40,660 nucleotides of DNA from a bacterium. GTDB taxonomy: Bacteria; Hydrothermota; DG-26; JAUXAN01. Under the pieces are notes generated by a model. That model had not been told where the DNA came from. It made no database searches and was given only the letters and a program-made list of their open reading frames with translations. This document shows, piece after piece, positions 1 through 40,660 of this stretch. Location: positions 1-40,660 of the forward strand of contig JAUXAN010000022.1 in NCBI GenBank assembly GCA_030619885.1, read 5' to 3'. Made by a program: the position numbers and the translations under genes. Numbering within the stretch: position 1 is the stretch's first letter; each line of letters opens with the position of its first letter.

Positions 1-203
1 TAATCGGTTACGATGCCCGTTTTTATCTTCTGGTAACGTAGTATGGTTAAGGCTACAATGCCCGCCCCGTTAGAAGTGCTTGTTTTCTAACGGGGCCCGT
101 TTCGTCTGATGGCTAAGTAAATCGTCTTTTAACGTATCCGATAAACGATGCGTGTTTCCTAACCGTAACCTTTAAATTACAATACGGGCTTCGTTACCGT
201 TAA
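1..203. repeat. Gene-free inverted-repeat element with nested hairpin
   Basis: No coding region is supported in the first 281 bases. Bases 1-20 and 184-203 form an imperfect inverted repeat: the reverse complement of the left arm matches ACGGGCnTCGTnACCGnTnA at the right arm in 16 of 20 positions. Inside lies a perfect 12-bp stem (64-75 with 85-96, GCCCCGTTAGAA). The element may extend beyond the window's left edge. It looks like a small non-coding mobile or REP-type element, but this is inference. Confidence 0.45.
64..96. repeat. Hairpin repeat, GTTAGA family, copy A
   Basis: Perfect 12-bp inverted repeat (GCCCCGTTAGAA / TTCTAACGGGGC) with a 9-base loop. Related hairpins occur at 12729-12757, 36050-36078 and 37005-37037. 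There is no T-tract, so it is not a classical terminator. Confidence 0.7.
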
Positions 204-246
204 ACTCTTGACGGAATTTTGCATTTCTCTGTGGTTTATTTTTTTC

Positions 247-281
247 TTGACTTTTAGCTTCTTCTTTAGTATTTTTTATAT
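247..281 (+). promoter_or_regulatory. Sigma-70-type promoter of apgM, leaderless layout
   Basis: TTGACT at 247-252, a 17-base spacer and TATTTT at 270-275. Only six bases separate the -10 box from the ATG at 282, so transcription would begin at or next to the start codon. No Shine-Dalgarno sequence is present. Confidence 0.55.
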
Positions 282-1493
282 ATGGTTCGGATCAATGTTA
301 TTCAAAAACTCGTTTACCCCACCCCCTCTAAGATTATCCTCCTTTTGATAGATGGGCTTGGAGATATACCTTCAGAAGAAGGGGGTAAGACACCCCTCGA
401 GGCGGCATCCATACCCAATATGGATGAACTCACTAAAAAGGGAATATGCGGGCTTATGGACCCTATCTCTACTGGAATAACCCCGGGCAGTGGCCCCTCC
501 CATCTGGCACTGTTCGGTTATGACCCGTTTAAATACGACATAGGTAGGGGTGTTCTTGAGGCGTTGGGTATAGGACTTGGTATGACCAAAAAGGATGTTG
601 CTACACGAGCAAATTTCGCCACAATAAATGAAGAAGGCATAATTACTGACCGAAGGGCAGGCAGGATATCATCAGAGAAATGTAGAGAATTATGCGAACT
701 CCTGCAAGCTCGAATTAAGAGTATAGATGATGTCGAAATAGTGATTAAACCTAGTAAGGAGCACCGCTTCGTCGTCTTATTCAGAGGAGAAGGGCTCTCT
801 GATAGAATTTCTGACACAGACCCACAAAAAGATGGTCATCCACCAAAAGAGCCAAAATCTCTTCACACTGAAGCGAAAAAGACAGAGAAAATAGTAACTG
901 AATTCACAAAAAGGTCAGCAGAACTTCTCAAGTCGCATCACCCGTCAAATTTTGTTTTACTGCGTGGTTTTGCAAAGTATCCAGATATTCCATATATGAA
1001 TAAATTGTTTAAAATTAGACCTGCTGCTATAGCGACCTACCCTATGTATAAAGGGCTCGCCCGTCTGGTTGGAATGGAAATAATAGAGTGTGGAGAGACA
1101 CATAAAGAAGAGATCAAGTCTCTGAAAGAGAATTATCCAAAGTATGACTTCTTCTATGTGCATATAAAAGAGACGGACAAAGCAGGTGAGGATGGGAATT
1201 TCAGTTCAAAGACTGAGGTGCTTGAAGAGGTGGACAGATATATACCTGAAATTCTGAAATTGAAACCGGAGTGTTTTGTCATTACCGGTGACCATTCGAC
1301 ACCCTGCAAACTGAAATCACACTCATGGCACCCAAATCCACTTATATTGTATTCTCAATATTGCGGAGCGGATGGGGTAGAAAAATTCTGTGAGCGAGAG
1401 TGTGTAAAAGGAGGGTTGGGAAGACTGGACGCCACAGAATTGATGCCGCTTATGCTCGCAAATGCACTGAAACTCAAAAAATACGGTGCTTAA
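282..1493 (+). CDS. apgM: Cofactor-independent phosphoglycerate mutase, archaeal type
   Basis: Interconverts 3- and 2-phosphoglycerate in glycolysis/gluconeogenesis, in the cytosol. At 403 residues it has the usual length of the archaeal-type (ApgM) branch of the alkaline phosphatase superfamily, not the ~510-residue bacterial GpmI. Visible motifs are the N-terminal metal site LLLIDGLGD, the segment [14 protein letters not shown] carrying the putative catalytic Ser, DGHPPKEPK in the middle, and C-terminal ITGDHSTP with metal-binding Asp/His. The start at 282 is supported by a promoter placed for a leaderless mRNA. The rlpA-like gene overlaps its end by 8 bases. The family assignment is secure from motifs and length. 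Confidence 0.93.
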
Positions 1494-1872
1494 AAAAGTT
1501 ATCCTTTTTTGTTTGCTGTTCGGTTTCTTCAGGATTTTCTCCTGTGGATACCACAGTAAACCTCTTGGAAAGGTTTATTACGGGAAGGCATCGTGGTATG
1601 GTAAAGAATTTCACGGAAAAAAAACTGCATCGGGTGAAATTTTCGATATGTATAAACTCACCGCTGCGCATCGAACACTTCCTCTGGGAAGTAGAGTGCG
1701 TGTAAAAAATTTAGAAAATGGAAAGACTGTGGTAGTGCGTATAAACGACCGTGGACCATTTAAAGAAGGCAGAATTATAGACTTATCTTATCAGGCTGCT
1801 AAAAAAATAGGCATGCTCAAAAAGGGAATGGTTGAAGTTAGAATAGATGTCATACCCGGAAAAGAACGATAG
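1486..1872 (+). CDS. rlpA: RlpA-like double-psi beta-barrel lipoprotein
   Basis: A 128-residue protein that begins with GTG inside the end of apgM. It has a short hydrophobic signal ending in IFSC, so Cys20 is a likely lipidation site (Phe at -2 is atypical). The rest is one RlpA/DPBB domain: YYGKASWYG, the TASGE..D segment, AAHRTLPLG with the catalytic His, and RINDRGPF with the conserved Asp. RlpA proteins are lytic transglycosylases that cleave naked glycan strands, or septal peptidoglycan binders, in the periplasm. No SPOR domain is present, so septal targeting is not shown. Translation is probably coupled to apgM. Confidence 0.88.
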
Positions 1873-1910
1873 AAACTGAATCCTTCTATGGATTTGTTAC
1901 ATCTAATTAA

Positions 1911-2513
1911 ATGAGCCGCTATAGTGATGATGTCCTGGTAGAGAAAGCGCAGTCGGATGACCTTAATGCTTTTGATAAGTTAGTGAGTAGATATGAGGAA
2001 AAGATCTATAACCTTGCATATCGGATACTTAGAAACAGAGAAGATCCCGAAGATGTCCTTCAGGAGACATTCATTTCGGTTTTCAAATCGCTTAAAAAGT
2101 TCAAACGGAAGTCGGCTTTTTCTACCTGGGTGTATAGAATAGCAACGAATGCTGCTCTTATGAAACTAAGGAAGAAAAAATTGGAGACTGTATCCCTTGA
2201 TGCTCCCTTGAAGATAAGCGAAAATGAAATAAAACGGGAGACAGTCGATTGGTCAAAAAATCCAGGCAAAATATTTAAGACACAGAGATTGAGAGAAATT
2301 ATGGAACAGGCGATCGAATTACTTCCATACCACTATAAAACAGTCTTCTTGTTGAGAGATGAAGAAGGACTCTCAACTGATGAAGTGGCGAAGGTATTGA
2401 ATATTTCCGTCTCGGCTGTTAAATCGAGACTCCATAGAGCAAGGTTGTCTCTACGCGAGAAATTGACTAAATACTTTTCTACAGGCTCGTTTGAGAAACC
2501 AAAGGAAGTGTAA
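1911..2513 (+). CDS. ECF RNA polymerase sigma factor (module 1)
   Basis: A 200-residue sigma-24/RpoE-type factor. Region 2 spans about residues 20-95 (YEEKIYNLAYRILRN, DPEDVLQETF, STWVYRIATNAAL) and region 4 about 130-190 (LPYHYKTVFLLRDEEGLS, followed by a helix-turn-helix with VSAVKSRLHRARLSL). It directs RNA polymerase to stress promoters. Its stop is one base upstream of the next gene's ATG, which encodes a zinc-finger anti-sigma domain fused to Hsp20, so the pair probably forms a stress-response switch. No clear Shine-Dalgarno precedes the ATG. The target regulon cannot be read from this sequence. Confidence 0.92.
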   Translation: MSRYSDDVLVEKAQSDDLNAFDKLVSRYEEKIYNLAYRILRNREDPEDVLQETFISVFKSLKKFKRKSAFSTWVYRIATNAALMKLRKKKLETVSLDAPLKISENEIKRETVDWSKNPGKIFKTQRLREIMEQAIELLPYHYKTVFLLRDEEGLSTDEVAKVLNISVSAVKSRLHRARLSLREKLTKYFSTGSFEKPKEV

Positions 2514-2514
2514 T

Positions 2515-3279
2515 ATGGAATGTAAAGATTTAATCTTTTTCCTTTCAGATTATATAGATGGTGAACTCAATCCCAAAATTTGTGCCGAGTTAGACCAGCA
2601 CCTCAATAAATGTGAATCCTGCAGGATAGTTTTCAACACCTTTGAAAAAACGATTTATCTGTTCAAAGAAATTGAACCACACAAGCTACCAGACGGTGTC
2701 CATAACAGACTGCATAAGGTGATTAAAGAATCCTGGGAGACTAAAATGCGAATCCATCTCAAAACTTTTGCATCTAACAAAATGGAAATAAAAAATAAAA
2801 AGAAGGAGGTAGAAACTATGTCTCCAATAAGAAGGTATCACCCTTTAGCAGAGATTTCAAAAATTGAAGATATGTTCGACCGCTATCTCAACCAGTTCTT
2901 TCGTGACTTCTTCCCTAAACGTATGGTAAGAGGAGAACTCGCCAGAGTCGAATGGACACCAGCAGTTGACATTGTTGATAAAGGAACCCATTTCCTTTTG
3001 AGAAGCGAACTCCCTGGTCTAAAAAGAGAAGATATCAGCATTTCTGTGACCACTGACAGTATAGATATCAGCGGTGAAACGAAAAGAAGCGAGGAAGAGA
3101 AAAAGGAAAACTACTACAAATGCGAACGGTATTATGGGTCATTCTCCAGATCGCTTCAGATTCCTGCAGATGTTGTTCCAGATAAGGTTGAGGCATCTTT
3201 GAAAGATGGTATCCTCGAAGTGAAACTGCCTAAGAAAGAAGTTAAGAAAGTGAAAGCTATTGATGTGAAGGTTAAATAA
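2515..3279 (+). CDS. Zinc-finger anti-sigma domain in frame with Hsp20 chaperone
   Basis: An uninterrupted 254-residue frame. Residues 1-40 are a zf-HC2 anti-sigma domain with ligands Cys3, His29, Cys33 and Cys36 (HLNKCESC), followed by a helical linker to about residue 100. Residues 102-254 are a complete Hsp20/alpha-crystallin protein (WTPAVDIVDKG, SELPGLKREDISI, GSFSRSLQIPADV, and the A-x-x-x-n-G-I-L motif as ASLKDGILEVKLPKK). No transmembrane segment is seen, so the anti-sigma part is cytosolic. ATG at 2515 is chosen because it follows the sigma stop with AAAGGAAG upstream. The family roles are established: zf-HC2 proteins sequester ECF sigma factors, and Hsp20 holds unfolded proteins. 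The fusion is visible here, but a strong internal start (2818) means two products are possible. Confidence 0.85.
   Translation: MECKDLIFFLSDYIDGELNPKICAELDQHLNKCESCRIVFNTFEKTIYLFKEIEPHKLPDGVHNRLHKVIKESWETKMRIHLKTFASNKMEIKNKKKEVETMSPIRRYHPLAEISKIEDMFDRYLNQFFRDFFPKRMVRGELARVEWTPAVDIVDKGTHFLLRSELPGLKREDISISVTTDSIDISGETKRSEEEKKENYYKCERYYGSFSRSLQIPADVVPDKVEASLKDGILEVKLPKKEVKKVKAIDVKVK
2818..3279 (+). CDS. Internal start giving free Hsp20 (153 aa)
   Basis: AAGGAGGT at 2803-2810 lies seven bases before an in-frame ATG at 2818, the best Shine-Dalgarno in this operon. Translation from here gives a 153-residue small heat-shock protein of normal length (MSPIRRYHPLAEISKIEDMF...). The cell may therefore make free Hsp20 in addition to, or instead of, the anti-sigma-Hsp20 fusion. 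A hairpin at 3304-3334 follows the stop codon. Confidence 0.75.
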   Translation: MSPIRRYHPLAEISKIEDMFDRYLNQFFRDFFPKRMVRGELARVEWTPAVDIVDKGTHFLLRSELPGLKREDISISVTTDSIDISGETKRSEEEKKENYYKCERYYGSFSRSLQIPADVVPDKVEASLKDGILEVKLPKKEVKKVKAIDVKVK

Positions 3280-3464
3280 TCAACTTTCTCTTTCCTTAAC
3301 AAAAAGTCTGGGCAGAGGTATTCTGCCCAGACTTGATATTTTCTGGGGATCTCCGTCCTATTTTGCATCACTACCTTTTTGCATTTTGGACAGACCCACT
3401 TCCTCTTTTTGTGGAAACTTCTCTTTTGTTCTCTCATCGGTGCTTTACATCTTGGACAGATCAT
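3156..3464 (-). CDS. Possible small zinc-ribbon protein (doubtful)
   Basis: The N-terminal ~36 residues form a convincing zinc ribbon: CPRC near residue 3, then HKKRKWVCPKCKKV. The remaining frame runs through the 3304-3334 hairpin and then antisense to the hsp20 3' end, which is unlikely to be natural coding sequence. There is no Shine-Dalgarno before the ATG. It may be a real short gene that lost its stop codon, or a decayed remnant. No function can be assigned beyond zinc binding. Confidence 0.3.
   Translation of the reverse strand: MICPRCKAPMREQKRSFHKKRKWVCPKCKKVVMQNRTEIPRKYQVWAEYLCPDFLLRKEKVDYLTFTSIAFTFLTSFLGSFTSRIPSFKDASTLSGTTSAGI
3304..3334. terminator. Hairpin after hsp20, possibly bidirectional
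   Basis: Perfect 13-bp stem (AAGTCTGGGCAGA, 3304-3316, with 3322-3334) and a 5-base loop. On the plus strand it is followed by a weak T-rich stretch. On the minus strand it is followed by TTTTTGTT, so termination is better supported in that direction. Confidence 0.65.
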
Positions 3465-3484
3465 ATTCTATTTGTTACAATTCA

Positions 3485-3813
3485 GCCACGGATTACACGG
3501 ATTGAGTAAAACTTCTTTGAAATCGGTAAAATCTGTTTAAATCTGTCCATACGGATCCATAGATGCAATCCGTGTTATCAATTACAAAATCTGCTCTATA
3601 CTTTTTGTTCAGCTTCTTTCCTCTATACTCAATTTCTATTGGCACTTGATTTTGGAAAGGTACGTTTTTTGGACCTAACTCCTTATGAATCTTAATTACT
3701 ATACCTATCATTTTGCAAGTCAGTCCTTTGTAAATTAGTTTTAAATTGCCTGCTTTTAGTATCCTTTTAGTATCAAACGATTTCACTGATTGCTAATCTG
3801 TGAAATCCGTGGC
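3485..3813. mobile_element. Decayed GxxExxY cassette bounded by inverted repeats
   Basis: Left arm 3485-3503 (GCCACGGATTACACGGATT) and right arm 3795-3813 are inverted repeats matching at 17 of 19 positions. They bracket the GxxExxY-like fragment at 3493-3786. Related GCCACGGATTACACAGATT sequence occurs alone at 35866-35884. The arrangement resembles a small cassette of unknown transfer mechanism. Confidence 0.55.
3493..3786 (-). pseudogene. Degenerate GxxExxY-family fragment
   Basis: The frame contains LIYKGLTCKMIGIVIKIHKE followed by LGP, then VPIEIEYRGKKL and KYRADFVIDN. These match the GxxExxY family layout (helix ending H-E-L-G-P-G, later I-x-Y-x-G and A-D-l-x-V-x). The segment between, which normally carries GFLExxYxxAL, is missing, and the tail after DFVIDN is unrelated, reading into the right-hand inverted repeat. 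This indicates a deletion-bearing remnant. The function of intact GxxExxY proteins is not established. Confidence 0.6.
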
Positions 3814-3819
3814 TTCTTT

Positions 3820-4995
3820 TTATTTGTTGACTTTTTCATGGATGTGGCTCACATACTTGATTATATTACTCTGGTCCAATGGGTCTATTTTTGTGAAGAT
3901 GACACCAACTTCATACTTGTTTAGAGTTTTTTCTTCAAGTCTTGTTGTCTTACCTATAGCTTTTATCTTACGTCTCGTACCAGGAATTTTAATGGATATC
4001 TCAATGAGACTCCCGATGGGTATTAATTCATCACATTCAAATAGGATGCCGCCACCGCTTATGTTTCTCGTTTCACTTTTTTCATATTCTGCTTCTGTCA
4101 AAATGTGGTAGGTGACTTCGCACCGGGCATCGATACGGAAAAATTTTCTCTTTTCCTCATAGAAAAGATATACCCTGTTCTTGCCATCATTTTTTGCCTG
4201 ATACAGAGCAATGTCAGATTTTTTGACCAACCCTTCAGGAGTATCATCATCTATTCCAAAACTGGAAATTCCACCTGAAATGGTTAAGGAAATCTCAGCC
4301 TTTATATCCTCAACGACAAATTTAGTTGTTTGAATCATTTTTCTAACCCTCTCTGCAACTGCCAGTGCACCTGAACCCGGTGTCTCAGGAAATATTATTG
4401 CGAATTCCTCTCCACCGTATCTACATACATAATCTACCTTACGTATATTTTTTTCAAGTATGTCCGCGATTTGAGCGAGAACCCTATCACCAAAGAGATG
4501 TCCGAACTTATCATTACATCTTTTGAAATCGTCTATATCGAGCATCAACACAGAGAGATCGAGATTATATCTTTTTGCACGCAGCGTTTCTCTATAAAGA
4601 GTTTCTGTGAAAAATCGTTTGTTATAGAGATGAGTTAACTCGTCGGTAATGACCGAAGTTGAGAGTTTATCAAAAATCTCTATCTCAATTATTTTCGGAT
4701 TTTTGAGCATTTTATTCTTGTGTATGAAATAGTCAAGCATAGCAACGCGTAACCCCACATCCCGTTTTAACCTTTTGCTCAACAGAGCCTTCTGTTCGAG
4801 TATTTTATTCCAGTGTTCATTGGCTTCATCGGCATTAAAATCAAGGTTGGTGAAAATTTTGAGCAGGTCGCGGTATATCATTTTACTATTTTTCTTATAT
4901 TTTTTCTTTATCTTCTCTGTTATTCTTTCCACATTTACACTATTCTCACCCAACGACTTGATTATTCTATCAATTATATCTCTATCGCTTTTCAT
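3820..4995 (-). CDS. Diguanylate cyclase with C-terminal PilZ domain
   Basis: A 391-residue cytosolic protein. Residues 1-110 are a charged helical region. The GGDEF domain (about 115-280) has an intact active site GGEEF at 194-198 and an inhibitory I-site RKVD at 185-188, exactly five residues upstream, so it should make c-di-GMP with product inhibition. The PilZ domain (about 283-385) has both c-di-GMP-binding motifs: RxxxR at 283-287 and N-x-S-x-x-G at 311-316. Synthesis and sensing of c-di-GMP thus lie in one chain, without an EAL domain. A consensus promoter lies only seven bases from the start codon. The gene stands alone. Confidence 0.92.
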   Translation of the reverse strand: MKSDRDIIDRIIKSLGENSVNVERITEKIKKKYKKNSKMIYRDLLKIFTNLDFNADEANEHWNKILEQKALLSKRLKRDVGLRVAMLDYFIHKNKMLKNPKIIEIEIFDKLSTSVITDELTHLYNKRFFTETLYRETLRAKRYNLDLSVLMLDIDDFKRCNDKFGHLFGDRVLAQIADILEKNIRKVDYVCRYGGEEFAIIFPETPGSGALAVAERVRKMIQTTKFVVEDIKAEISLTISGGISSFGIDDDTPEGLVKKSDIALYQAKNDGKNRVYLFYEEKRKFFRIDARCEVTYHILTEAEYEKSETRNISGGGILFECDELIPIGSLIEISIKIPGTRRKIKAIGKTTRLEEKTLNKYEVGVIFTKIDPLDQSNIIKYVSHIHEKVNK

Positions 4996-5032
4996 AAGCT
5001 TTATTATAACAGGAATGTATAAATCTTGTCAA
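4996..5032 (-). promoter_or_regulatory. Consensus promoter of the cyclase, leaderless layout
   Basis: Reading on the minus strand, TTGACA (5027-5032), an 18-base spacer and TATAAT (5003-5008) are followed by seven bases and then the ATG at 4995. Transcription would start at about the first base of the codon. Confidence 0.65.
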
Positions 5033-5056
5033 TAGTTTTCTGAGTGTAAATAGTTT

Positions 5057-5084
5057 ACCCAGCACCTTTGCAAAGGTGCTGGGT
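5057..5084. terminator. 28-bp perfect palindrome abutting GWxTD stop
   Basis: ACCCAGCACCTTTG and its exact reverse complement, with no spacer. It lies directly after the stop codon of the last gene of the lysC operon (minus strand). The T-tract is weak, so it may act as a terminator or an mRNA 3'-end stabiliser. Confidence 0.55.
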
Positions 5085-6389
5085 TTACCTGCGTATCTGT
5101 ATTATAGATGGGTCGATTAGATTTTGCCAGTCAGCGCGTGTAGGTTCTTGAATTACAGATGAATAGACGAGTTCATAGTTGCCAACCCCCTTTAAATCTA
5201 CAAATATGAACTGCTTCCCACCGCCAGAATAATACAACCAGCTCTCATAAGCTTTGTATGGAAACTGCAAGGGCTGTCTATCTATTTCATCAGGGGGGCC
5301 ATATTTTATGTAAATCTTTCCCATTTCGGAGTCCCTTCCCTTAACTAATGGGGTAGAGAATTTCTTATCCACCTCTTTTATCATCTCTGCAAATTCGGTA
5401 AGGAACTCGTTTTCTTCTGTCCCAGGAATGGGGTCGTTCTTTTTCCAGAAATGGTATCGGTATTCCTCTTTTCCATTGTCAGAAAGACTGTTATAGAATT
5501 TTAAATCCTTCTCTGAAAGAAGATATTCTATCATATTATAGTATTCTGCCAGTTCAGGCTGCGGTTGAATTCTGAATGGTGTTATCTTGAAATTCCTCTC
5601 TTTCTGGACGCTGTGTTTTGTTTCTAAATCTGTGACTTCGATCTTTAATATATAATCATCCCTGCGCAGTCCCACTACATTTATTGCACCAGCCTCTACA
5701 GCAGATTCTCCTGGTTTTTCCACAATCTTTTCAGGAAGCGACTTTACAAATTTCTTATTTTTCTTGAATATCGAATACTTCACGGCAAAACTCCCAGGGA
5801 AAGATAAATTGTATATTTCACAATATGAATATAGAAGTGGGCGAAATAGATTATATTCTCTCGCGGCATTCGGAACTACTTTCAACCCATTCTTGTAGAA
5901 CTTGCCCTTAGTAGAGGTAGACTCGATACTGAAAGCAAGTTCAATATCACTCATTGTGAGTCCTTCTTCTTCAAAGGAGGGTACATCCACAGTTTCATTC
6001 ACAATACCCTTTTTGCCTGAATTTAAATCTTCAACTTTGAAGTATAACCGATAGGAATCAGGTGAAAGAAATAACTGCATTTCATCCACGACCTTCATCT
6101 GTCTCTTCTCTGCATCCTGGTAAGAAGGGATGATACATTTCGTATTCCATCTATCTTCAACGACTTTTTTACCAGAACCGTCCTTCACTTCAAGAAAGAA
6201 TTCAATCGGAGCAACGAATCCTTCTTCTACCTCTTCGTAGGTCAATGTTATATAAGGGATCTCATAGTAGACCTCAGCACAGGTGAGAGTATCTTTTACT
6301 CTGAAAAATGCAAAATCGATTACGAAATCAATCTCTCCTGTGCTTTCAAAAGGCATCAGTAGAAAATTTAATATAATCAAAAGATTCAT
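5085..6389 (-). CDS. GWxTD-like secreted protein, paralogue 2
   Basis: 434 residues with a short N-terminal hydrophobic stretch that may be a signal peptide (MNLLIILNFLLMPFESTGEI). Residues 20-290 are a beta-rich region describing strands like FVIDFAFFRVKDT and VYYEIPYITLTYEE. The C-terminal ~130 residues carry the GWxTD layout: YHFWKKNDPIPGTEENEF, then GKIYIKYGPPDEIDR, then YESWLYY and FIFVD. The name motif itself is changed: GRDSE stands where GWxTD is expected. Its neighbour at 6393 is a paralogue three bases upstream, so the two were probably duplicated in tandem. The function of this family is not known; an envelope role is inferred from the signal peptide. Confidence 0.8.
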   Translation of the reverse strand: MNLLIILNFLLMPFESTGEIDFVIDFAFFRVKDTLTCAEVYYEIPYITLTYEEVEEGFVAPIEFFLEVKDGSGKKVVEDRWNTKCIIPSYQDAEKRQMKVVDEMQLFLSPDSYRLYFKVEDLNSGKKGIVNETVDVPSFEEEGLTMSDIELAFSIESTSTKGKFYKNGLKVVPNAAREYNLFRPLLYSYCEIYNLSFPGSFAVKYSIFKKNKKFVKSLPEKIVEKPGESAVEAGAINVVGLRRDDYILKIEVTDLETKHSVQKERNFKITPFRIQPQPELAEYYNMIEYLLSEKDLKFYNSLSDNGKEEYRYHFWKKNDPIPGTEENEFLTEFAEMIKEVDKKFSTPLVKGRDSEMGKIYIKYGPPDEIDRQPLQFPYKAYESWLYYSGGGKQFIFVDLKGVGNYELVYSSVIQEPTRADWQNLIDPSIIQIRR

Positions 6390-6392
6390 CTT

Positions 6393-7583
6393 TTACCTCA
6401 TATATTTTGGAGATACCAATATATACTCGCCCCAGCCGTGTTCATCAACGAAGACAAATTTTAATTTTCTGGTGTAGTAATACCAGACCTCATAGGGCAT
6501 AGTATTGATTTCATAAGGATGTCTTTCTACTTCGTCGGGTTCTCCATATTTTATATATATCCTGCCTCTATCAGTTTTTGCCCCTTTTTTGAAAGCATAA
6601 CCGAAATGCTCGTTGGCATATCGCACCCTTCTCAAATACTTATCTTTCAATTCGTTCGCCTCTGTAGATGGTGTTGGGTCCTTCGTCTTCCAGAACTCTT
6701 TGAGTGTTTCTTCCCTCTTTTCAGGCGGTGCTTCTTTCAGTTTCTTCATATCTTCGAAAGATGCTATATATTCAAGAACTGAGATTAAATCGAAATATTC
6801 TTCATCAGAAAAGAAAGGGGGCGACTCGATAAAAAAGGTGCAAGTCCTTGTGACCGTATCATTTGAAGATGAAACTGCTATCAGAAGTGTATATTCTCCT
6901 CCCTTCAATCCATGGATGTCTATACTTTTTACAGTAGATACATCAAGAGCCATTATCTCCTTTTTTAATATAGACTGTTTCTTTTCATCTTCTATAAATG
7001 CTTCTATACTCAAATCTTCTGAATCCGGATTATAGATATCAAAAAGAAATTGGAGAGTATCATCCTCACTGCTATATCTTTTACCCACATTCATACGGTT
7101 GTCTTTTAAGAAAAGAATATCGCTTATATATAATCTTCCTGTCAGTTTTGAAACTTTAATATCCGTTTTTATACTACCTCTTTTGGTCGAATTCAAATCC
7201 TTCACCAATACTTTCAGAGAATATTCTCCTTCGGATAGCTTGATTTCCACCTTATCTCTTATGTAGAGTGTCTCTGATAGTGTTTCTTCATATCTGCTGC
7301 AAACAAACTTTCTTTCCCATACATCCCCGGTTATTTGATTGCCCTTCTTATCATAGATTATTGCGCTGATTCTATAGGTGGTTACGAAACTGTCATTATT
7401 AACTATGTATTGTAATTGGTTGGACGGTATCTCGTAGTAGACCTTCTCTATTGGTGTATCCGCATAGGAGGTTATGGACTGAATTGAAAAATCTATCTCG
7501 CCCTTTTTCAGTTCTCTACATACCAGTCGGGATTGAACAAAAAGATAGAGAATAAAAAATAGCACAAGTCTTACCTTATCCAT
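6393..7583 (-). CDS. GWxTD-like secreted protein, paralogue 1
   Basis: 396 residues with an N-terminal signal peptide (VRLVLFFILYLFVQSRLVC). As in the neighbour, a beta-rich N-terminal part contains KVYYEIPSNQLQY. It is followed by a C-terminal GWxTD-type domain: EFWKTKDPTPSTEANEL, RVRYANEHFGYAF, GRIYIKYGEPDEVER, YEVWYYY, FVFVDEHGWGEY. The name motif reads GAKTD, so Trp is replaced by Ala. The ATG lies inside the end of asd with an 8-base overlap, implying translational coupling. The C-terminal domain is clear; the cellular role is unknown. Confidence 0.83.
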   Translation of the reverse strand: MDKVRLVLFFILYLFVQSRLVCRELKKGEIDFSIQSITSYADTPIEKVYYEIPSNQLQYIVNNDSFVTTYRISAIIYDKKGNQITGDVWERKFVCSRYEETLSETLYIRDKVEIKLSEGEYSLKVLVKDLNSTKRGSIKTDIKVSKLTGRLYISDILFLKDNRMNVGKRYSSEDDTLQFLFDIYNPDSEDLSIEAFIEDEKKQSILKKEIMALDVSTVKSIDIHGLKGGEYTLLIAVSSSNDTVTRTCTFFIESPPFFSDEEYFDLISVLEYIASFEDMKKLKEAPPEKREETLKEFWKTKDPTPSTEANELKDKYLRRVRYANEHFGYAFKKGAKTDRGRIYIKYGEPDEVERHPYEINTMPYEVWYYYTRKLKFVFVDEHGWGEYILVSPKYMR

Positions 7584-8607
7584 TGATGAGTTCCTCTGCT
7601 ATCTGCACTGCATTCAGTGCTGCACCTTTTCTTATATTGTCTGTTACTATCCACAAATTTATCCCGTTTGGAACTGAATCGTCTCTGCGGATACGACCAA
7701 CAGCGACCTCGTCTCTTTCATACATATATAGCGGAATTGGATAGTTTTGCTCATAGAGAAGAACGCCAGGAGAACTGCGCAGAATTTCCTTACACCCTTT
7801 AATTGTAAAGGGATGTACGAACTCTATGTTTACGGACTCACTGTGAGAGTAAAAGACAGGAACCCTCACAGCAGTAGCGGTTATTTTGAGCTTTGAGCCG
7901 ATGATTTTCTGTGTTTCTTTGATGAGTTTTTCTTCCTCCAATGTATAACCATTATCTCCAAAAGTACCAATCTGCGGCAGTAGATTGAACCCAATCGGGT
8001 ATGGGAAAACCGATGATTTGCTTCTGTATCTAATGTACAGCGTCCTGTCATACGACCCGTAAGGGTGGAAAGTTTCAAGAAATTCTTTACTCTGAGTTTC
8101 GAGTTCTTTAACTGCTTTATATCCTTTACCTGAAACAGATTGGTAAGTAGATACTACCACTCTCTTTATTTTGAATCTTTTATGCAGAGGTGCGAGCACC
8201 AACACAAGTTGAATTGTCGAACAGTTAGGATTTGCTATGATGCCTCTATTCTTTTTTATCATATCGCCATTCACCTCTGGGACTATGAGAGGAACTTCCG
8301 GAGAGAGTCTGAAATGGCTTGAATTGTCTATCACCACTGCTCCATTGTGAACAAATAGAGGGACAATTTTTTTACTCACCTCACTGCCTGCAGAGAAGAG
8401 TGCTATATCTGTCCCATTGAGATTGGAAGAAAAGAGGTCTTCTACCAGTACTCTTTTCCCTCTAAATAAGAGATAGCTGCCCGCTGATTTTTTTGATGCG
8501 AATAGTCTTATTGTGCCTACTGGAAAGTTTCTCTCTTCGACTGTTTTGAGCATATTTCTACCTACCAGTCCTGTTGCTCCTACAATTGCTATGTTATGTT
8601 CTTTCAT
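7576..8607 (-). CDS. asd: Aspartate-semialdehyde dehydrogenase
   Basis: Reduces aspartyl-4-phosphate to aspartate semialdehyde with NADPH, the second step of the lysine/threonine/methionine (and diaminopimelate) route. A 343-residue frame starts with KEHNIAIVGATGLVG (Rossmann loop). It has catalytic Cys129 in NPNCST, and the later VPVFYSHSESVNIEF carries the active-site His. ATG at 8607 is chosen because it follows the lysC stop by one base and begins right at the conserved N-terminus. It lies directly downstream of lysC, whose product supplies its substrate. Confidence 0.95.
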   Translation of the reverse strand: MKEHNIAIVGATGLVGRNMLKTVEERNFPVGTIRLFASKKSAGSYLLFRGKRVLVEDLFSSNLNGTDIALFSAGSEVSKKIVPLFVHNGAVVIDNSSHFRLSPEVPLIVPEVNGDMIKKNRGIIANPNCSTIQLVLVLAPLHKRFKIKRVVVSTYQSVSGKGYKAVKELETQSKEFLETFHPYGSYDRTLYIRYRSKSSVFPYPIGFNLLPQIGTFGDNGYTLEEEKLIKETQKIIGSKLKITATAVRVPVFYSHSESVNIEFVHPFTIKGCKEILRSSPGVLLYEQNYPIPLYMYERDEVAVGRIRRDDSVPNGINLWIVTDNIRKGAALNAVQIAEELING

Positions 8608-8608
8608 C

Positions 8609-9811
8609 TCACAGATTAAACCTTTTAACCAGTGCTTTAACTGCCTTATCCACACTCGCTTTTTCTAAAAGACAGGTAATTCTCATCTCGGAGGTAGTTA
8701 TAGATTCAATATGCACTCCTATCTTTGAGAATGTTTCAAATACTTTCGCCAGAATCTTACCGCTTGAGCCTATACCAGTTCCAATGAGGGAAATCTGTCC
8801 CAAATCTGTTCGTTCCTCCAATTTCTTTCCGTTGAATCTCATTAAGGCAGATTTGAGTAATTTCCGTGCTAAGAATAGATCTGCGCTATCAACAATAAAG
8901 GAAAGGTCGCACAGTCGTTTTCTTGTACCGTGAAAGAAAAATTTCACAGGAATCCCCTCTTTAGCCAACTCCGCCACTATTTGAGAAAAACAATGTGGAG
9001 TTCTTGGAACATCGAACAGAGTAACAGATGCAATCTTTTTATCAAAAGTAACTGCCCTCACTTCTGTTATTTCTATTGAATCTAAATTTTTAATCACCGT
9101 TTTTGACTTCTTCCCATTGAGCGATTTAATATTCACTGTTATGTTAGATTTCTCAGCGATCTCAACCGCCCTTTGATGAACCACCTTTGCACCAAGACTT
9201 GATAACTCGAGCATCTCCTTGTATGAAATGGCAGGAATCAGCTTTGAATTTGGCAGAATTTTCGGGTCGACTGAATGGACACCATCCACATCCTTGTAAA
9301 GGTCACAATTTTTTGCACCCAGGATCAGGGCGAGTGCAAGTGCGGTAATATCCGAACCACCCCTTCCGAGCGTTGTTACCTCTTTCGATTCACTAACCCC
9401 CTGAAATCCTGCAATTATCACTATCTTTCCTGCTTCTAATTCCTGTTTGACTCTATAAGGTCTTATATTCAAAATCTTAGCTTTAGTATGTTTCGTATCG
9501 GTGATGATACCACTCTGGGAGCCTGTAAAGGAGATAGCCTCATACCCTAAGGAATTTATTGCTATTGAGAGAAGTGACATAGAGATTCGTTCACCCGAAG
9601 TTAGAAGCATATCCAGTTCTCTTTTATTAGGCTCTGGATCAATCTTATTAGCCATTGAGATAAGTTTTGAGGTAGTATCCCCCATCGCAGAGACAATAAC
9701 GACTATATCTTCGCCTCTTCTTTTATCATCCGCTATCAAACGTGCAACTTTTTTAATCTTCTGAGGAGTTTCGAGACACTTACCACCAAACTTTTTAATC
9801 AAAATTCCCAT
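8609..9811 (-). CDS. lysC: Aspartate kinase
   Basis: Phosphorylates aspartate, the committed step of the aspartate amino-acid family. A 400-residue monofunctional enzyme. The N-terminal kinase domain opens with LIKKFGGKCLETP (usually KFGGTSV, so a variant nucleotide loop) and includes VIVSAMGDTTSKL, TSGERISMSLLS, GRGGSDITA and YKDVDGV. Two ACT domains follow from about residue 260 for feedback control. ATG at 9811 is preferred over an upstream TTG because a consensus promoter ends seven bases before it. It heads the operon lysC-asd-GWxTD-GWxTD. Confidence 0.94.
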   Translation of the reverse strand: MGILIKKFGGKCLETPQKIKKVARLIADDKRRGEDIVVIVSAMGDTTSKLISMANKIDPEPNKRELDMLLTSGERISMSLLSIAINSLGYEAISFTGSQSGIITDTKHTKAKILNIRPYRVKQELEAGKIVIIAGFQGVSESKEVTTLGRGGSDITALALALILGAKNCDLYKDVDGVHSVDPKILPNSKLIPAISYKEMLELSSLGAKVVHQRAVEIAEKSNITVNIKSLNGKKSKTVIKNLDSIEITEVRAVTFDKKIASVTLFDVPRTPHCFSQIVAELAKEGIPVKFFFHGTRKRLCDLSFIVDSADLFLARKLLKSALMRFNGKKLEERTDLGQISLIGTGIGSSGKILAKVFETFSKIGVHIESITTSEMRITCLLEKASVDKAVKALVKRFNL

Positions 9812-9846
9812 AGTTTTTAATATACTAAACAATCAAAATATGTCAA
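9812..9846 (-). promoter_or_regulatory. lysC promoter, leaderless layout
   Basis: On the minus strand TTGACA (9841-9846), a 16-base spacer and TATATT (9819-9824) are followed by seven bases before the ATG. There is no room for a leader attenuator or lysine riboswitch. Confidence 0.65.
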
Positions 9847-9885
9847 GGGCATAAAAATTTTTTTCAAAAAAGTGATAAAAAAGTC

Positions 9886-9943
9886 TTGACAAGAAAAGTA
9901 ACAAGTGTAAAGTAAAAGTGATAAATTAAATGGGGGTGAGAAT
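9886..9943 (+). promoter_or_regulatory. Promoter and ribosome binding site of CsgG-like gene
   Basis: TTGACA at 9886-9891, a 16-base spacer and TAAAGT at 9908-9913. A normal leader follows, with a G-rich ribosome binding site (GGGGGTGAG) before ATG 9944. It is divergent from the lysC promoter. Confidence 0.6.
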
Positions 9944-11089
9944 ATGAAAGGAAGCAGAGTTCTTTTAAGTGTGTTTTTAATTCTGCTTTTGATTGGTAAC
10001 TCATACGCTGCTGGTAAATGGTATGATCACTATGAAAAAGGTCTGAAACTGATGAAGCAGGGAAAATGGAGGTTGGCGATAGTCCAGTTTAAAAAGGCGA
10101 TAGCACAACAAGGTGAGGATAATTCACATATACGGACTTACGGTATGCACTTCATCAAGTATTTCCCACATAGAGAGATGGGGATAGCGCTCTACAAACT
10201 TGGACGTATGGGAGAAGCAGCGACACAGTTGGACATATCTTTGGCGCAGTCTTATTCAGAGAGGGCAGCCAAATACAGGAAGATAATAGGTGAAGGTGTG
10301 GTTCCAGCAAAACCAAAGCCACCGCCAAAACCTCCTGAAGAGGTTACTCCGCCATCCCCCCCACCACCAGAGACGCCTGTACCCACACCTATGGGAGCAC
10401 CCAAAGTGGGTGAGAGGATGCGTATAGCGGTTCTGCCATTCCAGAGTAAAGGTGCGGCTAAGGATTTGGGCGAGATAGTGCTCGATAAGATGATAACCTC
10501 TTTGGTGAATCTAAAGAGGTTCAATGTTATGGAAAGGGCAGAATTGGAGAAAATTATCGAGGAACAGAAATTAGGAATGACAGGTGTGCTTGATGCCTCG
10601 ACCGCAGCGGAGATAGGTAAAGGTATTGGACTGGATGGAATAATCCTTGGGAGTGTGACCGCTACGAAGAGTTCGGTGGGGATTGATGCTCGGGTTATAG
10701 ATACGGAGACTGCATCCATAGTCACTTCCAAAGATGCCTATTCAACATCGAGAAATATTCAGGATATAAAGACGATGGTGGATGATGTGGTTATGAAGAT
10801 ATATTCTGACTTGCCCATACTTGATGGTTATGTGATCAAAGTTGAAGATGAGAATTTTTACATAGATATTGGCTCATTGAAGGGTATGAGAAAGGGGATG
10901 AAATGCACCATATACAGAGAGGGAGAAGTAATAAAGCATCCAATTTCAGGCGAGATACTGGGTAAGAAGATAGACGAACTTGGTGAGGCGGTTACCACTG
11001 AGGTTTTTGAGAAGATGGCATGCTGCAGGATTGTGAAGACATCTGGAATAAGTGAAATTAAGATAGGAGACAAATTGGTAACGAAATGA
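9944..11089 (+). CDS. Exported protein with CsgG/FlgO-like domain
   Basis: 381 residues. A signal peptide is cleaved near residues 22-23 (LLLIGNSYAAG). A TPR-like helical part (about 25-120: EKGLKLMKQGKWRLAIVQFKKA) is followed by a proline-rich linker (about 124-150). The CsgG/FlgO-type domain (about 160-285) has MRIAVLPFQSKG, LDKMITSLVNLKRFNVMERAELEKI and GLDGIILGSV. A C-terminal ~90-residue beta domain resembles FlgT-C-like domains (DIGSLKGMRKGMKC, EIKIGDKLV). CsgG relatives form outer-membrane secretion pores or bind periplasmic partners. The absence of a lipobox Cys argues against a pore identical to curli CsgG. The exact role is not known. Confidence 0.8.
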   Translation: MKGSRVLLSVFLILLLIGNSYAAGKWYDHYEKGLKLMKQGKWRLAIVQFKKAIAQQGEDNSHIRTYGMHFIKYFPHREMGIALYKLGRMGEAATQLDISLAQSYSERAAKYRKIIGEGVVPAKPKPPPKPPEEVTPPSPPPPETPVPTPMGAPKVGERMRIAVLPFQSKGAAKDLGEIVLDKMITSLVNLKRFNVMERAELEKIIEEQKLGMTGVLDASTAAEIGKGIGLDGIILGSVTATKSSVGIDARVIDTETASIVTSKDAYSTSRNIQDIKTMVDDVVMKIYSDLPILDGYVIKVEDENFYIDIGSLKGMRKGMKCTIYREGEVIKHPISGEILGKKIDELGEAVTTEVFEKMACCRIVKTSGISEIKIGDKLVTK

Positions 11090-11338
11090 AGAAGTAGGTG
11101 GAAGAAAAAAAATAATGAGACACGGGATTCTCGATTATCACTATTTTTCCCGTGTTTATCCGTCCATTTCAGAGATGTCAACATCCGTTGTGCTCCGTGT
11201 GTTTATTTGCGGTTATCCACGTCTAAAAGGGGGTGGGAAAACTAAAAATAATATTTAGTTATTAACAAAAACAACAAGGATCCAGGATCGAGCATCCCAT
11301 ACGGGTCGTATGACCAGGATCCAGTAAGGGAGGAAAAA
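11090..11338. repeat. Decayed intergenic repeats
   Basis: No gene is seen. Segments such as CCGTGTTTATCCG and TTATTTGCGGTTATCCACG resemble decayed CCGTG...GTGGTTA dispersed repeats. CATACGGGTCGTATGACC at 11300-11317 recurs near 36100-36990, with short direct repeats of GGATCCAG around it. A Shine-Dalgarno (GGGAGGAA) just before 11339 belongs to the next gene. Confidence 0.5.
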
Positions 11339-12574
11339 ATGAAGAAATATATAGTTGTTCTATTTACCTTATTTTTAGTCTTGGGCTTGCATGCTCAAGA
11401 AAGTTTTAATCTGAAAGGCGCAGGTGCAAGGGCGTTGGGTATGGGTGGTGCGTTCATTGCTGTATGTGATGATGCCACCGCATCCTCATGGAACCCTGCA
11501 GGATTGACCCAGTTGAAAAGTCCTGAGGCTGCTTTCTCTTGTCTTTTTAATAAGACAAAATATGAGTATGACGTAGAGGATTTTGAAGAGACCGATATGT
11601 CCCACTTCGCTTTCAATTTTGGCAGTCTCGCTATGCCCCTTGTCGTTGCAGAAAAGAATCTGGTTGTAGCCATTGCATATCAGAGACATATAGATTTATA
11701 TTTCAAGGATGAATATGAATGGGCTGAAGGTTCGGATTACGATGAATATACCGAGGAAACTACTGGAGGGATAGATGCTATCTCACCTGCTGTTGGGATT
11801 CAACTTACCGACCAGATTGCGGCAGGGATTACTTTCAATCTATGGAGAGGCGGACCGAAGACCGAAAAGGATGAGGAAATTCACTATGACTATGCGTTTT
11901 ATGATGGATGGCTCGTTGATGATTACAATTACACATACGAAGGTGAAAGTGAAATGAAGTTTCCAGGATTTAACGCAATTCTCGGTGTATTGGTTGACTT
12001 CCCTCAAGTTAAGATAGGTGGAATAATAAGAACACCCGTTACTTTCTCGCGAGAAAAAGATAGTACATATTCTTGGAATGAATCTTTCTACTATCTAGGG
12101 ACATTGTATGAAGGGAGTGGTGATGACACTGGGGCTTGGGAGAGTGAACTGAAGTTTCCTATGATGATGGGGATTGGTATAGCGGCTCAACCGACACCAA
12201 ATTTGACAATTGCGTTCGACTATGATATGAGACCATATTCTAAGGCTGAAAAACAATATACAGTCACCGGTGAATACTACGATCCGGAATGGGAAGATTG
12301 CAATGAGATAAGATTGGGAATGGAATATCTCTTTATTGGACCAAACAGCGTGTTTCCAGTAAGATTCGGTTACAGAACAGACCCGAAATTCTACACAGAT
12401 GCCGAAGATGAACAGGTAGTAGGAAGAGTATTCTCATTTGGAGCAGGTTTGGTTATGGGAAATTTTATGATAGACGGCGCCCTCGAATATGGCTCTGCTA
12501 CAGCAGATTGGGGTGTAGTAGAAGAGACCGAGACATCTTTAAACTTCATTATCTCTGCCGTGGCACATTTCTGA
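11339..12574 (+). CDS. PorV/FadL-like outer membrane protein
   Basis: 411 residues. A signal peptide ends at about residue 19 (LGLHAQ). The mature start has the hallmark GAGARALGMGGAFIAV...DATASSWNPAGL of the OMPP1/FadL/PorV-PorQ group. Alternating strands then end in an aromatic residue (VAHF), typical of a 14-strand beta-barrel assembled by BAM. FadL members carry hydrophobic solutes; PorV acts in type IX secretion. The sorting domain at the window's right end makes the PorV-type role worth considering, but the sequence alone does not decide. GGGAGGAA precedes the ATG. Confidence 0.85.
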   Translation: MKKYIVVLFTLFLVLGLHAQESFNLKGAGARALGMGGAFIAVCDDATASSWNPAGLTQLKSPEAAFSCLFNKTKYEYDVEDFEETDMSHFAFNFGSLAMPLVVAEKNLVVAIAYQRHIDLYFKDEYEWAEGSDYDEYTEETTGGIDAISPAVGIQLTDQIAAGITFNLWRGGPKTEKDEEIHYDYAFYDGWLVDDYNYTYEGESEMKFPGFNAILGVLVDFPQVKIGGIIRTPVTFSREKDSTYSWNESFYYLGTLYEGSGDDTGAWESELKFPMMMGIGIAAQPTPNLTIAFDYDMRPYSKAEKQYTVTGEYYDPEWEDCNEIRLGMEYLFIGPNSVFPVRFGYRTDPKFYTDAEDEQVVGRVFSFGAGLVMGNFMIDGALEYGSATADWGVVEETETSLNFIISAVAHF

Positions 12575-12579
12575 TAGGA

Positions 12580-12601
12580 AACAGGGTCTAAAGACCCTGT
12601 T
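12580..12601 (+). terminator. Hairpin after PorV-like gene
   Basis: AACAGGGTCT and AGACCCTGTT with a 2-base gap, six bases after the stop codon. No T-tract follows, so intrinsic termination is uncertain. Confidence 0.45.
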
Positions 12602-12689
12602 CTACCTCTGTGAATGCAAAAAGAGGGGCGGTCTTCAGAACTTATTGACAACTAAAGAGTTAGCCGCAAAATTCGCAAAATTTTTGAAT

Positions 12690-12768
12690 GAGATTACGGA
12701 GTCTGTTCCGAGCCATTAGATTGCCACGCCCCAATAGGTAGTAAACATCTAACGGAGCTCGCAATGAC
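12690..12768 (-). repeat. GTCATTGC/GGCAATC element with swapped core
   Basis: On the minus strand it opens with GTCATTGCGAGCTCCG and closes with GGGGCGTGGCAATCT. The core (12729-12757) is a GTTAGA-family hairpin. The relative at 37101-37165 keeps the outer arms but has a different core. Confidence 0.6.
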
Positions 12769-12864
12769 AAAAAGGCAACTCTCGGTCAGCCTGTTGCCAA
12801 ATTTCTGGTTTTTATGGCATATTCAGTCTGATTATTCGTGTATTTTGTGGGTTTCTTTTTTGAC

Positions 12865-12893
12865 TTGACAGAGTTACCGAGAGTTGATATAAT
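12865..12893 (+). promoter_or_regulatory. Consensus nfo promoter
   Basis: TTGACA at 12865-12870, a 17-base spacer and TATAAT at 12888-12893, both exact consensus. The leader to ATG 12907 would be only about 7 bases. The spacer contains ACCGAGAGTTG (12876-12886), the right arm of an inverted repeat whose left arm is at 12776-12786. Confidence 0.75.
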
Positions 12894-12906
12894 TGTTGAA
12901 AGAGAT

Positions 12907-13749
12907 ATGAAATTTGGGTTTCATATATCTATTTCGGGTGGGTTTTCAAAGGTCGTTGAGAGAGCAAAAGTAAGAAGATGTGAGACCCTGCAACTTTTTT
13001 CAAGAAACCCACGCGGATGGAAGTGTACACCTTTGAATCAAAAAGAGGTAGATACATTTAAAAAGGATATTGAACTATCAGGAATAAATCCTATCTTCGT
13101 CCATATGCCCTATCTGCCAAATCTTGCATCACAGAAGAAAGAACTCTATAAAAATTCTATCTCTTCTCTTTGTGAAGGCCTCAAAAGGACGGAAAGGCTC
13201 GGTGCACCATTTCTCATTATGCATGTGGGCAGCCGTCTGGATGCACCCGAGCCTGTTGCACTCGATAGTATTACTAAAGGAATAAACGAATCTTTCAATA
13301 GGGTGAAAAACAAGGTCATTCTTCTTTTAGAAAATACAGCAGGGATGGGTTCTGAGGTCGGGTCTAAATTTGAACAGATAAAGAAAATTTTCGAACAGGC
13401 AGATGATAAAAGTCGTATGGGCGTATGTCTCGATACTGCACATACTTATGAGGCGGGATATGACCTTGCGAGTGAAGATGGACTGGAACGCACACTCGAC
13501 GAATTCGATAAATTGATTGGATTGAATAAACTACACCTTTTACATCTGAATGATTCAAAGACTACACTTAACTCACACAAAGATAGACACTGGCACATAG
13601 GTGAAGGGTATATAGGAATCGAAGGATTTAGAAGGATAATAAATCATCCACTGCTTGTGCATCTGCCTGGCATTATGGAGACACCAAGAAAAGATACAAA
13701 AGAAGACGAAAGAAATATGAAAGTTGTAAGAAATCTCAGAAAAGTATGA
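12907..13749 (+). CDS. nfo: Endonuclease IV (AP endonuclease)
   Basis: Cleaves DNA 5' to abasic sites in base-excision repair; a three-zinc TIM-barrel enzyme. The 280-residue length is typical. Zinc-ligand motifs appear in order: KFGFHISISGG, FVHMPYLPNLAS, LIMHVGS, LLLENTAGMGSEVG, GVCLDTAHTYEAGYD, HLNDSKTTLNSHKDRHWHIG, GIMETP. ATG 12907 is chosen because the conserved N-terminus begins there and a consensus promoter ends at 12893; the longer upstream frame would start before the promoter. The next gene overlaps by four bases. Confidence 0.95.
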   Translation: MKFGFHISISGGFSKVVERAKVRRCETLQLFSRNPRGWKCTPLNQKEVDTFKKDIELSGINPIFVHMPYLPNLASQKKELYKNSISSLCEGLKRTERLGAPFLIMHVGSRLDAPEPVALDSITKGINESFNRVKNKVILLLENTAGMGSEVGSKFEQIKKIFEQADDKSRMGVCLDTAHTYEAGYDLASEDGLERTLDEFDKLIGLNKLHLLHLNDSKTTLNSHKDRHWHIGEGYIGIEGFRRIINHPLLVHLPGIMETPRKDTKEDERNMKVVRNLRKV

Positions 13750-15122
13750 CAAATTTCTTGCTACTCCTTTTTGTAGTGAATACACTCCCTTTCCAGACAG
13801 CAAGGGTTGAGTTCAGCTGTTACACAAAAAATGGGATTGACTATTTTTACAGGGCAAAAAGAGAAATTAGCATCGATGCGGTAAGGTTGAAAGACCTCAT
13901 CCTCAATCTTGGGGTGAGTGAAGAAAACATCCTTACAGAAGGGTATCACCCTTTTCAGGTAAAGCACACCCTCGACTACATATTCAGGATGGATTTCACC
14001 CATTACAGTATTGGTCTGGTATATACTCACATCTGCAATCATAGCGTAGATAGAGAAGAGGGAAATGAGATGCAGTGGAATGTATTCGGTTTAAAACTGA
14101 TGAATGATGCCTTTTCTATATCGAGTGGAAAGGTTATGGGACCTATGTGGGCATCATCTACACACCAATGTGAATACGCGTGGGTGAATGAAGTTTCCTT
14201 GAGAAAACATATCTTTCAGCAAAGCTCCATAACCCCTTTTATTTTCTGTAAGATTTACAATCCAATTGATACCAGAGCCAAATTCAACTTCACTGTGGAA
14301 CTGGGCAGTGTGGTTCATCTTAAATGGATAGACTTGACACTCTTTTCAGAGTGGATGCAACTCTATGATGTCGAAGAAGCGAACGGTGAAAGGACTGTTC
14401 TTTCATCTGTGGGTTTGCGGATTGAAGATGCGAAAGAAGATAGATCTTCAGGGACGCTTGAGCTAGAGGCAAGTTATGGTGCTTATCTCAAAAATAGAAA
14501 TTTTGACTGGGACAGTGATATAAGTCTGAATTTGAATTTAGCAGAAGTAGGAAATTTGCAATTTTTCTTAAACACCAACACCTCTACAGTCAGTCCCAAA
14601 GGAAGGCAGATACCGAGGTATATATATTATTCGATAGAGCCAGGTGTCAGATATAGGATGAGGAACTGGTTCATTGAATTTTCTATGGCTAAAAACAGTA
14701 GACACGATGGCGACCTCTATGATGGGTATACAGAATATGCACTCTTGCCAATGGTGAGGATAGGGAGTGGTATAATCAACGATAGGCTTTTTAACTGGGA
14801 ACTTACTTACGGTAACAATCTCAGACATTTAGATTATGAGTGGATTACAAACGGTGCATTGAGGTTCAATTTGCAAGGTAGGGGAAAGAGAACCTTTTAC
14901 ACTATGTTTGGACACCAGTGGTTTGGAGGTATAATCTCTATCGGTGAATATGAGATTGAAGTTGGAACGGAATCTGAATCGTTATACAACTTCTCAATAT
15001 TCGTTCGACATCAAAAGAGATACAATGTAGAAAGATTTGGAACAGTTGGAGAAGAGCAGAATCTCATTGGTATAGGTTTCAAAAATCCTTCTCCCTTCCA
15101 CCGTATAATCAACAATTTTTAA
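13746..15122 (+). CDS. Unknown outer-membrane beta-barrel protein
   Basis: 458 residues, not recognised as a named family. A short signal peptide (NFLLLLFVVNTLPFQTA) precedes long runs of alternating polar and aromatic strands such as HTLDYIFRMDFTHYSIGLVY, FNWELTYGNNLRHLDY and TFYTMFGHQWFGGI. The chain ends in an aromatic residue (IINNF), as BAM substrates do. This pattern supports a beta-barrel in the outer membrane. It is translationally coupled to nfo through ATGA, although there is no obvious functional link to DNA repair. Confidence 0.7.
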   Translation: MTNFLLLLFVVNTLPFQTARVEFSCYTKNGIDYFYRAKREISIDAVRLKDLILNLGVSEENILTEGYHPFQVKHTLDYIFRMDFTHYSIGLVYTHICNHSVDREEGNEMQWNVFGLKLMNDAFSISSGKVMGPMWASSTHQCEYAWVNEVSLRKHIFQQSSITPFIFCKIYNPIDTRAKFNFTVELGSVVHLKWIDLTLFSEWMQLYDVEEANGERTVLSSVGLRIEDAKEDRSSGTLELEASYGAYLKNRNFDWDSDISLNLNLAEVGNLQFFLNTNTSTVSPKGRQIPRYIYYSIEPGVRYRMRNWFIEFSMAKNSRHDGDLYDGYTEYALLPMVRIGSGIINDRLFNWELTYGNNLRHLDYEWITNGALRFNLQGRGKRTFYTMFGHQWFGGIISIGEYEIEVGTESESLYNFSIFVRHQKRYNVERFGTVGEEQNLIGIGFKNPSPFHRIINNF

Positions 15123-15139
15123 TTTTTCCCCTTTTTCTC

Positions 15140-15187
15140 TTGACAATATTTTTTGTGAATGTATATTTCTTATAGAAGGGAGAAGAG
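15140..15187 (+). promoter_or_regulatory. Promoter of the CNB-pilT-selA-selB run
   Basis: TTGACA at 15140-15145, a 16-base spacer and TATATT at 15162-15167. A short leader with AAGGGAGAAGAG as ribosome binding site precedes ATG 15188. Confidence 0.65.
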
Positions 15188-15658
15188 ATGAAACACGGGA
15201 GGGAAACTTCCAGACAGAAGATTGTAGATTTCTTCAGTGAACACCACTATTTTTTTAATTTGACACCAAAAGAAAAGGCCTATTTAGCAAATCTCTGTTC
15301 AATTAAAAAGTATAAAAAAGACCAGGTAGTCTTTCAGGAAGGAGATATTGGCGATGCCCTCCATATCGTGAAAAAGGGCAATGTGAAGATATTTAAGACA
15401 GGTTTTTTAGGTGATGAAGCAATCGCAATGATGCCAGAAGGAGAGATATACGGTGAGATGTCGCTCATCGATTCTTATCCTCGTTCAGCAAACGCTAAAG
15501 CAGCGGTTGATACCGAAGTGCTAATAATAAAGAAAGAAAAATTCGAACTTTTAAAAAAAGAGAACCCCAGGTTAGCCATCAAATTGATGGCTCTTCTCTT
15601 AAAACTTCTCAGTCTTAGACTCAGAAGCACGACTTTAAAAGCATTACTCCGACTTTAG
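15188..15658 (+). CDS. Cyclic-nucleotide-binding domain protein without HTH
   Basis: 156 residues containing one complete CNB (Crp/Fnr-like effector) domain: KKYKKDQVVFQEGD, LHIVKKGNVKIFK, and the phosphate-binding-cassette position GEIYGEMSLIDSYPRSANAKA. The latter keeps the Gly-Glu and Arg-Ser of cAMP binders. After the domain there is only a short amphipathic helical tail rich in Leu, and no helix-turn-helix, so it is not a classical transcription factor. pilT follows two bases downstream. A role in controlling the PilT motor or another partner by a nucleotide signal is inference. Confidence 0.82.
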   Translation: MKHGRETSRQKIVDFFSEHHYFFNLTPKEKAYLANLCSIKKYKKDQVVFQEGDIGDALHIVKKGNVKIFKTGFLGDEAIAMMPEGEIYGEMSLIDSYPRSANAKAAVDTEVLIIKKEKFELLKKENPRLAIKLMALLLKLLSLRLRSTTLKALLRL

Positions 15659-15660
15659 AT

Positions 15661-16719
15661 ATGCATATTGACGAATTATTGAATATAATGGTTAAAAATG
15701 GAGCTTCAGACCTCCATCTCAAAGTAGGAAGTCCTCCACTGTTTAGAATTCACGGCGAGCTTCTACCACTTGACAGCCCAGCACTCACCACTGAAGATGT
15801 GAGGAGCTTGGTCGGTCAGATGGCAAATGATGAGCAGAAGCGAAGATTCGATAAAGCGAGGGAACTCGACTTGGCTTACAACCTCGAGGGGGTTGCCCGT
15901 TTCAGGGTCAATGTCTTTTTGCAGAGAATGAATGTTGGGGCGGTTATTCGCCTCATCCCTCTGAATATCAAGTTAATCGATGATTTGGGATTTCCACCGG
16001 TACTCAAAACCCTTGCCTTGAAACCAAGAGGACTTGTCTTAGTAACAGGACCCACAGGATGCGGTAAATCGACCACCCTTGCTGCGATGACTGAACATAT
16101 TAATAACAATCGTCGGTGTCATATTATGACCATAGAAGACCCTATTGAGTTTGTTCATCAGGATAAAAAGAGTGTTATAAACCAGCGGGAGTTAGGTTCT
16201 GATACGCTCACTTATGTTGAAGCATTAAAACATGTTCTCAGACAGGATCCCGATGTGATTTTGATTGGGGAGATGCGAGATTTTGATACAATCGCACTTG
16301 CTATCACTGCCGCCGAAACAGGGCATCTGGTCTTCTCAACCTTACATACCGTAGGTTCGTCTCAGACAATCGACCGTATCATAGATGCCTATCCACCTCA
16401 TCAACAGCAGCAGATTCGCAACCAGCTATCTACAGTTTTAGAAGGCGTCGTCTCTCAAGTCCTTCTGCCAACCGCTGATGGTAAGGGAAGGGTTGCTGCA
16501 TTGGATATTATGGTATCCACCGCAGCGGTCAGAAATTTGATCAGAGATAATAAAACATATCAAATTTCCAGTGTTATACAGACCGGTGCTGCCCAGGGTA
16601 TGCAGACCCTGGACGCTTCTTTGAAAATACTATATCAAAAAGGACTAATCACTTACGAGGAAGCATTGACGAAATGCACCAATCCTGAGGCATTCAAGAA
16701 ACTGGCCACTCATGGCTGA
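15661..16719 (+). CDS. pilT: PilT-type pilus retraction ATPase
   Basis: 352 residues, the normal length of PilT/PilU. The N-terminal part opens with HIDELLNIMVKNGASDLHLK (PAS-like). The RecA-like ATPase domain has Walker A GPTGCGKSTT, an Asp box (TIEDPIEFVH), Walker B VILIGEMRD and a His box TGHLVFSTLHT. It is a hexameric motor at the inner face of the membrane that depolymerises type IV pili. No pilin or other pilus gene lies in the window. selA overlaps its end by 8 bases. Separating PilT from PilU is not possible from this alone. Confidence 0.92.
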   Translation: MHIDELLNIMVKNGASDLHLKVGSPPLFRIHGELLPLDSPALTTEDVRSLVGQMANDEQKRRFDKARELDLAYNLEGVARFRVNVFLQRMNVGAVIRLIPLNIKLIDDLGFPPVLKTLALKPRGLVLVTGPTGCGKSTTLAAMTEHINNNRRCHIMTIEDPIEFVHQDKKSVINQRELGSDTLTYVEALKHVLRQDPDVILIGEMRDFDTIALAITAAETGHLVFSTLHTVGSSQTIDRIIDAYPPHQQQQIRNQLSTVLEGVVSQVLLPTADGKGRVAALDIMVSTAAVRNLIRDNKTYQISSVIQTGAAQGMQTLDASLKILYQKGLITYEEALTKCTNPEAFKKLATHG

Positions 16720-18094
16720 AAAGTCACCCCTTCTCCAGAAAATCCCTTCTGTACATGAAATTTTAAAACATCAAAAACTTAAATCATTACTTTTAGATTA
16801 CAACCGTTCATTTGTCGTAGATGTTGTCAACGATGTTTTAGGAAATATCAGAAAAGATATAGCCTCTTCCCAGAATCGAAGAGTGGACCTTTCCACAGGA
16901 TACATCTCATCGAAGGTGTGTGAAACCATTGACAAGATAATGAAACCATCTCTTGTAAGGGTGATCAATGCGACTGGGGTTATCCTCCACACAGGACTGG
17001 GGAGAGCAATTCTTGATGAGAATGCATTGGAGTCTTTAAAAGAGATCGGAGGCAATTATTGTAATTTAGAGATAGATGCAGAAAGCGGCAAGCGAGGGAG
17101 AAGAGAGACTCATCTACGAAATTTGATTTGCACTCTAAGCAACGGTGAGGATGCCTTTGTAGTAAACAACAATGCCGCAGGGGTTATGCTCTCTTTAAAT
17201 ACACTCGCTTTAGGCAGGGAGGTTATCGTAGCAAGAGGAGAGTTGGTGGAAATCGGTGGTTCGTTTAGAATGCCGGAGATTATGAAAAAAAGCGGATGCA
17301 AACTCGTGGAGGTGGGAACAACCAACAGGGTGACGGTGGATGATTATCGCAGGGCTGCAGGTGAAAATACAGCATTACTATTAAAAGTTCACACCAGTAA
17401 TTATAGAATTGTCGGATTTAGTAAAGATGTGTCCTTGAAAGAGTTGGTAAAATTAGGAGATGATTTGAATTTACCGGTGATGTATGATGTTGGAAGTGGC
17501 GCTCTACTTCCGGAGATAAAAAAAGAGCCATTGATTGGTGAGAGCGTAGCTACTGGTGTTTCTATCATTAGTTTCAGCGCAGACAAATTGTTGGGAGGTC
17601 CACAGGGGGGGATCATTATTGGCAAGAAACATTATATAGAGGAGATGAGGAAAAATCCGTTTGCGAGGGCGGTTAGAATAGGGAAATTGACTATCGCTGC
17701 TTTAGAATCAACACTGAAGGGGTATCTGACCAGAGAGAGACTAAATCCTACCCTCCAGATGCTGTCCCGACCACTCGATGATATACATAACGATGCAGTT
17801 CATCTGGCAAAACATTTAAAAGCTACTCTGAAAGGGAGTTTTGAAGTAGAGGTTATTGACGGTTATTCAAAGAGCGGCGGTGGTGCATTGCCACTCGAGG
17901 AGCTGCCCACTAAATTGGTAGCAATCAAACCCATCAAAGGGTTTGTTGAAAAATTGGCAAAGAGTCTGCGTTTGAGTGCCCCCTCCGTTATCGGACGTAT
18001 AGCAAACAACAGATTGTTGCTTGACCTTCGAACGGTTAAAAAAGATGCGATAGAAGAAATAGTGGAAACTTTCAAAAAAATCGCGAAAAGTTAA
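16712..18094 (+). CDS. selA: L-seryl-tRNA(Sec) selenium transferase
   Basis: Converts Ser-tRNA(Sec) to Sec-tRNA(Sec) using selenophosphate, a PLP enzyme. 460 residues, as in bacterial SelA. Visible features: N-terminal IPSVHEILKHQKLKSLLLDY, INATGVILHTGLGRAIL, DAFVVNNNAAGVMLSLNTLA, and the PLP lysine Lys292 in SFSADKLLGGPQGGIIIG. selB follows five bases downstream. selD and the selC tRNA are not in this window, so the pathway must be completed elsewhere. Translation is probably coupled to pilT. Confidence 0.95.
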   Translation: MAEKSPLLQKIPSVHEILKHQKLKSLLLDYNRSFVVDVVNDVLGNIRKDIASSQNRRVDLSTGYISSKVCETIDKIMKPSLVRVINATGVILHTGLGRAILDENALESLKEIGGNYCNLEIDAESGKRGRRETHLRNLICTLSNGEDAFVVNNNAAGVMLSLNTLALGREVIVARGELVEIGGSFRMPEIMKKSGCKLVEVGTTNRVTVDDYRRAAGENTALLLKVHTSNYRIVGFSKDVSLKELVKLGDDLNLPVMYDVGSGALLPEIKKEPLIGESVATGVSIISFSADKLLGGPQGGIIIGKKHYIEEMRKNPFARAVRIGKLTIAALESTLKGYLTRERLNPTLQMLSRPLDDIHNDAVHLAKHLKATLKGSFEVEVIDGYSKSGGGALPLEELPTKLVAIKPIKGFVEKLAKSLRLSAPSVIGRIANNRLLLDLRTVKKDAIEEIVETFKKIAKS

Positions 18095-18099
18095 CTGGC

Positions 18100-20001
18100 T
18101 TGATTACAAAACATATCATTATAGGCACCGCAGGGCATATAGACCACGGTAAGACGAAACTTACAGAAGCACTCACCGGAGTGAATACAGACCGTTTACC
18201 AGAAGAAAAACAGAGAGAGATGTCTATAGACCTGGGTTTCGCACCGTTTGATCTGGCAGAGGAACTGAAAGCGAGTATAGTGGATGTGCCCGGCCATGAA
18301 AGATTTATCAAAAATATGGCTGCAGGCGTCAGCGGTATAGATATGGTGCTTTTCTGTGTTGCGGCTGATGATGGAGTTATGCCTCAGACTATCGAACATC
18401 TCCAGATTCTGGACCTGCTCGGAGTTACCTGCGGTATAATCGCTCTGACCAAGATAGACCTCGTATCCAAGGATAGAATAGATAGGGTTGTAGAAGAGAT
18501 AAAAACTTTAACAAGGGGTGCATTCCTTGCAGATGCCCCTATAATTGGTGTCTCTGCAGTTACCAAAGATGGTATTGAAGCTTTCAAAGAGGCAATCATT
18601 GAAATAGCAGAGAAAGTTCCACCTCGCAGTGAGAATGGGATATTCAGACTGCCCATAGATAGAATTTTTACAATGTCGGGATTCGGTACAGTCATTACCG
18701 GAACTCTAATTTCAGGAAAACTTGTAACCGGTTCTTCTGTAAAAATTTTACCTCCAAATATAAGGGCACGCGTGAGGAATATTCAGGTGCACAATAGACC
18801 AGTAAATGAGGCGGTGGCAGGACAGCGTACGGCATTGAATTTGAAAGATGTGGACAAATCCGATATACAGAGAGGGGATCTTGTCACTACTCCAAAGTTG
18901 CTCGAAGCGACCACTCAAATCAATGCTAAATTGAAATTGCTCGGGACTGTTAAAAAACCATTGAAGGACAGGACAAGAATCAGATTTCATAGTGGAACGA
19001 GTGAGATAATGGCAAGGGTCGCCTTGATAGGTACTTCAGAATTGGAGCCGGGAAAGTCCTGTTTTGTCCAGATCCAACTTGAGAAACCCACTGTAGTTTT
19101 GAGGAAAGACAGATTCATCATCAGAACTTATTCGCCCCAGATAACCATCGGCGGCGGTACTATATTGGATGGTTATCCAAAGCAGTACAGAGCAAGACTT
19201 GAAGAAAACTTTAAATCTGAACTAGAAATAATGGAAAGTAAGGATGAGTCGAGGGTCATTGAACATATCTTAGTTAATAAAAAATCATATATAAAATCCA
19301 TAGATGAACTGGTAAAATTGGTGAATATATCACCAAAAGCAGCAGAGAATATTATAGAGAGACTCTATCAGGATAAAAAAGTAGAAAAACTCGGCAGAAA
19401 GATGGTGGTTCACACCGAGATATTGGAGCTATTTAAAGAGAAGATAAGGAAAACATTGGACGACTTTTTCAAAGGCCAACTTTATGTATCAAAAACTAAT
19501 TTGAGGACTCTGTTTCAAAAGGAGATTGACTCACGGATTTTTGAAACCATTCTAAAAGAACTGAAAGATGCAGGCATTATCAGTATCAAGGAAGACAGGA
19601 TAGAGATAGTATCGCATAAGGACGAGTTAAAAGGGACGATACTGCACATCGAAAATTTATACAAAGAATCTCTCTTCAGCCCACCTGACTTAAAAGAAGT
19701 AACAAAGAGGTCGGGAATAAAAGGAGAGACAGTAAGTGATATTTACGCCGATTTATTAAAATCTAATATCTTAGTGGAGGTAGCCAGAGGAATAACATTT
19801 CACCACTCAGCGATCGACTCTGCAATAAACAAACTGAGAGATTATCAAAAAGAGATAACTGTGAGTGAATTCAGACAACTACTTGGGACAAGCAGGAAAT
19901 ATGCCGTCCCATTATTAGAATACCTTGATAGGATAGGAATCACGCACAGAGAAGGGGATGTAAGAGTGTTAAGTAAAAAGTCCAAAAAATCTGTAGATTA
20001 G
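18100..20001 (+). CDS. selB: Selenocysteine-specific elongation factor
   Basis: GTPase that carries Sec-tRNA(Sec) to the ribosome and binds the SECIS hairpin. 633 residues starting at TTG 18100, five bases after selA. G domain: GTAGHIDHGKTKL (G1), DVPGHERFIKNMAAG (G3), TKIDLV (G4). Beta-barrel domains 2-3 run to about residue 350. C-terminal winged-helix repeats from about 370 (VIEHILVNKKSYIKSIDELV; EITVSEFRQLLGTSRKYAVP) bind mRNA. Together with selA it shows the organism uses selenocysteine; no selenoprotein gene was recognised here. Confidence 0.95.
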   Translation: MITKHIIIGTAGHIDHGKTKLTEALTGVNTDRLPEEKQREMSIDLGFAPFDLAEELKASIVDVPGHERFIKNMAAGVSGIDMVLFCVAADDGVMPQTIEHLQILDLLGVTCGIIALTKIDLVSKDRIDRVVEEIKTLTRGAFLADAPIIGVSAVTKDGIEAFKEAIIEIAEKVPPRSENGIFRLPIDRIFTMSGFGTVITGTLISGKLVTGSSVKILPPNIRARVRNIQVHNRPVNEAVAGQRTALNLKDVDKSDIQRGDLVTTPKLLEATTQINAKLKLLGTVKKPLKDRTRIRFHSGTSEIMARVALIGTSELEPGKSCFVQIQLEKPTVVLRKDRFIIRTYSPQITIGGGTILDGYPKQYRARLEENFKSELEIMESKDESRVIEHILVNKKSYIKSIDELVKLVNISPKAAENIIERLYQDKKVEKLGRKMVVHTEILELFKEKIRKTLDDFFKGQLYVSKTNLRTLFQKEIDSRIFETILKELKDAGIISIKEDRIEIVSHKDELKGTILHIENLYKESLFSPPDLKEVTKRSGIKGETVSDIYADLLKSNILVEVARGITFHHSAIDSAINKLRDYQKEITVSEFRQLLGTSRKYAVPLLEYLDRIGITHREGDVRVLSKKSKKSVD

Positions 20002-20101
20002 AACAAACGAACGCCTGCCCCCATTACCAAATACCCCATCTTCTGGCTTCTTTTCACAGTCAGATGGGAGAGTGTTTTTTCTAAAAATAGATGTTTTTTA
20101 T

Positions 20102-20129
20102 TTGACAAATGTATTATAAATTATACAAT
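20102..20129 (+). promoter_or_regulatory. Promoter of the RHH/RelE pair
   Basis: TTGACA at 20102-20107, a 16-base spacer and TACAAT at 20124-20129, in a very AT-rich stretch with ATTATA/TATAAT partial symmetry that could serve as an autoregulatory operator. Confidence 0.5.
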
Positions 20130-20209
20130 ATATAATAGGTATAGAGTTATAGGTAAAGTTGGAGCCCGGCAATTCTACCAGCAATTTTATATCAACAAAG
20201 GAGGAAAAA

Positions 20210-20455
20210 ATGAAAAAAGCTAAGGGAGGAAAATACAGCCACAAGGTGCTGCCTGTAAGGCTGACACCTGAGGCAGAAAAGGAGTTAGAACGGTTATGCG
20301 AGGAAACTCAGAGACCAAAGTCATACTTTTTGCGAAAGGCTGTAGAAGAGTTTTTAGAAAAGGAAGCACTTTACAGAATGGCTTTGGAGCGATGGGAAAA
20401 CAGAGACGATCGCATAATCACTGCCGAGGAAATGCATGAAAGACTCGGAATATAG
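20210..20455 (+). CDS. Ribbon-helix-helix antitoxin
   Basis: 81 residues. The start is fixed by GGAGGAAAAAATG. The N-terminal strand and two helices (KVLPVRLTPEAEKELERLCE, then RPKSYFLRKAVEEFLEKEA) are a ribbon-helix-helix DNA-binding domain. The acidic tail (TAEEMHERLGI) would wrap the toxin. It overlaps the RelE-like gene by 20 bases. Such antitoxins repress their own promoter with the toxin as corepressor. It most resembles RelB/DinJ-type partners. Confidence 0.88.
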   Translation: MKKAKGGKYSHKVLPVRLTPEAEKELERLCEETQRPKSYFLRKAVEEFLEKEALYRMALERWENRDDRIITAEEMHERLGI

Positions 20456-20696
20456 AATTCTTTATAAGTCAAGTGTAGAAAGGGATTTTAAGAGAATTGA
20501 CATAAGTGAGAGAAGAAGGGTTGTGGAGAAAATAGAATCACAATTGTTACAGGATCCCTACAAAGGAAAACCGTTAAAAGGAGAATATAAAGGCTTCTGG
20601 AGTACTCGGATAGGAGAGTATCGAGTAGTATATAAAATCATTCAAAAAGATGTGGTCATCGTAGCTGTGAAACACAGGAAAGAGGTTTATAAATAA
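20436..20696 (+). CDS. RelE/ParE-family toxin
   Basis: 86 residues with the RelE fold sequence pattern: YRILYKSSVERDFKRI, a central helix, LLQDPYKGKPLKGEYKG, FWSTRIGEYRVVYKI, and basic C-terminal VAVKHRKEVY. RelE members cleave mRNA in the ribosome A site, while ParE members poison gyrase. The basic Arg/Lys set and YRVVYKI favour RelE, but this is not decisive. A weak hairpin (ATCTCT/AGAGAT, 20699-20716) follows. Confidence 0.9.
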   Translation: MKDSEYRILYKSSVERDFKRIDISERRRVVEKIESQLLQDPYKGKPLKGEYKGFWSTRIGEYRVVYKIIQKDVVIVAVKHRKEVYK

Positions 20697-20785
20697 ATAT
20701 CTCTAAATAGAGAGATCTAAAAAAGTATGATTCTTATAAAAAGCCAAAATTTTTTGCTTTAAAATGAACGGGTCACCAATGATAG

Positions 20786-21040
20786 CTTTCTCGAATTCGG
20801 AGTTTTTCAAAGACCTGTTTAAAATTTTTTAGTTCCTCTGCTATTCATCTTTGGTTTAATTTCCTTGGCATATGGTGTAGACACATTGCTTATGTAATGG
20901 ACTCCAAGGAGACAGGTGAAGATGCAGATATTCTTGCAGGCAATGACCTTATTCAAAAATATAATATAAAGCTGGATCTTAAAAGAGAGCGTATTATTTT
21001 AGACAAGGCGAGTCTTAAAAGAGCTCAGATGGTAAGATAA
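20786..21040 (+). pseudogene. Decayed retropepsin-like aspartic protease fragment
   Basis: An open frame with no convincing start. Its last 47 codons (from ATG 20897) encode DADILAGNDLIQKYNIKLDL followed by KRERIIL. This matches the C-terminal pattern of retroviral-type aspartic proteases in prokaryotes (D-i-L-G-x-D-f-x-x-k-y-x-x-x-l-D). The catalytic D-T-G-A part is missing upstream, where the frame degenerates. It is probably a remnant of a small protease gene. Confidence 0.4.
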
Positions 21041-21086
21041 TTAGATAAGATCCCCCCATCTTTCCTAATTTAGTCTGCTGCATTAT

Positions 21087-21114
21087 CTCTTATGTCTTTG
21101 TGTCAAGGTCTGAC
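21087..21114. repeat. 28-base dispersed repeat, copy 1
   Basis: CTCTTATGTCTTTGTGTCAA followed by GGTCTGAC. It matches 25 of 28 positions of the copy at 37284-37311, which forms the 3' end of the P-loop gene there. Confidence 0.55.
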
Positions 21115-21268
21115 CCTAAAGATAATGACGATATTGTGAATAATGAATGAACCATTTCCAATACCCAACATTTCAAAAATTCGAATTTGTGAACAGGTGG
21201 TGTGAATAAAATTCACAAGAGACTTCGGATGGCTGACCCTCTGATTCCCAGAAAGTGGACAAACGACT

Positions 21269-21296
21269 TTTCTCGCTTTCGTGCGAAAGCGAGAAA
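21269..21296. repeat. Perfect 13-bp hairpin
   Basis: TTTCTCGCTTTCG (21269-21281) and CGAAAGCGAGAAA (21284-21296) with a 2-base gap. It lies in gene-free DNA and has no T-tract. Confidence 0.65.
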
Positions 21297-21458
21297 GATG
21301 AACTGTGGTTGACAAAGTGAACGAATGACCCCAAATTGTCGCTTGACATTTTTGTATTTTTAGATTATGATTGTAATACAAAATGGAAGTAATATTCCGT
21401 TGGGGACGGTGCTTGACTCTGTGACTTTAACAAGGGGATAGGCTACTTTAAAGAGGTT

Positions 21459-21719
21459 TTAATCAGAACCGGTCTCTTTTGAGGAAATGGTCTCTTTTGA
21501 GGAAATGTCAGTATTTTTTAGTTCAAACCCACCTTCTTTTTTTACCAATTTCTTTATTCTTTCTTCAGCCTGATTCAGTTTTTCTCTGCATACCACTGCG
21601 AGCCTCCTTCCTTCTTCATATAATTCGAGCAGTCTATCTAGTTCTACATCAGGGCTCTCCATCTGTCTTACTATCTCTTCCAATTTTCTGAACGCTTCTT
21701 CAAATTTATTCTCACCCAT
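21459..21719 (-). CDS. xseB: Exodeoxyribonuclease VII small subunit
   Basis: 86 residues. The core is two helices typical of XseB: KFEEAFRKLEEIVRQMES, then ELDRLLELYEEGRRLAVVC, then LNQAEERIKKL. XseB binds several-fold to XseA to form the single-strand exonuclease; xseA is not in this window. The C-terminal tail contains a perfect 18-base tandem duplication (21471-21506) encoding ISSKET twice, so the tail is freely variable. It lies last in the PAC2-ybbR-tsaD-acd-xseB run, two bases after the dehydrogenase gene. Confidence 0.92.
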   Translation of the reverse strand: MGENKFEEAFRKLEEIVRQMESPDVELDRLLELYEEGRRLAVVCREKLNQAEERIKKLVKKEGGFELKNTDISSKETISSKETGSD

Positions 21720-21721
21720 AT

Positions 21722-22870
21722 TCAGATATCTCCCTTCATAATACTGCTTCCAATGACCAGTCGCTGTATCTGGTTCGTTCCTTCATATATCTGGGTTATC
21801 TTGGCATCCCGCATCATCTTCTCCACAGGATAGTCACGCATATATCCATAACCACCGAAGATTTGAACGGCATCCGTTGTTACCCGCATACACATATCAG
21901 ATGCGAACACCTTCGTCATAGAGGAGACTTTCCCAACATTCTTCGCACCCGAATCGATCCATCTTGACACAGCGTAAACGAATGCCCTTGCCGCCTCAAT
22001 CTGGGTTGCCATATCGGCAAGCATAAATTGTATCGCCTGGAAATTTATTATCGTCTTTCCAAACTGTACCCTCTCTCTTGCATGTCTTGCCGCTTCCTCA
22101 TAAGCGCCCTGGGCTATACCAACCGCCTGTGCTCCGATACAGGGTCTCGTCTTTTCGAATAGCCTCATTGCGGTTAAAAAGCCTCTTCCTTCTTTACCTA
22201 ACAGGTTCTCTTTTGGAACTCTGCAGTTTTCGAACAACAATTCTGATGTCGCAGATGCCCTTATGCCCATCTTGTTTTCCTCTTTTCCAAAGGTAAAGCC
22301 TGAGGTCCCTTTCTCCACTATGAATGCAGAGAGCCCCCTTGCCCCCTTTTTGGGATTGGTACTTGCGATTATTGTGTATATATCTGCAACGCCACCGTTT
22401 GTTATGAATTGCTTGGTTCCGTTAAGAATGTAACTGTCTCCATCCAATACAGCTGTTGTCTGCACATTACTCGCATCGCTACCCGCATTCGCCTCTGTCA
22501 ATCCGAAGGCAGCCAATTTTTCACCAGATGCAATGGATGGAAGATACTTCTTTTTCTGTTCGGGATTACCAGCGATGAGAATTGGATATGTTCCAAGTCC
22601 ACTCCCTGCGTATGATACCGCGACACCTGAACATGCCCTTGAAAGTTCTTCCACTGCAATGCAGAAATCGAGTATACCGCCTCCTAACCCCTCATACTCC
22701 TCTGGAACGAATATTGAGAATAGACCAATCTTAGCTATCTCCTGCATAATTTCGTGAGAGAATTCGGCTTTTTCATCGAGTTCTGCACGAATAGGTACGA
22801 TTTTTTCCTCAGCAATCTTTCTTGCAAGTTTTTTTATCTGTTTCTGTTCATCGGACAGAAAATAATTCAT
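21722..22870 (-). CDS. Acyl-CoA dehydrogenase
   Basis: 382 residues, a full-length FAD-dependent dehydrogenase that oxidises acyl-CoA to enoyl-CoA and passes electrons to ETF. Motifs: FGLTEANAGSDASNVQTTA (FAD-binding signature), KQFITNGGVAD, ERVQFGKTI, QIFGGYGYMRDYPVEKMMRD, and the catalytic Glu in IYEGTNQIQRL, as in short-chain/butyryl-CoA enzymes. ATG 22870 is chosen for its AGGAGGT ribosome binding site; a longer frame lacks one. The substrate chain length cannot be fixed. No ETF genes are nearby. Confidence 0.93.
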   Translation of the reverse strand: MNYFLSDEQKQIKKLARKIAEEKIVPIRAELDEKAEFSHEIMQEIAKIGLFSIFVPEEYEGLGGGILDFCIAVEELSRACSGVAVSYAGSGLGTYPILIAGNPEQKKKYLPSIASGEKLAAFGLTEANAGSDASNVQTTAVLDGDSYILNGTKQFITNGGVADIYTIIASTNPKKGARGLSAFIVEKGTSGFTFGKEENKMGIRASATSELLFENCRVPKENLLGKEGRGFLTAMRLFEKTRPCIGAQAVGIAQGAYEEAARHARERVQFGKTIINFQAIQFMLADMATQIEAARAFVYAVSRWIDSGAKNVGKVSSMTKVFASDMCMRVTTDAVQIFGGYGYMRDYPVEKMMRDAKITQIYEGTNQIQRLVIGSSIMKGDI

Positions 22871-22880
22871 AAGACCTCCT

Positions 22881-23864
22881 TTATAAGGGCAACCTCGCAG
22901 ATGGAGAGATGGATAGATCCGAGGTTTCACCCATTTTTATATGAACATAGCCACACGAAGCAATCATTGCTGCATTATCACTACAGAGTTCCATTGAAGG
23001 GAAGTATGCTTTCAGTCCACTGTTTTCAAATTTCTTTCTCAGTGTCTTATTCCTTGCTACACCCCCTACTACTAATATCTTATCTATTTTTAACTCTGTA
23101 GATGCCCGGACAGTTTTATCAACTAAGGAATCACAGGCTGCATCTTGGAAACTTGCTGCAATATCTTTCAAATGTTCTTTTTTTTTCTTCTCGCCTATCT
23201 TCTCAATATAGTAAAGGACAGAAGTCTTCAACCCACTATAAGAAAAATTGTATCCGGCTATGTTCGCCCTTGGAAACTTCACATACTGTGGATCGCCCCC
23301 TTTTGCAAGTTCTTCTATCTCCTGCCCGCCTGGATATTTCAGTCCGAGGAGTTTTGCCACTTTATCAAATGCCTCTCCACACGCATCATCTAAGGTTCCA
23401 CCAAGTCGTCTATATTTACACTTTTTTTCAACGAAGACCAATTCGGTGTGTCCACCTGAGGCGATCAGACTGATTAAAGGTGGTTTCAAGTCTCTATGTG
23501 TCAGAAAGTTTGCGAAGATATGACCTTCAAGATGGTTCACGCCTATTAAGGGAACTTTGAGTGAATAAGCGAGAGATTTAGCAATTGAAACACCTACGAG
23601 AAGTGCTCCAATCAACCCGGGTCCAATGGTTACCGCTATTCCATCAATGTCCGAGAAATTCAGCCCTGCCACTTTCAGTGTTTCCTCAATTACAGGAACG
23701 ATCAGTTTTATATGAGCACGGGATGCGAGTTCTGGAACCACTCCACCATATCGAGTATGAATAAATTGAGAAGATATAATATTCGATAATATCTCTTGCC
23801 CGTCTTTGACTGCTGAACAGGCGGTCTCATCACACGATGTCTCTATACCCATGATATACATCAT
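22881..23864 (-). CDS. tsaD: tRNA threonylcarbamoyltransferase
   Basis: Transfers the threonylcarbamoyl group to A37 of ANN-decoding tRNAs (t6A), working with TsaB/TsaE. 327 residues. Motifs: IMGIETSCDETACS (ATPase core), VTIGPGLIGALLVGVS, NHLEGHIFANF with the HxxxH iron/metal motif, SGGHTELV, and VVGGVARNKTLR. The start overlaps the ybbR stop (ATGATG); three nearby Met codons leave the exact start open within four residues. It is an essential housekeeping gene. Confidence 0.95.
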   Translation of the reverse strand: MMYIMGIETSCDETACSAVKDGQEILSNIISSQFIHTRYGGVVPELASRAHIKLIVPVIEETLKVAGLNFSDIDGIAVTIGPGLIGALLVGVSIAKSLAYSLKVPLIGVNHLEGHIFANFLTHRDLKPPLISLIASGGHTELVFVEKKCKYRRLGGTLDDACGEAFDKVAKLLGLKYPGGQEIEELAKGGDPQYVKFPRANIAGYNFSYSGLKTSVLYYIEKIGEKKKKEHLKDIAASFQDAACDSLVDKTVRASTELKIDKILVVGGVARNKTLRKKFENSGLKAYFPSMELCSDNAAMIASCGYVHIKMGETSDLSISPSARLPL

Positions 23865-24772
23865 TCAATTCTTACTTCAAATCGTTCAGGAGATGCGTCT
23901 ATCAGATTTATATTCTCAGGCAATCTGATCCTTGCAAGGAGAAGATATTCCCCTTTCGTGTATCCTTTCAAATTCAATTCCACACCTATCATCTCTTTTT
24001 TCAAACTTTTCATATCGCTCTCTGCACCAGAAAGAACGAGTTTTATTAGTCTGGGAGTAATCGTAACATTACGATATTTTGGACGATTTATGATTTTGAT
24101 GGGCAGATCGGTATAAGTTGAAGCGACCATTCTCTCAATCGTTACACCGACTAATACAGATTCGGGTTCTATATTAAATCCCTCTCCTTGAGGGAGAACG
24201 AGTTTAGTGAATATTTCAAAAGGTCGTTCCTTCTCTGCAAGATCAACTGCTTCCGTCTCGACTAATTTTACCTTTTTGAGAAGACTCCTCCCGCCTGACA
24301 ATTCAATTTGGGATGGCTTGATTTTTTCTTCTGTTTTTGTGTATCCATCCTTGGGTAAATTTTTGAAAATTGGCTTGACTCTTACTGACTTTTTACTCTT
24401 CTTATCGAATTGCATCTCGAGTTTCGGGGTTGAAATGACTCGGGTAACTTTCAGTTCCTCTGGAAATCGAAACAGTCTCTTATCTATAGTGAATGTATAT
24501 TCCCCCCTTCTCAGATTGCCAGGATTGAGTATATAGGGTTCTCGGTCATTTGAAAGATTGTATTTTAGAATCTGTTTGCCTTTACCACTTAATTCGATTA
24601 CTAAATTTTTTGGGATAGGGCTAATGAGAACCACATCTTCAGGAAAATTTACAACCAGAGGCACCTTGGTTTTTATTGAATAGGTCTTTTCGGTAGCCAC
24701 ATGAAGCCATAAGATGAGTGCAATTATCAAAGAAAATATTTTCGGTTTTACATCTTTTGTAAAAGACTTCAC
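23861..24772 (-). CDS. YbbR-domain membrane-anchored protein
   Basis: 303 residues starting with GTG (AGGGGGA upstream). One N-terminal membrane helix (KIFSLIIALILWLHV) is followed by about three YbbR-like repeats (VPLVVNFPED...; VRVKPIFKNLPKDGYT...; LPIKIINRPKYRNVTI), which lie outside the membrane. In Firmicutes the homologue CdaR regulates the diadenylate cyclase CdaA; no cdaA neighbour is visible here, as it would lie elsewhere. It overlaps tsaD by four bases. Confidence 0.85.
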   Translation of the reverse strand: MKSFTKDVKPKIFSLIIALILWLHVATEKTYSIKTKVPLVVNFPEDVVLISPIPKNLVIELSGKGKQILKYNLSNDREPYILNPGNLRRGEYTFTIDKRLFRFPEELKVTRVISTPKLEMQFDKKSKKSVRVKPIFKNLPKDGYTKTEEKIKPSQIELSGGRSLLKKVKLVETEAVDLAEKERPFEIFTKLVLPQGEGFNIEPESVLVGVTIERMVASTYTDLPIKIINRPKYRNVTITPRLIKLVLSGAESDMKSLKKEMIGVELNLKGYTKGEYLLLARIRLPENINLIDASPERFEVRIE

Positions 24773-24803
24773 AGATTTTCCCCCTATCCCCTTAAATTAA
24801 TTT

Positions 24804-25739
24804 TCAAGCCTGTGCTTCACCCTTTTCAAACAGGTCGAGAAATCTGTCTTCATATAGTTCGAATAGATTCCACTTGTCAAGCTCTTCTTTTAATATATAA
24901 GCCTTTTTCTTATCTAACTTCGCCTCACGGAAAAGTCTTTCAATCTTTTTTCTCACATAACCGGGAATCTCTTCCTCTTTTGAAGCATCAGGAAAATCCT
25001 CTTCTTTCGCAGCTGATATCTGTCCTTTTACGCTTTCTTCAAGTTTTTCCATCTCCATTTCTATATTTTGGATCGACTGGTTCAATTCCTCTGTATTCAC
25101 TCTCACATTGAGTATTCTGGCAAAAACTTCTACCAATGACTTGGAGGCTTTGGGGTATGGGATATTCATTGCATAGAGGGGCATCGTTGCTAAAAGACAT
25201 GCGGCTTCTATCTCTCTCTGTTTTGCCAATCCTGGGAGCAATCCATTCAATCCAGATATCTGACCACTCTCCATTATTTTTAAACCGTATTTGCTAAAAA
25301 GAATATTACTTAAAGATTTTTTATTTGCTACTACATAAACCTTCGATGGTTCTTCGTAACTTATTGGCAATGGAAAGGCTGCACCGGTAAAAATTCTTTT
25401 AACATTGTATCTCTGGGCAAAATCAAGAATGTCGTTCACGAGGGTGATGCTATGTTTATCCTTTAACTGATTTTCCGCTTCAAATATAATCAATCCAAGG
25501 TCTCTTTGGCAATAGAACAAATTTTTAGGGGCTCGTGGCATTTCTGTTATTCCGTCTTTGACCACAACCATATCAGGTATTACAAATTCACTTACATCAA
25601 TCTCGGCGAACAAGGTAGTTTCCAGTTTTTTTCTCAAATAGTCTATCGCTCTGAGTCCGACATTTCCCATTCCAGGCCATGCTGCCAGTAGAGTTGGATT
25701 TTTTACATTTATTTTCCGATATATGTTTATGCTCATCAT
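24804..25739 (-). CDS. PAC2-family protein
   Basis: 311 residues. The N-terminal ~200 residues are a PAC2 domain: PTLLAAWPGMGNVGLRAIDY, MVVVKDGITEMPRAPKN, FTGAAFPLPISYEEPSKVY and ISGLNGLLPGLAKQR. A ~100-residue charged helical tail with coiled-coil character follows. In archaea and eukaryotes PAC2 proteins are proteasome assembly chaperones; in bacteria their role is unclear. No proteasome gene is in view. It heads the operon with ybbR and tsaD. The start is ATG 25739 or the adjacent ATG 25736. Confidence 0.85.
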   Translation of the reverse strand: MMSINIYRKINVKNPTLLAAWPGMGNVGLRAIDYLRKKLETTLFAEIDVSEFVIPDMVVVKDGITEMPRAPKNLFYCQRDLGLIIFEAENQLKDKHSITLVNDILDFAQRYNVKRIFTGAAFPLPISYEEPSKVYVVANKKSLSNILFSKYGLKIMESGQISGLNGLLPGLAKQREIEAACLLATMPLYAMNIPYPKASKSLVEVFARILNVRVNTEELNQSIQNIEMEMEKLEESVKGQISAAKEEDFPDASKEEEIPGYVRKKIERLFREAKLDKKKAYILKEELDKWNLFELYEDRFLDLFEKGEAQA

Positions 25740-25772
25740 ATTAAACTATAATAAATAAATGTAAAGTGTCAA
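25740..25772 (-). promoter_or_regulatory. PAC2 promoter, leaderless layout
   Basis: On the minus strand TTGACA (25767-25772), a 16-base spacer and TATAGT (25745-25750) end five bases before ATG 25739, or eight before ATG 25736. Confidence 0.6.
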
Positions 25773-25910
25773 CTCTAAAACCTCCTTTTTCTTCCCAAAT
25801 TCTCCTTTTCTCCTGTGCTTTACTCTGTGTTAATCTGTGTCTATTTGTGGTTAGTTTCCGTAATCTCTGTCCATACGGATCTTGAGATGGTTTCTGTGGT
25901 TTGTATTTAC

Positions 25911-25945
25911 TTGACATAAGTTTAGAATTGTCTATCTTATCCCAG
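25911..25945 (+). promoter_or_regulatory. MFS gene promoter, leaderless layout
   Basis: TTGACA at 25911-25916, a 16-base spacer and TATCTT at 25933-25938, with seven bases to ATG 25946. The remaining 25773-25910 is decayed repeat sequence (TCTGTGTTAATCTGTGTCTA type) without a gene. Confidence 0.55.
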
Positions 25946-27160
25946 ATGCGGTTCAGTGAACATATCAAAAGATATATTTTACATCTCAGACTCTTCTCAG
26001 AGAATGCCCGACTCTTCTTGATTGGTAGTTTTTTTATAGGGATAGGGTTCTCGGGTTTCTACCTGTTGTTTAATCTGTATCTAAAAGAACTCGGGTTTGG
26101 TGAGTCTTTAATAGGCAACATTCTTTCCTTAACTACAATTGGCTCTGTAGTGGTTACTATTCCAGCTGCTCTAATAGTGCGGCAGTTGGAGATCAAAAAA
26201 ATACTCATCCTATCGACGCCTCTTTTAATTGCAGGATATTTCATACAGGCGACAGTCCCTATTTACAAGTATATACTATTATCTGGGATATTCAGGGGAG
26301 CAGTAGCCACATTCCCATGGGTTGCCGCAGCACCATTTTTTATGCAGAACAGTACGCCCAAAGAGCGACCTTATATTTTCAGTATGAACTTTGCCCTTAT
26401 GCTTGCAGCAGGCGTTATCGGAAGTGTAGTTGGAGGCTATCTGCCTGAAATTTTCTTAAGGATAGATGTATCTATGGTTAGTGGATATCGCTGGGGATTA
26501 GTTACACTCTTATTTTTTGTAGCACTTGCTATCTTCCCTTATCTTCTTTTGAAAAAACCTCAACAGGCAGTAGAAAAAACATCTTTCTTTAAAATATCCT
26601 CCTCAAAATTACTGCTTTTTAAACTTTCTTTTCCATCTCTGGTCGTAGGTTTAGGGGCTGGTTTAAGTATTCCCTTCCTCAATCTCTATTTCAGAGATAG
26701 ATTTTCCCTGCCACCGGGAACGATTGGTATCCTATTTGGCTGCTCCCAATTTCTGATGGTCACAGGGGTATTAGCCAGTCCGCCCCTTGCACAGCGATAT
26801 GGAAAAATCAAAACGGTCGTTATGACCCAGATTATTTCTGTTCCATTTTTATTCATTCTGGGTATCACGCATAACCTCTATTTGGCGATAATCTCTTTTC
26901 TCGTCAGGGCAGCTCTGATGAATATGGCTCAACCTATGGTCACTAACTTTGCGATGGAAATGGTGAAAGAAGAAGACCATTCGATAACCAATGGTCTTTT
27001 GACAATAGCATGGACTGCAGCATGGGGGGTCAGTGCAAATTTTGGCGGACGGTTAATTGAAAAGTATTCTTACTTACTCCCATTTGTGATTACTCTGATA
27101 CTCTACATCTTTTCAAGTCTTCTCTATTCAGTATTCTTTCTACGAACTGAGAAAAAATAA
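25946..27160 (+). CDS. Major facilitator superfamily transporter
   Basis: 404 residues with about twelve predicted membrane segments in two halves separated by a basic loop (KKPQQAVEKTSFFKISSSK). The first half has FLIGSFFIGIGFSGFYLLFN and a motif-A-like GESLIGNILSL...; the second has LPPGTIGILFGCSQF and PLAQRYGKIK. The substrate cannot be inferred. ATG 25946 is chosen because the promoter places transcription start there; the longer upstream frame would include the promoter. It ends one base from the convergent guaA stop. Confidence 0.87.
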   Translation: MRFSEHIKRYILHLRLFSENARLFLIGSFFIGIGFSGFYLLFNLYLKELGFGESLIGNILSLTTIGSVVVTIPAALIVRQLEIKKILILSTPLLIAGYFIQATVPIYKYILLSGIFRGAVATFPWVAAAPFFMQNSTPKERPYIFSMNFALMLAAGVIGSVVGGYLPEIFLRIDVSMVSGYRWGLVTLLFFVALAIFPYLLLKKPQQAVEKTSFFKISSSKLLLFKLSFPSLVVGLGAGLSIPFLNLYFRDRFSLPPGTIGILFGCSQFLMVTGVLASPPLAQRYGKIKTVVMTQIISVPFLFILGITHNLYLAIISFLVRAALMNMAQPMVTNFAMEMVKEEDHSITNGLLTIAWTAAWGVSANFGGRLIEKYSYLLPFVITLILYIFSSLLYSVFFLRTEKK

Positions 27161-27161
27161 T

Positions 27162-28706
27162 CTATTCCCACTCTATAGTTGCAGGTGGTTTGTGGGTGAT
27201 GTCGTAAACGACTCTTGTAACATCGGAAAGTTCATTTGTTATTCTCGTTGAAATCTTTTCCAAGATTTGATAGGAAATATTTGCAAAACTCGCAGTCATC
27301 GCCTCTTTGCTTTGAACTGCCCTTACGGCAACTGTATAGCCATAAGCCCTCGCATCCCCCTTCACCCCGGTAGTCTTCGTATCGGTCAGAATTCCAAAAT
27401 ATTGCCACATATTCCTGTCCAGTCTGCGCTTTTCAATCTCTTCTGTTATAATCGCATCCGCTTCTTGCAATATTTCAATCTTTTTTGGGGTTACCTCACC
27501 AACGATTCTAACTGCCAGACCTGGTCCGGGGAATGGTTGTCGGGACACGATTTTTTCTGGTAGCTCCAACTTCTTTCCTATTTTTCTAACCTCATCCTTG
27601 TAAAGGTCTCGTAGGGGTTCTATGACCTTTTTAAATTTCATCTTTGTTGGTAAACCGCCTACATTGTGATGGGTTTTTATCCTGTCAGAATGTTTTCTAT
27701 ACCCGGACTCAATCCTGTCTGGATAGATTGTTCCCTGCAGCAAATATTCTGCTCCAACCCTCTTTGCAACTTTTTCAAAGGTTCTTATGAATTCTTCTCC
27801 TATGCTCTTTCTTTTAGACTCGGGGTCGATTATTCCTTTCAGTTTTTTTAAAAATTTCTTGTGTTCGTTTAGAGCGACAAAATGTATGTCGAATTCTTGG
27901 AATAAATTTTTGATAGATTCTACTTCTCCTTTGCGCATAAATCCGTGGTCTACGAAGACTGCGGTAAGATTTTTCCCGATAGATTTTGATGCTAATACGG
28001 TGGCAACGCTCGAATCGATCCCACCACTTAAGGCAACGATTACCTTTTTATCGTTTGCTTCAGATTTGATCTCCCCTACAGCATTATCTATGAAATCTTC
28101 CATTCTCCAGTTTGGCTCGCATTTACATACTCTGAAGACAAAGTTTTTGAACACTTCCATACCCTTTTCTGTATGAACAACCTCAGGATGCCACTGGATA
28201 CCGTATAATGGCCTTGCCCGATCTTTGAATGCAGCTATTGGACAGTTTTCTGTGTGAGCGAGAATCTCATATTCTTTGGGCAAAGATAGAACCGTATCAC
28301 CGTGACTCATCCAGACTCGCTCCTTTTTATTCAAATTTTTTAACACATCAACGGGTTTATCTATAAACGCATAGGTCGTTCCGTATTCCTTTTTCTTAAT
28401 GGGCATTATCTTACCGCCTGAAACATGGGCTATCAACTGATGCCCATAGCATAGTCCCATAATTGGGATATTCAAATCCAGGATCTCTTTTCTGAATTTT
28501 GGAGAGTTTCGTGCATAGACACTCAGAGGGCCGCCAGATAATATCATTCCTTTGATATGGAAGTTTTTTCCTAACTCTTCAATATCTGCCGGGGATATGT
28601 CAAATCGCACCACTTCTGAATAGACATTCAATTCTCTCACTCTTTTTCCTATAAGATGGCAATACTGTCCACCAAAATCGAGAACGAGAATTGTATCGAG
28701 TTTCAT
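27162..28706 (-). CDS. guaA: GMP synthase (glutamine-hydrolysing)
   Basis: Aminates XMP to GMP. 514 residues with both halves: a class I glutamine amidotransferase (Cys86 in GLCYGHQ, His173 and Glu175 in QWHPE) and an ATP pyrophosphatase with SGGIDSS at 227-233. The dimerisation domain ends in DITHKPPATIEWE, the invariant C-terminus. The gene stops one base from the convergent MFS gene, leaving no room for a terminator between them. The upstream region contains TTGACA (28751-28756), but a paired -10 box is unclear. Confidence 0.96.
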   Translation of the reverse strand: MKLDTILVLDFGGQYCHLIGKRVRELNVYSEVVRFDISPADIEELGKNFHIKGMILSGGPLSVYARNSPKFRKEILDLNIPIMGLCYGHQLIAHVSGGKIMPIKKKEYGTTYAFIDKPVDVLKNLNKKERVWMSHGDTVLSLPKEYEILAHTENCPIAAFKDRARPLYGIQWHPEVVHTEKGMEVFKNFVFRVCKCEPNWRMEDFIDNAVGEIKSEANDKKVIVALSGGIDSSVATVLASKSIGKNLTAVFVDHGFMRKGEVESIKNLFQEFDIHFVALNEHKKFLKKLKGIIDPESKRKSIGEEFIRTFEKVAKRVGAEYLLQGTIYPDRIESGYRKHSDRIKTHHNVGGLPTKMKFKKVIEPLRDLYKDEVRKIGKKLELPEKIVSRQPFPGPGLAVRIVGEVTPKKIEILQEADAIITEEIEKRRLDRNMWQYFGILTDTKTTGVKGDARAYGYTVAVRAVQSKEAMTASFANISYQILEKISTRITNELSDVTRVVYDITHKPPATIEWE

Positions 28707-28763
28707 AATAGAGATGTGATAATATACCTCTTAACAAGGCATCTCCTCCTTGTCAACATAAAA

Positions 28764-28844
28764 GCAGGCACGCTCTCCACACTCTTCATACTCTATCAAG
28801 ATTCTAACGGAGAAGCGTGCCTGTAGTGGATTTGCTCTACCTTA
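28764..28844 (-). repeat. 80-base structured repeat, copy 1
   Basis: On the minus strand it begins TAAGGTAGAGCAAATCCACT and ends GTGGAGAGCGTGCCTGC. Arms CAGGCACGCT (28765-28774) and AGCGTGCCTG (28814-28823) pair. A second copy at 34171-34249 shares most positions. It lies just past a truncated gene and ahead of guaA. Confidence 0.65.
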
Positions 28845-28884
28845 GCGCCTCAAAGCTATGTTACGCCGTTACCACTTGAAGAAT

Positions 28885-29376
28885 TTACTTTGGAACCGAG
28901 AGCCCCGAGGCTAACTTTACAGACGCCCTCAGTTTAAAAGGTTCAGGCATCTTACGTCCACCCATCATCTCCCTATCTAATTCGGGCGTTTCGAATCCTA
29001 TGTTAATTGATTTGCTCGTATCGGTTCCGATGGCATACGGGTGCTGTTTGTTTTGAGTTAGCGGGACTTTTAGTTCGTAGACAAGATATCCAGTTGAGTT
29101 ACCCACCTTAACATTGATCCCTTGTGTTTCAGCGACTATCACTGACATTCTAACACTTTCTTCTTTACCGGGACCGAGAATTTCCATTTCTTTTTGTAAC
29201 TCTGCAAACATTTTCTCGAGTTTCTCTGGATCCTCCTTACCACCTCTGTTCATCACAGGCATACCCATATCTTTCACTCCAAGAGGAAAGTGAATCCCGA
29301 ATGTTTTGCCTTCTAAACTCGTTTTTAGGTAAAGTGCGAGAAAATTTTTTCTGTTTAGCAACCCATGACTATTCAT
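28885..29376 (-). pseudogene. 5'-truncated gene of unknown family
   Basis: A 163-codon frame starting inside the macB stop (8-base overlap). From about residue 20 it reads as the C-terminal part of a larger protein: LEGKTFGIHFPLGVKDMG, a helical KLEKMFAELQKEMEILG, then beta-rich YLVYELKVPLTQNK and INIGFETPELDREMMGG. The first ~20 residues look unlike a natural N-terminus, and no signal peptide is present, although the body looks like an extracytoplasmic beta protein. I infer loss of the 5' part; an intact short gene cannot be excluded. No function is recognised. Confidence 0.5.
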
Positions 29377-31360
29377 ATCTTAATGCTTCAACAGGGTCAA
29401 GCTTTGATGCCTTATTGGCTGGATACATACCAAAGAAAACACCTATACCTGCAGCAAAGAAGAATGCTAACAATATCGAGCTTAAAGTAACGACTGATTG
29501 ACCACCGCCACCAAAGAAACGTCTGGGTCCAAAAGTACCTGCGCCAACCATCATATTACCTAATGTATTGGCAAAGATGACACCCAAAAGTATTCCAATT
29601 ACTCCACCAGCAAGGGTAAGTACTACTGACTCTATTAAAAATTGTGCCAATATATCTCTTCGTTTTGCACCCACTGCCTTTCTTATACCAATTTCTCTTG
29701 TCCTCTCGGTTACCGAAACTAACATTATGTTCATTATACCAATGCCACCAACAATTAACGATATTGCAGCAATGCCTGCAAGCATAAGCTTGAATGTACT
29801 TGCAGTTTGCTCTATGGTTTGACGAAATTCCTCAGTGCTTCTTACTCTAAAATCTACTACCTTATTATGTCTCACAGTGAGTAATGCTCCAACTTGTTTG
29901 GTAGTAGTATCTGTAACTTCAGAGCTTTTGGCTTGCACAAAAATTGTCTGCACCTTATCATCTCCTGTAAACCTTTTTTGAGCTGTAGTGAATGGTATAA
30001 GTATCTGGTCATCGAAATCTTCCCAACCCACCCGTCCTTTTTCTTTCAGAATGCCAATTACTGTAAATCTTTCGTTCCTTACTTTGATATCTTTGCCAAC
30101 AGGATGCTCGTTCCCAAATAGTTCTTCCTTAACTGTCTTGCCAATTACACAAACCTTTGCCCATGAATCAAGTTCTTCTTGGTCAAAAAATCTTCCATCA
30201 TCCATTTCAAGATTCCTTATAGTCTGATATGATGGAGAGGTTCCCAAAAGCCGTGTATCCCAGTATTTATCAAGATACCTGACTCTCTCTTTTGTTCTAA
30301 TTTGAGGTGCTACCTGATTTACTGTTGAAATCTTCTCCCCAATAGCGATTGCATCCTCATAAGTTAGACCTTTAGATCTTCCTCTCCACTCCAATGCCTC
30401 CTCTTTGCTTTCTGGACGTCTTGGAAAGACCATTAAAACATTTGATCCCAATTTCTGAATTTGTGATGTAATTTGCCGTTTTGCACCCTCACCTACTCCT
30501 AACATGCCAATAACAGCAGCCACACCTATAACAACACCCAATACTGTAAGAAATGAGCGCATCTTATTAGTCAAAAGTCCCTTGCATCCAGATGCGAATC
30601 CAGGGACGAGACTTGCTATAAGGCTGGTTTTTTTATTAATTTTATCTGGTGTGCTTACTTTATACTCTACTGCTTTTCTTCGAGTTTTTTCTTGCTCTAC
30701 TTGCCCATCTTTTATTTGTATTATTCTACCTGCGTATTTTGCAACTTCTGGATCATGGGTCACTATAATGATGGTCTTGCCCTGTTCGTGCAGCTTCTTG
30801 AATATCGACAAAATCTCCTTACCAGATTGTGAATCCAAGTTACCAGTTGGCTCGTCAGCGAGTATTATTGAAGGATTATTTACAAGTGCTCTGGCAATAG
30901 CTACTCTCTGTTGCTCACCACCAGATAGCTCATTAGGATAATGATGTGCACGCTCTTTAAGACCGACAGCTTCCAATGCCCCCATGGCTCTTTTTTTTCG
31001 CTCCCTGTTACCTATACCAGCGTAAAGCAATGGAAGTTCTACATTTCCCAGTGCCGTTGTTCGTGCTAATAAATTAAATGTCTGAAACACAAATCCAATT
31101 TGCTCATTTCGGATTTCAGACAAGTAATTATCATCAAGATTATCGGTGAGCTGACCATTCAAGTTATAACTTCCAGAGGTTGGTTTTGAAAGGCAGCCAA
31201 GTATATCCATCAAGGTAGTCTTACCCGATCCGGAGGGCCCCATGATTGATACGAATTCACCTCTATCAATTTTTAATGAGAGATCTCTCAATGCTTTGAC
31301 TTCAATCTTACCTGTGCTGTAAGTTTTAGTCAAGTTATTTGCTTTTATCAGTGTAGCCAT
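29369..31360 (-). CDS. macB: MacB-type ABC exporter, ATPase fused to permease
   Basis: 663 residues. The N-terminal ABC ATPase has Walker [10 protein letters not shown] (41-49), signature LSGGEQQR (145-152), Walker B IILADE (165-170) and the His switch TIIIVTHD. After a linker come a first membrane helix ([20 protein letters not shown]), a periplasmic MacB domain of about 220 residues, and three C-terminal helices of the FtsX type ([20 protein letters not shown]...). MacB drives substrates from the periplasm through MacA and a TolC channel. macA and tolC lie directly upstream. The substrate is not predictable. Confidence 0.94.
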
Positions 31361-31384
31361 ACTTTTTTTAAACCATTTTTATTT

Positions 31385-31463
31385 AGCCACAAAGACACAG
31401 GGGCACTAAGATAATTAGAAAATTAAAGTAAAAATTCATCCTTCATGTCTTGGTGACTTTGGC
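31385..31463. repeat. Decayed inverted-repeat element between macA and macB
   Basis: GCCACAAAGACACAGGGGCA on the left and CTTGGTGACTTTGGC on the right form degenerate terminal inverted repeats. This resembles the widespread CCACAAAGACAC...GTGTCTTTGTGG class of small non-coding repeats. It fills most of the 115-base gap between the two efflux genes. Confidence 0.5.
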
Positions 31464-31475
31464 AGACACTCACCT

Positions 31476-32636
31476 CTACATTGGGTGTCCTCTGCCTCTG
31501 AATCTTCCTGACTCTTCAGGAAGTCTCCGTTCGAATCGTGTTATAAGTAATTTATCACCTTCTTTTAATCCCTCTTTTATTTCAACTTTTACATCATCTT
31601 CAAGTCCTGTTACTACTGGTTGAGGGACTGATTTTCCATTCTTTATTAATATCACCATTGTACGGCCATCTTTCTCTGTAATAGTCTCCTTGGGAACGCA
31701 AAGCACATCTTCTGCCCTTCCGATGATAATGTCCAGGTCTGCAGTCATACCAGGTTTGATCAATTCGTTAAGATCCAAAATTTCTACCTCTACTGGATAC
31801 ACCACAATATTTCCTTCAATAGTTCCTGCTGGTGCTATTTTTTTTACTACTCCCCGGAATACTTTACCCCTTATAGCATCAAATCCAATATTTGCTGTTT
31901 GTTCTACCCTTACTTTGACAACATCTACCTCGTTTATGTCAGTCTTTACAATCATCTTACTTAAGTCAGCTATCGTCATAAGGACAGTACCACCGCCACC
32001 AAATGCTTGAGTTCCTGAAGTAATCATCTCGCCTTCTTCAACATTTAGATTGATAACGACTCCTGAGATAGGTGAGGTGACGATTATATTGTAAAAGGCC
32101 TTTGATGCAAGACTTTGCGCCTTTATTGGTTCAGTTCCTCCCAAAACAAGCCATAGCTGTTTTTCTGACAGTTCGTACTGTATCTTACTACTTTTATATG
32201 ATTTCTCTGCATCCTCAACATCCTTTTTTGCAATAAATCCTTTCTCGTAGAGTTCTCTCTTGCGCTCTAAATTTCTTTCTGCATCTTCTAAATCGAGTTT
32301 TGCACGCTCAAGTGATGCTCTTACCTGTGCTACCTGTCGAGCTTGTGATGACTCCTGCTGCACTAATGCTAACTTGTCACCAGCTTTGACACTATCTCCC
32401 TCCTCTACAAAAAACTTCTTTACTTTACCTGCTAATTCTGACTTTATATTAACAGTGGTTACCGGCTCTACTTTACCGCTTTCAGTTATTTTAACAAGTA
32501 TAGTGCCTTTTTCAACCAGTACAGTTCTAAATGTTTGTTCCTTTGTATTCTTATTTCTCAAAATTGATTTGAGAACAATTAATCCTATTATTACGATTAC
32601 TATTATTCCAACAATAGCGAATAGCTTCCTTTTCAT
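31476..32636 (-). CDS. macA: Periplasmic adaptor of the efflux system (MacA-like)
   Basis: 386 residues. A single N-terminal anchor (LFAIVGIIVIVIIGLIVL) precedes a lipoyl/barrel-sandwich half-motif (VEPVTTVNIKSELAGKVKKF, FVEEGDSVKAGDKL), a helical hairpin (about 90-170: ARASLERAKLDLEDAERNLE type) and the second lipoyl half (TSPISGVVINLNVEEGEMI). Beta-barrel and membrane-proximal domains follow. It bridges MacB to TolC. ATG 32636 is chosen for the upstream GGAGGA; a longer frame lacks one. The C-terminus ends in an Arg/Gly-rich GRFRGRGHPM. Confidence 0.9.
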   Translation of the reverse strand: MKRKLFAIVGIIVIVIIGLIVLKSILRNKNTKEQTFRTVLVEKGTILVKITESGKVEPVTTVNIKSELAGKVKKFFVEEGDSVKAGDKLALVQQESSQARQVAQVRASLERAKLDLEDAERNLERKRELYEKGFIAKKDVEDAEKSYKSSKIQYELSEKQLWLVLGGTEPIKAQSLASKAFYNIIVTSPISGVVINLNVEEGEMITSGTQAFGGGGTVLMTIADLSKMIVKTDINEVDVVKVRVEQTANIGFDAIRGKVFRGVVKKIAPAGTIEGNIVVYPVEVEILDLNELIKPGMTADLDIIIGRAEDVLCVPKETITEKDGRTMVILIKNGKSVPQPVVTGLEDDVKVEIKEGLKEGDKLLITRFERRLPEESGRFRGRGHPM

Positions 32637-32729
32637 TAAAATCCTCCATTTGCGGAGGCTAAAGACTGGAGCTACTAAGTCATACATTTTCATTAAACAA
32701 CTCCTTTGACATTAATTTTGCATTTTCAA

Positions 32730-34112
32730 TTAATAAGGTAACTGTCCCATAGTTTTTTCAAGTGAAGCTTTAGATAAGAGATAACCATATATTGCTTTTG
32801 TGTGATTTATTTTGCTATTTGACAGTGCTACGCCAGCATCGATAACTTCGGTTATTGGAGCAACTCCAGTCTTATATCTTCCCAGTGCCGCATTGTAACT
32901 TTCCTCTGTACTTTCGACTTGTTTTTCGGTCAGGTCTATCTTTTTGAATGCGGTAACTAAATTAAGGTATGCTAATTTTACTTCCAAGTTTATTTCCTTC
33001 TCCAAATCCGCATAATTGAGATTATCTTCATTCAAATCTATTTTTGCTACCTGAATAGCTCTCCCTTTTACTCCACCATCAAATATTGGAAAGCTTAGTT
33101 CAATTCCTACACGCCAATCAGTATTCTCATTCCAATTCGCTTGATTAATAGGAAGTCCGGCAAACGCAAATTTATCCGCATAAACATTATAACTGCCCGT
33201 AATTGTAAAGGTAGGCAATCTATCTATCTGTGCGAGTCTCAAATTATTTTTTTTAATTGAAAGGCTTGCCTTTTGTTGTATGAGTTCAGAGCGGGTTTCG
33301 AGAGCCTCATTAAGACAATTATCGAAATTAGGGGGTTCTTCTTTAATAAACTCAACTGGCTTAATTTTAGTAGGATTGTCCAAACTAATCCCCATCACAT
33401 TGTTTAGCTCAGCATGTGCAAGTTTTAGATCACCTCCAGACTGCAGTGAATCAACTTCAGCATTCGCAACATCTACTTCAGCCTTCAATATATCAGATTT
33501 TGGCACAAGTCCCAGATCAAATTGAACTTTAGCAAATTCCAGATGCTTTCTCTTCTGAGCCAGACTCTCCTTTTTGAGTTTTAAAAGTTCTGAGGCTTCG
33601 AGTAAATTATAATACTTCCTGATAATATCAAGAATTAGCGTAATCTCAGTAAGATGATAGCCCTCTTTTGCTGAAGACAATGCTGCCCTGGACTTTGCAA
33701 CATTTATAAAAGTTCTGCCACTGGTAAAGGGAGTTATAGATGCAGAGATAGATAAACTATAGTGATTTTCATTCCACTCAAGCCTGTCATAGATATCGTT
33801 AAGATTGTATCCCCCAGAGAGGTGAAACTCTGGCAAGAATCCCGATTTGGCGTCTTTCAAGTTAATATTAGCTTTAGTTACATTTCCTTCAGCTATAGCG
33901 ATTTCGTCCGAGTTTTTTAATGCAATCTCTATGCATCGTTCAAGAGTTAACGAATCTTCAGACAAAGTTGCCAATGTATGGTTATTAGGTGCTGTTGAGT
34001 ATCCGAATGTTGGAGTTGTCAATTCTATTATTGTACAAACTATAAAGATGCTGGCTATCATAATATATTCGCCAGTCCGCCTCTTTTCTGATTCAGGTCG
34101 CAATAAATTCAT
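32730..34112 (-). CDS. tolC: TolC-family outer membrane efflux channel
   Basis: 460 residues with the two-fold repeated OEP pattern: SLTLERCIEIALKNSDEIAI ... FDLGLVPKSDILKAEVDVANAE and, in the second half, ... YKTGVAPITEVIDAGVALSN. A hydrophobic signal region (MIASIFIVCTIIELTTPTFG) begins about 17 residues in, so the true start may be the Met at 34061. It trimerises into an outer membrane channel with a periplasmic tunnel. It is the first gene of tolC-macA-macB; TTGGTA and TAACTA upstream make a possible weak promoter. Confidence 0.92.
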   Translation of the reverse strand: MNLLRPESEKRRTGEYIMIASIFIVCTIIELTTPTFGYSTAPNNHTLATLSEDSLTLERCIEIALKNSDEIAIAEGNVTKANINLKDAKSGFLPEFHLSGGYNLNDIYDRLEWNENHYSLSISASITPFTSGRTFINVAKSRAALSSAKEGYHLTEITLILDIIRKYYNLLEASELLKLKKESLAQKRKHLEFAKVQFDLGLVPKSDILKAEVDVANAEVDSLQSGGDLKLAHAELNNVMGISLDNPTKIKPVEFIKEEPPNFDNCLNEALETRSELIQQKASLSIKKNNLRLAQIDRLPTFTITGSYNVYADKFAFAGLPINQANWNENTDWRVGIELSFPIFDGGVKGRAIQVAKIDLNEDNLNYADLEKEINLEVKLAYLNLVTAFKKIDLTEKQVESTEESYNAALGRYKTGVAPITEVIDAGVALSNSKINHTKAIYGYLLSKASLEKTMGQLPY

Positions 34113-34170
34113 GATCCCTCATAGTTACAAAAATTTCACAAAATACCAATTCGTAGATTGACTATACAAC

Positions 34171-34249
34171 GCAGGCACGCTCTCCACAGTTCTCATACTT
34201 GTTTAAGATTTTGGAAAAAGCGTGCCCACAGTTGATTTACTCTACCTTA
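34171..34249 (-). repeat. 80-base structured repeat, copy 2
   Basis: Minus strand: TAAGGTAGAGTAAATCAACT ... GTGGAGAGCGTGCCTGC, with pairing arms 34174-34181 and 34219-34226. Its first three bases are the stop codon of the Spy-like gene. Compare 28764-28844. Confidence 0.65.
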
Positions 34250-34738
34250 ATCCCGTCTCCTGCGCTCTATTCTTCTATGCTTTTTTATATCTCTTATTAT
34301 CTCTTTCATATGCCGTTCGAACTTTTCCTGGAAGATTATGAACCTTGCCTGTTGAGGTATCGTCAGAATCTTCTTTATCTCCGCTCTCGTTTTGTCTTTC
34401 TCCTTTTCGAACTCTTTTCTGATTCCCTCAATCTCGCCTATCTTCTTCTTCAATTCTTTTTCACTCACTTTTTCAGATTCTAATAGATGACGCATCTCTT
34501 TAATCGCATCCGCCCTCTTTTTATGAAACTCCTCTTTTGTATCATCGAGCCTATTCAATTTCGGCAAGAATTTTGCCAGTTGCTCTTCCGATAGATCGAG
34601 TTCTTCGGTCAGTTTCCATATCCGTATCGCATGTATCATCTTCTTCGGTTTTCCTCTTTCTAATGGCGGTGGTTCAGGTGGTGGATGTGCTGCAACAATT
34701 ACAGGAAGAAATAAAAGAGGAAACAGAATCTTCTTCAT
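34247..34738 (-). CDS. Spy/CpxP-like periplasmic helical protein
   Basis: 163 residues with a signal peptide (KKILFPLLFLPVIVAAH). A short proline-rich segment is followed by an all-helical body in the LTxxQ/Spy layout: LTEELDLSEEQLAKFLPKL, a middle charged helix pair, and ILTIPQQARFIIFQEKF. The tail is very basic (HRRIERRRRD). Family members are periplasmic chaperones or metal/stress sensors (Spy, CpxP, CnrX-like). It is co-transcribed with, and four bases downstream of, the anti-sigma gene. That suggests it is either a sensor for that switch, as in the CnrX/CnrY/CnrH type, or an output. Confidence 0.75.
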   Translation of the reverse strand: MKKILFPLLFLPVIVAAHPPPEPPPLERGKPKKMIHAIRIWKLTEELDLSEEQLAKFLPKLNRLDDTKEEFHKKRADAIKEMRHLLESEKVSEKELKKKIGEIEGIRKEFEKEKDKTRAEIKKILTIPQQARFIIFQEKFERHMKEIIRDIKKHRRIERRRRD

Positions 34739-34742
34739 ACTA

Positions 34743-35279
34743 TCACCCCCTTTTTAACATTTTTTCTAATCTCTTACAGAAAGCAGTTCTTTCCTCTTCT
34801 TCCATCTCATCGATTAGAATAGATATATCCTTATTTTCAATCTCCCTCTCTTCCAACAGGATTTCCATCTCTATGGCATCCTTTTCAATCTTTTCATTTA
34901 CCAAGTTTTCAATGATTACACTCTCTATAAACTCTACCGTTTCTATATTCGGTTCTCTATTTCTGAAATAAAAAATACTTATAATGAACAGAATGGAAAG
35001 TGAGACTGCAAAGACAGGGACGAGTTTGAACGAAAACCGTTTCTCTTTTCTTGCTTCTATCCTCTCTCTCACATTTGGCAGAAAGTTGACCAAGAACTTT
35101 TCGGATAGGCGTGGAACCCTGGCCCTTTTTGTTAAAGAGATGGTTTTCTTTAAACTATTCAATTCTGCACTACATTTAATACAAAGTCTAAGATGTTCAT
35201 CGATTGTCTCTTTTTCAAAATTTTTCAGTTCGTCTTCAATATAGTCCACGAATCTTTTTTTAACTTTTCTGCACTTCAT
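34743..35279 (-). CDS. Transmembrane zinc-finger anti-sigma factor (module 2)
   Basis: 178 residues. The cytosolic zf-HC2 domain has Cys3, His29, Cys33 and Cys36, the same spacing as in the anti-sigma-Hsp20 fusion at 2515. One membrane helix spans about 86-105 (LVPVFAVSLSILFIISIFYF). The periplasmic tail (~70 residues) is strongly acidic. It holds the ECF sigma factor until an envelope signal arrives. The start overlaps the sigma stop (ATGA) with AGGAGGT upstream. Confidence 0.88.
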   Translation of the reverse strand: MKCRKVKKRFVDYIEDELKNFEKETIDEHLRLCIKCSAELNSLKKTISLTKRARVPRLSEKFLVNFLPNVRERIEARKEKRFSFKLVPVFAVSLSILFIISIFYFRNREPNIETVEFIESVIIENLVNEKIEKDAIEMEILLEEREIENKDISILIDEMEEEERTAFCKRLEKMLKRG

Positions 35280-35815
35280 ATGGACCTCCTTTTCTGTAGG
35301 GAACAGGCATGCCTGTTCCCTACTCCACTGAGTGGAGCGAGTAGTTCCCTTAGTTTAAAAACTGCCTGATGGTAGTTCGACTTAACTGTTCCTAATGACT
35401 TGCCCATAATCTCGGCGATTTCTTTATGCTGTAGATTCTCATAGTTTCTCATAACGAAGACAGCCCTCTGTTTTGGTGGAAGAGTGTTGATTGCCTTCTC
35501 TATTTGAATCGATAAATACTTTTTCTTCAGTTCTTTTTCCGGATTTGAACTGTCTGCTACAGTTTCTGGTTTCAATTCTTCAAATTTGATCTTTTTCTTC
35601 TTGGTGAAATTTATACACATATTGCAGGCAATCCTGTATATCCAGGTAAAAAGGGAAGACTTTCCTTTGAAATCCTTCAATTTCAAATAGACCTTCACGA
35701 AGACCTCCTGAGAGAGATCTTTTGCATCTTCTTCATTTCCAACCATTCTGTAACATAGATAATATATCTTCTTTTGATATTTTCTGACGATTTCATTGAA
35801 ATCCCTATCCTCCAT
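35276..35815 (-). CDS. ECF RNA polymerase sigma factor (module 2)
   Basis: 179 residues from ATG 35815. Region 2: YQKKIYYLCYRMVGNEEDAK, DLSQEVFVKVYLKLKDF, TWIYRIACNMCINF. Region 4: INTLPPKQRAVFVMRNYENL, then the recognition helix KSLGTVKSNYHQAVFKLREL. The natural end should be near LREL; about 20 extra residues follow, whose codons lie in a 28-bp perfect palindrome (35296-35323), so a repeat insertion has altered the C-terminus. It forms an operon with the anti-sigma and Spy-like genes. Confidence 0.9.
   Translation of the reverse strand: MEDRDFNEIVRKYQKKIYYLCYRMVGNEEDAKDLSQEVFVKVYLKLKDFKGKSSLFTWIYRIACNMCINFTKKKKIKFEELKPETVADSSNPEKELKKKYLSIQIEKAINTLPPKQRAVFVMRNYENLQHKEIAEIMGKSLGTVKSNYHQAVFKLRELLAPLSGVGNRHACSLQKRRSI
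35296..35337. repeat. REP-like double palindrome at sigma gene 3' end
   Basis: GTAGGGAACAGGCA directly joined to its reverse complement (35296-35323), followed by CTCCACT-G-AGTGGAG (35323-35337). It lies inside the coding end of the ECF sigma gene. Confidence 0.7.
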
Positions 35816-36228
35816 ACTATTTTCTATTAGTGATATGTAAGCCTTTCTAAAAACATACCTTTGAGCCACGGATTACACAGATTAAAGCACAGGAGAAAAT
35901 CCACGGGATGCTGTGCAGGAGAATTCATGAAAGGGGGAAATATTTTTCTCTTTTCTCCATTTTCTTCTTTCCCCTTAAACTTATATCTCGTGGTTCCATT
36001 CTTTATTACTCCTATTATGTTAGACAAGAAAGTTTAGAAAAGGTTTAAACCCCGTTAGATGTTTACTATCTAACGGGGCAAACCCAGATTATGTATTAAA
36101 CACCCCTACGGGTCGTATGACCGAAAATCACTGAAATAACAAGTCCCTACGGATCCCATACGGGTCTACGACCGTATGAAAAATACAAAATTTGTAAAAA
36201 TAGCTCCTGTCCCCATTTTTAGAATGTA
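35816..36228. other. 413-base repeat region without a convincing gene
   Basis: Holds a GCCACGGATTACACAGATT copy (35866-35884), a GTTAGA-family hairpin (36050-36078) and two CTACGGGTCGTATGACC-type repeats (36102-36119 and 36152-36177). No reading frame here has support. Confidence 0.6.
36050..36078. repeat. Hairpin repeat, GTTAGA family, copy C
   Basis: Perfect 11-bp stem CCCCGTTAGAT / ATCTAACGGGG with loop GTTTACT. The copy at 12729-12757 is the same sequence with a few changes on the opposite strand. Confidence 0.75.
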
Positions 36229-36435
36229 TTAGGCAAAGTTCGGTCTGATTTTTGTCTCTCGGTTCTTTTTTGCTTTTTTTTCTAATTCTTTCAGATCGTA
36301 TTCTTTCTCTGCTAATCTAACCCTAATCTCATGAAGTCCAGCCATCATATCATCTACTTCGCCTCTTGAATTTGTAAATTCCTTAGCAATACTTTCACGA
36401 ACTTCTACTTGATAAAACTCACTAAAATAAGGCAT
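36229..36435 (-). CDS. Small partner protein of the PIN toxin
   Basis: 68 residues; start fixed by AAGGAGGT before ATG 36435. The N-terminus PYFSEFYQVEVRESIAKEF is followed by a helical, charged segment (GLHEIRVRLAEKEYDLKELE) and a basic tail. It lies 13 bases downstream of the PIN-domain gene on the same strand, so it is the likely antitoxin, although no DNA-binding fold is evident and the toxin-first order is less common. Confidence 0.6.
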   Translation of the reverse strand: MPYFSEFYQVEVRESIAKEFTNSRGEVDDMMAGLHEIRVRLAEKEYDLKELEKKAKKNRETKIRPNFA

Positions 36436-36448
36436 ATAAATTACCTCC

Positions 36449-36907
36449 TTAAAGCATTGATAGCTCAACGATCTCAATCTGATTATACCCAAGCAGAACA
36501 TTTATTGCATTTACTTCCCTTTTAGTCTTCAGTTTAACAATATGTTCAAAATTCCAACTTACCAGAATATCGAGTGAATTAACAGTTGTCACTGCAATAT
36601 GAACTGCGTCTTCAATATGCTTCACTGGAATAATGCCCCTTGAAACATATTCCTCAGATAGCGCTTTAATCTCTTCGCTTTCGGCTGAGAGAGACTCAAA
36701 GTCTTCTACAATCTTAATCAATTTATTTCTTAATTTTTCCCCTTTAGTAGCTTTTATTTCCTTTATTACTAAATCAGAGATGAACACCTGATATTCACTT
36801 AACTTTGGCCAAAAGCGTTTTGTTATTTCTTGGCGATCTGGATTTTTCTTATCAAAATAAGCATTGGGTACTGATGTATCCAGATATAACTTGAGTTTTC
36901 TTAGCAT
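36449..36907 (-). CDS. PIN-domain ribonuclease toxin
   Basis: 152 residues with the PIN-domain acidic pattern: Asp10 in LKLYLDTSVPNAYFD, acidic residues in SDLVIKEIKA (about 45-50), Asp100 in HIEDAVHIA, and the late VSWNFEHIVK. PIN toxins of VapBC systems cleave RNA with Mg2+. GAGGT precedes the ATG. The upstream side is a compound hairpin repeat (36922-36991), so the promoter may sit in or beyond it. Confidence 0.82.
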   Translation of the reverse strand: MLRKLKLYLDTSVPNAYFDKKNPDRQEITKRFWPKLSEYQVFISDLVIKEIKATKGEKLRNKLIKIVEDFESLSAESEEIKALSEEYVSRGIIPVKHIEDAVHIAVTTVNSLDILVSWNFEHIVKLKTKREVNAINVLLGYNQIEIVELSML

Positions 36908-36921
36908 ATTTACCTCGCAAA

Positions 36922-36991
36922 TCCCTACGGGTCCGTCTCATACGGTCGCTCCTACGGGTCGCATGACAGACCCGTATGGAATCCGTAGGGA
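36922..36991. repeat. Compound hairpin of CCCTACGGGTC family
   Basis: Outer 9-bp arms TCCCTACGG (36922-36930) and CCGTAGGGA (36983-36991) with inner CATACGG/CCGTATG pairing. Shorter relatives lie at 11300-11317, 36102-36119 and 36152-36177. Confidence 0.6.
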
Positions 36992-37004
36992 CAAGTTATG
37001 GTTC

Positions 37005-37037
37005 ACCCTGTTAGATAAATTTCATATCTAACATGGT
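37005..37037. repeat. Hairpin repeat, GTTAGA family, copy D
   Basis: ACCCTGTTAGATA / TATCTAACATGGT, 13-bp arms with one mismatch and a 7-base loop. Confidence 0.6.
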
Positions 37038-37100
37038 AAATATACAATATAGATTGAACTCTGTCAAGTTCAAAAATCGAGGTGGGTGAAAAATCCGTAT

Positions 37101-37165
37101 GTCATTGCAAGCCTCCGCTACTTCGCTGTCGCTCAGTGCAGGCTCCGGGGGGAGTGGCAATCCCA
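37101..37165 (+). repeat. GTCATTGC/GGCAATC element, second copy
   Basis: Begins GTCATTGCAAGCCTCCG and ends GGGGGGAGTGGCAATCCC. The core contains TCGCTGTCGCTCAGTGCAGG. The outer parts match the element at 12690-12768. Confidence 0.6.
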
Positions 37166-37283
37166 GATACCATAACTGAATTCAGTGTCTGTGAGAACCA
37201 GGATGCATCTGGGATAAAATGTCACATCGTCAAACGCTGTTCATGAGTTTTTGCTTCGTCAGAGAAAGAGAATGGTATATTAA

Positions 37284-37311
37284 CTCTTATGTCTTTGTCT
37301 CAATATCTGAC
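37284..37311. repeat. 28-base dispersed repeat, copy 2
   Basis: 25 of 28 positions match 21087-21114. It overlaps the last eight codons of the P-loop gene. Confidence 0.55.
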
Positions 37312-37820
37312 ACTTTGGTTTTTTCTTGGGGAAATGAAATTCTTAATATCTCTTCCACAACCTGAGCGTTATCTTTATCTGTAGTATCAATAATATAGTC
37401 TGCTACCCTTCTAAAAAGAGTATCCATTTTGAAGTAATAATTCAGAACTGCTTGTATATGATTATCAGGTCGTTTACGGGTTTCTGCAGTTTGTTTCATT
37501 AGACGTTCTTCAAGTTTTTCTTTGCTCGTACTCAAGTAAACAAAACTCAATTTCTTGAGTAATTCCTTCTTCTCTCCTTTTTCTTTTACATGAGCTATTT
37601 CATCAAGCATCCGTTCATGGACACTAACTACAAGAAAATTTGCTTTGTAGCTAATCATCCATTCCATAGCCTCATCAAAGGAAGGTGATTTTTCTATACC
37701 AAGTGCGGGATCCATCTCAGCTCCACAATATCCACGGTTTAAGAGTTCTCGGTATGCACTAGATTTTCCACACCCTGAATGACCCACAAGTGCAATCTTA
37801 CGATCAGACATTATCTTCAT
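37287..37820 (-). CDS. P-loop kinase-like protein
   Basis: 177 residues. Walker A GHSGCGKSS at 13-21, followed by an Asp in AEMDPALG where shikimate/nucleoside kinases have their substrate Asp. FLVVSVHERML and FVYLSTSKEKLEERL resemble the later core and lid of the kinase fold, with lid arginines in AETRKRPDNH. The substrate is not recognisable. The C-terminal VSDIETKT is encoded by a dispersed repeat, so the tail was replaced or extended. It lies 121 bases downstream of the HNH gene on the same strand, in an accessory region. Confidence 0.7.
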   Translation of the reverse strand: MKIMSDRKIALVGHSGCGKSSAYRELLNRGYCGAEMDPALGIEKSPSFDEAMEWMISYKANFLVVSVHERMLDEIAHVKEKGEKKELLKKLSFVYLSTSKEKLEERLMKQTAETRKRPDNHIQAVLNYYFKMDTLFRRVADYIIDTTDKDNAQVVEEILRISFPQEKTKVSDIETKT

Positions 37821-37941
37821 TCCACTTCTTTTTTATAATATCTCAATACATTAGATTATTAGTGCTCTGTCTTCTGAAGACGGGTCTCAAAAGTTATTGC
37901 GAAATAATTTTTTCAGAAAAATCATTGTTTGAATAATCATT

Positions 37942-38853
37942 TTAATTCTCCCATATTCGTGGTAGGTTTAAATTATCAATAATCTTAGGGTTATTTTCGT
38001 CCCCTGTTCCAATAAGTATTTGGGCTGGATGCCACTCATTTATAACTTTGGATAAAATCTTAGTTGCCTGAGTCCTCACTTTGAGTGATTTCTTGATTGG
38101 CACTCTTTCTTCAAAATTATCACAAATGAAATGCAGGTATTCGCCACATTTATGAAGTGAACCGGTAAGAAGGACTTCCTTTTTATACAATAAGATAATT
38201 GCCAAAGAAGGTTGTGAAGGATTAATATAAATAGAACAAATAGAATTTTGTTCCCAATTACTTGCTGTTATTCTCTTTGCAACATTACTATCAATTACAT
38301 TCGCTAAAGATTTACCACAACAAGGACAATATTCAATTGGAAGTGGTTTGTCTACTATGACAAGTGGAATATTTTGCCCAAGCCAGCGAACCTCATCAAT
38401 TGTGGAATCAATCCAACTTTCCGGTGGTCCGGTAAGTAAATGATATAGTCGCTCAACAATTATTTTTAGTTCATTTGTCTGGAAAATCAATCTCATAGAA
38501 TGAATGCTTTCTTCAGTTCCGTAAATATTTATCACAGCCAGCACTTTGGGTTTTTCTTTTTGTGTTTCTTTTACAAATGCTTCCCATTCAATCTTGTCTT
38601 TTAATATTCTTTTATCTCCAAGTTCTAAATGATTCATCTCTGTATAAACCCGAGGTCTATGATGTGCATCATGATCCTTTACACAGAGAACAGCTATATT
38701 CTTAAGAGCATTATTTGCGGGATTGCCATCAATATGATGAAAATTAACGCCTAGTCCCCTTATCTTGCATACACAACATACCCCCGCATTCATAGATAAC
38801 AGTTTTTCTTTCTGTTTTGATGTGAGGCTTTTTCTTTTTGAGTTCATTGACAT
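37942..38853 (-). CDS. HNH-endonuclease-like protein with unknown C-terminal half
   Basis: 303 residues. The N-terminal HNH domain has CCVC (26-29), FHHIDGNPANN (39-48) and VLCVKDHDAHH (56-65), so both zinc knuckles and the His-Asn-His core are present. After about residue 100 the chain has no recognised domain; it contains a second Cys cluster YCPCCGKSL (176-179) and later single Cys residues (HKCGEYLHFIC), suggesting another metal site. HNH proteins cut DNA, but the target here is unknown. It could be part of a defence or mobile-element function, which is inference only. Confidence 0.75.
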   Translation of the reverse strand: MSMNSKRKSLTSKQKEKLLSMNAGVCCVCKIRGLGVNFHHIDGNPANNALKNIAVLCVKDHDAHHRPRVYTEMNHLELGDKRILKDKIEWEAFVKETQKEKPKVLAVINIYGTEESIHSMRLIFQTNELKIIVERLYHLLTGPPESWIDSTIDEVRWLGQNIPLVIVDKPLPIEYCPCCGKSLANVIDSNVAKRITASNWEQNSICSIYINPSQPSLAIILLYKKEVLLTGSLHKCGEYLHFICDNFEERVPIKKSLKVRTQATKILSKVINEWHPAQILIGTGDENNPKIIDNLNLPRIWEN

Positions 38854-38903
38854 AAGTTACCATCTTTTTCAAAGAAAGACATTAGAGTCGAGTCTTGACA
38901 AAG

Positions 38904-38932
38904 TTGACATTTTTAGACAAAATCGTTATATA
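38904..38932 (+). promoter_or_regulatory. Orphan plus-strand promoter
   Basis: TTGACA at 38904-38909 (with another TTGACA at 38895), a 17-base spacer and TATATA at 38927-38932. No plus-strand gene follows. The transcript would begin near 38940, contain a hairpin (TTAGGCA/TGCCTGA) and run antisense to the small membrane gene at 38996-39148. Confidence 0.5.
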
Positions 38933-38987
38933 TAGCATTTTTTTCTTGCCGCAGAGCTTTCAATATGTTTTAGGCAACATGTCTGCC

Positions 38988-39239
38988 TGAAGGATTTAGG
39001 GCAGGACCCTAGCAACCGATAAAAGGAAGAGCTTTAGAACATTGGGAATATCAGTCATGCTGATGCCCAATGCAAACGAAAGCCACCCTATCAGAACTAG
39101 GGAAGCGGGTACAATATTTTTGAATTTACTTAACACATTTTCAAACATATGAGTTACTCCTTTTTGCCACTTAGGTTTCGCGGTTTTGTTGCTATGGCTA
39201 CCCTGCTCCGCACAGTGGCGTCGTGCCCTAAATCCTTCA
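38988..39239. repeat. 16-bp inverted repeats flanking a small membrane ORF
   Basis: TGAAGGATTTAGGGCA (38988-39003) and its exact reverse complement (39224-39239), 220 bases apart, enclose the small ORF. The inner end of the right arm continues into a GC-rich CACTGTGCGGAGCAGGG segment. Confidence 0.65.
38996..39148 (-). CDS. Small membrane protein (50 aa)
   Basis: Starts at ATG 39148 with AAGGAG eight bases upstream. A short amphipathic segment (FENVLSKFKNIVPA) precedes one membrane helix (SLVLIGWLSFALGISM) and a hydrophobic tail. The frame is open further up to ATG 39268 (90 residues), which lies eight bases after a TATAAT box (39277-39282). The extra 40 residues would translate the inverted-repeat arm, so the short form is preferred. 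The last codons and stop lie within the left repeat arm. No family is recognised. Confidence 0.5.
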   Translation of the reverse strand: MFENVLSKFKNIVPASLVLIGWLSFALGISMTDIPNVLKLFLLSVARVLP

Positions 39240-39299
39240 AAAACAGTAAAGATAGGGATTGCCCTCATTTTTTGTTATTATATGCCTTTCAAACCTATC

Positions 39300-39623
39300 T
39301 TAACAAAGACAACACAAGAAAATGATTGAAAAACCTATTATACCAAACAGTGACAATACCATTGCTGCCACATATGCATATACCCATCTTTGTAATTTTT
39401 CATCCGCCTCTTTCAACTTTATCAATTGGTTGAGCGACAATTGGAAAACTTCAAGAAGTATCGAGAGTAACAAAATGTTGAAAAGGAATTTCTCACTTGG
39501 GCATGGAAGTGATTTTAGCGTAAATATAATCCAAGCAAGTATTACAAGTAGAGCGATCATCCGACCAACAGACCACTGTTTAATGCATTCCCAGAATTTA
39601 TCAAGATTAAGGTTTAGATTCAC
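39300..39623 (-). CDS. Small membrane protein of unknown function
   Basis: 107 residues from GTG 39623 (GGGAGGAA upstream). Three predicted membrane helices: MIALLVILAWIIFTL, KFLFNILLLSILLEVFQL and YVAAMVLSLFGIIGFSIIFL, with a charged loop (KLKEADEKLQRW) between the second and third. It ends in LCCLC. It lies downstream of the secreted repeat protein. No family or function is recognised. Confidence 0.6.
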   Translation of the reverse strand: MNLNLNLDKFWECIKQWSVGRMIALLVILAWIIFTLKSLPCPSEKFLFNILLLSILLEVFQLSLNQLIKLKEADEKLQRWVYAYVAAMVLSLFGIIGFSIIFLCCLC

Positions 39624-39681
39624 AATTTTCCTCCCATCTATTTTATCAAAATTTGCTATGCCATAGTTTGTTTTTCATACT

Positions 39682-40660
39682 TCAGAAAATCACAACCTTC
39701 CCTGTTTTTCTCTGGTAAGGTGATTCTAACTTGTAAAAATAGATTCCCTTCCTTTCGGGTTTAAAAGGAATCTTGTAAGAGCCAGAGAAATATTCACCAT
39801 GTAAAGGCACAGAAATAACTCGCCCTGCTATATCGTAAATCTTTAAAGAAATCCTACTTTTTTCAGGAAGGGAAAATTTGAAAGTGACTTTACCTTTTGC
39901 AGGTGAATTGACTGAGAAAGAGAATTTATCAATATCAATATTTGTAAAGCATTCTTCAATACCAACAGTATTTGCAACAAAAGAATAATAGTTTGCAGGT
40001 GCACCTGACGGGTCAGTGGATTCACGCTGGAGTATGTCCTTTGCATAAATATAGTATTTTACGCTGTCATTCGGTAAAAAAACATAAGGTATCTCTCCGT
40101 AATACCAGTTTTCTGTGCCTGCTATCATCTCAGTGAAAAACCATGCAGGGTCTTCTGTTCTTTTGAAATACAGAATAACAGAATCAACCGCATAATCATC
40201 CATAACCTTGGTATAAACAGGGAAAGGACCAGCATAACTTGTATCACTCCACACAGTTGTGGAATCAATAAATGGCGGAGTGACCATCTTTATAAGCCAA
40301 ACATCGTCCATACCTGCACCAAACGACCTTGTCTCTCCTGCAACAATATACCCCCCATCAGAAGTCTGTTGCACTGACTCGCCTATATCATCATTTGTCT
40401 CTCCGTAAGTCTTTGTCCAGAGTGTATCACCTGAGGAGTTAGTTTTTATAAGCCATACATCAGCCTTACCTGCACCGAACGAACCTGTCCATCCTGCAAT
40501 GATGTATCCAGCATCAGTAGTCTGTTGAACTGAATAGCCACAATCGGCACTGTCTCCTCCATAAGTCTTTGTCCACAGGGTATCACCTAATGAATCTGTT
40601 TTTATAAGCCAAACATCATTCCCACCTGCACCGAACGAATATGTATTTCCTGCAATGATG
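39682..40660 (-). CDS. Secreted repeat protein with T9SS-like sorting domain, 5' end outside
   Basis: The frame is open to the window edge, so the start lies beyond 40660. The visible N-terminal part is a tandem repeat of about 50 residues: GYIIAGWTGSFGAGKADVWL, IKTNSSGDTLWTKTYG, then SVQQTSDG. Its period appears in DNA at about 150 bases. A linker domain (FIDSTTVWSDTSYAGPFPVY) and a beta region follow. The last ~75 residues are a type-A C-terminal sorting domain: FSLPEKSRISLKIYDIAGRV, GIYFYKLE and final GKVVIF. Such domains direct secretion by type IX systems in the FCB group. The repeats suggest an extracellular beta-propeller-like fold; the function is unknown. Confidence 0.82.
   Translation of the reverse strand, partial: IIAGNTYSFGAGGNDVWLIKTDSLGDTLWTKTYGGDSADCGYSVQQTTDAGYIIAGWTGSFGAGKADVWLIKTNSSGDTLWTKTYGETNDDIGESVQQTSDGGYIVAGETRSFGAGMDDVWLIKMVTPPFIDSTTVWSDTSYAGPFPVYTKVMDDYAVDSVILYFKRTEDPAWFFTEMIAGTENWYYGEIPYVFLPNDSVKYYIYAKDILQRESTDPSGAPANYYSFVANTVGIEECFTNIDIDKFSFSVNSPAKGKVTFKFSLPEKSRISLKIYDIAGRVISVPLHGEYFSGSYKIPFKPERKGIYFYKLESPYQRKTGKVVIF

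Follow-up and report, generated by a model that had tools for sequence, protein, structure and literature searches.

Behind an ECF sigma factor gene in a 40,660-nucleotide stretch of bacterial DNA (here called the window), one open reading frame joins a zf-HC2 anti-sigma domain to a full-length Hsp20. Is this a regulatory protein in its own right, or are these two neighboring genes that have lost the stop codon between them? The ECF gene (positions 1911 to 2513, + strand) encodes a 200-amino-acid (aa), SigW/RpoE-like factor recognized by Pfam (Sigma70_r2 and r4_2) and NCBIfam, and the joined gene (2515 to 3279, + strand) starts one base after its end. All 254 codons are free of stops in the ORF readout; Pfam places zf-HC2 at residues 3 to 37 (E = 6e-9) and HSP20 at residues 152 to 251 (E = 6e-23). 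With the zinc ligands Cys3, His29, Cys33, and Cys36 all present, and invariant among the tight fusions of the relatives described below, the single zf-HC2::Hsp20 frame reported in the initial annotation is borne out. Since every ribosome that starts at the ATG at 2515 makes the fusion, the anti-sigma factor of the window genome is predicted to exist only joined to Hsp20.

Residues 1 to 77 (2515 to 2745, + strand) form a class I zinc anti-sigma domain of four helices, as judged by Pfam, by the AF2 model, and by a PDB match to RsiW, the closest solved anti-sigma chain (5wuq); the anti-sigma part also has an RsrA-family match. The domain carries the class I features: the C-x(n)-H-x3-C-x2-C pattern, a four-helix fold, an ECF-coupled gene, and a zf-HC2 score over the Pfam cutoff. 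We would expect it to bind this ECF. In the AF2 model, the four-helix domain (residues 3 to 14, 20 to 32, 34 to 51, and 62 to 99, with helix 4 at low confidence) is joined to an Hsp20 sandwich by a linker of low confidence. Read from an internal ATG (2818 to 3279, + strand; 153 aa), the Hsp20 part has what defines a small heat shock protein (sHSP): an N-terminal arm, an alpha-crystallin sandwich, and a C-terminal I-x-I/V tail, here I-x-V. Its alpha-crystallin domain (ACD; Pfam HSP20; 2968 to 3267, + strand) gave Foldseek matches to small heat shock proteins.

Soluble class I anti-sigma factors usually carry their sensor behind the sigma-binding domain, where ChrR has a cupin. RsiW, ChrR, and RsrA share with the window protein the CHCC zinc motif, the four-helix sigma-binding domain, and a gene placed right behind that of the ECF, and ChrR likewise consists of a soluble anti-sigma domain and a C-terminal domain. 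The C-terminal part is what differs, being Hsp20/alpha-crystallin here, a cupin in ChrR, and a membrane helix in RsiW. Among class I anti-sigma factors, members of a group share their fused domains to a striking degree (PMC7406223). Our literature search found no description of an HC2-Hsp20 fusion; the main text of the class I classification (PMC7406223) contains no Hsp20, and a review of stress ECFs (PMC8103513) contains none either.

The linker between the two domains (residues 78 to 101) is the promoter, leader, and ribosome binding site (RBS) of hsp20 read in frame as protein. An ECF-type promoter, CGAATCC-N16-ATCTAA (2749 to 2777, + strand), lies inside the linker codons and ends 40 nt before the ATG at 2818, and the Shine-Dalgarno sequence AAGGAGGT (2803 to 2810, + strand) sits seven bases before that ATG. 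Eleven homologous free hsp20 genes are preceded by an RBS of the same kind, and in alignments the product of ATG 2818 starts level with the N termini of orthologous free Hsp20s. Chance would give the pattern GAATCC-N16/17-ATCTAA 0.03 times in the window; it was found twice, and none of 100 shuffles contained two. A position weight matrix (PWM) trained without the window genome ranks these two sites above all others in the 40 kb (scores of 22.2 and 16.3, the latter for the internal promoter). A score of ≥16 is expected 0.43 times in a 40-kb window under a simple Markov null, so that 16.3 alone is not rare and the internal site takes its weight from its position. With these signals of hsp20 in the linker, the cell almost certainly produces Hsp20 as a free protein of 153 residues. 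The 254-residue fusion is expected as well, since the frame that opens at ATG 2515 runs unbroken to the end of Hsp20. The strong internal RBS and start of a normal-length Hsp20 claimed in the initial annotation are thereby confirmed, and its proposal that one gene can give both a fusion and a free chaperone gains support from the promoter upstream of the internal start. The linker was also considered as a relic of the ACD of a tight fusion; an HMM alignment reached residue 100, but 47 of 1,000 linker shuffles aligned as well, and a promoter with its RBS would explain the linker better.

Searching 60 related genomes with the window fusion returned several in which zf-HC2 and Hsp20 share one frame of ~180 to 225 codons, in an operon hpf-ECF-HC2::ACD (hpf encodes a ribosome hibernation factor, Pfam S30AE). 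Across 147 genomes of the phylum, a profile built from six sequences yielded eight tight fusions of 175 to 190 aa, all matched over their full length at E < 1e-78 and belonging to families f4, f12, and f14; a 390-genome profile search extending outside the phylum found no further HC2::ACD fusions. At E < 1e-92, all eight of these genomes and the window genome have an ECF orthologue and none of the others does; the window ECF is 48 to 58% identical to the other eight. Wherever the window or tight-fusion genomes have both genes on one contig, the ECF and HC2 genes are adjacent or overlapping. More distant cousin ECFs (E values of 1e-54 to 1e-68) were found in families f25, f13, f5, f18, f28, and f37. 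A tree of the ECFs places the window sequence next to the tight-fusion clade as its sister (support of 83 for that clade), and the f25 and f13 cousins fall outside. The gene order in f25 is ECF-HC2-hsp20, three separate genes with stops and with a promoter between HC2 and hsp20; in f13 it is ECF-HC2-mnmA. The initial annotation had made the fusion depend on whether relatives show a stop between the domains: none does among the eight closer ECF orthologues, which have a true fusion of different build, while the f25 cousin does have one.

The tight fusions place the ACD directly after the fourth anti-sigma helix and have no internal start. The model of one shows helices at residues 3 to 14, 20 to 32, 34 to 53, and 60 to 76 (helix 4 again at low confidence) plus a sandwich, and its Foldseek matches are small heat shock proteins. 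Set against bacterial Hsp20s, the window part is full length, with arm, ACD, and I-x-V tail, whereas the tight ACDs have neither N-terminal arm nor I-x-I/V tail and are short of four residues in the dimerization-strand loop; because arm and tail are absent, we call these proteins ACD fusions rather than sHSPs. The fused ACD is under purifying selection (dN/dS of 0.07, 0.28, and 0.24 in three pairs), and the loss of the arms and of part of the dimerization loop suggests a sensing role instead of bulk chaperone work. The same genomes retain a separate, full Hsp20 elsewhere, under the same promoter element. The window Hsp20 groups with these free Hsp20s and not with the fused ACDs (UFBoot of 98). 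Direct descent of the tight ACDs from a window-type Hsp20 was considered too, and the alternative grouping with the tight ACDs survives the AU test (P = 0.36). Three states are thus found, namely, separate genes, a fusion through the chaperone's promoter, and a tight fusion with a spare hsp20 elsewhere, and they suggest how an anti-sigma factor may come to acquire a sensor domain.

What the ECF controls was read from promoters. Upstream regions of free hsp20 genes gave TGAAYCC-N16/17-ATCTAA, the form expected of ECF promoters, and the promoter element reads TGAATCYTTTT-N10/11-GCATCTAA. The window's ECF operon has a strict match, TGAATCC-N17-ATCTAA (1877 to 1906, + strand), which is the best PWM site of the 40 kb; because its −10 element ends 4 nt before the ECF ATG, the operon mRNA may be leaderless. 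In a scan of 25 genomes, the strict pattern lay upstream of hsp20 in all seven fusion genomes where a free hsp20 was found and also preceded grpE-dnaK in G020 and G031, rpsU-dnaG in G143, and the window ECF operon; of the non-fusion genomes scanned, only two, both of family f9, had a match. The f9 hsp20 orthologues in genomes without this ECF lack the element. A relaxed scan found the element before grpE in 8 of 8 tight-fusion genomes and before groES in G003, G014, and G026; in G031 it lies farther upstream of groESL, ahead of one extra gene. It also precedes dnaJ in G014, G026, and the window genome and rpsU-dnaG-rpoD in G059. A PWM made from hsp20 sites only recovered the grpE and groES sites at P values of 0.0002 to 0.003, compared with P > 0.08 in five control genomes; the G059 grpE site overlaps the cut of the PWM scan and was read from the relaxed scan instead. 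The window genome has the element before dnaJ (P = 0.0085) and, as a weaker match, before grpE-dnaK (P = 0.0077). No site was found at groES of the window genome or within 320 bp of groES in G020, G059, and G144. Phylum-wide, there were 31 matches in 9 fusion genomes and 64 in the 138 others.

A promoter element shared by chaperone genes is present with this ECF and absent without it. We conclude with good confidence, from sequence comparison, that the element co-occurs with the ECF and marks chaperone genes; a regulon of hsp20, grpE-dnaK, dnaJ, and groESL is well supported, and this ECF presumably reads the element. In cousin genomes, a variant of the element that ends in GTCTAA stands ahead of groES and hsp20 and, in G015, also of grpE, suggesting chaperone genes as targets throughout this branch of ECFs. 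The element is missing from the hpf-ECF-HC2::ACD operon of the tight fusions, and autoregulation is hence not a general feature. Upstream of free hsp20, the element overlaps the 3′ end of a deacetylase gene, which could add coding conservation to it; before grpE, dnaJ, and groES the element stands in other contexts. Several further copies were seen. Those ahead of rpsU-dnaG (G143:C90 and G059:C58, the latter with rpoD next) recall the heat-inducible rpoD promoter of E. coli. Strong copies in family f12 with no chaperone gene close downstream (G014:C30:105, G026:C5:189346, G014:C22:582, and G014:C105:15641) are possible further regulon members or small RNAs. In the window genome, a TGAAACTTTT-GTCTAA site (G000:C38:73967-73996) lies ~600 bp before another zf-HC2 frame (C38:74569) and may be the promoter through which another ECF pair regulates itself.

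The usual heat shock regulators were sought as well. HrcA occurred in none of the 147 genomes searched in the phylum, no CIRCE element lay within 4 mismatches at chaperone loci, and no RpoH match rose above the proteobacterial cutoff. To our knowledge, little has been described of how uncultured phyla sense protein damage without HrcA/CIRCE or a recognizable RpoH. In many other families, a sigma70-like factor of ~280 aa is encoded near hsp20, within ~2 kb in, e.g., G030:C79, G001:C133, G033:C74, and G016:C30, and in G030:C79 an HtrA-like protease gene lies between the two; this pairing is possibly a different heat shock sigma arrangement. Because one such factor is also present in the window genome, another sigma could read some of the element promoters. 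Separately, G022:C31 encodes an orphan zf-HC2 protein (2875 to 3156; 93 aa) directly behind dnaK and dnaJ, with no ECF beside it in the stretch read, another operon link between HC2 and chaperones.

The reading we favor, and think somewhat probable, is that of a heat shock ECF whose zinc anti-sigma factor uses the joined Hsp20 domain as its sensor, the sensing step being one that we infer. A fuller version, with the ECF controlling the core chaperones, the anti-sigma factor sensing unfolded protein directly through its covalent Hsp20 or ACD, and the window representing an intermediate in the fusion's origin with the chaperone promoter still within the linker, is more tentative, and we place it a little short of even. 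In this scheme, the ECF would drive its own operon, hsp20 (whose promoter is embedded in the 3′ end of the anti-sigma frame), and dnaJ, and probably also grpE-dnaK. In unstressed cells, the four-helix HC2 domain would hold the ECF, while the attached Hsp20 domain would mix into Hsp20 oligomers and report protein damage. Once that domain was occupied by unfolded clients, in line with the titration of the Hsp20 part by clients suggested in the initial annotation, or the oligomer was rearranged by heat, the ECF would be released and more chaperones would be made; new free Hsp20 would then take up clients and restore inhibition. In the eight relatives, whose hsp20 lies at another locus behind a promoter of the same type, this role would fall to a stripped ACD on HC2.

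Linking a chaperone to the anti-sigma factor is reasonable as a means of regulation, on indirect support: the element stands before the major chaperone genes, and three other families conserve HC2::ACD. In the feedback loops of DnaK and sigma32, GroEL and HrcA, and DnaK and HspR, chaperone load sets the activity of the heat shock transcription factor. Here, by comparison, the inhibitor carries its chaperone domain covalently, and that domain is an ATP-independent sHSP, so the brake on the heat shock response may itself be a damage-sensing chaperone. The sigma factor, inhibitor, promoter element, and most target genes can be named at this locus, and because the proposed sensor is built into the inhibitor, the idea of chaperone occupancy can be tested with two purified proteins.

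That the frame merely lost a stop, so that HC2 runs through the hsp20 promoter and RBS to give a tolerated fused by-product while Hsp20 acts as a free protein and HC2 alone regulates, strikes us as unlikely, if a serious contender. A linker made of exactly promoter, leader, and RBS could point to the loss of a stop instead of selection for a fusion, the f25 cousin has the same order with its stop in place, and the test of the linker as an ACD relic was weak. Moreover, an open in-frame join would arise by chance with a probability of ~0.10 (~0.30 that 24 codons stay open at the base composition of intergenic DNA, multiplied by 1/3 for the frame), so that the open frame by itself is little proof. 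What takes the join beyond chance is the independent tight fusion, without internal start, behind 8 of 8 of the closest ECF orthologues; a lost stop, too, would still turn all translation from ATG 2515 into fusion. An assembly or sequencing error that removed a stop or frame break is far less plausible, indeed very improbable. The open frame is known from one assembly of 86 contigs, the sole genome of its family among those searched, but both halves are intact, the join spans intact functional elements, and relatives have fusions too.

Two other proposals accept the fusion and differ from a client-sensing Hsp20 domain in the signal. The ACD could sense the amount of free Hsp20 instead of clients, docking on Hsp20 oligomers (e.g., with an I-x-I/V tail in its groove) so that inhibition tracks chaperone abundance, as in the DnaK/sigma32 and GroEL/HrcA feedback; we regard this as rather unlikely. 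The tight ACDs, which keep the sandwich while lacking arm, tail, and the four loop residues, and the separate full Hsp20 of the same genomes under the same promoter speak for it, but the window form keeps all oligomerization parts, so both readings fit that form. More doubtful still is that HC2 itself is a thiol-switch sensor like RsrA or RshA, with Hsp20 only an effector or stabilizer. Such a switch would fit the invariant CHCC motif, the RsrA-family match, and the SigH/RshA regulon of Corynebacterium glutamicum, which holds disulfide and heat stress genes (PMC3489674). The actinobacterial SigH-RshA and SigR-RsrA pairs likewise combine an ECF with a zinc anti-sigma factor and a regulon with heat stress genes (PMC3489674), but RshA and RsrA have no chaperone domain and respond to disulfide stress, and the regulon here, by its promoter element, is unlike theirs in being centered on hsp20, grpE-dnaK, dnaJ, and groESL. 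The CHCC motif is no proof of redox sensing: RsiW has it at C3, H30, C34, and C37, corresponding to the window residues, and keeps its sigma factor when oxidized (PMC5358783). A thiol switch would also leave the conservation of the ACD fusion unexplained.

Elsewhere in the window, a second ECF is paired with a membrane-type zf-HC2 anti-sigma factor (34743 to 35869, − strand), followed by an LTXXQ-like small protein and, downstream, by multidrug-efflux-type genes (outer membrane factor, membrane fusion protein, and ABC transporter). Adjacent selA- and selB-like genes for selenocysteine insertion lie at 16712 to 20001 (+ strand); no tRNA genes were found in the window. Two tandem GWxTD-type proteins are encoded at 5085 to 7583 (− strand), and several tight-fusion genomes also have a gene of GWxTD type next to their hpf-ECF-HC2::ACD operon.
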